The notes under the pieces: model-generated
What the model was told of the DNA's origin: nothing
The model's input: only the letters and a program-made list of their open reading frames with translations
The model's database searches: none
Made by a program: the position numbers and the translations under genes
Shown here: in pieces, positions 1 to 64,000 of the stretch
How the letters are laid out: the number at the start of each line of letters is the position of its first letter
How positions within the stretch are numbered: the stretch's first letter is position 1
Source of the DNA: Fibrobacter sp. UWR2
GTDB lineage: Bacteria > Fibrobacterota > Fibrobacteria > Fibrobacterales > Fibrobacteraceae
Length of the DNA: 64,000 bases
Reading direction: 5' to 3'
Assembly (NCBI RefSeq): GCF_002210285.1
Contig: NZ_MWQE01000003.1
Span: forward strand, 124,001 to 188,000

Positions 1-35
1 AGAGGCTTCTTAGTGCAGATTTTTTGTGTCTGCTT

Positions 36-914
36 CTACACTTCCAGATCGGCGGAATAGACGACCTCGGTAGTTCCGTCATCGCATTCGAATAAGAGGC
101 TGCCGTCGGCGCGCATGTCGGCGATGCGGCCTTTTTTCTTTTGCACGCCTGTTCCGCCATCGCGATTTTCGTCGGTGCAGTGGTTGTTCACGACGATGGT
201 GCCGCGCGCACCGATGAACTGGTCCATCTTGCGCCAGGCTGCAACCCACGGGGTAATCCCGAAGGCCTTGAATTGCCCGATGGCGCGTTCCAGGTTCGCG
301 ATAAGCGTCTGCAGCAATTTTTCACGGTTGATTTTGCGGCCCGCGATTTCCTTGAGCGTCGTCACGGCTCTGCCTAGAGTGGCATAGTCGCTTGCGTCGC
401 TGTTCACGTTGATTCCCACTCCCATGCTGATGGTGGGTGCCGGCGCAATTCCGGACGTGTTGGATTTTATATAAACTAATTCCGCGAGAATCCCGCAGAA
501 CTTGCTCACGCCGCAGAGGATGTCGTTGGGCCACTTGACGGTCACCTTGCCGATTTCCTTGTTGCCGAGTCCTGTGCTTTCGCCGGATTCCTGCAGGTTG
601 CGGAAAGTCTCCGCGAAGGTAATCGCCGCCACCTGCGTTATCTGCGGGGCGTCTTTCAGGAGGATGCCGTCAAGCGGGATGAGTATGTTGAAGTACAGGT
701 TCTTGCCGGCGGGGGAATTCCATGTGCGTTCGTGTCGACCGCGGCCAGCGCTCTGGGAGTCGGCGACAATGAGCGTCCCGGGAGGGATTTCCCCCGCTGC
801 GGCGAGCGACTTCATAAGGCTGTGAGTGCTTTCGATGCTGTCGTAGAGTAGGGCGGGCGCACTGCCGAAGCCTGTAAGGTGCCAGTCCGTGAATCTTGAT
901 TCGGATGAAAACAT
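36..914 (-). CDS. birA: Biotin--[acetyl-CoA-carboxylase] ligase, class I (no DNA-binding domain)
   Basis: Attaches biotin to the carboxyl-carrier subunit of acetyl-CoA carboxylase through biotinyl-AMP. The biotin/ATP loop GRGRHERTW lies at residues 57-65 and the KWPND motif at 127-131, followed by the SKFCGILAE segment carrying the usual catalytic-region lysine. At 292 residues it lacks the N-terminal helix-turn-helix of repressor-type BirA, so it is probably only an enzyme. I start it at 914 (MFSSES). An upstream in-frame ATG at 953 would add 13 residues, but these are encoded by a dispersed hairpin repeat and do not look like family sequence. It is the last gene of a minus-strand run behind a small secreted-protein gene. 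Confidence 0.9.
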   Translation of the reverse strand: MFSSESRFTDWHLTGFGSAPALLYDSIESTHSLMKSLAAAGEIPPGTLIVADSQSAGRGRHERTWNSPAGKNLYFNILIPLDGILLKDAPQITQVAAITFAETFRNLQESGESTGLGNKEIGKVTVKWPNDILCGVSKFCGILAELVYIKSNTSGIAPAPTISMGVGINVNSDASDYATLGRAVTTLKEIAGRKINREKLLQTLIANLERAIGQFKAFGITPWVAAWRKMDQFIGARGTIVVNNHCTDENRDGGTGVQKKKGRIADMRADGSLLFECDDGTTEVVYSADLEV

Positions 915-925
915 TTTCAAATGAA

Positions 926-951
926 GATCCCCGGTCGGAGCCGGGGATGAC
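926..951. repeat. Dispersed GTCATCCCCGG hairpin repeat
   Basis: On the minus strand it reads GTCATCCCCGG, a six-base loop, then CCGGGGATC, a near-perfect stem. The same element with variable loop recurs at 9072-9099, 9110-9139, 13009-13038, 37268-37292 and 38446-38494. It sits between the birA start and the upstream gene's stop. Confidence 0.75.
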
Positions 952-960
952 AAAGCGGAC

Positions 961-1407
961 TTATTCCTCGTCTTCCTTCTGCTCCTGCAGTTCCTTGAGC
1001 GCCTCTTCGGGGAATATCGCGAAGAAGTCGCGCTTGCGGTCTTCGAAGAGCTGCAACATGCGTTCCTGCTCGAACTGCTCGCGGTCGATGTTCTGCATGA
1101 AGAACTCGTCGCGGGCGAAATCGCGCGTGGTCATCATCTTCTTGATGTCTTCGGAGAGGTCGACGTTGTCCCAAAGGATGTAGTACGACTGAACGTCGAG
1201 GCTTCCGAAGATGTCCACGTTGAGCTTGATGGAATTGCTCTTGCTGGAATCGACGAGTTCGACCCTTGTCTCGCGCTTTTCCGGACGGAATATCTGGGCG
1301 TCGCTGACGGGCTTGTTCACGTCGATATCGTCTGCGGGTGCGAACGTAAACAGGGTGCAGGCGAGCACTCCGGTACAGATGAGGATTTTACGCATTCCCG
1401 TAAACAT
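961..1407 (-). CDS. Small secreted or periplasmic protein, unknown function
   Basis: 148 residues. The N-terminus (MFTGMRKILICTGVLACTL) is a typical hydrophobic signal sequence; the mature part is charged and ends in a Glu/Lys-rich helix (KELQEQKEDEE). No family recognised. Start 1407 is preceded by TATATT with exactly six bases between, so the transcript may be leaderless; an alternative start at 1395 (MRKIL) gives a more compact signal peptide. It lies between tsaD and birA on the same strand. Confidence 0.7.
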   Translation of the reverse strand: MFTGMRKILICTGVLACTLFTFAPADDIDVNKPVSDAQIFRPEKRETRVELVDSSKSNSIKLNVDIFGSLDVQSYYILWDNVDLSEDIKKMMTTRDFARDEFFMQNIDREQFEQERMLQLFEDRKRDFFAIFPEEALKELQEQKEDEE

Positions 1408-1419
1408 GTCTATAATATA
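1408..1419 (-). promoter_or_regulatory. Candidate leaderless promoter, -10 box TATATT
   Basis: TATATT (1419-1414, minus strand), then ATAGAC, then the ATG at 1407. This spacing would put the transcription start on or next to the start codon. No Shine-Dalgarno sequence is visible. Confidence 0.5.
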
Positions 1420-1497
1420 GCATCAGGAGAGTGAAAAGAAAAGAGTCGCGCAAAAGTACGTGAGGAAAATCCCCTTTTTTGCGTCTAAATTAGCAGT

Positions 1498-2505
1498 TTA
1501 GGGGGCCAATGGCATCCAGGGTTTCACCACGTCGATGGATTTGAGCAGGCCCTGCCTTTCGCGCCGTATGGCGGCTGCGGCAATCATAGCTCCGTTGTCT
1601 GTGCTGAGGCTCCTGTCGGGCACGCAGAAGCGGATCCCGTGCCTGCCGCAGTAGTCCTGCAACCTTGTCCTAAGCCAGGCGTTCGCGCTCACGCCGCCAC
1701 CCATCACGAGTGTCTTCATGCGGGTTTTCTTGAGCGCGTTGATGGTTTTCTCGACGAGGCTCCCGACAATGGCGTCCTCGAGCGAAGCGCAGATGTCGCC
1801 GAGGTTTTTCTGGATGTATTCCGGATCGTGCGTCTCGGTGTAGCGCAGCACCGCGGTCTTTAGCCCGCTGAACGAGAATTCGCAGTTCTCACGGGAGTGT
1901 AGCGCTCTCGGGAATTCCACGAAGTGGCGGTCCCTGCCCTGGGCGAGCCTGCTGATGGTTGCGCCCGCGGGGTACTTGAGCCCGAGTAGCTTGCCGCACT
2001 TGTCGAAGGCTTCGCCGGCCGCGTCGTCGCGGGTGCGCCCGATGCTGGTGTACTTGAAGCCGGGTTCCTCCATCACGAGTTCCGTGTGCCCGCCGGAGAC
2101 GGTGAGCGTGAGGAACGGGGGCTCGATGTCGGGGTTGCTGAGCCACGCGGCTGCAAGGTGCCCTTCGAGATGGTTGATGCCGTATGCGGGTATAGAGAGG
2201 TCGCGTGCGAGGCCCCGCGCAAAGCTTGCGCCCACGAGGAGCGGTCCCATGAGTCCCGGGCCCGTGGTGTAGGCGATGGCTTCGATGTCCTTGAGGTCGA
2301 TGCCTGCTTCCTTGACTGCGGCCTCCGCGATGGGGGCGATTTTCTGCAGGTGCGCGCGTGCTGCGATTTCGGGAACGACGCCGCCATACAGGGCGTGTTC
2401 GTCAATCTGGCTGTAAAGCGGGTTGGAAAGGACCTTGAGCGGGTCGCTTTGCAAGATGGCGCATGCGGTTTCGTCGCAACTCGATTCGATGCCGAGCCAG
2501 ATCAT
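1498..2505 (-). CDS. tsaD: tRNA N6-adenosine threonylcarbamoyltransferase
   Basis: Transfers the threonylcarbamoyl group onto A37 of ANN-decoding tRNAs, normally in complex with TsaB and TsaE (neither seen here). The 335-residue protein has the expected length and ASKHA/Kae1 features: N-terminal GIESSCDETA, the metal-binding H112-x3-H116 in INHLEGH, TVSGGHTELV, and DNGAMIAAAA near the C-terminus. Its start overlaps the stop of the upstream YbbR gene by 4 bp (ATGA), so the two are co-transcribed and translationally coupled. Confidence 0.95.
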   Translation of the reverse strand: MIWLGIESSCDETACAILQSDPLKVLSNPLYSQIDEHALYGGVVPEIAARAHLQKIAPIAEAAVKEAGIDLKDIEAIAYTTGPGLMGPLLVGASFARGLARDLSIPAYGINHLEGHLAAAWLSNPDIEPPFLTLTVSGGHTELVMEEPGFKYTSIGRTRDDAAGEAFDKCGKLLGLKYPAGATISRLAQGRDRHFVEFPRALHSRENCEFSFSGLKTAVLRYTETHDPEYIQKNLGDICASLEDAIVGSLVEKTINALKKTRMKTLVMGGGVSANAWLRTRLQDYCGRHGIRFCVPDRSLSTDNGAMIAAAAIRRERQGLLKSIDVVKPWMPLAP

Positions 2506-3521
2506 TCCAGAGTGCCCTCGGTTTCTTCGTCCAGGGAATCGGCGACAGCCGGTGCTGCTTCCTTGATTTCTTGCAGGGACACCTTGTCGGGCGAGAGCTG
2601 AATGGCCTTGATGGACATGTCGCGGTTCACGTTGGCGGGGAGTGAAAGCTTTACCGTCGGGGCGAGGCTGTCTACGTCCTCGATCTGGAATCGGTTGTAC
2701 TCCACGAAGAGTTCTAGGTGTTCCTTGCTGATGGAATCAAGCGTGCGGTCGCCGCCGGTAATCTCGACGGATACCTTGTTCGGCTTCAGCACGAAGGTCT
2801 TCTTGTCGAACATGCCTATGAGCTGCACCGGGATATCGTTGAACGATTTTTTTGCAACTTTCTGGATGCTGACAGAAACGGTGGTGAAGGAATCCGCAGG
2901 CGCCACGTGTGACGGGAACTGGCTGAAGTCCAGCGGGACGGAGAACTTCGCGTCTCTTGTGAGGGTGTCGAACGCGAGCGTGTCCGTCGGGATTTCGAAA
3001 ATGCGTGTGATGACGTTCCTTGCGCCGGCGATGGTGACGTAGTCCGGTTCGAGTTTCGGGGCGTCCGTCATTATGTATCCAGTGGCGGCATCGAAGCTGA
3101 CCATTGCATGCACGGGCACGCTCTTTTCGATTTTCGTGTCGAGGTCAAGGTCTATGAACAGGCGCTGGTCGTCGGGCTCGATGAACTTGACGTTAGGGAA
3201 GCCGGGTGCGGAAAAGTTCTTCTCGTTGACGACCCTGCGGGTGGCTCCAAGTTCGGCATCCTGCAGGTCGACGATGATGGCCGCGATGGTTGTGTCGCCG
3301 CTCTTGATTTTTGAGCGGAGTCGCATGAGATCGAACGGCTCGCCCTCGAGCGTCACGTTCATGGTGCGCGGAGGCTTCGAGGCTATGGCGAGCATTTCGG
3401 GGAGTCGTACGAGGCGGACGGGAACGTCGATATCCACCTTGAAGGTGTTGAGCGAGACGACGTAGAGCCAGAGCGCTATCCCGAATATGAATGCCGTAAT
3501 CTTTAATGCGATATGTTTCAT
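2502..3521 (-). CDS. YbbR-like domain membrane-anchored protein
   Basis: 339 residues: a single N-terminal transmembrane helix (about 5-24, ITAFIFGIALWLYVVSLN) followed by extracytoplasmic beta-rich YbbR-type repeats (recurring patterns such as MNVTLEGEPFDL, PVHAMVSFDAATGYI and VSVEITGGDRTL). In Firmicutes, YbbR proteins (CdaR) modulate the c-di-AMP cyclase CdaA; no cyclase gene is present here, so that role is not established. First gene of the ybbR-tsaD unit, divergent from ftsX with 44 bp between. On the minus strand AGGACTCCT precedes the ATG. Confidence 0.8.
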   Translation of the reverse strand: MKHIALKITAFIFGIALWLYVVSLNTFKVDIDVPVRLVRLPEMLAIASKPPRTMNVTLEGEPFDLMRLRSKIKSGDTTIAAIIVDLQDAELGATRRVVNEKNFSAPGFPNVKFIEPDDQRLFIDLDLDTKIEKSVPVHAMVSFDAATGYIMTDAPKLEPDYVTIAGARNVITRIFEIPTDTLAFDTLTRDAKFSVPLDFSQFPSHVAPADSFTTVSVSIQKVAKKSFNDIPVQLIGMFDKKTFVLKPNKVSVEITGGDRTLDSISKEHLELFVEYNRFQIEDVDSLAPTVKLSLPANVNRDMSIKAIQLSPDKVSLQEIKEAAPAVADSLDEETEGTLE

Positions 3522-3553
3522 AGGAGTCCTGCGGAGACCACCTAAAATTTAGT

Positions 3554-3565
3554 TATATTCACGTC
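3554..3565 (+). promoter_or_regulatory. Candidate leaderless promoter for ftsX
   Basis: TATATT at 3554-3559 is followed by six bases and a GTG start codon at 3566. The short divergent region also holds the 11-base palindrome CTAAAATTTAG (3542-3552), which may be shared by the ybbR and ftsX promoters. Confidence 0.5.
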
Positions 3566-4453
3566 GTGTTCGGACAACTTAGGTATCTAATATCGGAATC
3601 TTTTCGTGGGTGGAAGCAGCACCGTACGGTCATTCTGCCCTCGCTTTTGACGATTTTCCTGTGTTCGCTCCTTCTCGCGTCGTCGCTGACCGTCCTCGGG
3701 GCCGTTGCCCGCGTGCTGTCGGCCGAGGGTTCCCTGTATACGGTTGAGGCCTTCTTGCCCGAAAATGTACAGGAGGATTCCGTCGCGGCGATCCAGGCCC
3801 GCATGGAGCATCTCATGGGAGTGGATTCGGTCGAGTTCGTGAGTGCCGATTCCGCGCTGGCCGATTTCCGCAGGCATTTCCCGGGAGAGATGCTCGACCT
3901 TGTGGACGAGAACCCCATTCCTCCGTTTTTCCGCTTGAAGCTGGCGAAGGAACTGCACAATCCGGCTTCCCTCGAGGAGACGGTGGACGCCCTGTCGCGC
4001 GAAGGCTACTTTGAGGAGGTGCAGGCCCCGGTGGACTGGGCGACCCGCGTCTCGAAATGGAAATTCAAGATGGTGTTCTGGCCGGTGTGCCTGAGCCTGC
4101 TTTTGCTGGTGACGCTCTCGCTCATCATCTGCAATTCGGTGCGCCTTTCGCTCATGTCGCGTAGGTTGCTTGTCGAGAACATGAAGTATGCCGGCGGAAG
4201 CCCGTTCTTCATCGAGTTCCCCTTCGTGCTCGAGGGCGTGATGCAGGGGTTCCTCGGTAGCGGCCTTGCCGTCGTGTTGCTCCTTGCCATTATGGAATCC
4301 GTCGCGCAGGCTGTCCCGCTGGTTGCTGCGAATATCGGCGGCCTTGGAAGCCTGCTCTGCCTGGTCGTGCTGCTGGTGACGCTCATTTCGGCCTACTTCA
4401 GCTACCGCACCGTCCAGGAATTCCTGCTTGCGAAACGGAACGAACGGGATTAG
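3566..4453 (+). CDS. ftsX: Cell division permease-like protein FtsX
   Basis: 295 residues with the FtsX topology: one transmembrane helix at about 23-46, a periplasmic domain of about 125 residues, then three helices near 168-190, 220-245 and 258-285. FtsX with its ATPase FtsE activates peptidoglycan hydrolases at the septum through periplasmic partners. The next gene is an EnvC-like activator, which supports this role. ftsE, usually directly upstream, is absent here and the start is divergent from ybbR. The start is GTG with a TATATT box directly before it. Confidence 0.85.
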   Translation: MFGQLRYLISESFRGWKQHRTVILPSLLTIFLCSLLLASSLTVLGAVARVLSAEGSLYTVEAFLPENVQEDSVAAIQARMEHLMGVDSVEFVSADSALADFRRHFPGEMLDLVDENPIPPFFRLKLAKELHNPASLEETVDALSREGYFEEVQAPVDWATRVSKWKFKMVFWPVCLSLLLLVTLSLIICNSVRLSLMSRRLLVENMKYAGGSPFFIEFPFVLEGVMQGFLGSGLAVVLLLAIMESVAQAVPLVAANIGGLGSLLCLVVLLVTLISAYFSYRTVQEFLLAKRNERD

Positions 4454-4456
4454 CCG

Positions 4457-5707
4457 ATGCGTTTGCTTGTCGCCCTGCTCTGCCTGCTTGTCGGTGTTTC
4501 GCTTGCCGCCCCCAAAAAGACGGATGCGCAAATCAAGGAACAGCGTACCGCCCTCAAGAAACTGGAATCGGACCTCGCCAAAAAGCGCGAGGAACTGGCC
4601 CTCATCGAGACCGAGGAGAAGGGCGTGCTCAACACGCTTTCGCTCTTGGACCAGAACCTGAACCAGACCCGCATATACATTACCGAACTCTCGAAGAACG
4701 AGGCACTAGTGCAGAAGGCCGTGGAACAGCTTTCGCGCGATATCGACTCGCTTGACCAGAAGATTGCCGTGCGCAAGGAGGCGATGAAGAAGAGAGTCCG
4801 CAAGCTTTACGTGAACGGGCGCTACAGCGATGCAGAGGTCCTGTATCAGCTGCTTACGCAGAAGGGGAACCCCGAACGCCAGGCCTACTGGGTGCACCAT
4901 GTGCTGAACGAGGACCGCATACAGGTGGAAACTCTCACCTCGATGGTGCAGGAGCGCGACGAGAAGAAGCGCAGCGAAGAGGAACACCTTGCGGAACTGA
5001 ACCGCCTGCGCACAAAGAAGGCGAGCGAGGAGAAGGGACTGGTGAACCAGGTGGGTAGCCAGGAAAAGATGCTCCTTTCGCTCAAGCACGACAAGGCGAT
5101 GCAGCAGAGGGCGTTGCAGGAATTCGAACGCAACCAGAAGGTGATGCAGAAACTTATCGAGAAGCTCGAGGAAAAGCGCAAGAAGGAAATCGAGGCCGCA
5201 CGCAAGGCCGAAGAAAAGCGCAAGGCGGAAGCCGCCCGCAAGAAGAAGCAGAAAGAGAAGGAAAAAGAGAAGAAGGTCGTGGAGAAGCCGAAGAAGACGA
5301 TTGCAGGTTCGGTCAAGGGCCCGAAGTGCATGCCGCTCGAAGGCGAGGTCATCAGCAACTACGGCCTGCAGGAACACCCCGTGCTGCATATCGCCACGAG
5401 GAACCTCGGCGTGGAAATTCGCGGAAAGCGTGGCCAGTCCATTCGTGCCGCGGCCGCGGGTACGGTCGCGATGGTCGCCGAGATTGATGGTCGCGGACCC
5501 TCGGTGATTATCGAGCACGAGGGCGGAACGTACTCCGTGTACGGGCATCTGCGTTCCATTCGCGTGCAGGAAGGCAAAGAAGTACGTAATTGCGAAGAAA
5601 TTGGCGAAGTGGGCGATATCGCGAGCCTAAATGGAATTAAATTGTACTTTCAAGTTAGCGAGGGCACCCAGACGGTGGACCCGCTTCAGTGGTTGAAGAG
5701 TAAATGA
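4457..5707 (+). CDS. envC: EnvC-like murein hydrolase activator (coiled coil plus degenerate LytM/M23 domain)
   Basis: 416 residues: signal peptide (about 1-17), a long Lys/Glu-rich coiled coil (about 20-290), and a C-terminal LytM/M23 domain (about 295-416). In the LytM domain the expected first zinc-binding pattern (H-x3-D type) reads TRNLGVEI, so the metal ligands are substituted while YGHL is kept. E. coli EnvC is similarly non-catalytic and activates amidases under FtsEX control, so I infer the same here. It starts 3 bp after the ftsX stop and overlaps holB by 4 bp (ATGA). Confidence 0.85.
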   Translation: MRLLVALLCLLVGVSLAAPKKTDAQIKEQRTALKKLESDLAKKREELALIETEEKGVLNTLSLLDQNLNQTRIYITELSKNEALVQKAVEQLSRDIDSLDQKIAVRKEAMKKRVRKLYVNGRYSDAEVLYQLLTQKGNPERQAYWVHHVLNEDRIQVETLTSMVQERDEKKRSEEEHLAELNRLRTKKASEEKGLVNQVGSQEKMLLSLKHDKAMQQRALQEFERNQKVMQKLIEKLEEKRKKEIEAARKAEEKRKAEAARKKKQKEKEKEKKVVEKPKKTIAGSVKGPKCMPLEGEVISNYGLQEHPVLHIATRNLGVEIRGKRGQSIRAAAAGTVAMVAEIDGRGPSVIIEHEGGTYSVYGHLRSIRVQEGKEVRNCEEIGEVGDIASLNGIKLYFQVSEGTQTVDPLQWLKSK

Positions 5708-6828
5708 TTAACTATCGGCTAAATGGTCCCGTGTCCCAGGAACGCCAGCGTATCCGCGTGATGGCGGCGCTCCGCGAGAACCGATTCCCGCAGGCTATCC
5801 TCATCGATGGCCCGGGGGGCATTGGCAAGAAGGCCTTGGCCATGGAAATCGCGAAGGCCCTGCAGTGTACCGACGCAAACGAGCGCCCCTGCGGGCACTG
5901 CTTTGGCTGCAAGATGGCCGCCGACCCGGGCGTGACCGACAACTGGCTGTTCCCGATGGAATCCAAGGAAGTGCAGGCCAGGAGCGCCGACAACGTCTCT
6001 GCGGGCAGCAAGGCGAAGACAATCCAGGATATCAAGCAGGAATATATCGAGCAGATTATCGCGAATCCCTACCGCACGGATATCTTCAGCGCGGCAGGCG
6101 AGATTTCCGTGAGCCTCATCCGCTCGATGACGGGTTCGTTCGCCATGAAGGGTGACCGCGTGCGCGTGGTCATCGTGGCCGAGGCCGACCGCATGAACGA
6201 TTCCGCCGCGAACGCCTTCCTGAAGACACTCGAGGATGTCCCGCCCGATACGTACTTCATTTTGACCGTCTCTTCGCGCGACCGCCTGCTGCAGACGATA
6301 CGCTCGCGCTGCCTCGCCCTGCACCTGCTCTCGCTGAGCGATGCGGAGGTCCGCCAGGAGACCCTGCGCATGCTCGGGCCCGACGCCGACGAGGAAAGTG
6401 TTTCTGCCGACGTGATCGGGCTTGCGGAAGGTTCGCCGGGAAAGGCGCTCTACTATGTGGACCACGCCCAGGCGCAATGCAGGCTTGCCGCGGACTTTGT
6501 CGTGCATAGCCTCAGGAACGAATACGCCGAACTCTTCGACAGGCTCGAGGACGAGTCCCTCGGGGAGGTCGCCGAGGCGAACGGGTTCCTGGAGGTCCTC
6601 TCGTTCCTCATTTCCGATATCATGCGCAAGGAATCGGGCGCACCGCTTAGGCTCCCGGATACCATGGCGCAGCTGGATATGGACGCCTTCCCGCGTATCG
6701 ATGCCACTGCACTCGAAATCGCGCTTGCGACCGTGCAGGAAACGATATCGAGGATTGCGAGCCGCCGCACATCGCCGATGGTGTGCCTGCAGTCGCTCGC
6801 GATAAAACTTTTCGAGGGTTCCAAGTAA
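5704..6828 (+). CDS. holB: DNA polymerase III clamp-loader subunit delta prime
   Basis: 374 residues, AAA+ clamp-loader type. It has a P-loop-like GPGGIGKKALA (about 36-46), a four-cysteine zinc module in LQCTDANERPCGHCFGCKMA (about 53-72), the region NDSAANAFLKTLEDVPPDTYF and the sensor-type SRDRLLQTIRSRC. Delta prime works with gamma/tau and delta to load the sliding clamp. The P-loop has GKK rather than GKT/S, in keeping with the usually non-hydrolysing delta-prime subunit. Coupled to envC by ATGA and to recJ by TAATG. Confidence 0.85.
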   Translation: MINYRLNGPVSQERQRIRVMAALRENRFPQAILIDGPGGIGKKALAMEIAKALQCTDANERPCGHCFGCKMAADPGVTDNWLFPMESKEVQARSADNVSAGSKAKTIQDIKQEYIEQIIANPYRTDIFSAAGEISVSLIRSMTGSFAMKGDRVRVVIVAEADRMNDSAANAFLKTLEDVPPDTYFILTVSSRDRLLQTIRSRCLALHLLSLSDAEVRQETLRMLGPDADEESVSADVIGLAEGSPGKALYYVDHAQAQCRLAADFVVHSLRNEYAELFDRLEDESLGEVAEANGFLEVLSFLISDIMRKESGAPLRLPDTMAQLDMDAFPRIDATALEIALATVQETISRIASRRTSPMVCLQSLAIKLFEGSK

Positions 6829-8525
6829 TGCTGGATACCGTCTCCTCAACCCTTGCGAGGGAACTGAAGATTCCCCATCTGGTGGCAAGGTTCCTTGTCT
6901 CGAGGGGCGTGTGCAACATTGTTGCCGCGAGCCGTATCTTGAGCGAGGGTGACGAAGCCGAACTTTCGCCGTGGGGCATCAAGGGCATGGAAGACGCCGT
7001 GCGCTGGATTCTCGACGTTCGCGAAAAAAAGCAGAAGATCTTTATTTTCGGCGACTACGATCTAGACGGGATGACCTCGGTAACGCTCCTTTCGCGGAGC
7101 TTTGCGCAGATTGGAATCGAGACGGACTGGAGACTGCCGAACAGGTTCGGTGACGGCTACGGCCTCTCTGTTTCTGCGGTCGACGAGATGTTTGAAGCCG
7201 GAGCACGTTACGTGGTGACGGTCGATACCGGCATTACGGCGAACGACGAAATCGCTCATGCCAGGGAACTCGGGATGCACGTGATGGTCATTGACCACCA
7301 CCAGCCTTCGGGCGACGCGCTCCCTCCGAGCGACGTTCTCCTGGACCCGCACCAGGAAGGTGACTCTTACTCCAATCCCGAGCTCTGCGGTGTCGGTGTC
7401 TCGTACAAGTTTATATGTGCGCTGTACGAACGCCTCGGGATGCCCTCTCCGGCAGAGATGCTTGACTTGGTGGCGCTTGGAACTTTGGCCGACCTCGTGC
7501 AGATGACGCCCGAGAACAGGATGTTTACCAAGAAGGGGCTGCGCCGCCTGCAAGAAAGCTGCTTGCCAGGGATTCAGGCTCTTTACGCATCGCTCATGAA
7601 GCCCGGGAGTTGCGTGGGCGGAATCGACGTGATGTACAAGTTTGCGCCCCTCCTGAATGCGCCCGGGCGCATGGAAAAGCCCGACCCCGCGCTCAAGCTG
7701 CTGCTGTGCCCCGACAATACGAGTGCCCCGCAGCTGCTTGCCGAACTGAAGGACTGGAACACGAAGCGCAAGCAGAAGGAAGCGGAAATTACCGAGATGG
7801 CGATGAAGCGCGTCAAGGAAATCTACGGTGAAGAGATCCCGAAGGTCCTTGTGGTGGACGGCCCCGGCTGGCATGTGGGCGTCATCGGGATTGTTTCTGC
7901 AAAGCTCGCGCAGGAATTTTCGCGCCCTGCCGCCGTCCTCTCTATAGTGGACGGCATGGCGCATGCTAGCGCACGCGCCGTGCCAGGTTTCAACTGGCAC
8001 AGGGCGCTCCACGAAAGCAGGGACCTGTTCGACCGCTGGGGCGGCCATGCGAACGCAGCCGGCTTCTCGCTCCCTGCAGACAAGATCGACGAACTGCGCG
8101 GGCGCCTGGATGCCTCTGCAAGGGAGCAGGGCTATACCGGCGGAGTGCCTGCGGAATGCGGCACGCGCAGCTACGACATCGTGGTTGCCTTGCGCGAACT
8201 CGTTGTCGAGGGAACGCGCAGCCGCATATACAAGACCGTACTCGATTATTTCGACCGCATGGAACCCTTCGGCGGGAACTTCCCGTACCCCGTGTTCAAG
8301 GCCGAAGATGTCACGGTCCACAAGGTCAAGGAACTGCGCGGTGGTCACCTCCAGCTCGAAATTTCGCAGGCGGGTAGCCCCGTGTTCTCGGCAATCGCCT
8401 TCGGGCTCGGCAAGTGCAAGGAAAAACTCAAGGAGACCCGCAAGGCTACGGTCGTGTTCGAGCCTACGTGGAACTACTTCAACAACAAGAAGACCTTGCA
8501 GCTCTGCATCAAGTCCATCGAGTAG
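6828..8525 (+). CDS. recJ: Single-stranded-DNA-specific 5'-3' exonuclease RecJ
   Basis: 565 residues from the ATG at 6828, which overlaps the holB stop (TAATG); an in-frame upstream extension to 6783 lies inside holB and is rejected. DHH-family motifs are intact: FGDYDLDGMTS (about 75-85), VTVDTGITANDE, VMVIDHHQPSGD, and the DHHA1 motif RWGGHANAAGFSL. RecJ degrades ssDNA in recombination and mismatch repair and acts in the cytoplasm. It sits in the ftsX-envC-holB-recJ operon. Confidence 0.93.
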   Translation: MLDTVSSTLARELKIPHLVARFLVSRGVCNIVAASRILSEGDEAELSPWGIKGMEDAVRWILDVREKKQKIFIFGDYDLDGMTSVTLLSRSFAQIGIETDWRLPNRFGDGYGLSVSAVDEMFEAGARYVVTVDTGITANDEIAHARELGMHVMVIDHHQPSGDALPPSDVLLDPHQEGDSYSNPELCGVGVSYKFICALYERLGMPSPAEMLDLVALGTLADLVQMTPENRMFTKKGLRRLQESCLPGIQALYASLMKPGSCVGGIDVMYKFAPLLNAPGRMEKPDPALKLLLCPDNTSAPQLLAELKDWNTKRKQKEAEITEMAMKRVKEIYGEEIPKVLVVDGPGWHVGVIGIVSAKLAQEFSRPAAVLSIVDGMAHASARAVPGFNWHRALHESRDLFDRWGGHANAAGFSLPADKIDELRGRLDASAREQGYTGGVPAECGTRSYDIVVALRELVVEGTRSRIYKTVLDYFDRMEPFGGNFPYPVFKAEDVTVHKVKELRGGHLQLEISQAGSPVFSAIAFGLGKCKEKLKETRKATVVFEPTWNYFNNKKTLQLCIKSIE

Positions 8526-8531
8526 ATTTGT

Positions 8532-9044
8532 ATGCGCAAGCTGTTGCCCTATCTCTTTTCGTTTCTCGCGGTCGCCGTCCTGGCGGCTTATATCGTATAT
8601 GAAGGTTACCGCGAGCTCAGGAGGGTTGCTCCCCCTCAGCCCAAGGAAGAAGTCGTCGAGGAAGTCGAGCCCGAGGAACCGGGAACCTTTCACGGTCGCG
8701 TCGAGTTGCCTGCGGTAGACGATATCCTGGTGCTCTCGAACAGTGCCGACCGCGACATCGAAAAACTCTACACCTATTTCGAAGGCCGGTCAGCAGGCCT
8801 ACACTGGATTGCGCAGGCCTATTTCAAGAAGCATAGGCATTCCGACGATGTGGTGGTGGGGCTTCGCCTGGCAATCGATTCGCTGGGCAACTTCGTTTGT
8901 AACGGGATAGAGTTCACGAACGCCGAGGACGAGTCGCTGGGCGAGGCGATACGCCTGCACATCGAGGCCTACTGGCGATACAGGAAGAGTGAATCGGGTA
9001 CGACGGAACTGTGGCTCCCTGTGCGCTTCCGCGCCATTAATTAG
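8532..9044 (+). CDS. Single-pass membrane protein with TonB-like C-terminal domain
   Basis: 170 residues: an N-terminal transmembrane helix (about 4-23), a Pro/Glu-rich linker (PPQPKEEVVEEVEPEEP, about 35-51), and a C-terminal domain with the TonB/AgmX-type pattern: VVVGLRLAIDSLGNFVCNGI, a two-helix middle with AYWRYRK, and a final strand LWLPVRF. This architecture is seen in energy-transducing or motility-associated proteins; the partner is unknown. It starts 6 bp after recJ without a clear ribosome-binding site, so it is probably the last gene of that operon. Confidence 0.6.
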   Translation: MRKLLPYLFSFLAVAVLAAYIVYEGYRELRRVAPPQPKEEVVEEVEPEEPGTFHGRVELPAVDDILVLSNSADRDIEKLYTYFEGRSAGLHWIAQAYFKKHRHSDDVVVGLRLAIDSLGNFVCNGIEFTNAEDESLGEAIRLHIEAYWRYRKSESGTTELWLPVRFRAIN

Positions 9045-9048
9045 CCTG

Positions 9049-9139
9049 CATCGTCATCCCCGCTAACCAGCATCGTCATCCCCGCGAAGGCGGGGATCTT
9101 GTTGGCTTACATCGTCATCCCCGGCTTGACCGGGGATCT
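9049..9139. repeat. Cluster of two full and one partial GTCATCCCCGC hairpin repeats
   Basis: A half element at 9049-9063 (CATCGTCATCCCCGC) is followed by complete hairpins at 9072-9099 (GTCATCCCCGC, GAAG loop, GCGGGGATC) and 9110-9139 (GTCATCCCCGG, CTTGA loop, CCGGGGATC), each introduced by CATC. They lie between convergent genes and may serve as a two-way terminator. Confidence 0.75.
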
Positions 9140-9140
9140 G

Positions 9141-9566
9141 TTAGCCCTTGAGAATTTTCAGCAGCTGTTCCGTGCGCTTCTCGATGAGGATGAACGCCTC
9201 GAACATGCGGGCTTCGCGCCACTTGGTCAGGTACTTCGCGCGCCATTCGGCAGCGACCAGGTCGGGAGCCTCGGGAGCGTCCTCGTTCCTGTACCACACT
9301 TCCTTGGTGATTTCCTTGATCATGTCGCCCATCTCGGCGGCGGGCTGGAGGCTGCCCTTGCACAGCAGCAGGGCGCGCAGGTTGTCGAGCAGCACCTCGT
9401 CGCTCGGGTTGTCCGAGTCGTCGCGGGCGCAGTCCCAGATTTCACCGCGGTGGCGTTCCGTCCAGCCCATGAGGTGCTTCTCGGTGCGTTCAAGTTCGCC
9501 TTTCGCGAGTTTTTCCTCTACCGCTTCGCGCGGGTAGTAGATGCTGTTCGGATAGAATTCGATCAT
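9141..9566 (-). CDS. Small soluble protein, unknown function
   Basis: 141 residues, no signal peptide or membrane segment, rich in Trp, Glu and Arg and predicted mostly helical. I do not recognise the family. It starts at 9566 (MIEFYPNSIYY) with AGGG seven bases upstream as a possible ribosome-binding site. The gene lies directly downstream of tRNA-Leu on the same strand (21 bp between), so it may be read through from the tRNA promoter. It ends against the hairpin repeats. GC and codon use match its neighbours. Confidence 0.6.
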   Translation of the reverse strand: MIEFYPNSIYYPREAVEEKLAKGELERTEKHLMGWTERHRGEIWDCARDDSDNPSDEVLLDNLRALLLCKGSLQPAAEMGDMIKEITKEVWYRNEDAPEAPDLVAAEWRAKYLTKWREARMFEAFILIEKRTEQLLKILKG

Positions 9567-9586
9567 GGTATTGCCCTAAAGGTTAA

Positions 9587-9672
<86 letters not shown>

Positions 9673-9735
9673 TGTGCGTGCCAAATATACAAAAAATAAC
9701 GGAATCGGTATGCTCCCTGAGTGCGAACAAATTGC

Positions 9736-9747
9736 TAGATTGTGGAC
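9736..9747 (+). promoter_or_regulatory. Candidate leaderless promoter, -10 box TAGATT
   Basis: TAGATT at 9736-9741, then GTGGAC, then ATG at 9748: the six-base spacing seen at several other genes of the window. An in-frame GTG at 9742 is an alternative start. Confidence 0.45.
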
Positions 9748-10254
9748 ATGAAACGTTTAGCATTGACAATTGCCATCCTCTTGGCTTCGGCCGGGTCCGT
9801 TTTTGCCGGCGATATTTACGATGAATTCAGGGAACAGCTCGCTTCTATCCGCGACAGCTATGTAACTAGCCTGAACATGGCCATTGAAGACGCCAACAGC
9901 AATGGCGATGCTTCCGGCTGGTTCTGGATGCGTGACCAGGGCCTTGCCGCCACCTGGAAGGATCTGGACTTCGAACCGCCCGAATCCCCCCTCACTGTCA
10001 AGGAAATCCCCTACGGCTTCCGCATCTCGGGCAGCATTAGCGGCTTCGGGATCGATATCGAGGTGTTCGTATGGACGCGCGATTCCGATGTCCAGTACAC
10101 CGTCACATACCGTTCGAGTGCAAACGCGAGCATGAAGGAGGTGGTGAGGGAAGTGTTCGTGAACGAGCAGTCCGACTACCCCATGAAATGCGCGAAGGGG
10201 GCGGTGGCCTGCTATAACGGAAAGTCCACCTTCGGCAAGCTCAAAAAGAAGTAG
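9748..10254 (+). CDS. Secreted protein of unknown function
   Basis: 168 residues. A clear signal peptide (MKRLALTIAILLASAGSVFA, cleavage before GDIYDEF) is followed by a soluble domain of about 148 residues with alternating beta strands (FRISGSISGFGIDIEVFVW, VQYTVTYRSS) and two cysteines near the C-terminus (MKCAKGAVACYNG) that could form a disulphide. No family recognised. It stands alone, between tRNA-Leu and the minor-pilin operon; no ribosome-binding site is visible and a TAGATT box lies six bases before the ATG. Confidence 0.65.
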   Translation: MKRLALTIAILLASAGSVFAGDIYDEFREQLASIRDSYVTSLNMAIEDANSNGDASGWFWMRDQGLAATWKDLDFEPPESPLTVKEIPYGFRISGSISGFGIDIEVFVWTRDSDVQYTVTYRSSANASMKEVVREVFVNEQSDYPMKCAKGAVACYNGKSTFGKLKKK

Positions 10255-10350
10255 GGCCGGATCGGCCGTCAGAACCCCGAAATTGCGTAAAAAAAACGAA
10301 AAATCGCACTTTTAGGCGAATTTCCTCACATGAGTAAATAAAACTTTACC

Positions 10351-10491
10351 GCTTTCGGGTTTTTATATATATATTTCGAGATAGCAGGGGCGCCGAATGG
10401 CGCCTTATGCGTGTTTTGTCGTACTTGGAAAATACGAAAATTACTAACTTCTTGTAAGTCAAAGAGTTACGGTTTTCGCTGGAGAGAGTGT
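10351..10491 (+). promoter_or_regulatory. Promoter and structured 5' leader of the minor-pilin operon
   Basis: A TATATT box (10370-10375) lies in a TATATATATATTT run and would give a leader of about 110 nt. The leader contains a perfect hairpin GGCGCC-GAAT-GGCGCC (about 10390-10405) and a weaker CGTA...TACG stem near 10420-10440, and ends with GGAGAG before the ATG at 10492. It does not match the c-di-GMP riboswitch consensus I know. Upstream, 10255-10350 is AT-rich with no gene. Confidence 0.45.
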
Positions 10492-11046
10492 ATGTTGAAT
10501 GCGTGTTCGGATAAGCGCGGCTTTACTTTGGTCGAAGCGCTCGTGGTGGTCGCCATCATTGGCGTCCTCTCCGGTATGGGAGTGGCTAGTCTCCGTGGTG
10601 CCGTCGCGAACAGCCGCATCAAGGACGCGGGTATCAACGTGACCGCATTTGTGCAGAGCGCGGCGAACGAAGCGACGCGGTTGAACGAGAAGTTGTGCGT
10701 TGTCGTCTCGAACCAACATACCATGAAGCTTTACAAGGGCGCGTGTGGCAGCACCTTCGAGGAAGGGAATCTGCTGAACCAGCTTGTCCTGGAGGCCGGC
10801 AACAAGTTCATAACGGCGAGCAACAACGTGAACTGCCCGGAACTGGGCGAGTCGCAGAGAAGCCCGAAGACATCCATGGAACTCGTGCCGAAGGTGGGCG
10901 TGTCGCCGATACCTACGGGCTGCTTCCTTGTCCGGTATGGCGAAACGGACCGCTTTGCCGCCTCTATCAAGATGCCGAGCAGGTTCCCGATGTACTACAA
11001 GCTGAGTTACGACAGCGGAAGCGAAAACAGCTGGTTTGAATTCTAG
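10492..11046 (+). CDS. Type IV minor pilin / GspH-FimT-like prepilin
   Basis: 184 residues. The prepilin signal is CSDKRG|FTLVEALVVVAIIG: cleavage after Gly, mature Phe1 and Glu5, then the hydrophobic helix. The C-terminal part is a compact pilin head with paired cysteines (LCVVV, KGACGS, NVNCPEL, TGCFLV). Minor pilins of this type start the assembly of the pilus or pseudopilus tip. I chose ATG 10492 because GGAGAG precedes it; a longer reading to 10411 lacks a ribosome-binding site. First gene of a four-gene operon. Confidence 0.85.
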   Translation: MLNACSDKRGFTLVEALVVVAIIGVLSGMGVASLRGAVANSRIKDAGINVTAFVQSAANEATRLNEKLCVVVSNQHTMKLYKGACGSTFEEGNLLNQLVLEAGNKFITASNNVNCPELGESQRSPKTSMELVPKVGVSPIPTGCFLVRYGETDRFAASIKMPSRFPMYYKLSYDSGSENSWFEF

Positions 11047-11055
11047 GTGGGTTTT

Positions 11056-11565
11056 ATGGGTAAGAATCTGAAGAGCAAGAAAGGTTTCGGTATCACGGAA
11101 GTGCTTATCTCCGCGGTGGTTCTCGGGCTTTTGTACATGGCTGTCCTCCACATGCAGACAGGCAACCGCGAGGCGCTCTTGCGTATACGCGGCCGTGACG
11201 GCGCCATCGAGGTGGCACAGCAGGTTATCGATTCCCTGAACCGTATCGGGCTTGCGTCGATCCCGGACCCGTCTATACCGCCGGCCGAAGGCGATGAAGA
11301 TGAACTGGATGCCGCCGGCAACTATGTGTGGCACTGGGGTGCGATCTCGCGTTCGTGGGACCGCGGTGACAAGGTGGGCGGCGGACAGGCGACAATCGAC
11401 TATACCCCGACGGTGACCGTCATGCCGACATCGGACTATGTCGTGACGGATTCGTCGAGTCTCGAAAAGGTAAACCATGTGTTCGCGAAGCAGGTGAACG
11501 TGCAGGTGTCCTGGCAGTTCAAGGGTTCCACGCAGTCCATCAACATGTCGACGGTAATTCGGTAG
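11056..11565 (+). CDS. Type IV minor pilin, PilV-like
   Basis: 169 residues. The prepilin motif is NLKSKKG|FGITEVLISAVVLGLL (Glu5 present), then a helix and a head domain of about 130 residues in which no cysteines are visible. The prepilin motif and place between FimT-like and PilW-like genes are typical of PilV. The ATG at 11056 follows AGGTGGG with good spacing; a GTG at 11047 is less likely. It lies 9 bp after the first pilin gene and 7 bp before the next. Confidence 0.8.
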   Translation: MGKNLKSKKGFGITEVLISAVVLGLLYMAVLHMQTGNREALLRIRGRDGAIEVAQQVIDSLNRIGLASIPDPSIPPAEGDEDELDAAGNYVWHWGAISRSWDRGDKVGGGQATIDYTPTVTVMPTSDYVVTDSSSLEKVNHVFAKQVNVQVSWQFKGSTQSINMSTVIR

Positions 11566-11572
11566 GTAGAGA

Positions 11573-12979
11573 ATGAAAAAGACCAGTCACAGTCAGATGC
11601 TACTTCGCAAGGCGGGCTTCACGCTCGTCGAACTCTTGGTGTATATCGCCATCTTGGGTATAGTGGTCATTGTGGCGGGCCAGGCGTTCAGCAACTCGAC
11701 CAAGATACGCGTGCGTACGCAGAGCATGCTCAAGGCATCCGAGGTGGCAGAGAACGTGGCGACCTTGTTCAAGACGGACGTCGCGCAGACCGGCGCGAAG
11801 AGTTCGATGGAAGCCGGTACTACGGATGCCGGTAATAATTTTGGTGCGGTTCATACCACCGTCTATATGGACCCGACGAATTCCTCGTCTAGCAATGTGG
11901 ACCAGTCCTCGTTCCGGATATCTTCCAGCAGCAATTACAGCGACTTGACCATACGTCGCCTTCGCTATGATGCAAACGGCTATTACCAGGCTACCGAAGA
12001 AGTTCGCTGGTATGTGGAGGATAAGATTCTCAAGCGTTCCTGCAAGCTTATCGAGAAGAAGGCCGGGTTGACTCTTACCGATGATGACCCGTGTGCAGAT
12101 GTCGGCTCATCTCCCGATGGAATCGAAATGGCCTCGGGAGTCGAGACTTTCCTTGTCCAGGCGGCAAAGCCCAGCGTGGAAACCGCTAACGAACAGGTGT
12201 TCCCTGCTTCCGATGCGGGTGGAACCTTCAATTTCTATTCAAGGTCGGGTGACATGAAATACGTGGGACTCTCGACCGCAAGTGCAACTGGAGAAGCGGG
12301 CGTTGGAGGAACAAGTGTCGTCCTGACCAATTTCTTCTCGAATTTCGACAATACGACCCAGGATGTCATTGAGGAGACAAGCCAGAAACTCAACCAGGTC
12401 CTTGCTATGGAGAATAACACACTGGAAGGGACGCACACGTGGGCGAGCGCTTGTGAGAAGATTACCCTTGAGGAAGGGCAGGTGTACGAGATTTCCTTCA
12501 ATGTGGATCCTCCGACCGGAGTAGGAGACGAAAAGAACAGGAGCCTTTCCTTTGTTCCTGGGGTGGACCACATGTCTGTTGGATTCAGGAGCGTGACTAC
12601 GGGCGACTTCCCGAGAAAGGGTGGCGCTAAACTGATCGACGACTTCCTATTTTTCCCGCCGCTCGATGCCAGCAAGGGTAGCGGCAAGCGTACCATGCGC
12701 TTCACTGTTCCGGAAAAGATTGAAAACGTGTGTCTGGCGTTCACGTTTGCCTGCTATTCTCCCCTGGTTCATCAGGGAAGGCTTAAAATATCTTACTTGA
12801 AATTGAAGAAGGTTGCCGGAACGAATTATGTATTCGATAACGGATACAACCCTGAATCTCACAAGAACGACAAGAAGAATATCAAGGCGCTCAAGTTGAC
12901 ACTAAAAATTGAGCGCAATGGAGAAGGTGGTAGCAGCGAAGTTGTCGTGCCTATCCCGAGCAACGGCCCCACTGACTAG
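11573..12979 (+). CDS. Type IV minor pilin with extended head domain, PilW-like
   Basis: 468 residues, about twice a normal minor pilin. The prepilin signal is LLRKAG|FTLVELLVYIAILG. Residues 30-260 resemble a PilW-type head. Residues 280-440 form an extra beta-rich domain (QVYEISFNVDPP, SVGFRSVTTGDFP, TMRFTVPEKIENVCLAF) that looks like a jelly-roll carbohydrate-binding-type fold; this is inference from pattern. It starts 7 bp after the PilV-like gene and is followed by the giant pilin gene. Confidence 0.75.
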   Translation: MKKTSHSQMLLRKAGFTLVELLVYIAILGIVVIVAGQAFSNSTKIRVRTQSMLKASEVAENVATLFKTDVAQTGAKSSMEAGTTDAGNNFGAVHTTVYMDPTNSSSSNVDQSSFRISSSSNYSDLTIRRLRYDANGYYQATEEVRWYVEDKILKRSCKLIEKKAGLTLTDDDPCADVGSSPDGIEMASGVETFLVQAAKPSVETANEQVFPASDAGGTFNFYSRSGDMKYVGLSTASATGEAGVGGTSVVLTNFFSNFDNTTQDVIEETSQKLNQVLAMENNTLEGTHTWASACEKITLEEGQVYEISFNVDPPTGVGDEKNRSLSFVPGVDHMSVGFRSVTTGDFPRKGGAKLIDDFLFFPPLDASKGSGKRTMRFTVPEKIENVCLAFTFACYSPLVHQGRLKISYLKLKKVAGTNYVFDNGYNPESHKNDKKNIKALKLTLKIERNGEGGSSEVVVPIPSNGPTD

Positions 12980-12987
12980 GAGAATGT

Positions 12988-15900
12988 ATGGATAAGAAAT
13001 TACAACAGCATCGTCATTCTCGCGCAGGCGAGAATCTGTCGCCAAGGGCGGGTGTCTCTCTTGTCACCGTTTTGCTCTTCATGCTTGTGGCGACAATCGC
13101 TGCAACGGCTACTTACAAGTGGCTGACTTCTGAAGGCCGTTCCTCGGGTTCGCGCCTGCAGAAACAGATGGCGTACCAGAGCGCTATTGCGGGTATCGAT
13201 AATGCTCGCGCTTGGATGACATTCCATGCAAATGATGTCGGCGCACTTGTCAAGCAGTATAAGGATGGGAACTACGTTCCTATTAACCTCGATGCGAATC
13301 TGCGCTCGTTGCAGCGCCCTGGGCAGAATCATCACGTCTGGCTGGTCGGCGTGAATGCTCCTACAGATGGTTCCACGTATAAGTTGAAGATCTTGTCGTC
13401 TGGTGAAGCGAGCGGCGGTGCAAGGCATAGCGAAGTTGCCATTTTCAATGTGAACGGTTTGTACCAGGTTACACTCCCCGAAGAGGAGCATCCTAAAAAG
13501 AAAATCCCGTTCGATTATGCATACTTTGGCGGAAGTTACGATGGTGCCGGTTCCCTCACGATGACATCGGCTATCGTTAACGGTAACTGGTATGGAAACC
13601 CGCAGGGGATTGAGAAGAAGTTCGTGGTGACCGGAAACGCAGACCTTACGGGTAACGATGTCCGTATCGGAGAATTGGCCTGTGTGGGCGGAAATATGAA
13701 TCCCGAAAACCAGGGCTTAAATGGTAAGGATATCTATGTCGGCAAGAATTTCACCGGCAACATGGGACATCTTTCTGGCAATGCGTATTTCGACGGCGAT
13801 GTGACTCCCAGTTCGGCAGGTGAGTTCATAATAGACGGGAATGTCACACTGAACGGGAACTTGCAGACGGCTCAGTCGTCAAAGAATATGACCTTTGGCG
13901 GGAACCTTTGCCTTGATGAAGATGCCCATATATTGTCGAAGGGTACGAACTATAAGTTTGAAAGCAAAGGTGATGTGTGGATGCCGGGCCCGCAGAACAT
14001 CTGGTATGGCACCATTAAGTATAGCGGATGTACCTGCGAGAGGGAATTCTGCCCCAGCTGGGGCTGGGGAGGCGGTTGCCAGAAAACTACGACTACTTGC
14101 ACGAGCGGCGGCAAGATATGGGAAATGACTGGGTGGGCAACGTATACCCTGATTTCTTGTGCCGAGGCGAACCTGTCTTCGGATGGGGATAACTATGCGA
14201 AATACGACAAGATTGTTCTGGGTGGCGTGGGCAAGACCGTCTACATAAAGAGCGGGCATTCGTGGAGCGAATACGCCGCGATGGTTGAAAACAAGACATT
14301 TACGGAAACAGAGGGCCGCATCATTAAGTGCAACTTGAAACCTGGAGTGATGGCTCCTGATGCAAACCATGGATATTGCGATAACGAACGCCCACATGGC
14401 GAACTCGATGTTGGGCCTGGAGAAAAGTGGAAGGGGTATACTTATTCCCCGTATCCGGAAAGGGAATCTAAGGATAAACTGTACTATTCCTATTATCTGG
14501 AACCGGGGCATACGGATGTTACGCTGGATGACTTTGTCGATGAATACTGGATATGGTGTACTAGTTGGGCGACAAACATGTTTGGAACAAAATACTGTGA
14601 AACGTCGGCTCCGGGCGGAGTCAATGTCTTGACATACTTTGTTGATGGCGAACGATTCTGGGATGGCTATGAAGGCCATGAACGTAAACGTTTGAATTAC
14701 GAGGGCGGCAAGCCGACCGGCTCGCCCTACTGTACGGACCAGACAGGCATGGGTCCCGGAAATGAATTAAATAGGTATCGTCCCAAGTGTGGTGTGACGC
14801 CTTGGTTCATGTCTAATGGAACTGTGACGAATACTCCGCCTTCTGTCAAACCGACATGTGCCGAGGCGGTGAAGGATAGCTGTGACTCTATCTGGGAAAA
14901 GAAACCCGGGTGCGACGGATCTTCGTACAAGGTCGATGACGTGTTGGTTACGGCCAGGGCTAAGTTCGAACCCTACGCAAGCAAGGGTTGCGCGGCCAGT
15001 ATTACAAGGTACAATGGTGACCTTGTAACCAAGCTGAACCAGTGCTACGAAGAGAACAAGAACGATGCGACCAAGCGGGAGACGAATCTCTACAATGGAT
15101 ACCTAGTGGTTAAGGTTTCCGGTGGTACGAACAGTACGAACCCTGCGGGAACGTTAGATGGTAAGTTCATCATTATCGCCCAGGACGCGCTCTATACGAA
15201 ACTTCCGCCAACAACAGAAGGCTCCTCGGTTCTCCTGTACTTGGAAAAGGGGGCCAACACGCTCAACGACGTGACGGTTTCGAATTACTTCATCTACACG
15301 GAGGGTGACATCGGTTCTGGTAACCAGTTCAATCTGACCGGAACTATCTATGCAACGGCGGAATCCTGCGCTGGCCTTGGCAAGTTGCAGTCTTCCTCGC
15401 TCACGTACAACCAGCAACTGGTAGATGACCTGTCGGCTGCGGGCGTTATATGCCCGAACGACGGTACTGTTTGTGGTGGCACTGGTAGCGGAGGCTCTGG
15501 TGGTAGCAGTGATCCTTCGGGATCTACGTCTGGTGAAGAAGAAGAGTCCTCGACTCCGTCGAATGGAACGGATGCGTACTATATTTCGATGGCCCCGCAA
15601 CTGGGCGTGACCTTGGAATCCCAGTACGAGAACAACGAGGCTCTGCCTACTAGCAACAACCAGGCAACTCTTTCTCCGTCGTTTATCGTGCTTCCGCGTG
15701 TGCTCTACCTGCCCTCCGACCCGTTCGGCGAACTGCGGGACTACTACAACGTGCTCCCGCTGAATGGCTCCACGTTGAAGAAGGCCGATGTGAGCGTCAA
15801 CTCCTGTATCGGCGCTGCAGGCGGCATTCCTACTTCGGGCAAGTTGTATTCGGGAACGGCGCTTTCCAAGGGCATCTACAAGTGTACTGCCAAGGCAGGC

Positions 15901-18900
15901 GGCTATGATGATGTCCCGTTCTGGGTGGTTATCGGTAATAATCACCGCGGCTCCCTGCCGATAACGTTTGTTGATCCTGACCAGAAGATTACGGCAGGTG
16001 GCAGCAAGACTGTTCAGGTGGTTGTACCCCCGAATACGCCGTCGGTATCGTTGGCTGTGAATTGCCCGAGTGCTGATGACCATTGGAGTTACACGCTGGA
16101 ATCCTCTGGGCAAAAGCTGGATGGAACGACGACGTGTGTTTTCCCCATTCAGGGAGATGCGTCTACGAACAAGGTAGTGGATTTGTTTACGGTGACGACG
16201 GATGCCGAAGCAACGCATGGCTCCATCACCTTCCAGTTGCTCACGGGCGAGAATTACAGCATTGGTAGCCCCTATACATCAATGGTACACATGGCGAGTA
16301 ACGCAACGCTCGACAGGGAAGAAGTCACGGCGACGGATATCGCTAACTACTGTAGCGACCATCCGGCTAATTGCCCGCCCGAAGGGCAACGAGGCGAGTC
16401 CGCTTGGCCCAATTGTACCACGAATGAGACATGGGTTGAACCGACAGGCATCACCTATGGTACAGAAATCAAGAACTCTCGCTGGAACCTTATCGTTGGC
16501 GGCTCGGGCACGTTGCAACTTGCCGGCCACGACATTACGAATTGCGTGGCGATTGTTCCCAATGAAACTATCGATGTTTCGGAAATTAATGCGGACGATA
16601 CAAAACAGCTCCGTGCAAGCCTGAAGGCACTCAAGCGTACCATCAAGTTGACATTTGTGGGCCAGATAACGGACGACCCCGTGATATCGATTAGTGTCGA
16701 TAACACTCCGTCTGAATGTAAGTACAGTGAATCTGGTGATGACAAGTCTTGTTATGTGACGGCATTTAGCGGCCAGTCGGTGACGTTGAGTATCAATAGG
16801 ACCTCTTATCCCAAGTTCAACTACTGGGATTGTTCCGGTATTAGTTGCCCCGTCACAGATCCGATTTCTAGCGAAACATATAATGCATTTACCATCAAGG
16901 ACGATAACTCGGTGGTGTATGCGCATTTCAACGAGGCCGATAGGCACTGTTTCTTCGACGAATTCAAGTCCGGTACTCTCCAGTGCAGTTATGCCGAGAC
17001 GGAGTACTGTGTCGACAAGTGTGGCGATGCCGCCGATGCGACCTGTGTTGGCGTAGTTGACGGTAGTGGTGTGTTCACCAAGTCCAAGTGGCATCTGGTC
17101 TCTGGCAGGCTGGGCGATATCGATGTGGTGTCTGGGAATATTTCCCTGCACCGCTCGGGCCGTAGCACCGCCGATCCTGTCACCATCTTGAGTACGGTAA
17201 ATGCGGGTACATACGGAACCCTGAAGGCTCTGTTCCAGTTGCCTAGGGAAACCTCGAGTCACAACCGCAATTCGCAGGAAATTTCCAAGTCGGGATTCTT
17301 GCTGCATTCCAATACGACAGGTAGTGAATACTTGATGCTGAATATGTTCATCGGGCAGAACGGCTACTTGGAAGCACAACTGTGCAACAATAGCGGTAGG
17401 TGCTTGAACGGTGTGCTGAAGGATGCTAACAACAATCCTGCTCCGGTCTATTCCTCGAGCATGATAATGATGTCTGCGACAATCGGTATCGATGGCTACC
17501 TTGCCATCGCGGCATTTACGGGCAACTACTATGGGAGTCCGACGGAATACGACCTGGTGTTCAATCTGAATGATATTGGTACTAGTTACATGGACGTCGC
17601 CCATGAGTTTGTCGGATTCGGCCTTGCCGATGCCAGCTTCAAGCTTTACGGTATTGGCTGGAAGAGTGATACCTATTCGGCGGAATGTCACGATACTTAC
17701 CCGACGGTCAAGTGCTCCTTTGCGGCTGTGGCCACAGATGGCGTGATTCCGACGGAAACCTATGTAAAGCCGTGGATAGGTCATTCGGGATGGTTTGATA
17801 CAAAGAAGTATAGCGGTTGTACCGAAAAGTTCTATTACATCGGAGCGGACGCCTGTTCTGGCTCGGCAACCACTGAGACGTTGTGCCCGTCGAATGGCTA
17901 CAACTTTAAAACGAATGGATTGCATGGCTATAAGGAAGGCACGACCGATGTGAAGACGGCTAAGGCCTGGCTGGAATGCTCGGTTAATTCGGAAGATGCT
18001 CCCTGGGCGCAGGAAACCGAGAGCGAACGCGCCCATTGCGGAACGTTCTGGACAGGGGTAATCAAAGAGTGTTCTGACCTCGTTGAAATTACGGATGCGG
18101 CTAATTTGACTCTTTCGGCTGGGCAGGAGACCACGGCTTCCTTGACGAATGCCGTTAACTTGCGTGGAACCTCTATTGCTGTTGAATTCAACGAGAATTC
18201 CGGCATAGACGTGGAAGTCTGGCTGATAAGTGAAAATAGCAGTTGGGGCGCTCAGGGCTATGCCAGCAAGTCCATCATTGTGACGAGCAAGGTTGGCCGC
18301 TTTAGTGTAGATACGGCGATGACCGCCGGTATGGATGGCTTTGACCCGGAAAAGGTTACGCAGATTGTGTTCAAGAATCGTACGAATTCAGCGCTTACGG
18401 TGAAGAGTGTTGTTGCTTCTTGTAAGAACGCGGTTGATATTGAGGGTTGTACTGCTGACTTTGCAGATGGCAAGTGGACCATTCTGATTGACGTCAAAAA
18501 CAAGGATAACGTCGCTACATACGGTGCCGAGGCAAAGGTTGATGGTGCGACCGTGTTCGATACGACAGACACTAATCCGAATCAGTCCAGTGAAAAGATT
18601 CTGTTCGAGAAGGCGGATAATCCCTATGCGGAATACCAGGGCAAGAGGTACGACATTTCGGCGTCCATCGTGAACAAAACTGGCTCGATGGCCTCGAAGT
18701 CTTGCGATGTAACCCCGTCGATTATTGGTAGCGTTACGCGTTCTTGTAGTGTGACGGGCTCGCCGAAAAAGCAGGGCGATGGCCTGCCGCGACTCAATAT
18801 AAACCTTGATGGTTGCCCCACTGGTGGCTGTCAGTACGAAGTCTATATTGGCGATGCTATGCTGGATGGCTATCCGAAATCGGGTAGTGGAACGATTAAT

Positions 18901-20436
18901 GTAACGCCTGATGGCAACGGCAGTACGCCTTCTGGTGAAGGGGCTACCGCTACCGCCGACTATCCTGCGGGTACATATACCTATAAGGTCAAGAGTCCGG
19001 TTGGCTCCTCTTATCCGTTTGCTGATTGTGAAACGAGTTTTGAGATTCAAGAAAAGAGCAATAGCAATAGTGGAGATGTGAGAACGGAATGTAATTTCGA
19101 TAACGCAAACATTACTCAGCCGGGTGCACAGGCGACGTTTAGATTCTCCGTACATGAAAAGGGTATTGACATCTGTAATCGTAAGTATAAGTTGATGCTT
19201 GGAACGGATAGCATTGCTGGTGGTACAACGAGTTGTGGTAGTAATCAACCGGTAAATATTCAGGGAACTCTTACCGCCCAAAGTGAATCGTATGTACTTT
19301 ATGTGATGGATGATGATGATGAGTATCAACAATCTTGTACAGCAAGTCTTACGGTTGCTGATATAGGGTTGTCATGTTCTAATAACGGAAACTTCCATGT
19401 GGAAGTATCAAATCCATGTGTGAATAATGCCTGCCCATATCAAGTGAAAAGGATATATAGGGGAGATACGACTTCCTTGACGGGTGCGTCTGGGCAGAAT
19501 CTTGGAACTTCGCCCTACAACTTTACCATAAGTGATTATGGTAAGTATGTATTGTTTGTGAATGGCGAAGCGACGGATTGTATTGTTTCGTTGTCCATGA
19601 ATGTGCCTGGATTTGCTTGTCCTGTGTCAACCGATGTGACGGTTGGTCAATCAGTCGCTTTTGTCTTGGGAAGTGTTACTGGATGTAGCGAGAACGAAGA
19701 AGATTGCTCTTATGTTGTTGAAGGAACCTCTTCGTATGGTTCTGCTTACAAGAATGGAGCTCTTAATTCTTTCACGGATGCTTCAGTAACTAGTGCTACA
19801 ACTAAGGCGTATACAGTGATATTGACAAATGAAGCGGGATCAACATCACATGATTGCTCTGTGAAGTATGATGCAGGAAATACTGGCGGAGGCAATGCTA
19901 CTTGTGCTGTGAGTAAAGATAGCGTTATGGCGGGAGAGCAGAATTTGGTCCTGTCTGTTTCTGGGATGAACCCGGCTCCGACTAGTGATATTCAAATTCC
20001 TATGATATGCGATGGAAAAACTTTAACTACGCCAACTTGCAGAACGGGTGGGTCTTGTGATAACGTGAACTTTACGGCGCCAACTACACCTGGAAAATAT
20101 ATTTGCACTTTCGAAAAGGACGGGTATAATCCTTGTGCAACGTTGCCGACATTTGTTGTTGCACCTCCGGTTAGTTGCAGTGTTACTGCAGAAACTGTTT
20201 CTGCAGGGACTCAGATAACATTCTCGGGAACTGCAAATACCAATTGGGGTGCTCAGGCGAATTCTTGTGGTTTTAAGATAAATGGAACCTGGCGAAATGG
20301 TGATCAAAACCAGAATTTTACTACAGGAACGATGACCTATACGGTTAATGCAACGACGACATTTAGTATTGAATGTACCCAGGGACAAGCTCCTGCCGCG
20401 GCACGAGTTTGCACAAAGGTTGTAACAGTAGAATAA
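12988..20436 (+). CDS. Giant pilin-anchored surface protein, PilX-like N-terminus with multidomain putative adhesin
   Basis: 2482 residues. Residues 15-45 form a prepilin-like segment (PRAG|VSLVTVLLFMLVATIAATAT) lacking Glu5, as often in PilX/GspK types. A PilX-like part extends to about 175. Then come Gly/Asn-rich beta-helix-like repeats (about 175-330), a cysteine-rich region, a Gly/Ser/Glu linker (829-860), an InlB-B-like repeat (about 1234-1320), a concanavalin-like region (about 1361-1567), a possible carbohydrate-binding jelly roll (about 1694-1810), and about six Cys-containing Ig-like repeats (1904-2482). AGGAGA precedes the ATG. Last gene of the pilin operon; probably displayed at the pilus tip and used in adhesion (inferred). 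The last third looks AT-richer than the rest. Confidence 0.75.
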   Translation: MDKKLQQHRHSRAGENLSPRAGVSLVTVLLFMLVATIAATATYKWLTSEGRSSGSRLQKQMAYQSAIAGIDNARAWMTFHANDVGALVKQYKDGNYVPINLDANLRSLQRPGQNHHVWLVGVNAPTDGSTYKLKILSSGEASGGARHSEVAIFNVNGLYQVTLPEEEHPKKKIPFDYAYFGGSYDGAGSLTMTSAIVNGNWYGNPQGIEKKFVVTGNADLTGNDVRIGELACVGGNMNPENQGLNGKDIYVGKNFTGNMGHLSGNAYFDGDVTPSSAGEFIIDGNVTLNGNLQTAQSSKNMTFGGNLCLDEDAHILSKGTNYKFESKGDVWMPGPQNIWYGTIKYSGCTCEREFCPSWGWGGGCQKTTTTCTSGGKIWEMTGWATYTLISCAEANLSSDGDNYAKYDKIVLGGVGKTVYIKSGHSWSEYAAMVENKTFTETEGRIIKCNLKPGVMAPDANHGYCDNERPHGELDVGPGEKWKGYTYSPYPERESKDKLYYSYYLEPGHTDVTLDDFVDEYWIWCTSWATNMFGTKYCETSAPGGVNVLTYFVDGERFWDGYEGHERKRLNYEGGKPTGSPYCTDQTGMGPGNELNRYRPKCGVTPWFMSNGTVTNTPPSVKPTCAEAVKDSCDSIWEKKPGCDGSSYKVDDVLVTARAKFEPYASKGCAASITRYNGDLVTKLNQCYEENKNDATKRETNLYNGYLVVKVSGGTNSTNPAGTLDGKFIIIAQDALYTKLPPTTEGSSVLLYLEKGANTLNDVTVSNYFIYTEGDIGSGNQFNLTGTIYATAESCAGLGKLQSSSLTYNQQLVDDLSAAGVICPNDGTVCGGTGSGGSGGSSDPSGSTSGEEEESSTPSNGTDAYYISMAPQLGVTLESQYENNEALPTSNNQATLSPSFIVLPRVLYLPSDPFGELRDYYNVLPLNGSTLKKADVSVNSCIGAAGGIPTSGKLYSGTALSKGIYKCTAKAGGYDDVPFWVVIGNNHRGSLPITFVDPDQKITAGGSKTVQVVVPPNTPSVSLAVNCPSADDHWSYTLESSGQKLDGTTTCVFPIQGDASTNKVVDLFTVTTDAEATHGSITFQLLTGENYSIGSPYTSMVHMASNATLDREEVTATDIANYCSDHPANCPPEGQRGESAWPNCTTNETWVEPTGITYGTEIKNSRWNLIVGGSGTLQLAGHDITNCVAIVPNETIDVSEINADDTKQLRASLKALKRTIKLTFVGQITDDPVISISVDNTPSECKYSESGDDKSCYVTAFSGQSVTLSINRTSYPKFNYWDCSGISCPVTDPISSETYNAFTIKDDNSVVYAHFNEADRHCFFDEFKSGTLQCSYAETEYCVDKCGDAADATCVGVVDGSGVFTKSKWHLVSGRLGDIDVVSGNISLHRSGRSTADPVTILSTVNAGTYGTLKALFQLPRETSSHNRNSQEISKSGFLLHSNTTGSEYLMLNMFIGQNGYLEAQLCNNSGRCLNGVLKDANNNPAPVYSSSMIMMSATIGIDGYLAIAAFTGNYYGSPTEYDLVFNLNDIGTSYMDVAHEFVGFGLADASFKLYGIGWKSDTYSAECHDTYPTVKCSFAAVATDGVIPTETYVKPWIGHSGWFDTKKYSGCTEKFYYIGADACSGSATTETLCPSNGYNFKTNGLHGYKEGTTDVKTAKAWLECSVNSEDAPWAQETESERAHCGTFWTGVIKECSDLVEITDAANLTLSAGQETTASLTNAVNLRGTSIAVEFNENSGIDVEVWLISENSSWGAQGYASKSIIVTSKVGRFSVDTAMTAGMDGFDPEKVTQIVFKNRTNSALTVKSVVASCKNAVDIEGCTADFADGKWTILIDVKNKDNVATYGAEAKVDGATVFDTTDTNPNQSSEKILFEKADNPYAEYQGKRYDISASIVNKTGSMASKSCDVTPSIIGSVTRSCSVTGSPKKQGDGLPRLNINLDGCPTGGCQYEVYIGDAMLDGYPKSGSGTINVTPDGNGSTPSGEGATATADYPAGTYTYKVKSPVGSSYPFADCETSFEIQEKSNSNSGDVRTECNFDNANITQPGAQATFRFSVHEKGIDICNRKYKLMLGTDSIAGGTTSCGSNQPVNIQGTLTAQSESYVLYVMDDDDEYQQSCTASLTVADIGLSCSNNGNFHVEVSNPCVNNACPYQVKRIYRGDTTSLTGASGQNLGTSPYNFTISDYGKYVLFVNGEATDCIVSLSMNVPGFACPVSTDVTVGQSVAFVLGSVTGCSENEEDCSYVVEGTSSYGSAYKNGALNSFTDASVTSATTKAYTVILTNEAGSTSHDCSVKYDAGNTGGGNATCAVSKDSVMAGEQNLVLSVSGMNPAPTSDIQIPMICDGKTLTTPTCRTGGSCDNVNFTAPTTPGKYICTFEKDGYNPCATLPTFVVAPPVSCSVTAETVSAGTQITFSGTANTNWGAQANSCGFKINGTWRNGDQNQNFTTGTMTYTVNATTTFSIECTQGQAPAAARVCTKVVTVE
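13009..13038. repeat. Hairpin repeat copy inside the giant pilin reading frame
   Basis: CATCGTCATTCTCGC, AG loop region, GCGAGAATCTG: a diverged copy of the dispersed hairpin, here translated as HRHSRAGENL, residues 8-17 of the protein and upstream of the prepilin cleavage site. Confidence 0.7.
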
Positions 20437-20458
20437 TTAACGCAAACACTAAATTTCA

Positions 20459-20487
20459 TAACCTCGCTTCGGCGGGGTTTCTTTTTT
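20459..20487 (+). terminator. Intrinsic terminator of the minor-pilin operon
   Basis: AACCTCGC-TTC-GGCGGGGTT hairpin followed by a T-rich run (TCTTTTTT), 22 bp after the giant gene's stop. Confidence 0.85.
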
Positions 20488-20534
20488 GCGCGTTGTCGCT
20501 TGACTTGGCACAATTCGGCTGTTTTTTGAGGGGT

Positions 20535-20574
20535 TTACGGACTAAACAATGGGTGGGCTGTGTTTAGTCCGTAA
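20535..20574. repeat. Perfect 14-bp inverted repeat downstream of the Rpn-family gene
   Basis: TTACGGACTAAACA (20535-20548), a 12-nt G-rich loop, then TGTTTAGTCCGTAA (20561-20574). It lies 31 bp beyond the nuclease gene's stop. There is no T-run on either side, so it is not a standard terminator; it could be an element end or nuclease-associated site. Confidence 0.7.
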
Positions 20575-20605
20575 TGCTGTTTTGAAATTTGTTGATGTTG
20601 TGAAT

Positions 20606-21661
20606 TTACTGAGCGGGCTCGGCCTTAATCGCGAGAATTTCAGATTCCGGAAGGCCGGTGAACTCTGCGATTTCGTCAATGGGCTTGTTTTTGGCTAGCA
20701 TCTTTGCGGCTGTTTCACGGGCCTTGCTGTTGGCTCCTTCGGTGATGCCTTCAGCGCGACCTTCAGCTTTGCCCTCGGCTCTGCCCACAGCCAAGCCTTC
20801 TGCCTTGCCCTCTGCACGGGCGCGGACCTTCAGCGAGGCCAGATAGTCCAGTTCTTCTTCGGTCATCACCATGTTCTTTGCCTGTTCCTTCAAGAGCTTT
20901 TCCGATGCGGTTCCCACAAGAAGGCGCTTGATTGCTTTCGCGATAACGCCGTCATCAAAATCGGGGAGGTCGTCGGATGAACCTGCGTTCTTGAGCAGGT
21001 AGAGCCAGCGGTCCTCGGCGGTATTGATTTCTTCGCGCTTCTTGCTGAACTGCGTCAGGTCATACAAAATATACTTAACCTTTTCAGAAAGTGTCAAGCC
21101 CTGCTCGTTACGTATAGCCCAGGTGCCGCGGTATCCGGACTGCTTTTCCAGATGGAAGTCGCAAATCCAGATGGCAAAGGTGGGCGGGAATTCGTAACGA
21201 AGGTCGTAGCGCTGGGTGCGCTCTTCGTCGGTGAGTTCCCTTGCGGGCTCCTTGAAGAATTCCTGATCCCATTCGTGCTTGCTTTGGAGCATGAACGCAC
21301 TGTGTTGCAAAAGGATGCGTTCGATGAAGCGGCTGTGCTTCGCCTTCTGCATCTCCACGTTTATGCAGAAGCCGGTCGAGGTCGTGGCGCGAATGTCTAG
21401 CCTGAACGTTTTGACCTGCGGGAAAAGGATGTTTACTTCCGTATTCTTGATGGTGACGGCGGTGATGCGGTTGTCGCCTTCCAGTTTGAAGACTCCGTTC
21501 AAGAAGTTGATGAGAGCTTGTTCGTCGCTCAGGAACGCCTTGAATGCGGCGTCGTAGAGCGGGTCGAGATAGGTGCGCTTCTTGATTTCTTCGTAAGTCT
21601 GCTGAATCCAGATATCACGGGAAATCTGTGCGTAGTCGGGAACAAATTCTTCCTGTTCCAT
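20606..21661 (-). CDS. Rpn family recombination-promoting nuclease / PD-(D/E)XK transposase-family protein
   Basis: 351 residues from ATG 21661, preceded by AAGGAA. The N-terminal half carries the PD-(D/E)XK core: LDPLYDAAFKAFLSDEQ, then RLDIRATTSTGFCINVEMQ (D...ExQ active-site pattern) and FIERILLQHSAFMLQ. The C-terminus has the Gly-Lys-Ala-Glu repeat tail (GKAEGLAVGRAEGKAEG) common in this family. E. coli RpnA-type members cut DNA and raise RecA-independent recombination; they are usually scattered paralogues. It is flanked by a 14-bp inverted repeat downstream and a GC-rich structured region upstream. Longer in-frame starts up to 21835 run into that region and are rejected. Confidence 0.8.
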   Translation of the reverse strand: MEQEEFVPDYAQISRDIWIQQTYEEIKKRTYLDPLYDAAFKAFLSDEQALINFLNGVFKLEGDNRITAVTIKNTEVNILFPQVKTFRLDIRATTSTGFCINVEMQKAKHSRFIERILLQHSAFMLQSKHEWDQEFFKEPARELTDEERTQRYDLRYEFPPTFAIWICDFHLEKQSGYRGTWAIRNEQGLTLSEKVKYILYDLTQFSKKREEINTAEDRWLYLLKNAGSSDDLPDFDDGVIAKAIKRLLVGTASEKLLKEQAKNMVMTEEELDYLASLKVRARAEGKAEGLAVGRAEGKAEGRAEGITEGANSKARETAAKMLAKNKPIDEIAEFTGLPESEILAIKAEPAQ

Positions 21662-21689
21662 AGGTATTCCTTTGCCGTGATGATGCGGC

Positions 21690-21900
21690 ATTAAAGTGCT
21701 TTTTTTTTGTTGAAAATGCACCCGCGTTATAGCGGGTGGAACTCTACGTTGCTCGCCATGGGGCCGGACTCCCCACAGGGTTCCTGTCCTCGAGCCGCGG
21801 GCTAGTCGCACCACGCGGAGGGAGGACGGCGTCAAGCAGATAGTTAAACTTCCTGCCCGGATCGAATACGCTGTCAGCAGGATTAGTGTATTGCAATAAC
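21690..21900. other. GC-rich, hairpin-rich noncoding segment between Rpn gene and ispD
   Basis: About 200 bases with no convincing gene. It contains a 7-bp perfect stem CACCCGC-GTTATA-GCGGGTG (21720-21739) and further GC-rich complementary blocks (GGGGCCGGACTCCCC near 21763, CCGCGGG and CCACGCGG near 21800), preceded by a T9 run at about 21704-21712. It matches no RNA class I could recognise (not tmRNA, 6S, SRP or RNase P). Confidence 0.4.
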
Positions 21901-21925
21901 AATATATAAAAAATATCGTGCACGG

Positions 21926-22642
21926 TTAGCGTGTGCGCTTGGTAAAAATCTCGAAGTCTTCGGGCGTGGTGAGCTTGTCGTTCGCGGCGTTGCCCTTCAC
22001 GATGTAGACGTTCTCGCCGAAGTATTCGAGGATGCTCGCCTCGTCGGTGGGCGTGAAGTCCAGAGGTTCGGCGGCAATGCGCGCGTAGAGTTTTTTCAGC
22101 AGCGCGATGGAGGCTGCCTGCGGGGTCTGCGCGAGCCACACGGTATTCCTGTCGATTGTGCTTTCGACCTTGCCGTCTTTTGCAATCTTGATGGTGTCGA
22201 CTGCGGGCTTGGCCACAAGGCAACTGCCTTTTTCGACAAGCGTGTTGCACACATTGCGGATAATCTCTTCGCTGATGAAGGGACGCGCCACGTCGTGGAC
22301 CAACACGTATTCAGCGCTGCTCGTGAGGGCGTTCACGCCGTTCTCGACAGACTGCCAGCGTTCGGCTCCGCCCACAACGATTTTCAGCTTGGGGTGGGAG
22401 AAATCCTTCTCGAAATGATCCTTCCAGTCGGCGGGGACGGCCATCACGACTTCGGCGATTTCGTCCATGTTGAGGAAGGTCTCCAGACAGTAGCGGTACA
22501 CGGGCTTGCCGCCCAGGAGCATGAGTTGCTTGGGAATATTGCCGCCCATGCGCTTGCCGAGTCCACCGGCGGGGAGGACTGCCGCGAAGCGCCCTTTGAG
22601 GGCTTCCGGAGTGCTTTTCGTGTTAGGATTATCACCTGCCAT
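21926..22642 (-). CDS. ispD: 2-C-methyl-D-erythritol 4-phosphate cytidylyltransferase
   Basis: 238 residues, normal length. It makes CDP-methylerythritol in the MEP isoprenoid pathway. The N-terminal nucleotide-binding motif AAVLPAGGLGKRMGG (about 20-34) and PKQLMLLGGKPV are present, with VLVHDVARPFI, and WLAQTPQAAS plus TDEASILEYFG in the C-terminal half. It stands alone between the Rpn gene and the divergent arsR operon. A TACATT box lies seven bases before the ATG and no Shine-Dalgarno is seen. A truncated copy lies at 24624-24890. Confidence 0.93.
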   Translation of the reverse strand: MAGDNPNTKSTPEALKGRFAAVLPAGGLGKRMGGNIPKQLMLLGGKPVYRYCLETFLNMDEIAEVVMAVPADWKDHFEKDFSHPKLKIVVGGAERWQSVENGVNALTSSAEYVLVHDVARPFISEEIIRNVCNTLVEKGSCLVAKPAVDTIKIAKDGKVESTIDRNTVWLAQTPQAASIALLKKLYARIAAEPLDFTPTDEASILEYFGENVYIVKGNAANDKLTTPEDFEIFTKRTR

Positions 22643-22655
22643 GCCTAAAAATGTA
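22643..22655 (-). promoter_or_regulatory. Candidate leaderless promoter for ispD
   Basis: Minus strand TACATT (22655-22650), seven bases TTTAGGC, then ATG at 22642. Confidence 0.45.
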
Positions 22656-22718
22656 GAAAAAATGGGATTTTTGTGCCGGACCCCTTGCCGAAACGCTTGT
22701 TTTTATCTAAATATGAAA

Positions 22719-22739
22719 ATATGAATATGTGTTCATATA
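22719..22739. promoter_or_regulatory. ArsR/SmtB-type operator upstream of the zinc-sensor gene
   Basis: On the minus strand TGAACA-CA-TATTCA (22735-22722), with outer ATA on both sides, matches the imperfect 6-2-6 palindrome bound by SmtB/CzrA-type zinc sensors. It sits about 50 bp before the arsR start, where bound repressor would block transcription. Confidence 0.65.
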
Positions 22740-22786
22740 TCAAAACGGCGAAAAATTCGAAATAACTAAAACGGCGAGGTGAGGCC

Positions 22787-23092
22787 ATGCAGAACGTGAA
22801 TCTCGATACCCTGTTCGAACTTTCGGAATTCTTCCGCATTTTCGGCGATACGACGCGAATCCGCATTATCCAGCTCCTGATGGAACACGATGTTTCGGTG
22901 AACGACATTGCCGACATGCTCGGGCTCGAACAGTCCGTAGTGAGCCACCAGCTGAGAATCCTGCGCACGGCGAACCTCGTGAAGCCTCGCCGCGAAGGCC
23001 GCAAGATGTTCTATGCCCTCGACGATGAACACATCGGTGAAATTTTCAACACGGGCCTGACCCACATCCTTCACAAGAAGAAGGGGAAGTAA
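22787..23092 (+). CDS. ArsR/SmtB-family metal sensor repressor with alpha5 zinc site
   Basis: 101 residues. Winged helix with recognition helix VNDIADMLGLEQSVVSHQLR and wing EGRKMFYAL. The last helix carries D80-x-H82-x10-H93-x2-H96, the alpha5 metal site of CzrA/SmtB zinc or cobalt sensors. The alpha3 CxC arsenic/cadmium site is absent (EFFRIFGD at that place). I therefore infer Zn(II)/Co(II)-dependent derepression of itself and the exporter 2 bp downstream. GAGG precedes the ATG. A matching SmtB-like operator lies upstream. Confidence 0.88.
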   Translation: MQNVNLDTLFELSEFFRIFGDTTRIRIIQLLMEHDVSVNDIADMLGLEQSVVSHQLRILRTANLVKPRREGRKMFYALDDEHIGEIFNTGLTHILHKKKGK

Positions 23093-23094
23093 AT

Positions 23095-24621
23095 ATGGAA
23101 TTGTTTGCAAATATTTTTGGAGAATTTGTACACGAATTCATCACGTTGTTTTCCGAGATGGCGCCGTTCTTGCTGCTCGGCTTTTTGCTTGCGGGAATCT
23201 TGCATGTGTGGGTGCCGAACCACCTGTATGTCCCGAAGATTTCGAAGTCTAATTTCATGTCTGTTCTGTGGGCGGCGCTTTTCGGCGTCCCGCTCCCGAT
23301 TTGCAGCTGCGGCGTGATTCCTACGTCGATTGCGCTCCGCAAGGAAGGCGCGAGCAAGGGAGCGAGCGTAAGCTTCCTCATCTCGACTCCGGCAACGGGC
23401 GTGGATTCCATTCTGGCGACGTACTCGCTGCTCGGCCTGCCTTTCGCGATACTGCGCCCGATTGCGGCTTTCGTGACGGCGCTCTTTGGTGGCGTGTTTA
23501 CGAATATCGCTACGCGCGGTGAATCTGAAAATGTCCATGTGCAAAATGAAATCGTCGACTTTGACGACTGCGATACCGACCATCATTGCGGTTGTGGGCA
23601 TTGCGAAGAAGATGAACATGACCACGGTGAACACGAGCATCATGACCATCACGAGCATGAACATTGCGGGTGCGGTGGACATGGCTGCGGTTGCGAAGTG
23701 CGCGATGTGCACTCGATGAGTTTTTGGCAGAAGGTGGTAGAAACGTTCCGCTACGGGCTTGTGAACATGGTGGGCGATGTGAGCAAGTGGCTCTGCATCG
23801 GTCTTGTGCTGGGCGCCTTGATTTCGGCGTTTGTCCCGAACGAACTGTTCCTCACGCTGCGTGATTACCCGCTGCTCTGCATGCTGGCGGTTCTCGTGTT
23901 GGCGATGCCGATGTACACCTGCGCGACGGGCTCTATTCCGCTGGCGCTCGCTCTCGTGGCGAAGGGAATTACTCCCGGTGCGGCTCTGGTGCTTTTGATG
24001 GCCGGGCCTGCGACGAGTATCGCGAGCATGCTCGTGGTAGGGAAGGCTTTCGGCAAGCGCACGCTTGTTGCCTACCTGCTTTCCATTGCGGTTGGCGCAA
24101 TCGGCTTCGGCCTGATTGTCGATACGTTCTTCATGGATACGTTCCTTTCGGCGATGCTCCCGCACGGTTCTGCCGAATGCCACGGCCATGGAGCCCTCGG
24201 TGTGTTTGACTACGTGTGTTCCGCGTTGCTCGCGTTCTTCATGATCTATGCGAAGTTTGCACACAAGGGTTGCGGCGGCCATTGCGGCTGTGGAGATGAA
24301 AGCTGCGGTTGCGGCGAACACCATCACGAGCATGGCGAAGGTGAATGCCACTGCCATGATGGCCATGAACATGGCGATGCTCATTGTGACCACGACGAAC
24401 CGGTAGTGCGCACGTACCGCGTGAATGGCATGAGTTGCAGCCATTGCAAGGCTTGTGTCGAGAAGGCGGTGCGCGGATTGGACGATGTTCTGTTTGCAGA
24501 AGCCGACGTGAGCCGCAAGGAACTGCTCGTCAAGTGGCACGACGAAGACGATGTCGATGAGGCGGCGCTCAAGAAGGCCGTTGAAGAAGCTGGCTTCGAG
24601 TTCGGCGGAAAGGTTAATTAA
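23095..24621 (+). CDS. Heavy-metal (zinc/copper-type) efflux permease with His-rich loops and C-terminal HMA domain
   Basis: 508 residues. Permease family PF03773 (SO_0444 type): two bundles of about four membrane helices each, with the conserved PICSCGVIP (about 68-76) and MPMYTCATGSIPLALAL in the second. The two halves are joined by a His/Cys-rich loop (about 163-202), a second such loop follows at 397-434, and the C-terminus is a heavy-metal-associated domain with GMSCSHC (about 443-449). It exports metal from the cytoplasm across the inner membrane. Directly downstream of the alpha5-site ArsR gene, hence probably for Zn(II) or Co(II). It ends 3 bp before the truncated ispD copy. Confidence 0.85.
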   Translation: MELFANIFGEFVHEFITLFSEMAPFLLLGFLLAGILHVWVPNHLYVPKISKSNFMSVLWAALFGVPLPICSCGVIPTSIALRKEGASKGASVSFLISTPATGVDSILATYSLLGLPFAILRPIAAFVTALFGGVFTNIATRGESENVHVQNEIVDFDDCDTDHHCGCGHCEEDEHDHGEHEHHDHHEHEHCGCGGHGCGCEVRDVHSMSFWQKVVETFRYGLVNMVGDVSKWLCIGLVLGALISAFVPNELFLTLRDYPLLCMLAVLVLAMPMYTCATGSIPLALALVAKGITPGAALVLLMAGPATSIASMLVVGKAFGKRTLVAYLLSIAVGAIGFGLIVDTFFMDTFLSAMLPHGSAECHGHGALGVFDYVCSALLAFFMIYAKFAHKGCGGHCGCGDESCGCGEHHHEHGEGECHCHDGHEHGDAHCDHDEPVVRTYRVNGMSCSHCKACVEKAVRGLDDVLFAEADVSRKELLVKWHDEDDVDEAALKKAVEEAGFEFGGKVN

Positions 24622-24623
24622 AC

Positions 24624-24890
24624 CTAATAGGGATTGTCATTGCGAGGCCCTAAGGGGCGTGCCACGTCGTGGACCAGAACGAATTCCGCATTGCTTGTAA
24701 GTGCGTTCACGCCGTTCTCTACGGACTGCCAGCGCTCCGCACCGCCTACGACAATCTTCATTTTGCAGGCAATAAGTTCGCCGAGTTTGCCGCCCAGGAG
24801 CATCAGCTGTTTGGGAATGTTGCCGCCCATGCGTTTGCCGAGCCCTCCTGCGGGGAGTACTGCCGCGAATTTGCCGTTTAAGTTTTGCAT
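24624..24890 (-). pseudogene. Truncated ispD duplicate with internal deletion
   Basis: The reading frame from ATG 24890 repeats the intact ispD protein closely (FAAVLPAGGLGKRMGG, PKQLMLLGGK) but then skips about 42 residues after LLGGK, resumes at KIVVGGAERWQSVENG and stops just after VLVHDVARP, so the whole C-terminal half with the TDEAS motif is missing. A product could not be a complete cytidylyltransferase. The break falls at a GTCATTGCGAGG sequence, which looks like a repeat boundary. The intact gene lies 2 kb away on the same strand. Confidence 0.85.
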
Positions 24891-24969
24891 GATGATAAAG
24901 ATATAAAAGTATTGGAAGGGTGAAAGTGGCGAAATTTTATTTCGCATACGATTTAGAATCGGCGAATCC

Positions 24970-25080
24970 CTTGACTGTCAATGAGTTACAAATGTTTACA
25001 AATATTTACATTATGTGACGTACTTCTTACTTTTTTTTACATAGATTGCTTATGTAAACATAAACAAACAAGGAAGATGA
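24970..25080 (+). promoter_or_regulatory. Upstream control region of the TPR-SPFH cluster with phased TTACA repeats
   Basis: 24891-25080 contains no gene. TTGACT at 24971-24976 is a -35 candidate. TTACA occurs at 24986, 24996 and 25006, exactly 10 bp apart, again at 25037, and TGTAAACA follows at 25053. AAGGAAG precedes the start codon at 25081. The phasing suggests a protein binding one face of the helix. Confidence 0.5.
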
Positions 25081-25680
25081 ATGTCTCAAGTACATATTGA
25101 AACGTGTCCTGGCTGCGGCGCAAGAGTGCAGATAAACCAGAAGGAATGTGAATGGTGCCATGGCCCGATTATCGTTACCACCATGTCCGACATATTCAAA
25201 ATGACGGCTGCGAACGTTAGCAAGTATTCAAAGTCCTACGAGAGCAACCTGACCGAAGATCCTGATAGCGCCGAGCTGAACAACTCGCTTGGCTTCTGCT
25301 ACCTGAAGATGGGCTTCTACGACAAGGCCCTGGAAAAGTTTGATAAGGCCATCGAGCGCGACCTGAACAACCCTGAAACGTATCTCTATGCCGCGGCATG
25401 CATCCTTGCGGGAAATAAGCCCTTTGTGACTCCCCGTAAGGATATCGATAGGATTGAGACGTATATCAATGCTGCTCTGATGATTGAAGAAAGGGGTATT
25501 TTCCGATACTTCCAGGCCTATATCAAGCACGACTTCTTTAAGCGCAAGTTCCTGAATACATCTCCGAAATGGGATGAATGCCTTGCGCAGGCAAATGCGG
25601 ACGGTCTTTCGCCCGCCGATGTCGAACAGCTCTTCACAATATTAAAGCAGGAAATCCCTTCTGTTTTAAAACTTTCCTAA
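25081..25680 (+). CDS. Zinc-ribbon and TPR-repeat protein, unknown function
   Basis: 199 residues, cytoplasmic. The N-terminus holds a zinc ribbon, C9-x2-C12 and C23-x2-C26 (TCPGCGARVQINQKECEWCHG). Residues 60-110 form tetratricopeptide-like helices (AELNNSLGFCYLKMGFYDKALEKFDKAIERD, read as two pieces), with further helices to the end. TPRs bind partner proteins. First gene of the cluster, with a strong AAGGAAG ribosome-binding site and phased TTACA repeats upstream; 18 bp before the KGCFGK-repeat gene. By analogy with other SPFH-linked zinc-ribbon proteins it may be an adaptor (inference). Confidence 0.7.
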   Translation: MSQVHIETCPGCGARVQINQKECEWCHGPIIVTTMSDIFKMTAANVSKYSKSYESNLTEDPDSAELNNSLGFCYLKMGFYDKALEKFDKAIERDLNNPETYLYAAACILAGNKPFVTPRKDIDRIETYINAALMIEERGIFRYFQAYIKHDFFKRKFLNTSPKWDECLAQANADGLSPADVEQLFTILKQEIPSVLKLS

Positions 25681-25698
25681 ACTACAAAGGAGCATATT

Positions 25699-26484
25699 AT
25701 GGGATTGCTAAATCTTCTCGGAAAAGGTGGCTCGGAAGAAGGACTTGCGGGTGAACTCTTCAACATGGAGTACCGCAAGAACGTCTTCAGAACGGATGAC
25801 CAGAGAATGGCCGCCTTCTACTTCAGCGACGAAAACCTGGCTGAACCCAAGGGCTGCTTTGGGAAGAAGGAAGAAAAGGAGGAAGGAAAGGGCTGCTTCA
25901 AGAGCAAGATGCCTACCGTAGAAACCCGTCCGTACTTCGATGACGACAAGAAGGGCTGCTTTGGCAAGAAGTCCAAGCATTTCCTGTCTGATGCCGATTA
26001 CGATGCCCTCGTGCAGAAGATCGTTGAAAAGGAAGACTTCAGGGCAAAGGCCTTGGAAGCTCTTCAGGTGGACGAGACGGAAGTCGCAGAAGCCGACCCG
26101 ATTCATTTCGCGGGCTACATCTTTGACGATGCCAAGTTCAAGCTGGGCGACGACTTCTTCGTCCGTTCTACGGGCTGGAAGGAAACCTGGGTGTTCTTCA
26201 GCAAGACCTCCCTGCTGGCATACCAGTGCGTGTTCTATCTGGATGGCAACAGCAAGAAAGAAACGACATTTGAATACCAGTACAAGGACATTACGTCTGT
26301 GAAGGTGACCGAATCCCTTGATGAAACCATCGACAGGGAAGGCCGCTGGACGAAGAAGAGCTGCTTCTTTGAAGTCGTTGTCCCTGGTGACACGATGTCC
26401 TGTGCCTACACGGTTACGTCGGAAGAACAGGTTAATGGCGTCAAGGCCATGAAGGGCATGATTCGCGACAAGAAGAACAACTAA
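25699..26484 (+). CDS. KGCFGK-repeat protein with PH-like C-terminal domain, unknown function
   Basis: 261 residues, no signal peptide. The motif KGCFGKK occurs at about 52-58 and 84-90, with KGCFKSK at about 64-70, giving three spaced cysteines in basic surroundings, possibly metal-, lipid- or acyl-linked. Residues 140-255 read as a pleckstrin-like beta domain (DDFFVRSTGWKETWVFFSKTS, in pieces; TTFEYQYKDITSVKV; SCFFEVVVPG). I know no named function. Preceded by AAAGGAG. Followed by an 11-bp hairpin terminator before the YidD-type gene. Confidence 0.65.
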   Translation: MGLLNLLGKGGSEEGLAGELFNMEYRKNVFRTDDQRMAAFYFSDENLAEPKGCFGKKEEKEEGKGCFKSKMPTVETRPYFDDDKKGCFGKKSKHFLSDADYDALVQKIVEKEDFRAKALEALQVDETEVAEADPIHFAGYIFDDAKFKLGDDFFVRSTGWKETWVFFSKTSLLAYQCVFYLDGNSKKETTFEYQYKDITSVKVTESLDETIDREGRWTKKSCFFEVVVPGDTMSCAYTVTSEEQVNGVKAMKGMIRDKKNN

Positions 26485-26494
26485 GGAATAGATT

Positions 26495-26538
26495 GGGAGA
26501 GCTCAACTCTACACGCTGGGGTTGGGCTCTCTATTTTT
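26495..26538 (+). terminator. Intrinsic terminator/attenuator inside the SPFH cluster
   Basis: GAGAGCTCAAC pairs with GTTGGGCTCTC (one G-U pair) across a 13-base loop, followed by TATTTTT. It ends 4 bp before the next start codon, so it may attenuate rather than end transcription. Confidence 0.75.
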
Positions 26539-26541
26539 AGC

Positions 26542-27063
26542 ATGTTTGAGAATAAGTCCATACATCCTGTTCTAGAGGATGGTGAAGAACCGCCAAGGAA
26601 GACGGAAGAAGAGATCGAAGCAGAAGACTACGTGCTGAACAAGGTCCTGGTGCGCCCGCATGTCACTATTTTTACCATGCTGAAGTGGTGCTTGATCTTC
26701 CTAAGTTCCGTTGTTGGGTTGACGAGCGTTTTATTCTACCTGTTTGACCATTACCTGGAACGTGTGCTTGCTGTTGCACAGCAGGAAATGTCAGCAAACC
26801 CCGAAAGGTTTTTTCTTGCTCTGGCATTGTTCTCGTTCCTGATAATGCTGTCGTTCTTTTTGAAAACTTTTTTGATAGGGCTTGTGCACGTCTATCAGCG
26901 CTTTTCGCCAGAGGAAAAACGCCGGTCGTGTCTCTTCAAGCCCACCTGCTCCGAATATGCCGTTCTGGCATTGAACAAGTATGGCGTAATGCGGGGTGTG
27001 CCAAAAATCATTGACAGATGTCGAAGATGTCATGGCAACAAGTATAGGATTGATTATCCGTAA
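26542..27063 (+). CDS. Two-TM protein fused to a YidD (membrane insertion efficiency factor) domain
   Basis: 173 residues. Acidic cytoplasmic N-terminus (about 1-45), two transmembrane helices (about 46-70 and 88-112), then a complete YidD domain (about 112-173) with LVHVYQRFSPEEKRRSCLF, FKPTCSEYAVLALNKYG and RCRRCHGN. Ordinary YidD is about 75-85 residues, lacks membrane helices and sits between rnpA and yidC; here it is fused and placed in an SPFH cluster. YidD is thought to help YidC-mediated membrane protein insertion; its role here is unknown. Confidence 0.8.
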   Translation: MFENKSIHPVLEDGEEPPRKTEEEIEAEDYVLNKVLVRPHVTIFTMLKWCLIFLSSVVGLTSVLFYLFDHYLERVLAVAQQEMSANPERFFLALALFSFLIMLSFFLKTFLIGLVHVYQRFSPEEKRRSCLFKPTCSEYAVLALNKYGVMRGVPKIIDRCRRCHGNKYRIDYP

Positions 27064-27092
27064 TCGTTTAAACAACAAAAAAAGGAAGAAAC

Positions 27093-28247
27093 ATGGGACT
27101 GTTTTCTAGAAATCCGAATGAAGCTGCCTACGCAGGCGGAAAGAAACATTGGGTTGATGTCATCAAGAATACCGGCGATGGCAACCTGCTACTTTGGCGC
27201 CAGCCGGAAGAAGACTTTAACACAAATTCGACCCTTATCGTGATGCCTGGTGAAGAAGCCATCTTCGTGAACCAGGGCGTAATCGAACAGGTCTTTGAAA
27301 ACGGAACCTATAAGCTTTCGACCAACAACTATCCTTTCCTGAGCCGCCTGAGGAACGCCCTTTCCGGTGGTATCAGCACCTTCAACTGCGTGGTCTATTT
27401 TGTCCGCAAGGCCAGCAGCGTTGAAATCAAGTGGGGTACGGATTCGCCCATCCAGGTCCGCGATAAGGTCCTCCAGATTGCAACGAAGCTCCGTGCCCGC
27501 GGCTCCTACAAGATCCAGGTCGACAATTCGGCAAAGTTCCTGGAGACTATCGTCGGTAACAACATCCAGTGTGCCACACAGGAGGACATGAACAAGTTCT
27601 TCATCACGCAGTTCCAGAGCAAGATCAAGTCTGCTGTGGCTAAGGAACTGAGCGCAAGCGAGACGGAAGTTCTTGGGATTGACGCTCGTCTTGACGAGTT
27701 CTCCGAGCTTATCCAGCCCAAGGTCCATGAACTTCTGCAGGCTTACGGCCTGAAGTGCGCTGCTTTTGCGATTGCAGCAATCGACATCGACGACGAGAAC
27801 GGCCTGCGTGAAAAGTATGACCAGATCGGCATGAAGCAGATCGAGACCATCAGGGGCGCACAGGCCCAGAAGGTCGCCCTCGATACGCTGGGCATTAATT
27901 GGGCCCAGCAGCAGTCGGCAGAAGTGCTTAAGGCGATGGCGTCCAACCCCGGAAGCGTTGCCGGGCAGATGGGTGCGGGCCTTGGCATGGGTGTCGCTGC
28001 TGCTAACGCATTTGGCAATATGGCCGCCCAGATGTTCAACCCGAATATTGCGCCGGGTATGCAGCCTGGAATGCAACCGGGCATGCAGCCGGGTATGCAG
28101 GCCCCTGCAGCGCCGGCTCCCACACCGGCTGCAGCCGCTCCGGATCCTATGGAAACGCTCGCTAAGCTAAAGAAGATGCTTGATGCCGGGCTGATCGAAC
28201 AGGCCGAATACGATGCCAAGAAGGCGGAAATTCTAAGCTCGATGTAA
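27093..28247 (+). CDS. SPFH-domain protein with C-terminal SHOCT domain (YdjI / virion-core-like)
   Basis: 384 residues. The N-terminal 240 residues resemble the SPFH/YdjI-like family: DVIKNTGDGNLLLWRQPEED, LIVMPGEEAIFVNQG, ENGTYKLSTNNYPFLSRL. A helical part follows, then a Gly/Met/Ala-rich stretch, four PGMQ repeats (about 321-337), an Ala/Pro linker and a SHOCT motif (LAKLKKMLDAGLIEQAEYDAK, about 358-378). SPFH proteins form oligomeric membrane-associated scaffolds; B. subtilis YdjI acts with a PspA-type envelope stress response. Strong AAAAAGGAAG ribosome-binding site. It lies 29 bp after the YidD fusion and 16 bp before a four-TM gene. Confidence 0.8.
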   Translation: MGLFSRNPNEAAYAGGKKHWVDVIKNTGDGNLLLWRQPEEDFNTNSTLIVMPGEEAIFVNQGVIEQVFENGTYKLSTNNYPFLSRLRNALSGGISTFNCVVYFVRKASSVEIKWGTDSPIQVRDKVLQIATKLRARGSYKIQVDNSAKFLETIVGNNIQCATQEDMNKFFITQFQSKIKSAVAKELSASETEVLGIDARLDEFSELIQPKVHELLQAYGLKCAAFAIAAIDIDDENGLREKYDQIGMKQIETIRGAQAQKVALDTLGINWAQQQSAEVLKAMASNPGSVAGQMGAGLGMGVAAANAFGNMAAQMFNPNIAPGMQPGMQPGMQPGMQAPAAPAPTPAAAAPDPMETLAKLKKMLDAGLIEQAEYDAKKAEILSSM

Positions 28248-28263
28248 TAGAAGGAACTCTGTT

Positions 28264-28953
28264 ATGACGAAGACTCTTTCACTTATTGTAAGCCTGGCGT
28301 TTCTGGTCGCTTTCAATATCATCTTCTTCTTTGCGACGGGGAGTGACCATTCGGCACCCGTGTGGACCTGCTACGCCTTTCTGCACATCGCCTGCATAGC
28401 GACCCTGGTCGTTCCGGTGGTTGAAGCGAAAGGGAAGACGGCGTACGAGTCCAAGCTCACGTCTCTTTCAATAGCATATGCCTACTATGCGGTTGAGTTT
28501 GTCCTTATGCTGGCGGTTCTGGCGTACGAGATGCTCATCGACAAGGAATTTGGCAATATAGTCGTCTTGCCGCTTCAGGTGATTGTGACGGTTGCCTGCG
28601 TTGTCATTCTTGCATCGAACTTGCTTATGAACGATACGATCGCTAAGAAGCAGGCCGTGCACGATGCCCAGAACAGCTTCATAAAGACAATCTCTGCAAC
28701 ACTGAAGTATATCGAGTCCATTGCTGCTGACCAGAAGCTGAAGGACAAGATCAACGATGTGTATACCATTGCGCATACAAGCCCCATCAAGACTTCTGAA
28801 AGCGTGAAGATTCAGGAAGATGAAATCGTGGGCCTGCTCAGTGAAATTGAAGGGAAGGTGGAAGCAAAGGACGATGCTGCAACCCTAGAGCTATTGGAAA
28901 AGGTTGTCAAGCTCCTGAATAAGCGAAACTTTGTCTTGAAAACACAGTATTAG
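28264..28953 (+). CDS. Four-TM membrane protein with cytoplasmic helical tail, unknown function
   Basis: 229 residues: hydrophobic helices at about 5-25, 33-53, 70-92 and 97-120, then a C-terminal helical cytoplasmic region (about 125-229) rich in Lys/Glu with coiled-coil character (LLSEIEGKVEAKDDAATLELL in part). No family recognised. It ends the SPFH cluster and is convergent with the helicase gene, 17 bp away, without an obvious terminator. AGAAGGAA precedes the ATG. Its place suggests a membrane partner for the SPFH scaffold. Confidence 0.65.
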   Translation: MTKTLSLIVSLAFLVAFNIIFFFATGSDHSAPVWTCYAFLHIACIATLVVPVVEAKGKTAYESKLTSLSIAYAYYAVEFVLMLAVLAYEMLIDKEFGNIVVLPLQVIVTVACVVILASNLLMNDTIAKKQAVHDAQNSFIKTISATLKYIESIAADQKLKDKINDVYTIAHTSPIKTSESVKIQEDEIVGLLSEIEGKVEAKDDAATLELLEKVVKLLNKRNFVLKTQY

Positions 28954-28970
28954 GGGCGGCAGCCCGCTTC

Positions 28971-31571
28971 CTACGCTTCGCCGATTCTCGCGAGTTTCAA
29001 AAGCGGCATTCCCGCTTCGCGGCTATCGCTCAAACTGATATCGAAATCGATGCTCCAGTCGTTGAAATCCTCTTCGTCCTGGAGCATTTGCTGTACATGC
29101 ATCGTGTCGCCTTCGTAAGTGACGATGGTGTGGGCAAGTGCGCGGCCTTCCACGTCCATGCGGAATTTGTGGTGCTCCGCAGTGTAGCTCGCCATGATTT
29201 CGAGTAGGCGCTTTTCGGTCCACGGCGTGCCTTTTGCATCGGCGAGCAGTTCGCCTTCGGCCAGGTCTTCGGCAAGGCTGTCGAGAACGTCTGCAAAATC
29301 CTGCTTGGCAAGGCTTCCCATAATCTGGAAAATGCGCTGGCGGACCATGTTGAGGAATCGCTTCTTGTCGTAGGTAATGTCGGCGGCGGCCTTGTCGGCA
29401 CCGAAGGCCTTCTCGGCTTCGTCTTCGGCGGTACCTGCTTCCAGACGCTTCTGGTAGTCTTCGGGGTGCGCCATCTTTTCCCATTCTTCCAGCAGGCTCG
29501 AGTCGACGCGACGGATCATGTCGCCCAGGTAGTCCTGCATCTCGAGGAGTTCCTCGTTCTTGTAGCCGTCAGGAACGGTTTGCGAAAGGACCTTGTACAC
29601 GTAGTTCAGGTGGCGCAACAGGATGGCTTCCATGCGCTGCAGGTTGTACTGCTTCACGTAACCGCTGAACGTGCTGAAGTTCTCAAACATTTCGCGTACG
29701 ATGCTCTTGGGCTCTACGTTCACGTCGACCCACGGGTGAACTTCCGCAAAGGCGTTGAACGTATCGTAAATGAAGTCGCGCAGCGGCTTGGGGTATTCGA
29801 CCTTGTCGAGTTCCTCGAGCCTCTGGTTGTATTCCATGCCTTGCGCCTTAAGCTCGTTCATGCGGGCGTCGCGTGCCTTGCTTAACTGGATGCGCAGAAT
29901 CGCCTCGGGATTTTCAACGATGCTTTCGCACAAAGTAATTACATCGAGCGCGTACTCCGGCGAATCCTTGTCGAGTTTCGGGAGCGTGTCCACCAGGTAC
30001 AGCGAAAGCGGCTGGTTCATCGCGAAGTCGTCCTGCAGGTTCATGTTTACGCGCAGGTGGCTGTAACCTGGAGCGACTGCGGGGACGAACTCCACGATTT
30101 TCTTTTCCACCAGGCTGCGGAACAGCATGAAGGCGCGGTGCTGCAACTGCTTCTTGCTCGCCGCGCTCTCGTGGCAGTCCTTCAAAAGATTCCGCATGGC
30201 GCGGCAGCCGTCGGTCTCGCGGCTCAGTATGTTCAGGAGCATCCCGTGGTCTACGCGGAAGCTCGAGGTGAGCGGTTCGGGCTGGGCGTCAATCAGGCGC
30301 TTGTATGTATTCTCGTCGAAGGGCACATAGCCGTGCTCGGGCGGTTTGCGCTTCTGGAACTTCTTTCCGGTCTGGCGGCTTTTGGCCTCGAGTTTCAAGT
30401 TCTCGATAACATGCTCGGGAGCCTGCGCCACCACGTAGCCAACGTCGTCGAATCCCTTGCGGCCGGCGCGTCCCGCAATCTGGTGGAAGTCGCGTGCAGT
30501 GAGAATTGCGGTCTTGTCGCCGCTGTACTTGCAGAGCTGCGTAAAGAGTACCGTGCGGATTGGGACGTTCACGCCTACGCCGAGTGTGTCGGTGCCGCAG
30601 ATGACTTTCAGCAAGCCTTTCTGTGCAAGCTTTTCACAGAGGATGCGGTACTTGGGCAGGAGCCCGGCATGGTGCAGGCCGATTCCCTGCTTAAGCCAGC
30701 GCTTGACATCGGGGCCATAGGGGCTACTGAAACGCACTTCCTTGATGGCCTCGTTTATTGCCTGCTTTTCTTCCTTGTTGCACAGGTCGAGGCTCATGAA
30801 GTTCTGCGCGTTGCTTGCGGCCGCGGCCTGCGTAAAGTGCACCACGTAAACGGGTGCCTTGCCTTCGTTTACAAGTTTCTGCACTTCGGTCGAAATCTCG
30901 GAGGTGCTGTAGCTGAAGTCGAGTGGTACGGGCCTCTGCGTAGAGCGTACGGTCACAGTCTCGCGCCCGGTATGCTTCGTGAGGTCGCGTTCGAAAAATT
31001 CTGTCGCGCCGACGGTCGCGCTCATCAGCAGAAATCTTGATTGCGGGAGTGTGAGGAGCGGTACCTGCCAGGCGACACCGCGTTCGCGGTCGGAGTAGTA
31101 ATGGAACTCGTCCATTACCACGTCCATGATGTCGAGTTTTTCCCCCTCGTTGAGAGCCATGTTGGCAAGAATTTCCGCCGTGCAGCACAGGATGGGCGCA
31201 TCGTGGTTCACGGTCGCATCGCCGGTCGAAAGCCCCACGTTCTCGGCGCCGAATTCCTTGCAGAGCGCCATCCACTTCTCGTTCACCAGCGCCTTGATGG
31301 GGCAGGTGTACACGCTCTTGCGGCCGTGTGCGATACTCTCGAAATGGAGCGCCAGCGCGACCATCGACTTGCCGCTACCCGTGGGCGTATTCAATATGAC
31401 GTTCTTGCCGTCCAGGAGCTCGAGGATTGCCTCTTCCTGTGCGGGGTAAAGCGTTGTTCCGCGTGATTCCGCCCATTCCATGAAAGCTTCGAGCAAGTCC
31501 TCGGAGGCGACCTCTCCGTTTTTGGCTTGCGGTATAAAATCTTTCAGGGGTTTGCGGGCGTTTTCACTCAT
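28971..31571 (-). CDS. Ski2-like DExH-box RNA helicase with DUF3516-type C-terminus
   Basis: 866 residues. Helicase core: Walker A TPTGSGKS (62-69), [12 protein letters not shown] (Ia), Walker B DEFH in [19 protein letters not shown] (III), [27 protein letters not shown] and [13 protein letters not shown] (VI). The C-terminal half (about 430-866) is helical and resembles the DUF3516 region of actinobacterial HelY-like proteins. It probably unwinds RNA in processing or decay. A TATCTT box lies seven bases before the ATG with no ribosome-binding site. It stands alone, divergent from the rfb operon. Confidence 0.88.
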
Positions 31572-31584
31572 GCGCCTAAAGATA
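31572..31584 (-). promoter_or_regulatory. Candidate leaderless promoter for the Ski2-like helicase
   Basis: Minus strand TATCTT (31584-31579), then TAGGCGC, then ATG 31571. The seven-base spacing and TTTAGGC context resemble the ispD promoter. Confidence 0.5.
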
Positions 31585-31649
31585 GTTTTTTTCTGAAAGT
31601 GCCGAATTTGTTACATTTTATAGTCAAGGCCCCAATAACAGGAAGCACT

Positions 31650-32537
31650 ATGAAAGGAATCGTACTTGCCGGAGGCTCCGGAACCCGTCTTTATCCGCTG
31701 ACCATGGTCACGAGTAAGCAACTCTTGCCCGTTTATGACAAGCCGATGATTTACTATCCGCTGTCGACGCTGATGCTTGCGGGTATCCGTGATATCCTGA
31801 TTATTTCTACCCCGACGGACTTGCCAAATTTCGAGCGCCTGCTCGGTGACGGTTCCGCGATGGGCCTCAACCTGAGTTACAAGGTGCAGCCGAGCCCCGA
31901 TGGCCTTGCGCAGGCGTTTATCCTGGGCGAGGAATTCATCGGCAACGACTGCTGCGCGATGGTCCTGGGTGACAACATCTTCTATGGTAATGGCTTCAGC
32001 CCGCTCCTGAAGGCTGCGGTGAAGAATGCCGAAGAAAAGGGGCGCGCGAGCGTGTTTGGCTACTACGTCGAAGACCCGGAACGTTTCGGCGTGGTGGAAT
32101 TCGACAAGAGTGGCAAGGTGATTTCGGTGGAAGAAAAGCCGAAGGAACCCAAGAGCAACTATGCGATTACGGGCTTGTACTTCTACGACAACCGTGTTGC
32201 CGGATTCGCGAAGGCCCAGAAGCCCAGCGCCCGCGGCGAGCTCGAGATTACCGACCTCAACAAGACGTATCTCGACAGGGGCGAACTCGACGTAAAACTG
32301 CTCGGTCGTGGATTCGCGTGGCTCGATACCGGAACTATGGATAGCCTCATCGAGGCGGGCGAGTTCGTGAAGATGGTCGAGAACCGCCAGGGCATCCAGA
32401 TTAGCGCAGTCGAGGAAATCGCCTACGTGAACGGCTGGATTACCAAGGAAAAACTGCTGGAATCTGCGGCCAAGTACGGCAAGTCGCCATATGGCCAGCA
32501 TCTGCGCAAGGTTGCCGAAGGAAAGATAAGGTATTAG
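31650..32537 (+). CDS. rfbA: Glucose-1-phosphate thymidylyltransferase
   Basis: 295 residues, the usual RmlA length. It makes dTDP-glucose, the first step to dTDP-L-rhamnose. The N-terminus is [18 protein letters not shown]; further motifs are [46 protein letters not shown] (in pieces) and AWLDTGT. I start at ATG 31650, with AGGA upstream and the family N-terminus; an in-frame extension to 31527 is rejected. A TACATT -10 candidate lies at about 31612. First gene of the rfbA-rfbB-rfbC run. Confidence 0.95.
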
Positions 32538-32540
32538 TCT

Positions 32541-33677
32541 ATGAAACGTTCTATTGTGATTACCGGCGGTGCGGGCTTTATCGGGAGCCATGTGGTTCGC
32601 CTTTTCGTGAACAAGTATCCCGAATACAAGATTATCAACCTCGACAAGCTTACGTATGCGGGCAACCTCGCGAACCTCAAGGACATCGAAGGCAAGCCGA
32701 ACTACAAGTTCGTGAAGATGGACATCTGCGACTTCGACGCGTTCTACAAGCTTATGCAAGATGAACAGGTCGACGGCATCATCCACCTGGCTGCCGAAAG
32801 CCATGTGGACCGTTCCATCAAGGACCCGTTCACCTTCGCGAAGACGAACGTGATGGGCACTCTCTCCCTGTTGCAGGCTGCGAAACTCTACTGGGAAAGT
32901 CTCCCGGAAAAGTACGAAGGCAAGCGCTTCTATCATATTTCTACCGACGAAGTTTACGGTGCCTTGAAGATGAATCACCCGGAAGGCATTACGCCCCCGT
33001 TCACCACGACGGCCTCCAGTTCCGAGCATCACCTGGCCTACGGCGACGACTTCTTCTACGAGACCACTAAGTACACGCCGCACTCCCCGTATTCTGCTAG
33101 TAAGGCGGGCTCCGACCACTTTGTTCGCGCGTTCCACGACACCTACGGCATGCCGACCATCGTGACGAACTGCTCCAACAACTATGGTCCGTACCAGTTC
33201 CCCGAAAAGCTGATCCCGCTGTTCATCAACAACATCCGCCACAAGAAACCGCTGCCTGTTTACGGCAAGGGCGAAAACGTTCGCGACTGGCTCTTCGTAG
33301 AAGACCACGCCCGCGCCATCGACGTGATTTTCCACAACGGCAAAATTGCCGAAACCTACAACATCGGCGGGTTCAACGAATGGAAGAACATCGACATCAT
33401 CAAGGTCGTGATTAAGACCGTCGACAAGCTCCTCGGCCGTGCCGAAGGCGAAGACCTGAACTTGATCACCTACGTGACGGACCGCCTGGGCCACGATGCC
33501 CGCTACGCCATCGATTCCACCAAGCTCCAGAAGGAGTTGGGCTGGGAACCGAGCCTGCAGTTCGAAGAAGGCATCGAGAAGACCGTGCGCTGGTACCTCG
33601 ACAACCAGGAATGGCTGGACAATATCACGAGCGGTGATTACGAAAAGTATTACGAAAAAATGTACGGAAACAGATAA
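32541..33677 (+). CDS. rfbB: dTDP-glucose 4,6-dehydratase
   Basis: 378 residues, slightly longer than the usual 350-360. Extended SDR enzyme: NAD-binding TGGAGFIGSHVV (about 8-19), HLAAESHVDRSI, the catalytic THR/ASP-GLU region HISTDEVYGAL, and the YxxxK pair in SPYSASKAGSDH (about 182-193). It converts dTDP-glucose to dTDP-4-keto-6-deoxyglucose. It starts 3 bp after rfbA and overlaps rfbC by 1 bp (TAATG). Confidence 0.95.
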   Translation: MKRSIVITGGAGFIGSHVVRLFVNKYPEYKIINLDKLTYAGNLANLKDIEGKPNYKFVKMDICDFDAFYKLMQDEQVDGIIHLAAESHVDRSIKDPFTFAKTNVMGTLSLLQAAKLYWESLPEKYEGKRFYHISTDEVYGALKMNHPEGITPPFTTTASSSEHHLAYGDDFFYETTKYTPHSPYSASKAGSDHFVRAFHDTYGMPTIVTNCSNNYGPYQFPEKLIPLFINNIRHKKPLPVYGKGENVRDWLFVEDHARAIDVIFHNGKIAETYNIGGFNEWKNIDIIKVVIKTVDKLLGRAEGEDLNLITYVTDRLGHDARYAIDSTKLQKELGWEPSLQFEEGIEKTVRWYLDNQEWLDNITSGDYEKYYEKMYGNR

Positions 33678-34240
33678 TGGGAAAATTCAACTTCATCAAA
33701 ACCTCTATCGAGGGCGTGACGATTATCGAGCCGACGGTCTTTGGCGACCAGCGCGGCTACTTCATGGAAACCTACAACAAGGGCGAATTTGACGCTGCCG
33801 GCTTGAACATGGTATTCGTGCAGGACAACGAATCCAAGAGCAAGAAGGGCGTGCTACGCGGGCTCCATTTCCAGAAGAAGAACCCGCAGGGCAAACTTGT
33901 CCGCGTGATTGATGGCGAAGTCTTCGATGTGGCGGTGGACCTGCGCAAGGGTAGCCCCACGTTCGGCAAGTGGGAAGGCGTTGTGCTTTCTTCCGAGAAC
34001 AAGAAGCAGTTCTACATTCCCGAAGGCTTCGCGCATGGCTTTGTGGTGCTCAGCGAGACGGCGACATTTGTCTACAAGTGTACCCGCCTTTACGACCCGA
34101 AAGACGAAGGCGGCCTCATGTGGAACGACCCCGCGATAGGCATCAAGTGGCCCGTGGGCAACGGTTTCGAACCGCTCCTCTCCGAGAAGGACACGAAGAA
34201 CCCGCTCCTTAAGGACTTGGGCTTCGCTTTCGAACTGTAA
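33677..34240 (+). CDS. rfbC: dTDP-4-dehydrorhamnose 3,5-epimerase
   Basis: 187 residues, cupin fold. The N-terminal IEGVTIIEPTVFGDQRGYFMETYN, read in pieces, VLRGLHFQKKNPQGKLVRV with the catalytic His, and YIPEGFAHGFVVLSETATFVYK are all present. It epimerises C3 and C5 of the 4-keto sugar. The final reductase rfbD is not in this window, so dTDP-rhamnose synthesis must be completed by a gene elsewhere. The start codon overlaps the rfbB stop. Confidence 0.94.
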   Translation: MGKFNFIKTSIEGVTIIEPTVFGDQRGYFMETYNKGEFDAAGLNMVFVQDNESKSKKGVLRGLHFQKKNPQGKLVRVIDGEVFDVAVDLRKGSPTFGKWEGVVLSSENKKQFYIPEGFAHGFVVLSETATFVYKCTRLYDPKDEGGLMWNDPAIGIKWPVGNGFEPLLSEKDTKNPLLKDLGFAFEL

Positions 34241-34270
34241 CCGATGCGCAATTTTCTATTTTAGTCTATA

Positions 34271-34714
34271 ATGAAGAACATTCTTGTTGTTTGTACTGGA
34301 AACATCTGCCGTAGCCCTACGGGAGAATACCTTCTCAAGAAGGGGCTCGGGGATGGATATAATGTGATGAGTGCGGGGCTGGGGGCCCTTGTCGATCATC
34401 CTGCTCACGAGATTAGCCAGAAGATTGCCATGGAACATGGCGTAGATATGAGTGCGCATCGCGCCCGCCAGATTAATCTGGACATCCTTAAGTGGGCAGA
34501 CCTGATTTTGGTGATGGAAAACGGACATAAGAGGGAACTTTTGCATAAGTATCCCTGGCTCGAAGGCAAGGTGTTTCGCTATGGCGAAGCACAGCAGGTG
34601 GACGTACCGGACCCATACCGCCGTCCTGAAAATGCTTTCGTGCTGGCATGGAACTTTATATCAAAGCTTACTCCCTACTGGGTTGAAAAAATCAAACAGA
34701 GCGAGGACAAATAA
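34271..34714 (+). CDS. Low-molecular-weight protein tyrosine phosphatase (Wzb-like)
   Basis: 147 residues. The P-loop C8-x5-R14-S (VVCTGNICRSPTGEYLL) begins at the N-terminus, and the general-acid Asp sits in DVPDPYRRPENAF near 116-128. In capsule and exopolysaccharide operons such enzymes dephosphorylate the Wzc-type tyrosine autokinase; no wzc is present here. Located 30 bp after rfbC and overlapping the Wza-like gene by 1 bp (TAATG). A TATAAT overlapping the start codon is probably chance. Confidence 0.85.
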   Translation: MKNILVVCTGNICRSPTGEYLLKKGLGDGYNVMSAGLGALVDHPAHEISQKIAMEHGVDMSAHRARQINLDILKWADLILVMENGHKRELLHKYPWLEGKVFRYGEAQQVDVPDPYRRPENAFVLAWNFISKLTPYWVEKIKQSEDK

Positions 34715-35835
34715 TGAAGAAGTTGAACGGTTTGATGGCTGGGGTGGCTGTCGCCCTGACTGGGTGCTCCATGGGGCCCCACATGCAGATGTCGCTTCCG
34801 TCGGATTCCGCAGAGTATAATGGGGCGAAGGTGTTCATCCATTCTATCGAGCAGGGTGAATTTACTGCCGGTGCCGCCACCGATACCGAGAGTGCCGACA
34901 ACAATGCGCTTTCCGATCTGATTGTCGATTCTCTGCCGAACTTGGAATACCGCATCGGTCCTCTGGACATGGTTCAGGTGGTTGTCTGGGAACACCCCGA
35001 ACTGACGTCCCCGATGGGCCAGTACCAGCCTGCCGGCCAGCGCGTGACGACGGATGGAACGCTTTTCTACCCCTATGCGGGCGAAATCAAGGCTGCCGGC
35101 CTCACCGCCCAGGAACTGCGTGCCGAAATCACGAAGCGCCTTTCTGACAAGATCTTGAACGACCCGCAGGTCGATGTCCGCGTTACGGGCTACAACAGCC
35201 TCAAGGCGTTTGTCTCCGGTGCTGTGAACAAGCCGGGCTATGTCGCCTTTAACGAAAATCCGATGACGATTCCTACGGCTATCGCTGCCGTGGGCGGCTT
35301 TGCCGAAGAGGCCGACCCTGCCATGCTGCAGTTGCGCCGTGGCGACAAGGTCTACAATATCAATTATCTCGACGCTTTCAAGTCGAATCTCCCGCTTGAC
35401 CGTATCTTGCTCAAACCCGACGACCAGATCTTCATCCCGACTCTTACCGAAACGCAGAAAGAGAATCGCGTATTCGTGTTGGGCGAAGTGAATCGCGTGG
35501 GTGCCGTGAACGTGAATCAGGGTAAGCTCTCTCTGGTGGAAGCCCTGGCAAATGCCGGTGGCCTGCAGACGACGTATGCATCTTCTAGGTCTGTCTATGT
35601 CATCCGCAACACTTCTGAAAAGCAGATTGACGTGTTCCATCTGGATGCAAAGAATGCGATGGCCCTGGCTATGGCCGAACGGTTCAACCTGAATCCGCGC
35701 GATATCGTGTATGTCGATGCTTCTGGTCTTGCAACTTGGAACCGCATTGTCAACCTGATTCTCCCGACCGTCAACGGTGTGTACGGTGGTATCGGTGCGG
35801 CACGCAACATAGAACTTATAATGAACGGCAAGTAG
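34714..35835 (+). CDS. Outer-membrane polysaccharide export lipoprotein, Wza-like
   Basis: 373 residues. Lipoprotein signal peptide with lipobox ALTGC (Cys18), then the polysaccharide-export (Poly_export) domain at about 80-190 (YRIGPLDMVQVVVWEHPEL in part; GTLFYPYAGEIKAAG; VDVRVTGYNSLKAFVSG) and SLBB domains (about 165-230 and 250-320: VNKPGYVAF, VLGEVNRVGAVNV). Wza-type proteins form the outer-membrane channel for capsule or exopolysaccharide. GAGG precedes the ATG. Coupled to the phosphatase gene upstream; manC follows 27 bp later. Confidence 0.9.
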   Translation: MKKLNGLMAGVAVALTGCSMGPHMQMSLPSDSAEYNGAKVFIHSIEQGEFTAGAATDTESADNNALSDLIVDSLPNLEYRIGPLDMVQVVVWEHPELTSPMGQYQPAGQRVTTDGTLFYPYAGEIKAAGLTAQELRAEITKRLSDKILNDPQVDVRVTGYNSLKAFVSGAVNKPGYVAFNENPMTIPTAIAAVGGFAEEADPAMLQLRRGDKVYNINYLDAFKSNLPLDRILLKPDDQIFIPTLTETQKENRVFVLGEVNRVGAVNVNQGKLSLVEALANAGGLQTTYASSRSVYVIRNTSEKQIDVFHLDAKNAMALAMAERFNLNPRDIVYVDASGLATWNRIVNLILPTVNGVYGGIGAARNIELIMNGK

Positions 35836-35862
35836 GGCCGATAACGATAGAGGTTTAGTGTT

Positions 35863-37242
35863 ATGATTAACCTGATTCTTTGTGGTGGTTCGGGCACGCG
35901 CCTTTGGCCCGTGAGCCGTTCCCTGATGCCCAAGCAGTTTGCGCCGCTTTTCGACGGGCAGTCCCTGTTCCGCAAGACGGTCGTCACGAACTCCGCCGTG
36001 TGCGAGTCGCAGTTCATTGTCAGCAACGCCGACCAGTTCTTCCTCGCGAAGGACCAGCTCGAAGCCGAAGGCCACAAGGGTAGCAAGTTCCTGCTGGAAC
36101 CCGTGGGCCGCAACACCGCGCCAGCGATTGCGCTTGCTTGCCTTACCATGAAGCCCGATACCATCGTGCTCGTGTCCCCCTCGGACCACGTGATCCGCAA
36201 GAAGGACGAGTACAAGAAGGTCCTGCTCCGTGCGCAGGAACTTGCCGAGGCCGGCAACCTGGTGACCTTCGGCATTACGCCGACCAGCCCCGAGACCGGT
36301 TACGGCTACATCGAGGCCGACGGCGAGAACGTGAAGCGTTTCGTGGAGAAGCCTGACCTCGCGACTGCCGAGAAGTACCTGGTGGCAGGCAACTTCTACT
36401 GGAACAGCGGCATCTTCTGCTTCAAGGCAAAGACCTTCCTCGAGGAACTCAAGAAGTATTCCCCGGACATTCTCACCGCATCGAAGGCTGCGCTCGACAA
36501 GGCCTTGGTCGAAGAAGGCGAACCCATCCGCATCGACCGCGACGACATGCTCGCCATCCCGAGCAACTCCATCGACTATGCCGTGATGGAAAAGTCCAAG
36601 AAGGTGAAGGTCGTGCCGAGCGACATTGGCTGGAGCGACCTTGGAAGTTTTGATAGTTTGTACGGAGAATACCCGCACGATAACAATGGCAACAACGTGA
36701 ACCCGCGCCACATTGCGGTGGGCTCCAAGAACTCCCTCGTGCTGGGAACGCAGCGTGCCATCGCGACAATCGACCTCGACAAGATGCTCATCGTCGATAC
36801 TCCGGACGCTCTCCTTGTGGCACCGCTTAGCAGCAGCCAGAAGGTGAAGAAAGTCGTTGAAGAACTCAAGGCCCGCGGCTCCGACCTTATCAACGTTCCG
36901 CAGACTGTTAGCCGCCCGTGGGGTACGTACTCCGTGCTCGAATCCAGCGAACGCTACAAGATGAAGCGCATCGTGGTCAAGCCGGGCAAGCGCCTCAGCC
37001 TGCAGAAGCACCTGCACCGTTCCGAGCACTGGGTCGTGGTGAGCGGTACCGCCACCTGTACCGTCGGCGACAAGGTTTTCTACGTGCGCCCGAACGAATC
37101 GACCTACATCCCGGTGGGTGAAGTTCACCGCCTGCAGAACGAAGGCAAGCTCCCGCTCGTCATCGTTGAAGTTCAGGTGGGCGAATACACCGGCGAGGAC
37201 GACATCATCCGCGTGGAAGACGACTTCCACCGCTGCAAGTAA
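35863..37242 (+). CDS. manC: Mannose-1-phosphate guanylyltransferase / mannose-6-phosphate isomerase
   Basis: 459 residues, bifunctional type II GMP. N-terminal nucleotidyltransferase domain with LILCGGSGTRLWPVSRSLMP and PKQF (about 4-26), VSPSDHVI, FVEKPD and WNSGIF; C-terminal cupin isomerase domain (about 345-459) with RPWGTYSVLE, KRIVVKPGKRLSLQ, HLHRSEHWVVVSGTA. It supplies GDP-mannose for surface polysaccharide. AGAGG precedes the ATG. Last gene of the polysaccharide unit, closed by a hairpin repeat with a T-run. Confidence 0.95.
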   Translation: MINLILCGGSGTRLWPVSRSLMPKQFAPLFDGQSLFRKTVVTNSAVCESQFIVSNADQFFLAKDQLEAEGHKGSKFLLEPVGRNTAPAIALACLTMKPDTIVLVSPSDHVIRKKDEYKKVLLRAQELAEAGNLVTFGITPTSPETGYGYIEADGENVKRFVEKPDLATAEKYLVAGNFYWNSGIFCFKAKTFLEELKKYSPDILTASKAALDKALVEEGEPIRIDRDDMLAIPSNSIDYAVMEKSKKVKVVPSDIGWSDLGSFDSLYGEYPHDNNGNNVNPRHIAVGSKNSLVLGTQRAIATIDLDKMLIVDTPDALLVAPLSSSQKVKKVVEELKARGSDLINVPQTVSRPWGTYSVLESSERYKMKRIVVKPGKRLSLQKHLHRSEHWVVVSGTATCTVGDKVFYVRPNESTYIPVGEVHRLQNEGKLPLVIVEVQVGEYTGEDDIIRVEDDFHRCK

Positions 37243-37267
37243 CACGCGTCATCCCTGCACAACAATT

Positions 37268-37299
37268 GTCATCCCCGCGAAGGCGGGGATCTTTTTTAT
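37268..37299 (+). terminator. Hairpin-repeat copy acting as terminator after manC
   Basis: GTCATCCCCGC-GAAG-GCGGGGATC is followed directly by TTTTTTATT, so this dispersed repeat forms a complete rho-independent terminator. A half copy (CGTCATCCCTGC) precedes it at 37247-37258. Confidence 0.8.
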
Positions 37300-37312
37300 T
37301 GATCTTTTTATA

Positions 37313-37345
37313 CAAGAAAAGCGGGCCGCAAAGCCCGCTTCTTTC
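37313..37345 (-). terminator. Intrinsic terminator of pheS, possibly bidirectional
   Basis: Stem GCGGGC/GCCCGC (37321-37326 with 37333-37338), loop of six. On the minus strand it is followed by TTTTCTTG; on the plus strand by TTCTTT. Confidence 0.75.
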
Positions 37346-37360
37346 ATACTGTCTTTCCAG

Positions 37361-38383
37361 CTAGAACTGGCTCAGGAATCTCTGGTCGTTGCTCGTCAGC
37401 AAACCGATTTCCGGAATCGCGTGGCGCAGCATGGCGATACGGTCAAGACCGAAACCGAAAGCGAAGCCCGTGTACTTCTCGGAATCAATGCCGCAGTTCT
37501 TGAACACGTTCGGGTCCACAGAACCGCAACCGCCGATTTCCATCCAGCCGGTTCCCTTGCAGCGACGGCAACCCTTGCCACCGCAGAACACGCAGCTCAC
37601 GTCCATTTCGGCAGACGGCTCCGTGAACGGGAAGAAGCTCGGGCGGAAACGCGTCTTGACGCCTTCGCCGAAAAGTTTGTTCATGAACACCTGGAGCACG
37701 CCCTTGAGGTCTGCAAAGCTGATGTTCTCGTCGACCACGAGGCCTTCGCACTGCTGGAACATCGGGGCGTGGGTCGCATCGTTATCGACGCGGAACACGT
37801 GGCCCGGAGCAATCATGCGGAACGGCGGCTTGTGCGTTTCCATGTAGTGGATCTGCGTGCCAGAAGTATGCGTACGCAGCATCACCTTGTCGTCCACGTA
37901 GAACGTGTCCTGCATGTCGCGGCTCGGGTGGTCGGGCGGCGTATTCAAGGCTTCGAAGTTGTACCAGTCCGTCTCGATGTCGCGACCGAAGTCCACCTCG
38001 AAACCCATCTGGCTGAAGAAGTCGATAATCTCTTCGCGCACGTCGTAAAGCGGATGCGTGCTGCCCGCCGGAATGCCTGCACCCGGGAGCGTGGTATCTA
38101 CAAAGCCGCTTTCCAGCTTCTTCTGGAGCGCAGCCTGGTTCGCGGTCTCGATAGCCTTGTCGATGGCCTCGGAGACGGCGACCTTAAGTTCGTTCACGAG
38201 CTTGCCGTAAGCCGGACGTTCCTCGGCGCTGAGCGTGCCCATCTGCTTCATGAGGTCGGTGACGGCCCCCTTCTTGCCCAGGTACTTCACGCGGAGATTG
38301 TTGACGGCTTCTTGGTTCGTAAGGTCGGTCTGCGCAAGTTCTGCGTCAAACGCCTGCTTCACATTGTTAATAGCTTCACTCAT
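37361..38383 (-). CDS. pheS: Phenylalanine--tRNA ligase alpha subunit
   Basis: 340 residues from the ATG at 38383 (MSEAINNVKQAFDAEL), the usual PheS length. An N-terminal coiled-coil tRNA-binding arm (about 1-85) is followed by the class II catalytic core: HPLYDVREEIIDFFSQMGF (motif 1 region), HTSGTQIHYM, GHVFRVDNDATHAPMFQQ (motif 2), and GFAFGFGLDRIAML (motif 3). The zinc-knuckle-like CVFCGGKGCRRCKGTGW insert also occurs in other bacterial PheS. The upstream in-frame ATG at 38461 would translate a dispersed hairpin repeat and is rejected. pheT is not adjacent. Confidence 0.95.
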   Translation of the reverse strand: MSEAINNVKQAFDAELAQTDLTNQEAVNNLRVKYLGKKGAVTDLMKQMGTLSAEERPAYGKLVNELKVAVSEAIDKAIETANQAALQKKLESGFVDTTLPGAGIPAGSTHPLYDVREEIIDFFSQMGFEVDFGRDIETDWYNFEALNTPPDHPSRDMQDTFYVDDKVMLRTHTSGTQIHYMETHKPPFRMIAPGHVFRVDNDATHAPMFQQCEGLVVDENISFADLKGVLQVFMNKLFGEGVKTRFRPSFFPFTEPSAEMDVSCVFCGGKGCRRCKGTGWMEIGGCGSVDPNVFKNCGIDSEKYTGFAFGFGLDRIAMLRHAIPEIGLLTSNDQRFLSQF

Positions 38384-38445
38384 AGTGGCCTCAAAGATAG
38401 AAAAATAATGGGAAAGGGGGAGGTCTCCCCCTCGCTTCTGCCCCA

Positions 38446-38494
38446 TGTCATCCCCGCCCATTCGACATGCTCAGGGCAGGCTCCGGCGGGGATC
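38446..38494. repeat. Expanded copy of the GTCATCCCCGC hairpin repeat
   Basis: GTCATCCCCGCC and GGCGGGGATC flank a 26-base insertion (CATTCGACATGCTCAGGGCAGG plus CTCC, given in two parts) that is longer than the 4-6-base loops of the other copies. The rest of 38384-38553 holds no gene. Confidence 0.7.
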
Positions 38495-38553
38495 TCCTTG
38501 TGGCATCCGCTACTCCCTCGCCTAGGGGGCCTGCCCCCTAAGACCCCCAAAAA

Positions 38554-39384
38554 CTATTGCGGTCGAATTGTCGTTTTATCTTTGTCCAACACATCCTTTA
38601 GAATTTTATTGATTTTTTCGAGTAATTCTTTATCTTTTATGATAAGGTGATCTCTAGCTGAAAGTGGCTGAATAAATGTGCGTTCTCGACGAGGCGGTAC
38701 TTCTAACTCCAAAGTCTTATATATATCTTGGATTAAAATCGCTACATCACTATAGTCAAATTTGTTTTCATCAAAGTCGCTTGAAAATGCGATGGTGAGG
38801 TATGCAAATCCTTCGTCTTTTATCATCTGCATCAGCGGCTTGTAGGTTCGAACTTTATTCAAGAAGGTTTCTCTATTATCATCAGGTTCTGCGATTCTAT
38901 TCGGGTCCAAAATAATGAAAATATCGGTTGTATCAGATTTCGATACATGACGAGATATATGCAGTTCCTTAAGAACTTTATCGAATATGGATAAAGGGGC
39001 AACGACAATTTTATCGGCCCTGTGCTGTGTGAGCTTGTGCTTCAGATGGGGAGGCCATATCCCGCCTTCGCCGCGGCCAACGGCTGAATAGATTTCGCCG
39101 TTCTCATCGACAATCACGCTATCCAGCATGCCGTTCTTTTCGGAATAAAGCGCCCATACGATGTGTCCGGCATCATCTTCTTTTTCTTTGTGAAGCGAAA
39201 TGTAGCGGCTCTCATACAAATCGGGTGCTGCTCTGTAATAAAAATCTTTAGTCCACCCTCCGAGTGCGTATATGGCCATATAGTTCTTTGTAACATACAA
39301 AGTAAGATTTAGCATTTGTTCCGCCCAACAGAGGGCAGAACATGCCAAGGCTAACGCCAATATTTTACTAGCACTTTTGAGCAT
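38554..39384 (-). CDS. Secreted protein of unknown function, AT-rich
   Basis: 276 residues. Signal peptide MLKSASKILALALACSALCWA, then a mature domain with mixed alpha/beta content (DKIVVAPLSIFDKVL, TTDIFIILDPNRIAEPD, GFAYLTIAFSSDFDE, VAILIQDIYKTL). No family recognised. Its DNA is plainly AT-richer than both neighbours and its codons differ (many AAA, TTT, ATA), which suggests acquisition from elsewhere or relaxed selection. Its 5' end overlaps the NimA-like gene by 17 bp. Confidence 0.7.
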   Translation of the reverse strand: MLKSASKILALALACSALCWAEQMLNLTLYVTKNYMAIYALGGWTKDFYYRAAPDLYESRYISLHKEKEDDAGHIVWALYSEKNGMLDSVIVDENGEIYSAVGRGEGGIWPPHLKHKLTQHRADKIVVAPLSIFDKVLKELHISRHVSKSDTTDIFIILDPNRIAEPDDNRETFLNKVRTYKPLMQMIKDEGFAYLTIAFSSDFDENKFDYSDVAILIQDIYKTLELEVPPRRERTFIQPLSARDHLIIKDKELLEKINKILKDVLDKDKTTIRPQ

Positions 39385-39913
39385 TGTCGTTTTTCGCCTT
39401 CCCGGTAAAGTTCGTGCTCGTTATCTTGAGGACGGTCACGGCGGCGGCCTGCGCGGGCGTGAATTCGAACTTGTGCGGGGTCGCGTGCATAGGTTGCGCG
39501 GAACTTGAACCGTGCGCGGCTCCTGCGGCCTGCCGTTCCATCAGGAGTGAGAGCCCGCGGCATTTCTCGGCGCTATCCTCGACGATTTCGGCCTTGCCCT
39601 GCCCGACAACGCTCGCGTAAAAGCGCCCGCTCTTGCAATAAACATCTTCGTGAATCTCGATGCGGTTCTCGACGCACATGCTGAACGCCACATTCGGATT
39701 CTTGCGGATGCAGTCGAGTTTTTTGCCGACATGCGCGCAGTGGAAGTACAGTTCCAGGACGCCATCCTCCAGGCTATACCCGAACGACATCGGAATCACG
39801 TAGGGCATGCCCGCATCCGCATCGTCCACCATCGCAATGTGGCAGGTCGTGCACTGCTCGATAATTTTTGCGATATTCTCGTCGCCTGTAACTTCTCTAT
39901 CCTTGCGTCTCAT
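39368..39913 (-). CDS. Pyridoxamine 5'-phosphate oxidase-family flavoprotein, NimA-like
   Basis: 181 residues. Split-barrel FMN-binding fold: CTTCHIAMVDDADAGMPYVI near residues 21-40, PMSFGYSLEDGVLELYFHCA with HVGKKLDCIRKNPNVAFSM, and FYASVVGQGKAEIVED. The HCAHVGKK segment corresponds to the flavin-phosphate site of the family. NimA-like proteins reduce nitroimidazoles or serve in flavin/heme metabolism; the substrate here is unknown. The start overlaps the MORN-repeat gene stop by 4 bp, so the two are probably coupled. Confidence 0.8.
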   Translation of the reverse strand: MRRKDREVTGDENIAKIIEQCTTCHIAMVDDADAGMPYVIPMSFGYSLEDGVLELYFHCAHVGKKLDCIRKNPNVAFSMCVENRIEIHEDVYCKSGRFYASVVGQGKAEIVEDSAEKCRGLSLLMERQAAGAAHGSSSAQPMHATPHKFEFTPAQAAAVTVLKITSTNFTGKAKNDNAQKC

Positions 39914-41352
39914 TTTTCTCCCGGTATGTGCATGATTACGGGCCGGTTCTTGCCGGCCTCTGTTTTATGTATCGTGAGCTTGCCGGTGCTGTCGTAACCG
40001 AATTGTTCGCCGACGCGTTCCCCGTTCACGTAGTTGAGGCTGTCTTTCAAGATTCCGTTCGGGTACCAGTTGCGCCATACGCCGTGCCGTTTGGATTCGC
40101 CTTCGACGGAAGGGTTTCCCCAAAAGCCTTCGCTAGCCATTCCGCCGCCCATGCTGTCGGGGTAGAAACTGCGGCTAACAAGGAGAATCGGTCCACTGTC
40201 TTTCCATTCTGGATTGTCGCTAAAATCCCAGTATTCCTCATAGAGCAACTTGTGATCCGGCTTTATGTAACGGACGTTGGCCTTGTATTTGCCGATGCTC
40301 TGCGTGAAGGCGTCTTTCTGGCTCAAGGTGCTGCTGTCCAAGGTGCCGTAGGGGTTTGCAAATTGAACAAATGAAGTTTCAGCGCAAAAATGTTTGGTGG
40401 ATTCTTCGCATAGTCCGTAGACGATTCCGTCCCATCCGAAATGGGTATGGTTTTTGAACACCGTTTCCCTGAGTAGGTTTCCGTGCTCGTCAAACCATGA
40501 AACTCGGGATGGGGAGTAGCCGCAATCATCGGCATGGTACTCCACTTTCTTTATGATAGAACCATCCGCCCTATAGAGTGCTGTGGGGAACAAATCGGAA
40601 CCGCATTCTAAATCGTCTATGAGGCCCTCTTCGCGGATTTTGGCGTTGTTACAGTTTTCGGCAGAAGAATCTGGGGTGCCATACGATTCATAGTATAGTT
40701 TGTACTTGCCTTGTTTTTTGCCCATGAAGCATTCATAGTCTTCAAGGATTTTGCAGTCTCGACTATAGTGTTTGAGGAATCCGGGTGTTGGTTGTAGTTT
40801 GTCAAAATCGGTTTCTTCTTCGTTGTGACAGTTGCTGTTTTCTTCGGCAAGCACGCCATTCTCATGCCATTTTTTCCATACGCCTGTAGGGTTCCCGTTG
40901 TCGTCGTAGTGTTCCTCAAAAGCCTTGTTCCCGTTGAAGTGCCAACCTTCCCAGTCGCCCACGGGGTGGTCGTCCTTGTAGTGTCGCACGGATTCTTTGC
41001 GGCGGGAGTTCAGCCGTTCTACGAAGTAGCTTGTCCACGTCCCTTCGCGCTTGCCGTTCTTGTATTCGCCGTCGAGCGCTACGTCGCCGAGTACGGTCCA
41101 GCGCTTGATGCTGCCATGCGGTACGCCGTTCTTGTACTGGATCTCGAATTCCTTGATGCCATTGTCGTACCACTCGTTGCGCTTGAGAATTTCGCCGTCG
41201 GGGTACACCCACACGGAGGTTTTCTTTGTACCGTTCACGTGTTTTTCGACAATCTGCTCTTCGGCATGCTCGATGGTGCAGCAGCAAAGCCCGCCACAGA
41301 TGCCCAAAAGCGGTAAAAACGTCAAAAATGTCGAAAAAAACTTCCCGCGCAT
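39910..41352 (-). CDS. MORN-repeat (YwqK-type) exported protein
   Basis: 480 residues. A hydrophobic N-terminus (FLTFLPLLGICGGLCCC) acts as signal or lipoprotein-like anchor, although no standard lipobox is clear. Residues 30-200 carry MORN_2-type repeats of about 22 residues: YPDGEILKRNEWYDNGIKEFE in part, YKNGVPHGSIKRW, YKNGKREGTWTSY, KDDHPVGDWEGWHFNGNKAF, NPTGVWKKWHENGVLAEE; another block follows at the C-terminus (KRHGVWRNWYPNGILKDSL, YVNGERVGEQFGYD). Function unknown; usually surface or envelope associated. I start at 41352 (MRGKFF), seven bases after TACTTT. Confidence 0.75.
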   Translation of the reverse strand: MRGKFFSTFLTFLPLLGICGGLCCCTIEHAEEQIVEKHVNGTKKTSVWVYPDGEILKRNEWYDNGIKEFEIQYKNGVPHGSIKRWTVLGDVALDGEYKNGKREGTWTSYFVERLNSRRKESVRHYKDDHPVGDWEGWHFNGNKAFEEHYDDNGNPTGVWKKWHENGVLAEENSNCHNEEETDFDKLQPTPGFLKHYSRDCKILEDYECFMGKKQGKYKLYYESYGTPDSSAENCNNAKIREEGLIDDLECGSDLFPTALYRADGSIIKKVEYHADDCGYSPSRVSWFDEHGNLLRETVFKNHTHFGWDGIVYGLCEESTKHFCAETSFVQFANPYGTLDSSTLSQKDAFTQSIGKYKANVRYIKPDHKLLYEEYWDFSDNPEWKDSGPILLVSRSFYPDSMGGGMASEGFWGNPSVEGESKRHGVWRNWYPNGILKDSLNYVNGERVGEQFGYDSTGKLTIHKTEAGKNRPVIMHIPGEK

Positions 41353-41386
41353 GCCCATCAAAGTAGAAAAAAGGTAATTTCTAGTC
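41353..41386. promoter_or_regulatory. Divergent pair of candidate leaderless promoters
   Basis: Minus strand: TACTTT (41365-41360), seven bases, ATG 41352. Plus strand: TAATTT (41375-41380), CTAGTC, GTG 41387. The whole divergent intergenic region is 34 bp, too short for two normal leaders. Confidence 0.55.
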
Positions 41387-42175
41387 GTGGACGAAAATAA
41401 AAATAGGACCATCGCCGATACCTTTAACGCGAAGCTCAAGACTCCGTGGGTTTGGCTGATTATCTTGCTTACGCTCGGGCTTACGGCGCTGTTCTATATT
41501 TCCCAGAAGCCGGACATCATAGTTTATTCGCGCTATATCAAGTCGCTTTCCGACTACCAACTCATGGACATGGAACTCATGCGCTCCATGAATGCCGTCC
41601 GGTGCGGCTACACGAACGATACCATGAAGGTGCTTTCGCAGTCCATGTCGCTGCGTGAACTTGCAGTGTCGTTCTCGCGCGAGATGGATACCTTCTCGTC
41701 TCAGGGAGTTGCTGCGCCTCCTCCCTATTCGGTTCACGAATTTGAACGCCGCGTGCTTTCGAAGGTGGCCGGCGTGCGCCGTTACCTGCCTGTCCGTCGT
41801 GCGTGGTTCGATTCCTTCGACAAGATTTACGCCGAAGCGGTGTTCCTGCCGGGCAACGTCTCGTACCCGCTGCTTGCGGTGCTTGATTCTGCGCGCTACG
41901 GGTTCCCGGTAACGCTCCCGCAGGGCCTCGATATTCCCGATTCGCTAGCCCTTCGCATCAAGGGCCTCCTGGACGAGAACGTGGAACTCGCCCTTGCCTG
42001 GAACCGCCTCGACAACCACGAGACCGTGCTAGCGAGCGAAGACCTCATACAGTTTTTCCAGCAAGAAAGCCTGAACGAGATTACCTTGAAGGCGAAGATA
42101 CCTTTGGTGTTCTATTTCCTTACTTTGGTCCTGCTGCTCTCGACATTCTTTTTTATATTCAGGTCCAAAAACTAG
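41387..42175 (+). CDS. Two-TM membrane protein with helical extracytoplasmic domain, unknown function
   Basis: 262 residues: transmembrane helices at about 21-41 and 238-259 enclose a mostly helical periplasmic domain of about 195 residues. Its beginning (SLSDYQLMDMELMRSMNAVR, then GYTNDTMKVLSQSMSLREL) resembles the DAHL-type helical sensor domain, but no signalling output domain is attached. Start is GTG with a TAATTT box six bases upstream. It is followed after 6 bp by another two-TM protein and then an esterase-like gene, probably one operon. Confidence 0.6.
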   Translation: MDENKNRTIADTFNAKLKTPWVWLIILLTLGLTALFYISQKPDIIVYSRYIKSLSDYQLMDMELMRSMNAVRCGYTNDTMKVLSQSMSLRELAVSFSREMDTFSSQGVAAPPPYSVHEFERRVLSKVAGVRRYLPVRRAWFDSFDKIYAEAVFLPGNVSYPLLAVLDSARYGFPVTLPQGLDIPDSLALRIKGLLDENVELALAWNRLDNHETVLASEDLIQFFQQESLNEITLKAKIPLVFYFLTLVLLLSTFFFIFRSKN

Positions 42176-42181
42176 TTTGTT

Positions 42182-42715
42182 ATGCCTTTCTTTTTTCAAT
42201 CGCGTAAATACGTTTATCTGAACACGTCTTTGTTGTTCCTGCTGATTATTGCGTGGTGCGTCTCGAGTACGCATCTCGTGGTGCGCAGCTTTATAGCCGA
42301 GCCCCATCTTTTTTATGGCACGCTTAGCCATGCCTCTATCCCGAGCCTCTTTGGCGGTACGAACATCCCGTTCCTGGACAAGACGTATTTCCAGATAAAC
42401 GGGGACAAGGATGCGACCTTCATTCTCTACAGTTCGCAGGAACTGAACGACGACCTTTCGGAATGGTTCAGTTTTGCAAGCCCCGATGCGGCCCAGATCC
42501 CGCTAGAAATATGGGCTGCGCGCGTTACCGACAAGGTGTACGTGGTGCAGTCGATATCTACGAAGGATGGCGGGCTGGAATGGGAAGAGATTGCGGACTA
42601 TCAGATCGAGCACTTGCTGGTGGTCGCGGGGATAGTCCTTTTCAGCTTTATCGGGATGGTCGTTTTCCTTGTCTTGGGAATCAAGACGAAAAAGCGTCTC
42701 GTGCGTCGGGTATAG
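42182..42715 (+). CDS. Two-TM membrane protein, unknown function
   Basis: 177 residues with transmembrane helices at about 10-35 and 145-168, an extracytoplasmic domain of about 110 residues with beta-strand character (YFQINGDKDATFILYSSQEL, KVYVVQSISTKDGG) and a basic cytoplasmic tail (KTKKRLVRRV). No family recognised. Same topology as the preceding gene product, which suggests they act together at the inner membrane. It lies 3 bp before the esterase-like gene. Confidence 0.6.
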   Translation: MPFFFQSRKYVYLNTSLLFLLIIAWCVSSTHLVVRSFIAEPHLFYGTLSHASIPSLFGGTNIPFLDKTYFQINGDKDATFILYSSQELNDDLSEWFSFASPDAAQIPLEIWAARVTDKVYVVQSISTKDGGLEWEEIADYQIEHLLVVAGIVLFSFIGMVVFLVLGIKTKKRLVRRV

Positions 42716-42718
42716 ACC

Positions 42719-43480
42719 ATGCGTAGGCTTGTCGCGCTGTTCGTAGCCTTGACTTGTTGCGTAAGCGCCTGGGCGGGCGGCAGGCCAGACTCGCTCACGG
42801 TTCAGTTCATCGATCAAGAGAGCAAAATGTTCGTCAAGAGCGCGACGGGCGTGTGGTGGCCGCCACAACCGAAATCTTCCAAGGCGAGTTTCCCGCATCA
42901 TGCGGCAAAGTCCAGTGTCGTCGTGTGGTTCCATGGCGGCATGACAAGTGGTAACTGCGAGAAGGGCTATGTTGCGGGCGACGACTTCGCAAAGCTTTTC
43001 CCGAATGTAGTCGTGGTGAGCGCATCGGCGTGCAGGGACAGGCACTGGGCTACGGGAGCGATGTTGGCTGCTGTCGATGCCGCGCTGGATTCGGTCGGTG
43101 CACGTCGTGGCTCGCCGGTGGGCGAAGTCTCGCTGGTCGGCGTCTCGGACGGGGCGCTGGGCGTGCTCGTCTATTCCATGCAGGGCAAGCGCCGCGTGAA
43201 GGATCGTCTGCTCGCAAGTTCGTTCGGCAAGTTGCTGGGCGAGGCCCGCATGCTTGCCGGTGCAAACTCCAGGATGCGCGATGGCAGGTGGCGCTTTTTG
43301 CAGGGCGGCAACGACAGGCTTTTCCCGGCGGGGGAGGCCAGGCCCTGGATAGAGGAATTCTGCAGGGAGGTCAAGGCGGACTGCATGCTCCGGTTTGACC
43401 CCGCAGGCGAGCACGACTGGTCGTACTGGCGCGAAAAGCACCTCGACTGGATACGGGATGCCGTCCAAACCAAGAAATAA
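42719..43480 (+). CDS. Secreted alpha/beta-hydrolase, esterase-like
   Basis: 253 residues. Signal peptide MRRLVALFVALTCCVSAWA. Alpha/beta-hydrolase features: oxyanion region VVWFHGGMTSG (about 65-75), nucleophile elbow GVSDG (about 140-144), and later GGNDRLFPAGEA and PAGEHDWSYWR supplying the likely acid and His. This pattern fits poly(3-hydroxybutyrate) depolymerase/feruloyl-esterase-like proteins; the substrate cannot be read from sequence. In a fibre-degrading bacterium a polysaccharide esterase role is plausible but unproven. Confidence 0.7.
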   Translation: MRRLVALFVALTCCVSAWAGGRPDSLTVQFIDQESKMFVKSATGVWWPPQPKSSKASFPHHAAKSSVVVWFHGGMTSGNCEKGYVAGDDFAKLFPNVVVVSASACRDRHWATGAMLAAVDAALDSVGARRGSPVGEVSLVGVSDGALGVLVYSMQGKRRVKDRLLASSFGKLLGEARMLAGANSRMRDGRWRFLQGGNDRLFPAGEARPWIEEFCREVKADCMLRFDPAGEHDWSYWREKHLDWIRDAVQTKK

Positions 43481-43492
43481 CTGCCCTACCCC

Positions 43493-43527
43493 TTGACAAA
43501 ACGGGCGAATTTTTCAAAATTTGGTGC
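43493..43527 (+). promoter_or_regulatory. Promoter of tRNA-Leu(CAG)
   Basis: Consensus -35 TTGACA at 43493-43498 and a weak -10 AAAATT 17 bases later, about 12 bp before the tRNA 5' end. Confidence 0.6.
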
Positions 43528-43532
43528 ACCAC

Positions 43533-43616
43533 GCGGATGTGGTGGAACTGGTAGACACGCTAGATTCAGGTTCTAGTGCCTGCAAGGGCATGAAGGTTCA
43601 AGTCCTTTCATCCGCA
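43533..43616 (+). tRNA. tRNA-Leu (anticodon CAG)
   Basis: An 84-nt class II cloverleaf. Acceptor stem GCGGATG with CATCCGC plus discriminator A. Anticodon stem CTAGA/TCTAG with loop TTCAGGT, anticodon CAG. T arm contains GGTTCAAGTCC. CCA not encoded. Confidence 0.95.
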
Positions 43617-43620
43617 CTGA

Positions 43621-43650
43621 AAACCCGCCGGATTCGTCCGGCGGTTTTTC
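43621..43650 (+). terminator. Intrinsic terminator after tRNA-Leu(CAG)
   Basis: AACCCGCCGGA-TTCG-TCCGGCGGTTTTT, a long GC stem with a T-run, directly before the promoter of the GNAT gene. Confidence 0.85.
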
Positions 43651-43652
43651 TA

Positions 43653-43665
43653 TATATGTACCCGC
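43653..43665 (+). promoter_or_regulatory. Candidate leaderless promoter for the GNAT gene
   Basis: TATATG (43653-43658) then seven bases TACCCGC and ATG 43666; the box lies just after the T-run of the tRNA terminator. Confidence 0.4.
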
Positions 43666-44262
43666 ATGGAAGACTTCCTGACCGAAATACCCGATATCGC
43701 TATCGAAGGCGAGCGTGTTACGCTCCGCCTGCTGCACGGCCCCGATGCGCCCGCGCTCTACCCTGTGATAGATGGTAGTCGCGAATTCCTTGCCCGCCAT
43801 CTGCCGTGGCCCGCGGAATGTACCAGCGTCGAGGATGTCGAGTCCCGCATCGACACGTGGGAAATCCAGGCCGACATGGCGAACGGTGCCTGCTGGGGCA
43901 TCTTCGAGAAGGGCGCGGACAGTTTAAAACCGACGGACAGTTTAAAGCCTGTACTGGCCGGCGTTATCATGCTCGGCTGGATCCAGGCGCAGCACCGCTC
44001 CGCGAGCGTCAGTTACTGGCTGGGTGAACCGTTTACGGGGCGCGGTCTAGCAACCGAGGCGCTTCGCCTGCTTGCCCGCCATGCGTTTACGGAACTCGGC
44101 CTCAACCGGCTCGATATTTCGGCCTCGGTCAATAACCCCGCAAGCATTGCGGTCGCCACCCGTGCGGGCTTCTTGCCAGAGGGCACCTGCCGCGAGTACG
44201 AGTTCATCAACGGGCATTTCGAGGACCACCTGCGGTTTTCTCGCCTGGCGAAAGACCGCTGA
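43666..44262 (+). CDS. GNAT acetyltransferase, RimJ/RimL-like
   Basis: 198 residues. Typical RimJ/RimL order: N-terminal EGERVTLRLLHGPDAPALYP, central strand VLAGVIMLGWIQAQHRSASVSYWL, acetyl-CoA-binding GEPFTGRGLATEALRLLARHAF (about 123-144, read in pieces) and C-terminal LDISASVNNPASIAVATRAGF. It probably acetylates a protein N-terminus or small amine. An 18-bp tandem duplication (43918-43935 and 43936-43953) gives DSLKPT-DSLKPV in the loop before the central strand; it keeps the frame. Confidence 0.85.
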   Translation: MEDFLTEIPDIAIEGERVTLRLLHGPDAPALYPVIDGSREFLARHLPWPAECTSVEDVESRIDTWEIQADMANGACWGIFEKGADSLKPTDSLKPVLAGVIMLGWIQAQHRSASVSYWLGEPFTGRGLATEALRLLARHAFTELGLNRLDISASVNNPASIAVATRAGFLPEGTCREYEFINGHFEDHLRFSRLAKDR

Positions 44263-44373
44263 AAACGGTTCGGTAGCCACAAAAATTGCCGAAATTCGCC
44301 TAAAAAAGCCAAAATTTCTTAAATAATGGTTACGAAATTGGTTACTTGGGTAAACGCGAAAGTACATTTATTT

Positions 44374-44409
44374 TTGCATTTCTCAGATTGATACTGCTAT
44401 CTTATAGGT
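44374..44409 (+). promoter_or_regulatory. Promoter of the TIGR02147 gene, leaderless type
   Basis: TTGCAT (-35, 44374-44379), 18-bp spacer, TATCTT (-10, 44398-44403), six bases, ATG 44410. Both promoter boxes are recognisable here, making this the best-supported leaderless case. Confidence 0.6.
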
Positions 44410-45258
44410 ATGGACAACGGAGAGAAAAAAATATTAACCGAACCGGATGTGCTGCAGTACACCAACTTCAGGGTGTACCTTCGCGACTACTACGAGTACA
44501 AGAAGCATACGCAGCCCTCCTTCAGTTTGCGGTTCTTTGCCGAGAAGGCGGGGCTTTCTAGCCACGCCCACTTGAAGCTTACTATCGACGGCAAGCGCAA
44601 CATCACGAAGGGGACCGTGCTCAAGATCATCCAGGGTCTCGGTCTCGAAAAGCAGAGGGCCGCCTATTTTGAAAGCCTCGTGTTCTTCAACCAGGCTCAG
44701 AACGACACCGAAAAGCAGGTCTACTACGCGCAGTTGCTCAAGGCAAGCCCGCGTTCCAAGCTGCACAAGATGGACAAGGCCCAGTTCCGCATCTTCAGGG
44801 AATGGCACCATTCCGTGATTCTCGAGATGGTGGGCCTCAAGGGCTTCAAGCCCATTCCCGACCTGGTCAGCAAGCGCCTTCGCGGTCTGGTGACGCCGTC
44901 TCAGGTCACCGAATCCTTGGAACTTCTGCTGGAAACGGGCCTTCTGGTGAAAACCGCCAACGGATACCGCCAGCGTGACCCGCTCCTTACCACCGACGAC
45001 GAGGTGCAGGACATGATGGTCAAGCTCTATCACCAGCAGATGCTGCGCATTTCGAGCAACATGCTGAGCTCCCTCCCGAGTGCGGAACGCGATGTATCTG
45101 CACTAACGTTCAGTATTAAGCGCGAAGATTTCCCCAATTTGAAGAAACATATCCAACTCATGCGCAAGGAACTACTAGATTTCTCTGCAAAGCCCGGCGA
45201 GGGTGATGATGTGGTGCAGGTGAATATACAGCTGTTCCCGCTGACTCGAGGAGTGTGA
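44410..45258 (+). CDS. TIGR02147 (DUF4423-type) family regulator-like protein
   Basis: 282 residues, cytoplasmic. Matches the Fibrobacter TIGR02147 family: NFRVYLRDYYEYKKHTQPSF near the N-terminus, FSLRFFAEKAGLSSHAHLKL with a helix-turn-helix-like segment (about 37-70, KGTVLKIIQGLGL), and the C-terminal FSIKREDFPNLKKHIQLMRK region (about 236-255). The family is probably regulatory. Its stop overlaps the start of a CBM lipoprotein gene (TGATG), implying they act as a pair. Confidence 0.8.
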   Translation: MDNGEKKILTEPDVLQYTNFRVYLRDYYEYKKHTQPSFSLRFFAEKAGLSSHAHLKLTIDGKRNITKGTVLKIIQGLGLEKQRAAYFESLVFFNQAQNDTEKQVYYAQLLKASPRSKLHKMDKAQFRIFREWHHSVILEMVGLKGFKPIPDLVSKRLRGLVTPSQVTESLELLLETGLLVKTANGYRQRDPLLTTDDEVQDMMVKLYHQQMLRISSNMLSSLPSAERDVSALTFSIKREDFPNLKKHIQLMRKELLDFSAKPGEGDDVVQVNIQLFPLTRGV

Positions 45259-46520
45259 TGCGGTTTAATGGGTTCTTAGCGTGCTCCGTGCTAGCGGTGT
45301 CTTTCTTTATCGGATGTTCTTCCGGTGGAGGTTCGGAACCTCTTTCTGGAATTGAGATAGGAAACCCCGCGCTCGCGCTGACAGCTGACTTCTCGGTAGA
45401 CTATGCCGAGGTTGTTCCTGGTTCGCTCCGCAAGCAGGCCAAGGACGAAGAACCGGTGTTGCTTGATTCATTTGCAATGGAACTGGTCGAAGTCCGCTCG
45501 TATTCAAGTTACTATGTGGCCGTCTCCAACGATATCAAGGAGAAGGGCCGCCCGGTCTGGCCTAGCGAAGACGTTCCCGAGTCCCAGCTGCCGATTTCGT
45601 TCACGGAAGGTACCTCGGTCGACGAGCCGTTCAAGTCCATCAACCTCGACGACGATGGATACCTGAAGGAAATTGGCGTGTCGTTCCAGCCCGAGGGGCC
45701 GAACTCGGTTATCCGTGGCCGCGTGCTGCTCGATGGTGAGTACGTCCCGTTTGAATACGACCTCAACGGGTTCCAGCGGGTCGGTATGCGCTACCACCTC
45801 TCGCAGATTGACTTGTCATCCGACAGTGTTGCTAATTTGTCTGTAGCGTTCCACGTGCGTTGCTTTACCGAAGGGGTAGACTTCTCCAAGGCGGAAGTCT
45901 CCGATGACGGAATCATCCACCTGGACAATGCGAATAATATTACACTGTGGCAGGCCTTGAACAAGAACTTCGTTCCGAGTTTCCGCCCGCTGCGTTACAG
46001 CTATACGGATGCCCAGGGCATGGCTGTTGAAGACTTCGTGAAGGATATTTGGGATGGCGTGATTGGCGCGATGAGCGATAACACCATTCGGAATGGAGAC
46101 TTCTCTAACGGCCTGGACTATTGGATATTCTTCACGCAGTTGCGCGGTGTCGCTACGGCTACGGTCCTTAACGAAAAGGGCGGCCACGTTCTCAAGATTG
46201 ATGTGACTAACGGTGGCAGCAATTCGTATAGTGTACAGCTGATTCAAGAAGACGTGGCCCTTGTCGCCGGCAAAAAGTACAAGTGCGTGTTTACCATCTG
46301 GTCGAATGTCGAAGGTCAGATTACCGCCCGTATTGGCACGTACGATGACTACGAGACGGTGGGCTTCATGGAACACCCGATTGTGAAGACTTCGGGCCAC
46401 TCGTTCGAGAAGGAATTTACCCCGAGCGAGAGCACGCCGTTTGCAAGGTTCGAACTGAACCTCGGCAAAAAGGAACGTACGTTCTACATCAAGGACATTA
46501 AAATCTACCGCTTAGAGTAG
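45258..46520 (+). CDS. Lipoprotein with C-terminal CBM4/9-type carbohydrate-binding module
   Basis: 420 residues. Lipobox FFIGC (Cys21) is followed by a Ser/Gly linker. Residues 25-270 form an unrecognised beta-rich domain. Residues 278-420 read as a CBM4/9-like jelly roll: IRNGDFSNGLDYWIFF, VLKIDVTNGGSNSYSVQL, KYKCVFTIWSNVEGQ, ARFELNLGKKERTFYIKDIK. It is probably exposed at the cell surface and binds polysaccharide. ATG 45258 overlaps the TIGR02147 stop; a GTG at 45255 is the alternative. It is convergent with the diguanylate cyclase, with no clear terminator in the 20 bp between. Confidence 0.8.
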   Translation: MRFNGFLACSVLAVSFFIGCSSGGGSEPLSGIEIGNPALALTADFSVDYAEVVPGSLRKQAKDEEPVLLDSFAMELVEVRSYSSYYVAVSNDIKEKGRPVWPSEDVPESQLPISFTEGTSVDEPFKSINLDDDGYLKEIGVSFQPEGPNSVIRGRVLLDGEYVPFEYDLNGFQRVGMRYHLSQIDLSSDSVANLSVAFHVRCFTEGVDFSKAEVSDDGIIHLDNANNITLWQALNKNFVPSFRPLRYSYTDAQGMAVEDFVKDIWDGVIGAMSDNTIRNGDFSNGLDYWIFFTQLRGVATATVLNEKGGHVLKIDVTNGGSNSYSVQLIQEDVALVAGKKYKCVFTIWSNVEGQITARIGTYDDYETVGFMEHPIVKTSGHSFEKEFTPSESTPFARFELNLGKKERTFYIKDIKIYRLE

Positions 46521-46540
46521 AAATTAGGAATAAAATGAAA

Positions 46541-47425
46541 CTACCCGAAGGCGACGCGATTGCGACCGCCTTCTTTCGCTATATAGAGCAGCCTGTCGGA
46601 TTCGGCAATCATCTCTTCGATCTTCGGAATTTCTTCGCCCTGCTTGGTGCAAAGCCCGAGCGAAATCGTCACCGGGATAATGGTATCCTTCCACGAGAAG
46701 CGGTGCTTCTCGATGGCGGCGCGCAGGCGTTCTGCGCTCTTGCGGGCGTCTTCGGGCCCGATGCCCGCGAGCAGCAATAAAAATTCTTCGCCGCCGTAGC
46801 GGGCGAGCAGGTCGCATTCGCGCTTTTCTTCGTTCAGTATGCGGGCGATTTCCTTTAGCACCATGTCGCCGCACTGGTGTCCCCAGGTGTCGTTCACGTG
46901 CTTAAAGTGGTCTGCGTCCACCATGATGGTGTGGACAAAGTAGTTGTTCCGGCGGGCGAGAGCGAGCTCACCGAGGCTCCTGTCAAAAAAGTTCCTGCGG
47001 TTGCTAATCTTGGTGAGCGGGTCGATGGTCGCCGCCTCGTACAGCGCGCGGTCAAAAGCCTCTTCGCTCTTGTCCTTGAATTCGACCTTCATCACCATCT
47101 TGCCGAGTTGCAGGCGGTTGTCCGAGTCGAGCACGGTACGGGTGACGGGCTGCCCGTCTACGAACGTGCCGTTGGTGCTCCCCAGGTCTTCTACCGTCAC
47201 GTTGATGCCGTCGAATGTCAGGGTGCAGTGCTTTCGGCTCACGAGTTCATCGTCGAGCCTGATGTCGGCATCCTGACCGCGGCCGAGGGTAACCGTCCCC
47301 TTTTCGAGGGCGATCTGCTTGAACTGCGTTTGCGGGTACAGGATAATCAGGTGCGGCCTCAGTTCGATCTTTTCGAACTTGATGGTCTTGCCCGGGGTGA
47401 CGATGGTCTGGTCGAGGTCCTGCAT
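46541..47425 (-). CDS. FHA-domain diguanylate cyclase (GGDEF)
   Basis: 294 residues, cytoplasmic. FHA domain at about 25-115: TLGRGQDADIRL, SRKHCTLTF, DLGSTNGTFVDGQ, the phosphothreonine-binding pattern GR...SxxH...NGT. GGDEF domain at about 130-294: DPLTKISNRRNFFDR, the RYGGEEF active site and an intact I-site RECD seven residues before it, so product inhibition by c-di-GMP is likely. It makes c-di-GMP, probably under Ser/Thr-kinase control through the FHA domain. GGAG precedes the ATG; TACATT lies about 25 bases upstream. Confidence 0.92.
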   Translation of the reverse strand: MQDLDQTIVTPGKTIKFEKIELRPHLIILYPQTQFKQIALEKGTVTLGRGQDADIRLDDELVSRKHCTLTFDGINVTVEDLGSTNGTFVDGQPVTRTVLDSDNRLQLGKMVMKVEFKDKSEEAFDRALYEAATIDPLTKISNRRNFFDRSLGELALARRNNYFVHTIMVDADHFKHVNDTWGHQCGDMVLKEIARILNEEKRECDLLARYGGEEFLLLLAGIGPEDARKSAERLRAAIEKHRFSWKDTIIPVTISLGLCTKQGEEIPKIEEMIAESDRLLYIAKEGGRNRVAFG

Positions 47426-47714
47426 AGTGGCTCCGTTGTTGTTTTAAAATGTAGTAAAAGACCTCCTCTTGTGATGACTTCCGGCCCGTTTTTACAGGCT
47501 TGTAAATTTTGAGTAACAAAGCGGATGCCGTTTTTTGTGATTTTTCACACGGGAACTAGTTAATTCACTTTTTGTTTACAAAAAAAACCGGGATTTAGGC
47601 AAAAAAAAAGAAAAATTATTGGCTTTTTGGCAAATAAAAGAATAAATTTGAGGACGGTGTGGCATATAAAAAAGCCGGTCTTTTTGGTATGCTTAGTTGG
47701 AAGGAAAACCATTG
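47426..47714 (+). promoter_or_regulatory. AT-rich upstream region of the fibro-slime gene
   Basis: About 290 bp with no gene. It holds repeated A and T tracts (around 47579-47587, 47602-47617, 47631-47645, 47668-47674), which may bend DNA or act as UP elements. TATGCT at about 47687 is a weak -10 candidate, and GGAAGGAA (about 47699-47706) is a strong ribosome-binding site for the ATG at 47715. No -35 box is convincing. Confidence 0.4.
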
Positions 47715-50700
47715 ATGGAAACAAAAACGATGAAAAACACAAAGAACAGCTTGTGGAAGTGGGTGTTGAGCGCCTCTCTCCTGTTGATGGCTGCCCAGAG
47801 TGCGTGGTCTGCATGTACGGGTACATTGCACTTCAAGAAGCCCGATGACTGGCCGACTGCATTTTTCGTGGCCATGAACAACATCCCTGATCAAGCTGGC
47901 AGTAAGGGTGGAATTGCGGCTACAAGATATAATGCCGCAACGGGTTTTTATGACTATGACTTGTCCTTGGCAGGTCCTGAAGCTCAGGAAACAATGTTCG
48001 CCCTGCAGACCCTTGCGGAAACATCGGCAGCGAAGCCGATGCATTACATTCTCTCTAGCGTGTGGGATGGTTCTGCCGCCTACGACCCGAACGTAGCGAA
48101 GAATGGCCGTGACATCGCCTGCCCGTCGGTGAAGGGCGCTACGGATGTCTGGGTGATGGAACACCCCAAGAAACCGGGTACGACGCTTGTCCAATACACC
48201 AAGCCCAATATCAAGTATTTCTACGTGCTCGTTCCCGATAACGCGGAATGGAAGGGCACCGTGCCGATGTATTCTCCGGATGGTACCTATGCCAGCCGTA
48301 AGGAAATGAGGGCCGACCCCAATATGTGTGGTTGGTACTATGTCGTGTGGCTCGACGAAACCCTGCCGGACAACTTGATCATCCTTACGGATGGTGACGA
48401 GGAACTGGACGAGGCTATCGGCCTTGATGGTGCCGATGCGGATGCGCTGACGCCGTTCCCGATGCAGACGTTCTTCGATGCCTTCCCGGATGCCGACAAG
48501 ATTTATTTTGTTGCCGATTTCGACGAACTTGACGATCCTTCCACCAAGGGTATCTTTACGACGGACCCGGGCATTGAAGGAACCTGCTCCTACAAGCTGG
48601 CCGCAATCCTTTATGATACCGATGCCTCCATGCATGGAGCCTTTACCTGTGACGCTTACCCCAATGTGGCTTCCAATAAGTGCTATTCTGCAACTGCCAA
48701 GTATAATTACCCCGGCAATGGACAAGACAACACTGTGCCCTGCATTGGCGTAACCACGGGAATCGTCAATTCCATCCTGGATACGGCTACCAGAAAGCCT
48801 GTCTACAATGCGGCTAGCGGATGCTTTGTCAGCCAGGAAGCTTTCGATGTCATGTTCAAGGAAACTCCGGGTATTAACTCCCAGCACTGTCGCGACGTGG
48901 TGTTCAAGCTCGCGAAGGACGGCCTGTGGGAATACGATAGCTATAACGAACCGACCGGAGCCTTTACTATCCTGAACGACCTTGCGGACTCTGTAAGACT
49001 CGGTACCTGCGCAGGTGATTGTAAGACAGCCGCTACGCTGCGTGAAGGCCTCGGTAACGTGAGGTATGGTATCGGTGAACAAGGGCAAACACCTACTCAA
49101 AATGGAATTTCACAGAAGGCTCAGACGCTCTTTCCTGGTGTTTCTGACTGGTCAGCCATTGAACCGACAACCGGCTTGCCATACATCGACCTCTATCCGG
49201 TCTCTGATAAAGAATTTGGCGATGGTAAGCATCCTAACGTTTACGACAACTCTACCTGGGATGCCCGTATCAAGGGCGATAACAACCAGATGTTCTGCTT
49301 TGAGTCCCACGCCAAGTTCACCTACCGCAACGGCATGCAGTTCTCGTTCCGTGGCGACGATGACATTTGGGTGTTTATCGACTACAAACTGGCCGTGGAC
49401 CTCGGTGGTACCCACCTTGCCGCTCCGGGCTATGTCAAGCTCGATACCCTTAACGGCCTGCATGGCAAACTGGTGCCGGGCCAGGATTACAACATCGATA
49501 TCTTCTTCTGTGACCGCCGTACCGACATGAGTAACGTGCGTATCAAGACGAACATGTACATCAAGCAGGCTACCGGTATCCAGCTCGAAACGACCCCTGT
49601 GTCTAGCGGTTTGCAGTTGGGCATTTGCGTGCTCAAGACTGGCGCCGGTGACTGTGCCTCCGTCGCTCTCGGTACCGCTGGCGGTGGCCAGGAAACGACC
49701 CAGGAATGTGGCGATGCTATCTCGACGAACGTCAATTACTCTATCGTGACCAAGAAGGGTGGCTTGAACCCGACGGGCTGCAGCGACTGTGCCGCACTCC
49801 CGCTCGGAGGCATTGTCCATGGTGGTATCAACCTCACCAACCCGAAGGTCCCGATTATCGATGTGGACAAGATTACCGGACTTGCTCCGGGTACCTACTA
49901 TCTGAAGATTACGGTTGACGGCAAGACGGAACCGTTCAAGTTCAAGGTTAAGGGTAACCTCGGCCTTGTCACCAAGGATGTCACGTTTGACAACGTTGAC
50001 GGTGAAATCGGCCTCAAGTATGATTCTGGTACGCAGTGGAAGTTTGTCGGCGAGTCCCTTGCCGGTAAGCGCATCCCGATTTACATCTCCGCTCCGGATG
50101 AATACGGTGGAGTGGATATCATTTCCGCCAAGGGCCAGGCCTACGAACTCAAGCTGTCGGCGGGTGCAACCCTCTACAAGACGCAGGACGGCACCGAGCC
50201 TCTCACGATCCCGTACACCGGCAGGGTGAACGACGACGGTATCGATACCTTCTGGGTCGATGTCCCGCTGGCCGGCCTCACGGCCTCCCCGACAGAGATT
50301 ACCGCCACGGTTGGCCCGACCAGCGCTACGCTCAAGTTCTATGCCCCGCGCCTCGTGTTTGCTAACCCGGATTCTACCGATGCTGCAGGCAATGTGATTA
50401 CCTGGTCGCCGATTAATCCTCCTGCCGACCCGAATGTCGACGAAAACGGCGAAGAATACTTCCACTGGGTGAGCGCTGATGTCGACTTCTACCTGCTGGT
50501 CGTAGACCCGTCTACAAACGAGATCTGTAAGGAATGCTACTACGCTCTTGACTTCGTTGGCAATTCTACTTCTACGGGTATCGTCGGTTCCGGACAGTAC
50601 ACATATGCTGACGGCACTACAAAGGACGGTAACCCGGTTATCGGATTCAACGAGGGCGTGTACCTTATCCGTATCCGTTCGAACCAGGAATACGCGACCG

Positions 50701-52241
50701 AGGCGGCGAGCATGGTCATCGGTTCTCCGGACTGCCCGCTCATCAGTTCGCCCTATACCAACATGCACTTCTACAAGCCGCCTGCACCGATGCCGCTCAT
50801 TGTCGACATGTTCGACGTGAAGGGCGAGCCGCTTGGCGAAATGAACATTCCGACCGACTTCCATATTGAATCTGCTGAGTACCTGGATGGTAAGGCCGAC
50901 TCCATGGCTATTATCTATGACCGTGCGTTCCATCCGGACTCTATCCCGACTTACATCTGCTTGAAGTTCGAAGACGACAGGAGCAGGCAGAAGAAGATCA
51001 ATCCGTACGAAATGGGCATTTCCAACAACAAGAAGGATACGGAAATGTGGTGCTCCACGCAGTTCGATTCTACTGCTATCCGCGTCGCATACACCAAGAG
51101 CCCGGATAATGGCCGTACACTTGCGTTCGCCATCGATTCCACCTTCACGGCCGACGTGAAGACCTTGGTGAACCCCGAAGACAAGATTGCCTCGTTCACG
51201 GTTTACAAGTGGAAGGGCAAGGAAGCCAAGACCTTCTTCGAGAAGGGCCTTACCGACCGCATGGCTCCGATTATCATCTCGGCCCGTGCAACGAACGAAG
51301 GCGATGGCGGCATGTTTGACCAGGTGAAGATCGAAGTTTCTGAACCGGTCGTGGTTACCGATGCGTCTAAGGGTAAGGAGGCATTCTCCTACTACCTGAA
51401 CTCCGCAATCGATATCGCTGACCCGCTGCAGCGCTACATCCACGTGAAGTCTCAGGCTAGCCCGCAGGACCGTAGTGCTACGCTGACCCTGCGTTACAAC
51501 AACTCTGACCCGAACAGCCCGACTCCGCACGTGGGCGACTACATCCGCTTCCGTGCCGACACGTTCATGTGGACCGATACCCTGAACGGTGCTGCTGCCG
51601 GTGCCGATACGCTGCGTCAGCCTACGGATGCCGACTGGCACTGGAACTCTCCGACGAACTACAATTCGACGGACCGCCTGCCGTCTCCGTGGGTACAAGT
51701 CGTGGGTGACGCCAAGATTGCCGTTACGACAATCAGCTACAACTACGCCGACCCGAGTTCTGTGAACGATACCACTCCTGTGGGCAATGTTATCCCGATC
51801 AAGACGAGCGACAACATCGACTTCGTCAAGGAAAACTACCCGGGTACGCTTGGCCACTTCGTGCAGTCCGACATGGGCTCCATCATTGGGTCCAAGGAAG
51901 AATATGCCACGGTCAACAAGGGTGATGTCAAGTTCTACTACTCTGTCGATTACTACACGAACCTCGGTGCGTTTGTTGCCCACCAGGGCGGCTCGATCGC
52001 CTGTACCGATTCGTTCTTCTCCTCTGACCCGTCGCAGAACCTGCCGGGTGACTGCGTCAAGAACCCGCGTAACTTCTACATCTCCTGGAACATGGTTTCC
52101 GAGAACCACCGTCTGGTGGGTACCGGTGCCTACATCACCAAGTTCACGTCTTACGTGAAGCTTGGCGACAAGGGCAAGAGAGCCAAGAAGGAACTGACCG
52201 AAGTCTGGGGCGTGAAGCGCGGCAAGGGTAAGGTGAAGTAA
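47715..52241 (+). CDS. Giant fibro-slime domain surface protein
   Basis: 1508 residues from ATG 47715, which has GGAAGGA upstream; a TTG at 47697 in frame is less likely. Signal peptide with an n-region of basic residues and hydrophobic core ending AAQSAWS before ACTG. Residues 455-615 form the fibro-slime domain (YDNSTWDARIKGDNNQMFCF, FSFRGDDDIWVFIDYKLAVD, GLHGKLVPGQDYNIDIFFCD), related to PA14-type carbohydrate-binding folds. Beta-rich domains follow, and the end is basic (VWGVKRGKGKVK). F. succinogenes fibro-slime proteins are associated with the outer membrane and cellulose binding. Monocistronic, with its own terminator. Confidence 0.88.
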   Translation: METKTMKNTKNSLWKWVLSASLLLMAAQSAWSACTGTLHFKKPDDWPTAFFVAMNNIPDQAGSKGGIAATRYNAATGFYDYDLSLAGPEAQETMFALQTLAETSAAKPMHYILSSVWDGSAAYDPNVAKNGRDIACPSVKGATDVWVMEHPKKPGTTLVQYTKPNIKYFYVLVPDNAEWKGTVPMYSPDGTYASRKEMRADPNMCGWYYVVWLDETLPDNLIILTDGDEELDEAIGLDGADADALTPFPMQTFFDAFPDADKIYFVADFDELDDPSTKGIFTTDPGIEGTCSYKLAAILYDTDASMHGAFTCDAYPNVASNKCYSATAKYNYPGNGQDNTVPCIGVTTGIVNSILDTATRKPVYNAASGCFVSQEAFDVMFKETPGINSQHCRDVVFKLAKDGLWEYDSYNEPTGAFTILNDLADSVRLGTCAGDCKTAATLREGLGNVRYGIGEQGQTPTQNGISQKAQTLFPGVSDWSAIEPTTGLPYIDLYPVSDKEFGDGKHPNVYDNSTWDARIKGDNNQMFCFESHAKFTYRNGMQFSFRGDDDIWVFIDYKLAVDLGGTHLAAPGYVKLDTLNGLHGKLVPGQDYNIDIFFCDRRTDMSNVRIKTNMYIKQATGIQLETTPVSSGLQLGICVLKTGAGDCASVALGTAGGGQETTQECGDAISTNVNYSIVTKKGGLNPTGCSDCAALPLGGIVHGGINLTNPKVPIIDVDKITGLAPGTYYLKITVDGKTEPFKFKVKGNLGLVTKDVTFDNVDGEIGLKYDSGTQWKFVGESLAGKRIPIYISAPDEYGGVDIISAKGQAYELKLSAGATLYKTQDGTEPLTIPYTGRVNDDGIDTFWVDVPLAGLTASPTEITATVGPTSATLKFYAPRLVFANPDSTDAAGNVITWSPINPPADPNVDENGEEYFHWVSADVDFYLLVVDPSTNEICKECYYALDFVGNSTSTGIVGSGQYTYADGTTKDGNPVIGFNEGVYLIRIRSNQEYATEAASMVIGSPDCPLISSPYTNMHFYKPPAPMPLIVDMFDVKGEPLGEMNIPTDFHIESAEYLDGKADSMAIIYDRAFHPDSIPTYICLKFEDDRSRQKKINPYEMGISNNKKDTEMWCSTQFDSTAIRVAYTKSPDNGRTLAFAIDSTFTADVKTLVNPEDKIASFTVYKWKGKEAKTFFEKGLTDRMAPIIISARATNEGDGGMFDQVKIEVSEPVVVTDASKGKEAFSYYLNSAIDIADPLQRYIHVKSQASPQDRSATLTLRYNNSDPNSPTPHVGDYIRFRADTFMWTDTLNGAAAGADTLRQPTDADWHWNSPTNYNSTDRLPSPWVQVVGDAKIAVTTISYNYADPSSVNDTTPVGNVIPIKTSDNIDFVKENYPGTLGHFVQSDMGSIIGSKEEYATVNKGDVKFYYSVDYYTNLGAFVAHQGGSIACTDSFFSSDPSQNLPGDCVKNPRNFYISWNMVSENHRLVGTGAYITKFTSYVKLGDKGKRAKKELTEVWGVKRGKGKVK

Positions 52242-52268
52242 CACTTGTCCAGACCCACATAGTTTTGT

Positions 52269-52299
52269 AACCCCGCCCCTGGGCGGGGTTCTTTTTTTC
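52269..52299 (+). terminator. Intrinsic terminator of the fibro-slime gene
   Basis: AACCCCGCCC-CT-GGGCGGGGTT followed by CTTTTTTT, 27 bp after the stop codon and immediately before the next gene's -10 box. Confidence 0.9.
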
Positions 52300-52311
52300 T
52301 ACATTTAGCGC
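52300..52311 (+). promoter_or_regulatory. Candidate leaderless promoter of the SPOR-like gene
   Basis: TACATT (52300-52305), six bases TAGCGC, ATG 52312. The region upstream is the terminator hairpin, so only 12 bp separate the end of the T-run from the start codon. Confidence 0.5.
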
Positions 52312-52734
52312 ATGCGAAATTTTGCTATTTGCTTCTGGGCCTGCGCACTCCTCGCGTCTATCGCGTGGGCGGGCGACCCGACCGACATCGATTCCCTTTT
52401 CCGTGGTAAGGAATACAAGCCCGAACTGAGTCCGTCGCTCCGCGACACGACGAACGTCTCGGCCACCTCGATCCCGTCGAAGGCTAAGGACGGCAAGGAA
52501 TCCAAGGGTAACGGCTATTACGTGCTGCAGTTCGAAGCCGTGGGCGATTTCGATGCGGCAGAACGTCGCAGGGCTCAGATTGCGGCCTCTACCGGCTACA
52601 ATATCCAGGTGGTGTTCGAGGCTCCGTTCTACAAGCTCCGTGGCGGTGGCTGGACCAGCAAGAAGGCCGCCGACGACAAGGCCCGCGAACTCTCTGTCTA
52701 TAATATTAATGCGCTCGTAGTCAAGCTGCGCTAA
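52312..52734 (+). CDS. Exported SPOR-like domain protein
   Basis: 140 residues. Signal peptide MRNFAICFWACALLASIAWA; a low-complexity linker (about 25-62); then a SPOR-type domain (about 65-140) with YYVLQFEAVGDFDAAERRRA, IQVVFEAPFYKLRGGGW, and NINALVVKLR. SPOR domains bind denuded glycan strands of septal peptidoglycan, so this small protein may localise to the division site. It stands alone between two terminators. Confidence 0.75.
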   Translation: MRNFAICFWACALLASIAWAGDPTDIDSLFRGKEYKPELSPSLRDTTNVSATSIPSKAKDGKESKGNGYYVLQFEAVGDFDAAERRRAQIAASTGYNIQVVFEAPFYKLRGGGWTSKKAADDKARELSVYNINALVVKLR

Positions 52735-52756
52735 TACATTACGCTTCTATGAACAA

Positions 52757-52792
52757 TAAACGCCTCGTATTGACGAGGCGTTTTAATTTTTC
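52757..52792. terminator. Bidirectional intrinsic terminator
   Basis: ACGCCTCGT-ATTG-ACGAGGCGT (52760-52781) with T-rich tracts on the plus side (TTTTAATTTTTC) and A-rich sequence on the other. It serves the SPOR-like gene and the convergent 1363-residue gene. Confidence 0.85.
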
Positions 52793-55700
52793 TTATTCAA
52801 GCCCGAGCAACTGCTTGATGGCGAATTCATCCATCGATGCAGGTAACAGCGCGCGTTCCTCGGGCGACACGTAGGCGAATTTGCGCTCGCTGGCGGGCCG
52901 TGCGCTCCTGTCCCTGAGTACGACTGGCGTGTCCTTCGTGGAGTAGAAGAACTTTCCGGTCTTGATGAACTTGTGCCTCTGGCACCCTTGCTTGATGGCC
53001 TCGTTCAGCGCCTTGAGGATCATCGGGCCTGCGCGGTCCACGTGGTGCAAATGCAACAGGCGCGAAAGCAGAAGCTCTTCGTGGATGGGGGCTTCGTGGT
53101 CTACGTAGAACTTCATCTGCACGATAAGCGCGATGGCGTCGAGTTCCGCGATGGGTTTGTCGTGTGCGGTACCCTCGATTTTCGGGTGTATCGCCTGGTA
53201 CGGTACCGTCGCGATTTCCGGAGTGCTCTGCGCGGATTCTTCGCTGGAATTTTCTTCGTCGGAGGGAGGCGGCGCCACGCTCTGCTCGATAGCGATCGTC
53301 GTGACGATGTGGCTTGCCTCGTCGTTGTACGACACGTACCAGAACGGAGTCCAGATGGTGATGACCTTCCAGCCCAGCTGGCGTAGCATCACGGGGCGCA
53401 CGTATTCGCGGTCTTCTACGGATTCACGGAAGCGCTCGGTGGTGCAGTCGTCCTCGATGACGGCGAGAATGCGGTTGCTGTTGTTCGCGTCGATGACGAT
53501 AGGCCCGACCGGGATGCCGCTGCCGGCGAAACTCGGTTCGACCTTGACGTTTTCGTTTGCGAGCAGGTCCATGACCTGCGGGCGCAAGACGGAATCGGCG
53601 ATATGCGAGTCGTTCGATGCCGGGACGCTCTTTTTCGCAAGGTAGACAATCCAGTCGCGGAGCAGTCCGGGCTTGGCATTCGCCTGAATGTCGATATCGT
53701 GCTTGGTGGAGAACACCTGCATCTCGTGACGGGCGAGCGTGGTGCAGACGGCAAGCTTGCGTTCGGCAGAATTCTTGTCGATGCCTTCGGGTTCGGCAAG
53801 TACGTAGATGACGTCGCGGAACTTGTCCGTGGCCCTGTCGGGTGTCTTCACGTAGAAACTGATGGCCGGGCTTGTCTGCGCGAAGAACATGTCGGCAGCG
53901 GAACCCTTGGTGACGAGCGCCTTGATGGCGGCCTCGATCTCGTGGCAACGCGCTTCGCTGAAGGCGATAATCCCGAGGGTCTGCCCGGGGTGCTTTTCGG
54001 CGTGCTGTACCGCGGCCTTCGCGATGTCCTTTACCTTGTCTGCAATAATCTTCAGGGAATCGCGCCGCGGGGTCTTTTTCATCGGGAGCGGGAACTGCTT
54101 GATGCCGCCGTTGTAGATGCGGTCGTTCGCAAACTGGAACAGCGTGGGGTCGGAATAGAAATCCGAGAACCAGAGTTCGCGCGTGGGGATGCCCCTGCGT
54201 AGTGCCGCCGTCATGATGTTCTCGAGGAAGAACGTCGTGTGCGGGGGAGTCACGTCGAGGAAGGCGTCGAATGCCTGCTCCTCGAGGGTCGGCACGTGCG
54301 GGTTGCCGATAAGGATAGTCTTCTTGCCCTGCAGTACGAGCGGCATGGCCTCGGCGACCGAGATGCAGTCCGCGTCGAGGAGGATTACGGTATCGTACTG
54401 GTAGTCCTTGCTCTGGGTGAACGCCTCGTCGATGTTCAGTACCGTGAGTTTGCCGGTATCGGCGATGGCGTGCACTTCGCGGAAGTTCGCGTTGCAAAGT
54501 TGGTCGAGCAACGTGCGGTACTGCTTACTCTGCTGCGTGTGCGCCTTGGGGGCGCATGCGAAAATCTCGGGGAAGTTCTTGTTGATGAGCTGCACCTGGG
54601 TGCCCGCCCAGGCGTGCGTGCAGGCCTGGACAATTTCGTCGCTGATGGCGCCCGGGTTCTGCAGGTATTGCCGCAGGCTCTTGCAGCCGTATTCCTCAAC
54701 CTGGTTGAAGAGTGCCGTGAGCTGCAGGTGCGATTCGAGACTGCCCCAGCTTGTTTTCCACTGGCTAATCTTTGCAAGGCATTTGTCAAAGCTCAGGCTT
54801 TCGAGCGGGGTGTCGAGCCCGAGTTCCTTGGTGAGGATTCGGGTTGTCGAGAGCAGGTCCTGGATGCTCTGGTCAAAGTCGGCAAACTGCGGGAACAACT
54901 GCTTGAACTGGTGCCAGTGCTCGAGCAGGGAGAGCATCAGTTCCAAATGCGGATCGTCCTTGAACTTCTCGCGGAAGTTGTACAGGTAGGTAATCTTCGC
55001 GTTCAGGGTTACCCAGTTGGATTTCTCGTAGAGCCAGTCCTTGCCGAGCAGGTGGTTGCCGAGAACCGCGGTATCCTTGTAGGCGCGCTTGTTTTCTTGC
55101 AACTCGATGAGCGTGTCGATAAGGTCGAGCAGGTGTGCATCCGATGTGACGTCTTTCGGGTGCTTGAGCACCTTGAGCAGGCGCTTGCGCGAATTGCGGT
55201 AGCGGTCGGAAAGGCCCTTGAGGGTCGCCTTCAGGCTGTCCTCGAATTCGTCACGGAACGAGAGGATATTCTCGTCGACGGCGTTGTCGGTGTAGATGTC
55301 GGATGTCTGCCTGTGGTAGCGGACCCAGCTGTCGCCGGCTTCGGGGAGCGCACGCAGCGTGTCCTGGTAGGCGCTCCAGCTGGAGGACTTCAAATCCCAG
55401 TTCTCGAATTCCGGAGTGTTCGCGTCGAAGTTCTTGCGGATGAGCGCGATGACCTCGGCGAGTAGCGGCAGGTATATGCCTGTCGGGAAGAAACTCTCCT
55501 TTTCGAAGAGCTCTACCAGCGGGCCGAGCGTCTTGGCCTTTTCTTCGGCTTCGCCGAATGCCTTGAGGATCTCGTCGCGCTTTTCTGGCGGTAGGTCGTT
55601 TGCGGTGACGTTCTCGAATGTCCTGCGTGCAGTAAGCCCGTTCTGCTTGAAGTAGATGTCTACAATCTGCTGTAGCGTATTGCGCAGGGCGTTGAACTGC

Positions 55701-56884
55701 TTGTAGTTGAGCGTGTTCGATTCCTGGAAAATCGAATCCATGTACTTGCCGCGGATTTTCGGGGTCTGCGTGAACTCGGCAAGGATATTGGTGAGGCTCG
55801 TCTTCGAGGGCTCGACCTCGCGGTTCACGGCCCTGTAGTAAGAGGCAAAATAGTTCCTGGCCGCATTCACCTGGTCGACAAGCGTATGGCGTTCGGGGCC
55901 GGCGTACGACCTGAACGGCGGTTTCCATGTCTGGTTGAATGTCTGCTGCGTGACGGCACGGCGCGTGATGACGAGCGTGTCCTTGCCCTTGGAGAGGGAT
56001 TCCGCGACAATGTTTGCGGCAACACGCATCTTCTGCGTACCCGGGAGCGACTGGATGGCGTAACCGAGCGTGTTCTCCTGGAGCGCGTCGATGGTGACCT
56101 TCGTCGTGTGCGAGTCCGTGGTGTAGAGGAAATGGTGCTCGGTCGGGTTGAACAGCTGGTCGAAATCGGCGTCGTCAAAGACGGATTCCTTGACCTGGAA
56201 ACCGTCTTCGCCTAGGAGCGAACTCACGAAGGAGTTGCTGTCGATACGCTTGTCGCCGTAGAAATCCTCCATGTTCTTCTTGAGGCGGAGCCTGCTGGAA
56301 TTGAGGAAGGCGAGGCAGATGCCGTGGCGAGTGAACTTCCAGTTGCGCTCGGAGGCGACGGCCTTTTCAAAAAGTGAAAAGTAAAGCTGGATGTTGAATT
56401 GCCCGTTGACGGTGGCGTCTTCGGCCTTCGGGAGCGACATGTCGGCGAGCCTTTCGCGGAGCACGATGTTCTCCAAGGGCGGCATCTTCGAAAGCGATAG
56501 CGACTTGAAGTCGGGACTCACGTCGACGGGCACGAGCAGGGTCGGGGCGAGCGCATTGCCGTCCCATTTGAGGAACCCGAGGAGCAGGTACAGGTCGGAC
56601 TTGCCGAAGTCCTGGGCCTTGTCCTTGAAAACGCGGGTAAAGAGTTCGGTACGTTCCTTTTTCTGCTGGGCGGTAAAGCCCTGCGATTCGGGGAGGAAGG
56701 AATCGAGCGGGAGTGTCGAACCGGATTGCAACCACCTGTCATAGAAGGCGTCGCCTGCCTCGAGCAGGAGCGGCGTCTGGAACTCGTACTTTGTCGAAAA
56801 ATGGAGCAAGCGGTCCTTGTTGTCATAAAGGGCTGCTTCTTGACATATCTTCAAAACGACGGACGATGGTGTAACGTGCGACAT
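52793..56884 (-). CDS. SF1-helicase / Vsr-like nuclease / DUF3320-like protein with degenerate ATPase motifs
   Basis: 1363 residues. The order resembles defence-type DUF4011 helicase-nuclease fusions: N-terminal domain, SF1 helicase core split by about 500 helical residues, Vsr/MTES_1575-like nuclease (about 1105-1175), C-terminal DUF3320-like helical domain (about 1245-1330). Helicase motifs are recognisable but broken: Walker A reads SLPGTQKM (about 279-286) instead of GPPGTGKS; Walker B reads LLDADC (about 835-840) instead of FDEAS; GNPHVP replaces GDPKQLPP; the TRAR-type motif reads TTLAR. The nuclease keeps VIDAN and AVIEDD, and RQLGWKVITIWTPFWY. It is probably an ATP-independent scaffold or nuclease. 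TATATT lies six bases before the ATG. Confidence 0.7.
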   Translation of the reverse strand: MSHVTPSSVVLKICQEAALYDNKDRLLHFSTKYEFQTPLLLEAGDAFYDRWLQSGSTLPLDSFLPESQGFTAQQKKERTELFTRVFKDKAQDFGKSDLYLLLGFLKWDGNALAPTLLVPVDVSPDFKSLSLSKMPPLENIVLRERLADMSLPKAEDATVNGQFNIQLYFSLFEKAVASERNWKFTRHGICLAFLNSSRLRLKKNMEDFYGDKRIDSNSFVSSLLGEDGFQVKESVFDDADFDQLFNPTEHHFLYTTDSHTTKVTIDALQENTLGYAIQSLPGTQKMRVAANIVAESLSKGKDTLVITRRAVTQQTFNQTWKPPFRSYAGPERHTLVDQVNAARNYFASYYRAVNREVEPSKTSLTNILAEFTQTPKIRGKYMDSIFQESNTLNYKQFNALRNTLQQIVDIYFKQNGLTARRTFENVTANDLPPEKRDEILKAFGEAEEKAKTLGPLVELFEKESFFPTGIYLPLLAEVIALIRKNFDANTPEFENWDLKSSSWSAYQDTLRALPEAGDSWVRYHRQTSDIYTDNAVDENILSFRDEFEDSLKATLKGLSDRYRNSRKRLLKVLKHPKDVTSDAHLLDLIDTLIELQENKRAYKDTAVLGNHLLGKDWLYEKSNWVTLNAKITYLYNFREKFKDDPHLELMLSLLEHWHQFKQLFPQFADFDQSIQDLLSTTRILTKELGLDTPLESLSFDKCLAKISQWKTSWGSLESHLQLTALFNQVEEYGCKSLRQYLQNPGAISDEIVQACTHAWAGTQVQLINKNFPEIFACAPKAHTQQSKQYRTLLDQLCNANFREVHAIADTGKLTVLNIDEAFTQSKDYQYDTVILLDADCISVAEAMPLVLQGKKTILIGNPHVPTLEEQAFDAFLDVTPPHTTFFLENIMTAALRRGIPTRELWFSDFYSDPTLFQFANDRIYNGGIKQFPLPMKKTPRRDSLKIIADKVKDIAKAAVQHAEKHPGQTLGIIAFSEARCHEIEAAIKALVTKGSAADMFFAQTSPAISFYVKTPDRATDKFRDVIYVLAEPEGIDKNSAERKLAVCTTLARHEMQVFSTKHDIDIQANAKPGLLRDWIVYLAKKSVPASNDSHIADSVLRPQVMDLLANENVKVEPSFAGSGIPVGPIVIDANNSNRILAVIEDDCTTERFRESVEDREYVRPVMLRQLGWKVITIWTPFWYVSYNDEASHIVTTIAIEQSVAPPPSDEENSSEESAQSTPEIATVPYQAIHPKIEGTAHDKPIAELDAIALIVQMKFYVDHEAPIHEELLLSRLLHLHHVDRAGPMILKALNEAIKQGCQRHKFIKTGKFFYSTKDTPVVLRDRSARPASERKFAYVSPEERALLPASMDEFAIKQLLGLE

Positions 56885-56896
56885 GCTATGAATATA
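56885..56896 (-). promoter_or_regulatory. Candidate leaderless promoter of the 1363-residue gene
   Basis: Minus strand TATATT (56896-56891), CATAGC, ATG 56884: the exact six-base spacing. Confidence 0.5.
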
Positions 56897-56920
56897 AGAT
56901 TTTTTCGTGTTTTAGAGTGT

Positions 56921-57787
56921 TTACAGAATCTGATATATCAAATAAATAGCATCGGCAAGCCCGATAGGCGCGGGCGAGGCGGCAAGGCCCGCCTTGAAAC
57001 ATACCCGCCCGAGTAGCGTTTCCCTGCTTAGGCCCGCTTCGCGGTCCTGCCGCAGGCTGTGGGCGAGCTCGCGCTTGGAAAGCTTCTTGCCGGCCGTGTC
57101 TACGATAAGGGGGTGGTGCAGGTATGCAGGCGGCGTCTCGCGCCCGAGCATGCGCATCAGCGCAATCTGGCGGGCGGTAGAACTCAGGATGTCCTCGCCG
57201 CGCACGACATGCGTGATGCTTTCGTCTATATCGTCGACGCATACGGCGAACTGGTAGGTCCATTGCCCGTCGCGGTCGCGTATGGGGAAGTCTCCGCACT
57301 GCTTTTTCGGGTTCTCGTCGAAGTCGCCGAGCCGCAGGTCGTGCCAGTGGATGGTCTCGTCGGGAACGATGACCCGCAGGTTATGCGGTGCGTCGGCTGC
57401 GTGGGCTTCTGCGGCATGCAGGCACTTCCCGCTATAAACGATTTCGCCGGTCGCGCTCTTGGGGTTTTCTGCCTCGAGCTGCTTGCGGCTGCAGTAGCAG
57501 GGGTAAACGAGGCCTTCGCGCTTGAGTTTTTCGAGGGCTGCCTCGTAGACGGGCTTTCTGTTACTTTGTATGCTGTCGCTGTCGTATTCGAACCCGAACC
57601 ATTCCAGGTCCTCGTAGATGCTCCTGATGTATTCGGGGCGTGCGCGGCTCTGGTCGTGGTCTTCGATGCGTAAGTGGATTGAAAGGTTCCATTTTTTCGC
57701 GGCAGCCCACACGTATAGAGCCGAAAGCAGGTGGCCTTCGTGCAGGTAGCCCGTGGGGCTTGGCGCAAATCGGATTTTTCCAGGCAT
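56921..57787 (-). CDS. gluQ: Glutamyl-Q tRNA(Asp) synthetase
   Basis: 288 residues, the length of GluQ-RS and much shorter than GltX because the anticodon-binding domain is absent. Class I signatures: HIGH-type PSPTGYLHEGHLLSALY (about 10-26) and GKKLSKRE as the KMSKS motif (about 243-250). The zinc site is CYCSRKQL (about 100-107) with YSGKCLHA. It attaches glutamate to queuosine 34 of tRNA-Asp. TAATAT lies seven bases before the ATG. It lies 36 bp upstream of the large helicase-like gene on the same strand. Confidence 0.9.
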   Translation of the reverse strand: MPGKIRFAPSPTGYLHEGHLLSALYVWAAAKKWNLSIHLRIEDHDQSRARPEYIRSIYEDLEWFGFEYDSDSIQSNRKPVYEAALEKLKREGLVYPCYCSRKQLEAENPKSATGEIVYSGKCLHAAEAHAADAPHNLRVIVPDETIHWHDLRLGDFDENPKKQCGDFPIRDRDGQWTYQFAVCVDDIDESITHVVRGEDILSSTARQIALMRMLGRETPPAYLHHPLIVDTAGKKLSKRELAHSLRQDREAGLSRETLLGRVCFKAGLAASPAPIGLADAIYLIYQIL

Positions 57788-57800
57788 GCGCGGAATATTA
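57788..57800 (-). promoter_or_regulatory. Candidate leaderless promoter of gluQ
   Basis: Minus strand TAATAT (57800-57795), seven bases, ATG 57787. Confidence 0.4.
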
Positions 57801-57909
57801 GAATTTTTGCCCTACGGCTAGGGAAAATATTTATAACAGAATCGTTTTTGATTGTTTTTATATATATTCTTGGTGGTTAGGATGGTAAACCCGTAAACAG
57901 GATTCTTAT

Positions 57910-58500
57910 ATGCAGTTTAGCTTTTTGCGCTCTCTATGCCTTGCCGTATTTGCCGTAGCGGCTTGCGTGGCGCCATCCCTAGCAGAAGACATTATCGCTA
58001 CGACCTCCAACGGTTCTACCGTAATCTTGCACGACAATGGCCGCTGGGAATACTACCAGAACAATGCGAAAATCAGGGACGTGCGTGAATCCGCCGTGCC
58101 GAAGGATGCGCGCTTCGAGGTTTCCGTGATGTACGAGGGCGCCGACAAGGTGAAGAAGAACGTGCGCATGGCGCTCGAGGCGGACTTCGCTACCGAAGAA
58201 GAAATCCGGGATAGCCTGCGCAAGGTCCCGAAGGGCGGCTACATCTATTTCCAGGTCCCGACCAAGCAGATCAAGCCGGGCTTGGTACGTGAACTGACCT
58301 ACTCCATCTACGATACGGGAAAGAATCCGATATTCACGAAGACGGTGCGCGATACCGAAGCGAAGGCCAGCGAAGATGCCGGAGTCTCGAACCTGCTGGT
58401 CGTGCCCCTTTATGGGCGCCCCAAGGCCAAGGTGATGAAGGCCCGCGTCGAGGACCGCAAGAATCATGCAACGCTCGATATCGATGTCCCGGTCAGGTAA
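57910..58500 (+). CDS. Secreted protein of unknown function
   Basis: 196 residues. Signal peptide with hydrophobic core LCLAVFAVAACVAPSLAE. It begins with the short motif ATTSNGSTVILHDNGRWEYY (TxxGxxVxLxxxGxWxY), seen in several small exported proteins, then a beta-rich domain (FEVSVMYEGADKVKKNVRM; GGYIYFQVPTKQIKPGLV). Function unknown. AGGA precedes the ATG by seven bases; a TATATT-type box lies near 57860, so this gene has a normal leader. Its stop overlaps the exonuclease start (TAATG). Confidence 0.65.
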   Translation: MQFSFLRSLCLAVFAVAACVAPSLAEDIIATTSNGSTVILHDNGRWEYYQNNAKIRDVRESAVPKDARFEVSVMYEGADKVKKNVRMALEADFATEEEIRDSLRKVPKGGYIYFQVPTKQIKPGLVRELTYSIYDTGKNPIFTKTVRDTEAKASEDAGVSNLLVVPLYGRPKAKVMKARVEDRKNHATLDIDVPVR

Positions 58501-59090
58501 TGGAAAACCTGAGTGAACTAAAATTCGCCGTCGTGGACGTAGAGACGTCCGGCGGAGCGGGTGACGAGAACCGCATTACCGAAATAGGGATAGCCCTGCT
58601 CGATGGAGTCGAGCAGGTGGGCGAGTTCCATAGTCTCGTGGATCCGGGTGTGCCGATTACGCCGTTCGTGCAGAACCTTACGGGCATTACCGACGAGATG
58701 GTTCGCGGAGCCCCGCAGTTCCAGGCACTTGCAGAAGAGATTGCCGAACTTCTGGACGGGCGCATTTTCGTGGCGCACAACGTGATGTTCGATAGTAAGA
58801 TCATGCGGACAGAGATGAAGCGCTGCTGCATTGCGTTCGACCCGCCGCGCCTCTGCACGGTGAAGCTGTCGCGCAAGGTTTTCCCCGGGCATGTGAGCTA
58901 CAGTCTGCACAACTTGACCGAGGCCCTCGGGCTGCCGGACTTTAACCACCACAGGGCGATGGCCGACACGCTTGCCTGTGCCGAGATTCTGAAACTTGCC
59001 TACAACAAGGTCGGCCCGGAAAAGATCCTGAAAGAGGTGAAGAACCTCTCGAAGCCCAAGAAGGCGCGGATCATAGTCTCTAATTCCTGA
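58500..59090 (+). CDS. DnaQ-type 3'-5' exonuclease (DEDDh family)
   Basis: 196 residues. Exonuclease motifs: Exo I FAVVDVETSG (D13, E15), Exo II VAHNVMFDSKIM, Exo III HHRAMADTLACAEI with the catalytic His and Asp. The spacing GITDEMVRGAP is typical of PolC/DnaQ-like proofreading exonucleases. It could be the epsilon proofreading subunit or a separate trimming nuclease; a clamp-binding motif is not evident. Translationally coupled to the secreted protein gene upstream; its 3' end overlaps the convergent GH3 gene by 11 bp. Confidence 0.88.
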   Translation: MENLSELKFAVVDVETSGGAGDENRITEIGIALLDGVEQVGEFHSLVDPGVPITPFVQNLTGITDEMVRGAPQFQALAEEIAELLDGRIFVAHNVMFDSKIMRTEMKRCCIAFDPPRLCTVKLSRKVFPGHVSYSLHNLTEALGLPDFNHHRAMADTLACAEILKLAYNKVGPEKILKEVKNLSKPKKARIIVSNS

Positions 59091-60204
59091 TAATCCCTGC
59101 CCGGAACTTCATCTTTAGAATTCGGGCGACGGATTTTTCGATACGGATAAGGTAATCCTTATTTTGCTGGGCGAGTTCGACCAGCGTGTTTTTCATGTCG
59201 ACCGCCTTCACGGGGTAGGTCGTCATGAACATGTCGTTGCCGGCATCGAGCGCGGCCATCACGACCTTCCTGAATTCGGATGCGGGGTAGGGGTCCTCGA
59301 GGGTGTCGGTGCCGCTTATCCATGAACGCAGATTCGTTCCCCACAGGTCGTCGGTAAGTACCACGATATCGTCGTCGATGTCGTGGGCCATCTTCACGAT
59401 TTTCGGTTCAAAGACTGCGGGCGCGTTTGAGATTTTCCTGTAGCGAACGCTGCTCATCATGATGATGGGGACATCCGTGGCGAGCGCCTTGAAGAACTCG
59501 ACGTTGTTGCGGATGGTCTCTTCGGTCGCCTCGCTTTCGGCCATTTGCAGATCGCTGTTCGTCTCGCTGTCGTAGCCGGGGAAATGCTTCGAGGCGCTCG
59601 TTATGCCGTTTGCCTTCATTCCCTTTACGAATGCGCGAACCTTGTCTGCATTCCCGATGCCGCCCCAGGAACGGCCCCAGTGCTCCATGAAGGTCTCCTT
59701 GCCGTTGATGTCGGAGGGCGGGTCGATTGCGGGGGCGAGGTTCAGGTTTATGCGGATTTCCTTGAGCGTGTTACCGATTTCGCCTGCGATGCGCTCGATA
59801 GCCTCGGGATCCAGCTCGCGTAATTCCTTTGCACTCGGGGTCTTTTCCCACTTGCGGTCGATTTTGCCGATGCGGCTCACGCTGCCGCCTTCCTGGTCGA
59901 TGGTGACGAGGAGCGGAACCTTCGCCTTTGTGGTGATGCTGGTGAGGGTGCGCCCGAACTGCCTGACGTTTGAGAGGTGCGGGTTCATCACGAGCACTCC
60001 GCCGAAGTGGTTCTCGGTGACGAACTTCGGGGTCGTCATGTACACCATAATCATCTGCCCGACTTTTTCTTCGAGAGTGAGCGAGTTCCAGAGGCCGAAA
60101 AGTTCGGCCGGAAGGTTGTACGGATTGTTCGTTGCCGAAACCTGCGCCACTGCCATGGAACAAGCTATCGCGATGGCCAGTATTGCAGAACGGACGGAGT
60201 GCAA
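59080..60204 (-). CDS. Exported glycoside hydrolase family 3 protein, NagZ-like with altered active-site loop
   Basis: 374 residues. Signal peptide (about 1-23, AILAIAIACSMAVAQVSA). GH3 barrel: SLTLEEKVGQMIMVY, PLLVTIDQEGGSVSRIG, INLNLAPAIDPPSD, ASKHFPGYDSETNSDLQ, VVLTDDLWG with the probable nucleophile Asp. NagZ enzymes have KHFPGHGDT...DSH, where the His is the general acid; here the loop reads YDSETNSDL and that His is gone, so activity may be altered or lost. The exported location also differs from cytoplasmic NagZ. Its start directly follows the topoisomerase stop side, 1 bp apart on the same strand. Confidence 0.8.
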   Translation of the reverse strand: MHSVRSAILAIAIACSMAVAQVSATNNPYNLPAELFGLWNSLTLEEKVGQMIMVYMTTPKFVTENHFGGVLVMNPHLSNVRQFGRTLTSITTKAKVPLLVTIDQEGGSVSRIGKIDRKWEKTPSAKELRELDPEAIERIAGEIGNTLKEIRINLNLAPAIDPPSDINGKETFMEHWGRSWGGIGNADKVRAFVKGMKANGITSASKHFPGYDSETNSDLQMAESEATEETIRNNVEFFKALATDVPIIMMSSVRYRKISNAPAVFEPKIVKMAHDIDDDIVVLTDDLWGTNLRSWISGTDTLEDPYPASEFRKVVMAALDAGNDMFMTTYPVKAVDMKNTLVELAQQNKDYLIRIEKSVARILKMKFRAGIIRN

Positions 60205-62730
60205 TTATGCTTCCTTTTTCTTGAAGAACCGGCGCGGCTTGAACTCGCGCGGCGGGAAGTCAAACTTGAGTTTGCCCTTCTCGAGCGTGAGGTAGGCGTC
60301 GAAGAGCCTGCGCGTCTTGTTGCTGCGGAAGCCCTTGATGAGAGCGGTCTTTTCGCCGGCGAGGAGCTTCTTGATTTCTTCGAGCGGGATTTCCTTGCCG
60401 AGGAGCACCTTGGGCAGGTTCAGGCCCGAGGGCTTCTTGTCGATGTAGCTCTGGCTCACGTAGCCGGTGAGCGTCTCGAACATGTCGGTGTTGTCGATGG
60501 GGGACTTGCCCACCTTCTCGCCGATCTCGATTTCTTCGGGTTTCTCGTCGAAAACGAACTCGATCTTGTTCTGGTCGTTGATAGTGAGCACCGCGGTGAA
60601 TTCTGCGCCGCGCTTGCTGCGGAAGCCGGTCAGCGGGCCAATCTTACGCTTGGTGAGGAGTTCCACGATTTCTTCATCGGTCAGGTGCTTGCCGCCGATC
60701 ATCTTGCGGATGACGATGCCGTCTTCGGTGGTGTAGCGGCTTACGGTCTCGAACACCTTCTTGCCGTTCACCGGGCTGAACTTTGCCTCGCCGGTGGTGT
60801 TCTCTTCCTTGAACCCCTTGATGTTCTTCACCATGTTCTTCGTCATGTCGACGATTCCCTTCATGAAGTTCTCGCGGGATTCTTTGCCCTTGCTGATGAG
60901 GTCCATCTTGTATTCCCACTCGCCGGTGAGTTCCGGGCTCGTGAGGGCCTCGCAGTTCATGGCCGAGAGCACCTTGATGAGGTCGAAAGCCTTCGCCGTC
61001 GGGATCATTTCCTTGCCGTCACGGACGACGTACTTGTCGCTTACGAGTTTTTCGATGATGGCGGCGCGCGTTGCCGGCGTACCAAGCCCGCGCTCCTTCA
61101 TGGCGTCGCGCAGCTCGTCGTCCTCGACGAGCTTGCCTGCGCTCTCCATCATGGAAAGGAGTGTGCTTTCGGTGTAGTGCGCAGGCGGCTTGGTAAAGTC
61201 TTCTTCGGCGCGTATGTCGAGCGTCTTGGCGGCGTTACCCTTCAGTTTCGGGATGTTCGATTCCTCGTCGCTATCCTTGCCGTAAACTGCCTTGAATCCC
61301 GGGTCCACGAGGATCTTGCCTTCGGTAATGAACGTCTCGCCTTCGACGGTCGTGATGCGGGTGGTGTTCAGGTACTGTGCCGGCGGGAAGAATACCGCGA
61401 TAAAGCGCTGGCAGATCATCGTGTAGATTTTCTCTTCGGCTTCGGAGAGTCCCTTCGGGGTGACACCCGTGGGGATAATGGCGAAGTGGTCCGAAATCTT
61501 CGTGTTGTCGAAAACCTTCGGGGTACGCTTCACGTAGTTCTTGTCGAGAGCCTCCTGCGCGAACTTGGCGAGCGGGCCCTCGATTTTCCCGAGGGTCGCC
61601 TTCACGGGGGCCACATAGTCTTCGGGCAGGCAGCGGCTGTCGGTACGCGGGTAGGTCGTGGCCTTGTGCTTTTCGTACAGGGCCTGAGCAATCGAAAGGG
61701 TCGTCTTCGCGCTGAAGCCGAAGCGGTTGTTGGCCTCGCGCTGGAGCGTGGTGAGGTCGTAGAGCTGCCCGCACTTCTGCTGGCTGGGGGCGGTCGTCTC
61801 CTCGATCTTGCCGGGTTTGCCCTTGCACTTGTCGAGGATTTCCTCTGCCTTCTTCTCGTCAAAAATCTGCTTGACGCGGTCCTTGCCCTCTTCCTTCGAG
61901 GCGGTGAACCACTTGCCCAGATAGGCGTTGCCGTCGTTGTCGAAGTCGGCCTCGACGGTCCAGAACTTCTGCGGCTTGAACTGCTGGCGTTCTTCTTCGC
62001 GCTTCACGATGATGGCGAGCGTCGGGGTCTGCACGCGGCCGCACGGCGTAATCTGGAACCCGCCCATGCTGCTGTTGTACGCGGTGAGGCCGCGGCTGCC
62101 GTTCATGCCTACGAGCCAGTCGGCTTCGCTACGGCAGAGGGCCGCATTTTTCAGGTTTTCCATCTCCTCTGCGGTGCGAAGGTGCTCGAAGGCATCCTTG
62201 ATGGCGGCAGGCGTCATGCTCTGCATCCACAGGCGCTTGATGGTCTTGCCCGTAAACTTGCCCTTGAGCACGTAGTCGAGAATGTAGAAGAAAATCAGTT
62301 CACCTTCGCGGCCCGCATCGCATGCGTTCACGATGGTCGTCACGTCCTTCCTCTTGATGAGCTTGCCTACGATGGAAAGCTGCGACTTGGTGGCGGGCGT
62401 GGCGACGAGCGGGAACTTCTCGGGGAGCATCGGGAGCGTCTTCATGTCCCATGCCTTGTAGCGCTCGTCTATATCTTTCGGGTCGGCGATGGTCACCAGG
62501 TGGCCGATGGCGTGGCTCACGATGGTCGTGTCGCTTTCGTAAAAACCGTTGTTCTTCTTGAACGACTTTGCACCGAGGACTTTCACGAGGTCGGCGGCGA
62601 CGCTCGGCTTTTCGGCGATGATGAGGGTGATTCCCTCGCCGGTAGCCTTGGCTGCCTTCTTCGTTGTAGTCTTGGTCGCGGTCTTTGCCGCAGTTTTTGC
62701 ACTTTCAGTCGTTTTCTTAGTCGTTGCCAT
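60205..62730 (-). CDS. topB: Type IA DNA topoisomerase (topoisomerase III-like)
   Basis: 841 residues. Toprim domain: TLIIAEKPSVAADLVKVLG (about 34-52), NACDAGREGELIF with the acidic metal-binding residues. Catalytic Tyr in TTYPRTDSRCLPEDY; other core motifs GFQITPCGRVQTPTLAI and GTPATRAAIIEKL. The first 33 residues are a Lys/Ala/Thr-rich tail (ESAKTAAKTATKTTTKKAAK). The C-terminal 230 residues carry repeated topo C-terminal modules without the zinc cysteines (GPLTGFRSKRGAEFTAVLTI, KTALIKGFRSNKTRRLFDAY). It relaxes and decatenates DNA. It starts 4 bp after the glycosyltransferase gene stop. Confidence 0.92.
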   Translation of the reverse strand: MATTKKTTESAKTAAKTATKTTTKKAAKATGEGITLIIAEKPSVAADLVKVLGAKSFKKNNGFYESDTTIVSHAIGHLVTIADPKDIDERYKAWDMKTLPMLPEKFPLVATPATKSQLSIVGKLIKRKDVTTIVNACDAGREGELIFFYILDYVLKGKFTGKTIKRLWMQSMTPAAIKDAFEHLRTAEEMENLKNAALCRSEADWLVGMNGSRGLTAYNSSMGGFQITPCGRVQTPTLAIIVKREEERQQFKPQKFWTVEADFDNDGNAYLGKWFTASKEEGKDRVKQIFDEKKAEEILDKCKGKPGKIEETTAPSQQKCGQLYDLTTLQREANNRFGFSAKTTLSIAQALYEKHKATTYPRTDSRCLPEDYVAPVKATLGKIEGPLAKFAQEALDKNYVKRTPKVFDNTKISDHFAIIPTGVTPKGLSEAEEKIYTMICQRFIAVFFPPAQYLNTTRITTVEGETFITEGKILVDPGFKAVYGKDSDEESNIPKLKGNAAKTLDIRAEEDFTKPPAHYTESTLLSMMESAGKLVEDDELRDAMKERGLGTPATRAAIIEKLVSDKYVVRDGKEMIPTAKAFDLIKVLSAMNCEALTSPELTGEWEYKMDLISKGKESRENFMKGIVDMTKNMVKNIKGFKEENTTGEAKFSPVNGKKVFETVSRYTTEDGIVIRKMIGGKHLTDEEIVELLTKRKIGPLTGFRSKRGAEFTAVLTINDQNKIEFVFDEKPEEIEIGEKVGKSPIDNTDMFETLTGYVSQSYIDKKPSGLNLPKVLLGKEIPLEEIKKLLAGEKTALIKGFRSNKTRRLFDAYLTLEKGKLKFDFPPREFKPRRFFKKKEA

Positions 62731-62733
62731 TGC

Positions 62734-63867
62734 TTATTTCCATTTGAAGCGCCCGAACAGGCCGAAGAGTACGGCCAGCACGGTAAAGGGGGCGTGGATG
62801 ATTTCGACCGGGATGCACCACTTGAGCAGGTGCTCCTGCCGGAAAATCCTGAGCCCGCGTAATATTAGGACAAGGTCGCCGACGCACTTGGCCACGAAGG
62901 TGGCCGCGAAGGCTATGAGAATTTCGAGGCTGAACGGCGCGAGAATCGCCGCGACACACTGCATGGTGAGGAACAGGAACACCATGCTGAGCACGAACAC
63001 GATTTTCGGCGTGTAGTAGATGGTTTTCGAGGCCCAGCGCTTGCGCTGTTCCCAGAGTTCGTGGAGTGTCTCCTTGCCGCTTGTGGTCACGAAGGTAGAT
63101 TCGGCGATGCAGTAGCGCATGGCCCAGGGGCGGTCTGCGGCGAGTTTCTGCATCAGGAGGTCGTCGTCGCCGCTCTGGATCTTGATGACGTTGTCGAACC
63201 CGTGGACGCTCTTGAAGAAACTCTTGCGGTAGGCGAGGTTGTTGCCGGTACTCGTGAGGGGCAGGTGCATCGCGAGGCCCGCGGTGCCTGCCACGCGGTA
63301 AATAAGCGTCTCGACAGCCTGCATGCACACGATGACTTTCGACTTGCCGGGTTCGGTCGGGATGTAGGAGTGCCCGGCCACGAGTTCGATACCCGGTTCG
63401 AATTCCCGGACGATTCCGGCGACCCAGGTGGGCTTCACGATGCAGTCGGCGTCGGTGAGGCAGAGGATTTCGCCATCGCAGGCTTCGATGAGCTGGCTGA
63501 GAGCGTGCTTCTTGGGGCTAACTCCCTCGGGAATCTCCCTGATGGTGAGCACGTGCAGCCGCGGGTCGCGCGCTGCATACTCCGCGAGGATTTTCGGGGT
63601 GTCGTCGTCGCTGCGGTCGTCGGCGACCCAGACTTCCCATTTGCCGGCGTAGTCCTGGGCGAGTACCGAATCGAGGGTAGCGCGGATGCCCGCCGCCTCG
63701 TTGCGGGCAGAAATCAGTATGCTCACGTCCGGCTTGGGCTCCACGTCGGATTCCCCTTCGCGCACGCCTCCCAGGGCACGGAAGAACCGCACCTCGAGGG
63801 CCAGGTAGAACAGCCCGAAGGTGACCAGCAGGCCGATGACCGCGTATGTGAGTACTGTCCAGAGCAT
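62734..63867 (-). CDS. Membrane-bound family 2 glycosyltransferase
   Basis: 377 residues from the ATG at 63867 (MLWTVLTYAVIGLL); a TTG at 63879 would add four residues. N-terminal transmembrane helix (about 3-25), GT2 domain (about 45-260) with PDVSILISARNEAAGIRATL, VWVADDRSDD, CLTDADCIVKP (DxD-type) and a Q-x3-RW-like EQRKRWASKTI, then three hydrophobic helices (about 275-370). Such enzymes transfer sugars to lipid or growing polysaccharide at the inner membrane. TAAATT lies 12 bases before the ATG. It precedes topB and the GH3 gene on the same strand. Confidence 0.85.
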   Translation of the reverse strand: MLWTVLTYAVIGLLVTFGLFYLALEVRFFRALGGVREGESDVEPKPDVSILISARNEAAGIRATLDSVLAQDYAGKWEVWVADDRSDDDTPKILAEYAARDPRLHVLTIREIPEGVSPKKHALSQLIEACDGEILCLTDADCIVKPTWVAGIVREFEPGIELVAGHSYIPTEPGKSKVIVCMQAVETLIYRVAGTAGLAMHLPLTSTGNNLAYRKSFFKSVHGFDNVIKIQSGDDDLLMQKLAADRPWAMRYCIAESTFVTTSGKETLHELWEQRKRWASKTIYYTPKIVFVLSMVFLFLTMQCVAAILAPFSLEILIAFAATFVAKCVGDLVLILRGLRIFRQEHLLKWCIPVEIIHAPFTVLAVLFGLFGRFKWK

Positions 63868-63934
63868 TTTTTCGGGCAAAATTTAGTTCATCGAATCGGA
63901 ATTTTGGACTGCGGGTGCCGGAACGGGACGAAAA

Positions 63935-63975
63935 TTCTTGATACATATATATATGTTAATGTATCGGCGGGTGGC
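63935..63975. promoter_or_regulatory. AT-rich palindromic region at window end
   Basis: GATACAT...ATGTATC (7-bp perfect inverted repeat) encloses the palindrome CATATATATATG. It lies upstream of the glycosyltransferase gene and of anything beginning past the window on the plus strand; GTGAAAAACGCGG at about 63979 could start a gene that is cut off. Nothing further can be supported. Confidence 0.3.
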
Positions 63976-64000
63976 AGACGTGAAAAACGCGGCCCGAAGG

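Follow-up and report, generated by a model that had tools for sequence, protein, structure and literature searches.

The window, that is, the whole 64,000-nt stretch of Fibrobacter sp. UWR2 DNA that was analyzed, carries two genes in tandem on its forward strand, the first encoding a regulator of the TIGR02147/DUF4423 family and the second a lipoprotein. The pair sits on contig C3 of the 3.28-Mb genome, and the features of the locus are as follows:

44340..44355, + strand: candidate operator palindrome GGTTAC-TTGG-GTAAAC, centered 50 nt ahead of the -10 hexamer and 62.5 nt ahead of the ATG
44398..44403, + strand: -10-like hexamer TATCTT, from sequence; TATCTT or TATTTT in orthologues
44410..45258, + strand: TIGR02147/DUF4423 regulator of 282 aa, ATG at 44410 and stop TGA at 45256-45258
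44458..44748, + strand: Cro/XRE-like helix-turn-helix domain of the regulator, residues 17-113 (VIA-align 2, AlphaFold2 model)
44755..45015, + strand: winged-helix-like domain of the regulator, residues 116-202 (VIA-align 2, AlphaFold2 model)
45248..45253, + strand: Shine-Dalgarno-like GAGGAG for the lipoprotein, within the regulator's last codons, from sequence
45258..46520, + strand: lipoprotein of 420 aa, ATG at 45258; full-length orthologues are 45-84% identical in other genus genomes
45258..45317, + strand: lipoprotein signal peptide and lipobox Cys20, from sequence, variable among orthologues
45348..45368, + strand: post-signal tag GIEIGNP, residues 31-37, invariant columns in a 29-sequence alignment
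45453..46067, + strand: beta-rich middle domain of the lipoprotein, residues 66-270 (AlphaFold2 model)
46080..46466, + strand: CBM4 (CBM_4_9) module of the lipoprotein, residues 275-403 (Pfam and fold comparison)

The regulator's stop and the lipoprotein's start have one base in common (TGATG), which bears out the overlap of the two genes claimed by the sequence-only reading; starting instead from an in-frame GTG at 45255 would lengthen the overlap to 4 nt. Across the genus, 30 loci were read, namely the best 30 regulator matches with the window's own included (17, then 13 that the first expression had missed). The regulator-lipoprotein arrangement is found in all 30, window copy included, with a gap of -1 or -4 in 29 of them and of +1 in L153, a value that depends on the start chosen. 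The regulator is present in 74 of the 80 genus genomes, own genome included, its best matches elsewhere being 72-97% identical. Lipoprotein matches occur in 78 of the 80 (CBM-only in G007, G045, G056, and G057) and full-length orthologues (45-84% identity) in 74; a full-length lipoprotein and the regulator are missing from the same six genomes. Among these six, G045 is the sole nearly complete genome (99% complete). The regulator also occurs in 14 of 16 genomes from other genera of the family, and 13 of these 14 loci were readable (L474 was not).

The regulator is a clear member of its family, matching TIGR02147 over its full length at 332.2 bits (cut-off 50; positions 2-271 of the 272-position profile) and DUF4423 (PF14394) at 124.2 bits (Pfam cut-off 30). 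In its AlphaFold2 model (mean pLDDT 89.9), the helix-turn-helix domain gives middling VIA-align 2 scores against HigA, DdrO, C.AhdI, and 434 Cro (Z 6.5-8.4), and the winged helix similarly middling ones against ArsR-type regulators (2oqg_C, Z 8.4; 4ggg_A, Z 8.1). A profile search linked the helix-turn-helix weakly to XRE-type chains, C.BclI among them (E 0.11), and Foldseek returned no significant match for the model (best E 0.25). The Cro-like helix-turn-helix and winged helix of the predicted structure suggest that the protein may bind DNA. A Pfam search of the pair returned only DUF4423 and CBM_4_9, with no sigma, anti-sigma, or two-component domain, and no sugar-binding domain in the regulator.

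Lipobox and signal peptide were scored by our own rule, not by SignalP. The hydrophobic N-terminus of the lipoprotein ends in FFIGC, and Cys20 is invariant in 29 aligned orthologues. The CBM4/9-like module that had been read from the sequence is upheld by both Pfam (CBM_4_9 over residues 275-403, scoring 42.8 bits where the cut-off is 25.9) and structure, the modeled module superposing on 1gui_A with a Z of 20.9 and an rmsd of 1.3 A over 138 residues, which is a CBM4 fold. The best Foldseek match of the modeled C-terminal module is 3k4z_A (E 1.5e-11), and the list for the lipoprotein includes surface glycan-binding protein B of B. thetaiotaomicron. The lipoprotein model has a mean pLDDT of 72, its CBM spans residues 275-418, and its PDB matches cover almost only residues 273-420. 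By analogy with its CBM class, the lipoprotein is predicted to bind beta-glucan or xylan, and it is from the CBM that a location at the cell surface may be proposed.

The genome of Fibrobacter sp. UWR2, a gut bacterium that degrades cellulose, contains 31 TIGR02147 genes, 30 of which are followed on the same strand by a lipoprotein-type protein at a gap of -26 to +22 nt; the unpaired gene (L012) converges on another pair. When a uniform rule is applied (gap of at most 40 nt, at least 90 aa, and a hydrophobic N-terminus), 30 of the 31 are paired versus 46 of 260 background genes, and with a lipobox demanded by the same program the counts are 28 of 31 versus 15 of 260. The hydrophobic rule also pairs 11 of 13 genes in G113, of another genus, 21 of 25 in G099, of another family of the phylum, and 7 of 13 in Bdellovibrio bacteriovorus kdesi, a count that omits L311-L313, the pieces of split matches, and thus one of 14 genes. 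A pattern scan, which favors regulators with one C-terminal motif, found 54 of 79 loci paired among the 80 of 120 stretches listed (L246 was left out at an edge); for loci outside the Fibrobacterota, judged by record title, 21 of 43 were paired and 22 had no partner. As a separate observation, the partner at L196 in a Fibrobacter succinogenes MAG closely matches the own-genome partner at L026. The regulator of L055 gave no match when compared with plasmids.

The family had been described as characteristic of Fibrobacter, a range that proves too narrow: TIGR02147 was found in 140 of 150 genomes sampled across the phylum, representing 38 of 40 genera, as well as in records named Bdellovibrionota or just "proteobacterium" or "bacterium". 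The proposed link between these regulators and exported proteins, on which a survey of neighboring genes was to decide, holds in 30 of the 31 cases in this genome. The nature of the partner is another matter. Above Pfam cut-offs, the 30 partners carry Fib_succ_major (nine), CarboxypepD_reg (four), a laminin-G-like lectin domain (three), a pectate-lyase domain (one), and CBM4 (one, the window's alone), and nine match no Pfam family at an E of 0.05. The binding module thus does not extend to TIGR02147 partners in general, and the idea that a CBM is what the pairs have in common is ruled out, with one above cut-off in 1 of 30. The pair in the window is best explained as a single copy of a widespread module of two genes, for a regulator and for a coupled exported, usually lipidated, tagged protein.

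The tag lies just after the lipidated Cys and takes the form AG-[G/T]-x-[ST]-E-x-x-N-x-x-A in many own-genome partners; that of the window partner is GIEIGNP. The first strict expression for it was matched by 17 of 30 partners versus 2 of 52 background lipobox candidates. A profile was then built from 26 own-genome tags, with the window tag left out of training. At 4 bits or more it recognizes 8 of 11 partners in G113, 10 of 21 in G099, 20 of 54 from the pattern scan, and 0 of 7 in B. bacteriovorus, and in the background 1 of 267 N-termini and 0 of the 43 with a lipobox. The window tag itself scores just 1.1 bits against this profile, so that its kinship to the other tags depends on the GNP-type tags found elsewhere. 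A GNP/GNG-type expression, composed after those tags had been seen, matches 18 of 21 paired loci outside the Fibrobacterota versus 6 of 267 background N-termini. Some tagged partners (L189, L206, L226, and L243) have a signal peptide and no lipobox, and lipidation is therefore not essential to the tag.

Within the genus, GIEIGNP is present in all 30 loci read, the window's included. Averaged over 17 genus loci, the commonest residue has a mean frequency of 1.0 in the tag, 0.61 in the signal peptide (residues 1-19), 0.42 in the post-Cys residues, and 0.67-0.77 in the rest of the lipoprotein. In the other genera, 12 of 13 loci read G[IV]E[IV]GNP and L486 reads GTEIGNP. The tag is, in other words, near-invariant inside regulator clades and different between them. 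Signal peptides can act as pheromone-like ligands in the enterococcal style. Such a role for the signal peptide was considered here and rejected, as it varies among orthologues (0.61 vs 1.0 for the tag) and its similarity does not follow that of the regulator (Spearman -0.056).

What the tag does may be read in two ways. It could be an export or surface-sorting signal for a general envelope machine, unrelated to the regulator, a reading that we hold to be a real possibility at somewhat under an even chance. Its position suits such a signal, since it comes right after the lipidated Cys, or after the signal peptide where a lipobox is absent, and residues 1-63 of the lipoprotein model have a pLDDT below 50. 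Across clades, too, tag similarity follows regulator similarity weakly: over 62 pairs from three genomes the Spearman coefficient is 0.125, or 0.112 once payload similarity is removed, with 12 of 300 permutations equally high. For payload-unlike pairs, the median tag similarity is 0.198 where regulators are at least 40% identical (86 comparisons) versus 0.159 otherwise (738), these comparisons not being independent of one another. Against a general sorting signal, other lipoproteins do without the tag, as the background counts for the profile show, and each regulator clade keeps its own version. Being clade-specific and rare in other lipoproteins, the tag suggests recognition by the regulator before export; a sorting role is at least as likely. 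It would be bolder to regard the TIGR02147 regulators, each with its tagged exported partner, as cross-phylum, export-coupled one-component systems, in which each regulator would read the tag of its own co-translated pre-protein, export or retention would set its activity, and the window copy would be the cellulase-regulon member of a set multiplied about thirty-fold in this lineage. We consider this general scheme unlikely as it stands.

The promoter of the window pair offers a second line of evidence. Just 6 nt separate the -10-like hexamer from the ATG, which makes a leaderless mRNA probable; a TANNNT at 3-13 nt upstream of the start codon is found in 22 of the 31 own TIGR02147 paralogues versus 596 of 6283 background ATGs. 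In all 30 genus loci a palindrome of the form G[GT]T[TA][AT]C-N4-GTA[AT]AC is found 62-63 nt before the ATG, with a TANNNT hexamer 50 nt from its center. In the other genera, 11 of 13 loci have it at no more than one mismatch within 110 nt upstream, and L476 and L484 at two mismatches, the form conserved across genus and family being G[GT]TT[AT]C-N4-GTAAAC. Among the 31 own regulator promoters only the window's carries the palindrome at one mismatch or fewer. A second TIGR02147 clade (MNVYAYYNYRK) has promoter repeats of its own, TGTTCYC, at least two of which occur in 16 of 17 loci and which, among the 31 own promoters, are confined to that clade. Clade-specific promoter elements of this kind are the trace that autoregulation would leave.

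The exact palindrome, GKTTACNNNNGTAAAC, occurs at two sites in the genome, the window promoter and C6:82949-82964, the latter in the divergent region between a GH5 cellulase gene (with a lipobox-like signal) and a gene for a CBM30 protein. Family, size, and neighborhood suggest that the two may correspond to Fisuc_1523/FSU_2005 and Fisuc_1525/FSU_2007 of strain S85; the S85 GH5 protein is reported as detected only on cellulose and the CBM30 protein on all substrates (PMC4619616). CBM30 is present in 76 genomes, 75 of which were used (G013 was left out at a contig edge, and second copies in G002 and G006 were omitted). In the 500 nt upstream of CBM30 the palindrome is exact in 17 and at no more than one mismatch in 49, versus 0 and 2 in shuffles (n = 375) and 0 and 2 in 520-nt windows of the own genome (n = 646), although these upstream counts are not independent because the genomes are related. 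On the GH5 side, TANNNT lies 49-51 nt from the palindrome center in 48 of the 49 sequences with a site (G011 is the exception); on the CBM30 side, this spacing is found in just 12 of 54.

Other cellulase genes have the same arrangement. A genome scan at one mismatch or fewer gave 19 places, 15 of which were read as loci; these include sites with the window's spacing before two more GH5 genes (L356 and L366) and a site before a GH9 gene (L357), which has a better one, with the spacing, 60 nt from its ATG. Five GH5/GH9-like genes came from stretches fetched irrespective of any site: GH9 genes L076 and L086 have the site and spacing, GH9 gene L089 has it at two mismatches, and no palindrome was seen at GH9 gene L492 or GH5-like gene L096. 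For a second GH5 group, the palindrome is present with this geometry in 8 of 9 loci in other genomes (none was seen at L391), and in a test set of 12 further loci it is present at up to one mismatch in 4 and up to two in 8, the own genome's being at two; about 23 kb of these 12 loci, read on one strand, held one other match at up to two mismatches. A degenerate consensus has 5 exact sites in the 1.07 Mb examined, and 4 of them have the geometry: those of the window promoter, one GH5 gene, and two GH9 genes. This figure is partly circular because variant sites were already known when the consensus was broadened; the two GH9 sites had initially counted as one-mismatch matches.

One should not read too much into the number of sites. 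Genome-wide, the first pattern at one mismatch or fewer gives 13 per strand, barely above the 10 and 11 of the reversed control, and it is the palindrome's position before cellulases that stands out, not its number. A pre-specified consensus and rule applied to 400 kb of new DNA gave one match, which was not a cellulase, and thus no further cellulase target there; a six-query search of the same 400 kb found one GH9 gene, which lacked the site, and no GH5. As for the polysaccharide link that the sequence-only reading had drawn from the CBM, it is strengthened for the window copy by the operator common to GH5/GH9 promoters, and it falls away as a general account, CBMs not being what defines the pairing.

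These observations can be joined in the following reading, which we regard as evenly poised between right and wrong: the window regulator activates a cellulase regulon as well as its own expression, and its partner is a lipoprotein that binds glucan. The regulator would bind the palindrome G[GT]TT[AT]C-N4-G[TA]AA[AC]C as a dimer, with the center about 61 nt upstream of the start, and, once bound, would activate its own operon along with GH5 and GH9 cellulase genes. Class I activators usually have their site about 61 nt upstream of the transcription start. The lipoprotein made with it would carry the glucan-binding CBM4 module out of the cell, and as this module would be on display, one switch would raise both a glucan-binding surface protein and the cellulases. 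Before or after its export, the lipoprotein may also feed back on its own regulator, a step suggested by the conservation and clade-specificity of the tag.

A different transcription factor might instead recognize the palindrome, in which case the regulator-lipoprotein operon would be one more member of a regulon governed elsewhere and the TIGR02147 protein would have other targets. Such an account is possible, if on balance doubtful. The GH5 site at its spacing is kept in 4 of the 6 genomes without the regulator, the 99% complete G045 among them, versus 50 of 69 with it, 19 regulator-bearing genomes being without such a site; presence of the regulator is therefore not predictive of the GH5 site (Fisher p = 1). 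Set against this are the regulator's own promoter, where the palindrome is present in all 30 genus loci read and in 11 of 13 from other genera, the four exact geometry-matching sites, only one of which, the window's, precedes a regulator gene, and the TGTTCYC repeats of the second clade, a difference that binding of each regulator to its own promoter would predict. That the two genes are merely co-transcribed, with neither regulating or sensing for the other, is improbable: short overlaps are ordinary in bacterial operons and the payload domains of TIGR02147 partners are highly diverse, but the family is paired with exported, tagged proteins far more often than background genes would suggest, in 30 of its 31 copies here and once more in records of Bdellovibrionota.

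The reading of the window regulator as an autoregulated activator can be set beside several known systems. Like one-component helix-turn-helix activators of autoregulated operons, the regulator has, in its own and presumed target promoters, a palindrome some 61 nt ahead of the inferred start; it differs from them in having two DNA-binding-like domains and a regular exported partner gene. Cellulase regulators of the CelR type, such as Thermomonospora fusca CelR, have a palindromic operator before several cellulase genes, as does the window system, but belong to another protein family, and the window regulator has no sugar-binding domain by Pfam. In ECF surface signaling one would expect sigma-70 domains and an anti-sigma partner, neither of which Pfam finds in the window pair. 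The RRNPP pheromone regulators combine an XRE helix-turn-helix with a TPR domain; the window regulator has an XRE-like helix-turn-helix, and its structure matches span residues 17-218, the remainder being barely covered. Surface glycan-binding lipoproteins of the Bacteroidota, which occur with their regulators, likewise carry a CBM-like module on a lipoprotein tied to glycan degradation, whereas the partner gene here encodes a cytoplasmic TIGR02147 regulator. The lipoprotein export signal of that phylum is an acidic stretch directly behind the lipidated Cys, in contrast to the tag described here, which is rich in G, T, E, and N and varies between regulator clades.

There remains the family itself. 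A literature search, which most subscription journals lay outside, found nothing on TIGR02147, PF14394, or Fsuc_second in the texts available to it, DUF4423 appearing as a table entry alone. The F. succinogenes S85 genome paper leaves the transcriptional control of its cellulases as an unanswered question, having found only a handful of regulators nearby (PMC3079729), and PMC6851124 has the word "regulon" in a reference title. A palindrome at fixed spacing, common to GH5/GH9 genes and one regulator promoter, makes this question of cellulase control directly testable. No function is attached to the TIGR02147 and DUF4423 models; the present analysis ties the family to a tagged exported partner, and its window member additionally to a promoter palindrome and cellulase genes. 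A family with no function assigned to it and 31 copies in one genome has thereby gained a regular partner, along with a short tag found again in Bdellovibrionota records.

The operon formed by the TIGR02147 regulator and its lipoprotein probably ends at 46520, since the pair is convergent with the first of the following downstream genes of the window:
46541-47425, - strand, FHA-GGDEF diguanylate cyclase
47697-52241, + strand, Fibro-slime (TIGR02148/PA14) protein of ~1500 aa, two genes downstream of the pair

TIGR02147-lipoprotein pairs also occur in tandem in the source genome (G000), where two clusters of three pairs each can be found:
C1:83261-90626 (L064), three pairs
C3:58477-65176 (L067), three pairs
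All six partners encoded in these clusters possess Fib_succ_major domains. The sole TIGR02147 gene of this genome without a partner (L012, C10:52957-53772) is convergent with the lipoprotein gene of another pair, L026.

Promoters of the second regulator clade (L002, L034-L053) carry two or three TGTTCYC repeats, one of which is positioned ~35 nt before the ATG. Behind the CBM30 gene, the divergent neighbour of the GH5 cellulase gene, lie three large ORFs of 848, 759, and 716 aa (L472:3368-10378). At E 0.001 Pfam matches none of the three, and the protein of the first ORF begins with a signal-peptide-like segment.

In Bdellovibrio bacteriovorus, the partners at four TIGR02147 loci (L300, L301, L307, and L308) have a GN- or RNGG-like stretch and then a Cys a short way behind the signal peptide, and this arrangement is possibly a Bdellovibrio version of the tag.

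What the first reader, a model, noticed from the sequence alone, without database searches (positions are those of the whole stretch)
52793..56884. Helicase-nuclease fusion whose helicase motifs are all degenerate
The 1363-residue protein keeps the architecture of DUF4011-type SF1 helicase / Vsr-like nuclease / DUF3320 proteins, many of which occur in defence islands, but every ATPase motif I can align is altered: SLPGTQKM for GPPGTGKS, LLDADC for FDEAS, GNPHVP for GDPKQLPP, FYSD in place of the usual HYRS, and TTLAR for TRAR. The frame is open over 4 kb and the nuclease acidic residues (VIDAN, AVIEDD) persist, so this is not simple decay. It may be an ATP-independent nuclease, a scaffold, or a regulator derived from a defence enzyme. 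It sits among housekeeping genes with its own promoter.
Basis: partly seen in the sequence, partly recalled or inferred. Interest (0 to 1): 0.75.

Follow-up and report, generated by a model that had tools for sequence, protein, structure and literature searches.

The report
Core pseudo-helicase/pseudo-nuclease of Fibrobacteraceae
A large bacterial protein that descends from a phage-defence helicase-nuclease has lost both of its active sites, yet a whole lineage of fibre-digesting gut bacteria keeps it at the same chromosomal place under strong selection, so it probably does a new, non-enzymatic job.

Summary
The gene is real: minus strand, 56884..52793, 1363 aa, intact frame. The helicase claim holds and is not private to this copy. 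It has positional orthologues in 78 of 80 genomes of its genus (Fibrobacter) and in 15 genomes of six other Fibrobacteraceae genera. In 73 aligned orthologues the Q-motif Gln, Walker A first and third Gly, Walker B Asp and Glu, motif III Gln, motif V Glu and motif VI Arg are never canonical; nine functional-type relatives all keep them. AlphaFold (pLDDT 86) still gives an SF1B/Upf1-like core. Only Glu1144, Asp1146 and the following helix Asp/Arg persist. dN/dS (median 0.065) is lower than for neighbouring gluQ (0.12). Synteny and a TATATT promoter placed for a leaderless mRNA are conserved, and the gene maps to one clade. Best reading: a domesticated double pseudoenzyme from the PDC-S37/Hhe/ProA defence kind, now a nucleic-acid-binding scaffold or sensor comparable to RecC or FASTKD4. 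Pseudoenzyme status is well supported; ligand and process are inferred.

The parts
52793..56884 (-). Pseudo-helicase/pseudo-nuclease gene, 1363 aa, intact frame, ATG at 56884
   Evidence: ORF and translation; orthologues in 78 of 80 genus genomes and 15 genomes of six other family genera
56450..56638 (-). DUF4011-like N-terminal region (residues 83-145)
   Evidence: Pfam PF13195, 17.7 bits, below cut-off here but above cut-off in most genus genomes, up to 29.5 bits
56027..56050 (-). Degenerate Walker A, residues 279-286 SLPGTQKM (canonical GPPGTGKS)
   Evidence: first and third Gly lost in 73/73 orthologues, Lys kept in 58/73, Ser/Thr kept in 3/73
54365..54388 (-). Degenerate Walker B, residues 833-840 VILLDADC (canonical VIFDEASQ)
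   Evidence: gapless alignment: Asp to Leu or Thr, Glu to Asp in 73/73
54290..54310 (-). Degenerate motif III, about residues 859-865 (GNPHVP in place of GDxxQLPP)
   Evidence: Gln absent in 73/73; Gly kept in 73/73
54107..54181 (-). Degenerate motif IV region, residues 902-926 (canonical WHYRS)
   Evidence: Arg kept in 1/73
53711..53755 (-). Degenerate motif VI, residues 1044-1058 LAVCTTLARHEMQVF (canonical NVxxTRAK)
   Evidence: arginine-finger Arg to Leu or His in 72/72
53339..53596 (-). Vsr/EDxHD-type nuclease-like domain (residues 1097-1182) without the catalytic Asp and His
   Evidence: Pfam MTES_1575 33 bits; fold match to I-Bth0305I catalytic domain 3r3p, prob 1.00; residue census
53027..53146 (-). 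DUF3320-like winged-helix region (residues 1247-1286), in the most constrained part of the protein
   Evidence: Pfam PF11784 22.2 bits; cullin-WHB-like winged-helix matches; lowest dN/dS of all segments, median 0.041 for residues 1225-1363
56891..56896 (-). -10-like TATATT ending 6 nt before the ATG, behind an A-tract at 56900-56905; predicted leaderless transcript
   Evidence: 56/56 genus orthologues; sequence
56921..57787 (-). Upstream neighbour, GluQ-like (glutamyl-Q tRNA(Asp) synthetase family by similarity), conserved synteny; 36-bp gap
   Evidence: synteny map; it also matches GltX-like proteins at lower score in relatives

Best explanation
A double pseudoenzyme: an ancestral DUF4011 / SF1B helicase / Vsr-like nuclease / DUF3320 protein of the PDC-S37-Hhe-ProA defence kind was fixed once in the ancestor of one Fibrobacteraceae clade, lost ATP turnover and DNA cleavage, and was kept vertically as a core gene. 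Shown: common descent, loss of both canonical catalytic sites, retained SF1B and Vsr-like folds (predicted), purifying selection, positional orthology. Inferred: it works without catalysis, most likely as a nucleic-acid-binding scaffold or sensor. The helicase-shaped groove and the Vsr-like and winged-helix tail would hold a strand or structured RNA/DNA and a partner protein, as RecC and FASTKD4 do. Confidence by step: pseudoenzyme status 0.9; domesticated core function rather than immunity 0.7; nucleic-acid scaffold in particular 0.5.
For: All ATPase positions lost in 73/73 orthologues and present in 9/9 functional-type relatives. Nuclease Asp 0/72 and His 0/72, with Glu 72/72, Asp 72/72 and helix Arg 72/72 kept. 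SF1B fold matches Aquarius, Senataxin, Sen1, Upf1 and Dna2 at E down to 3e-9, prob 1.0. Vsr-like fold matches I-Bth0305I and NGO0050, prob 0.99-1.00. dN/dS 0.03-0.09 in the 25 closest pairs; median 0.065 against gluQ 0.122, dnaQ 0.050, topoisomerase 0.035. Same neighbours across seven genera. Presence falls on one clade of a topoisomerase tree, SH-aLRT 96, with one exception. Orthologues form one group apart from functional-type relatives. Intact relatives in only 3/80 genus genomes. Precedents: RecC nuclease-like domain without catalysis (PMC1185551), FASTKD4 Vsr-like domain binding RNA without cleavage (PMC11879112), Utp25 pseudohelicase (PMC9539457).
Against: No direct evidence of nucleic-acid binding and no partner identified. 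The Walker A Lys is kept in 58/73 and Walker B Glu became Asp in 73/73, so some nucleotide or metal binding is not excluded. Nuclease Glu and Asp are invariant, so an altered active site is conceivable. Protein identity within the genus (40-57% for most pairs with the window copy) is lower than that of its neighbours, unlike a strongly constrained core machine.
Confidence: 0.65

Rival explanations
1. A non-catalytic immunity factor: it still protects against phage or plasmids, for example by binding foreign nucleic acid or as a decoy or guard, fixed as a core gene.
For: Ancestry in the PDC-S37/Hhe/ProA defence families. Its protein sequence diverges faster than most neighbours. A DUF4011 gene is a core gene beside a defence hotspot in Pseudomonas aeruginosa (PMC10250203).
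Against: Nearly universal vertical presence in the genus without a gain/loss patchwork, low dN/dS and a housekeeping neighbourhood. Intact relatives in the genus are rare, so it is not simply their regulator.
Confidence: 0.2
2. An ATP-independent nuclease, using the retained Glu1144/Asp1146/Asp1158 with a rearranged active site.
For: Glu and Asp on strand 3 are invariant (72/72) and the helix Asp is Asp in 70/72, Glu in 2; an acidic D-x-N-N loop nearby is strongly conserved.
Against: The strand-2 Asp and the His, whose pairing forms the Vsr active site (D51/H69, PMC11879112), are lost in every orthologue; the helix-A Glu is kept in only 4/72.
Confidence: 0.1
3. A slow or altered ATPase that still binds nucleotide with a non-canonical pocket and acts as a switch.
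For: Pro, Gly4 and usually Lys of the P-loop are kept; Walker B reads L-D-A-[D/E] in nearly all orthologues; the P-loop region is modelled with high confidence.
Against: Third P-loop Gly replaced by bulky or acidic residues; Ser/Thr, Walker B Asp, motif III Gln, motif V Glu and arginine finger all lost; some clades also lose the Lys (Trp, Ala, Gly).
Confidence: 0.08
4. A decaying pseudogene with an accidentally open frame.
For: Motif loss itself; one genome has an in-frame stop (G028) and one a split frame (G058).
Against: dN/dS 0.03-0.09 over many pairs, full-length frames of about 1360 codons open in nearly all orthologues, conserved promoter.
Confidence: 0.01

Closest known systems
PADLOC PDC-S37 (phage-defence candidate)
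   Same: Homology over most of the length and domain order, 380 bits, E 6.5e-114
   Different: An intact member in the same genus scores 1408 bits with canonical motifs (L059); the window family has lost both canonical active sites
Hhe and ProA anti-phage proteins (NCBIfam NF042953, NF058533)
   Same: Shared C-terminal helicase 2A, nuclease and DUF3320 regions (100 and 261 bits)
   Different: Far below the curated cut-offs of 2000 and 1500 bits; the Hhe protein examined (L181) has intact helicase and nuclease motifs
RecC of RecBCD
   Same: Works-like analogy: nuclease-like domain without catalysis that guides DNA (PMC1185551)
   Different: Not the same family by sequence; the genome has its own RecC (PF04257 hit in G000)
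FASTKD4 (Vsr-like RAP-domain protein)
   Same: Vsr-like fold that binds RNA without cleavage (PMC11879112); Foldseek lists several T. gondii mitoribosomal large-subunit proteins among the nearest folds (whether these are RAP proteins was not checked)
   Different: Mitochondrial, no SF1 helicase part, no sequence homology shown here
Utp25 pseudohelicase
   Same: Conserved helicase fold whose motifs are dispensable (PMC9539457)
   Different: DEAD-box fold, eukaryotic, no nuclease domain

Membership tests
PDC-S37 / DUF4011-helicase-MTES_1575-DUF3320 defence family | Profile homology over the protein | tested here: met
   PDC-S37 E 6.5e-114 in three stretches; family orthologues 254-434 bits
PDC-S37 / DUF4011-helicase-MTES_1575-DUF3320 defence family | Functional SF1 ATPase motifs | tested here: not met
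   0 of 73 orthologues canonical at the Q-motif, P-loop Gly, Walker B, motif III, V and VI positions
PDC-S37 / DUF4011-helicase-MTES_1575-DUF3320 defence family | Vsr-type nuclease Asp and His | tested here: not met
   0 of 72 each
Hhe or ProA anti-phage proteins | Score over NCBIfam cut-off | tested here: not met
   100.5 of 2000 and 261.3 of 1500 bits
Defence-island gene | Patchy distribution and defence neighbourhood | tested here: not met
   78 of 80 genomes of the genus, constant housekeeping neighbours
SF1B (Upf1-like) helicase fold | Fold | tested here: met
   Foldseek E down to 3e-9, prob 1.00, on a predicted model
SF1B (Upf1-like) helicase fold | Unwinding or ATPase activity | not testable with these tools
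   needs an assay
Anti-phage function | Protection against phage | not testable with these tools
   needs deletion or expression tests

The most novel reading that the evidence does not exclude
A former phage-defence helicase-nuclease has been exapted, with both active sites dead, into a lineage-specific core nucleic-acid scaffold (a RecC/FASTKD4-like component of DNA or RNA processing) found only in one Fibrobacteraceae clade.
Probability: 0.45. Interest if true: 0.75.

Novelty: new variant of a known kind. Interest (0 to 1): 0.6.

Why it matters
Movement of immune enzymes into housekeeping roles is often proposed, but clean cases with synteny, a single origin and loss of both catalytic sites are uncommon (own knowledge). 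Here intact relatives and the dead core copy coexist in the same genus, so the change of function can be tested directly. Defence-gene finders can also mislabel this core protein as a defence system, because it hits PDC-S37 at E 6.5e-114.

Tried and rejected
Simple decay: rejected by dN/dS. Lone mutated copy with intact orthologues: rejected. Surviving nuclease by 'VIDAN': rejected by the gapless alignment. Substitute for a missing RecC: rejected, RecC is present. Intact version at the gluQ locus of genera lacking the gene (g25, g26, g27): looked for and not found. PDB sequence searches gave no homologue. Paper searches on DUF4011, DUF3320 and PDC-S37 gave no functional study of this protein. 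An initial reading of Walker B as Asp kept / Glu to Ala was dropped after the gapless alignment showed Asp to Leu and Glu to Asp.
Full report
What is there. The gene lies on the minus strand, 56884..52793, with a 1363-residue open frame. Pfam sees DUF4011, MTES_1575 and DUF3320 only below their cut-offs, while PADLOC PDC-S37 matches at 380 bits, E 6.5e-114, and NCBIfam ProA and Hhe match far below their curated cut-offs. So it is a clear but remote relative of DUF4011 defence proteins.

Distribution. A protein search found it in 60 of 61 genomes of the genus looked at first and in none of the 40 others. A profile of 41 orthologues (A1) over 168 genomes of the phylum found it in 78 of 80 genomes of the genus; the two misses are 65% and 71% complete. 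It also occurs in 15 genomes of six other genera of the family, at about 30-39% identity to the window protein. It is missing from genera g25, g26, g27 (apart from one weak partial match, G122) and g31. Named records show these to be Fibrobacter and Fibrobacteraceae, including F. intestinalis ATCC 43854. At the gluQ locus of genera lacking the gene nothing like it was found. On a topoisomerase tree the carriers form one clade with SH-aLRT 96; the only non-carrier inside is G165, whose placement disagrees with its assigned genus and may be a mixed assembly. The genome-contig scan used only two short peptide patterns and other phyla could not be centred on, so absence beyond the family is shown only within those limits.

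Synteny. The order topoisomerase, NagZ/Bgl-like, DnaQ-like, 196-aa protein, GluQ-like, this gene, SPOR-domain protein, large repetitive protein recurs across the family. A few loci lack one neighbour, and several genus genomes keep only gluQ, SPOR and the large gene. The neighbours' names are mine, from sequence similarity recalled, not from a family search. This is positional orthology and vertical descent, not a mobile island.

Helicase motifs. In alignments of 58 genus and 15 family orthologues with 9 functional-type relatives (three from the same genus, one Acidimicrobiaceae, five plasmid-borne), the functional-type proteins have Q, GPPG[T/S]GKS, DEAS, GDxxQ, HYR, QGDERD and [T/S]R[A/S] in 9 of 9. 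'Functional-type' means canonical motifs, not assayed activity. In the orthologues: Q-motif Gln 0/73; Walker A first Gly 0/73, third Gly 0/73, Lys 58/73, Ser/Thr 3/73; Walker B Asp 0/73 (Leu or Thr) and Glu replaced by Asp 73/73; motif III Gln absent 73/73; motif IV Arg 1/73; motif V Glu 0/72; motif VI Arg 0/72. Structural positions stay: P-loop Gly4 73/73, motif III Gly 73/73, motif V Arg-Asp 72/72. Hydrolysis is therefore very unlikely; weak nucleotide binding cannot be excluded.

Nuclease. The nuclease-like domain aligns almost without gaps to active-type relatives. The active-type 'FYIDIAVRDPNKPGRYMLAVECDGATYHS' lies against 'IPVGPIVIDANNSNRILAVIEDDCTTERF'. The His is absent in 72/72, the helix-A Glu is kept in 4/72, and the strand-3 Glu and Asp are kept in 72/72. 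In Vsr the Asp51/His69 pair forms the active site, and FASTKD4, with a Vsr-like fold, binds RNA without cleaving it (PMC11879112). One caution: two of the functional-type paralogues (L060, L061) themselves depart from the nuclease consensus.

Structure. AlphaFold of residues 164-1363 gave mean pLDDT 85.9; Foldseek matches are Aquarius, Senataxin, Sen1, Dna2 and Upf1. Residues 1086-1363 gave pLDDT 79.9, pTM 0.49, matching the catalytic domain of I-Bth0305I and NGO0050 with probability 0.99-1.00 but E-values of only 0.025-0.14, and cullin-type winged helices.

Selection and expression. dN/dS is 0.03-0.09 in the 25 closest pairs and lowest in the C-terminal segment. In matched genome pairs the median is 0.065, against gluQ 0.122, NagZ/Bgl 0.074, dnaQ 0.050, SPOR 0.043 and topoisomerase 0.035. 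Synonymous sites are near saturation in the more distant pairs. All 56 genus orthologues carry an A-rich stretch and TATATT, which ends 6 nt before the ATG in 53. That spacing predicts a leaderless transcript; this is inference, not measured.

Interpretation. The facts fit a domesticated double pseudoenzyme. Because it is nearly universal in the genus while intact relatives occur in 3 of 80 genomes, it cannot merely regulate them. The retained helicase groove, Vsr-like and winged-helix parts suggest nucleic-acid binding; RecC (PMC1185551), FASTKD4 and Utp25 (PMC9539457) are precedents for how such proteins work, not relatives by membership. RecC itself is present in the genome. A defence origin rests on homology to PDC-S37, Hhe and ProA; that the ancestor itself acted in defence is inferred. 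The specific process remains unknown.

Noticed in passing
window 56891-56905 (-) and 55 other genus orthologues: A-tract plus TATATT ending 6 nt before the ATG in nearly all orthologues, predicting a leaderless mRNA; only one or two other plausible gene starts in the window have this spacing.
   Followed up: partly
L060, L061 (genomes G006, G046): 1963-1986-aa DUF4011 helicases with intact ATPase motifs but nuclease Glu changed to Leu (ILCDG) and His to Arg/Lys, possibly another dead nuclease.
   Followed up: no
L058 (G058) and L024 (G028): Orthologue split into two overlapping frames in one genome and interrupted by a TAG in another; decay or assembly error.
   Followed up: no
G165 (L139, L165): Topoisomerase groups with genus Fibrobacter although the genome is assigned to another genus, and it lacks this gene; possibly a mixed assembly.
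   Followed up: no
window 49152-52244 (-): A 1030-aa open frame runs antisense to the 1514-aa repetitive protein gene at 47697-52241 (+); probably a composition effect.
   Followed up: no
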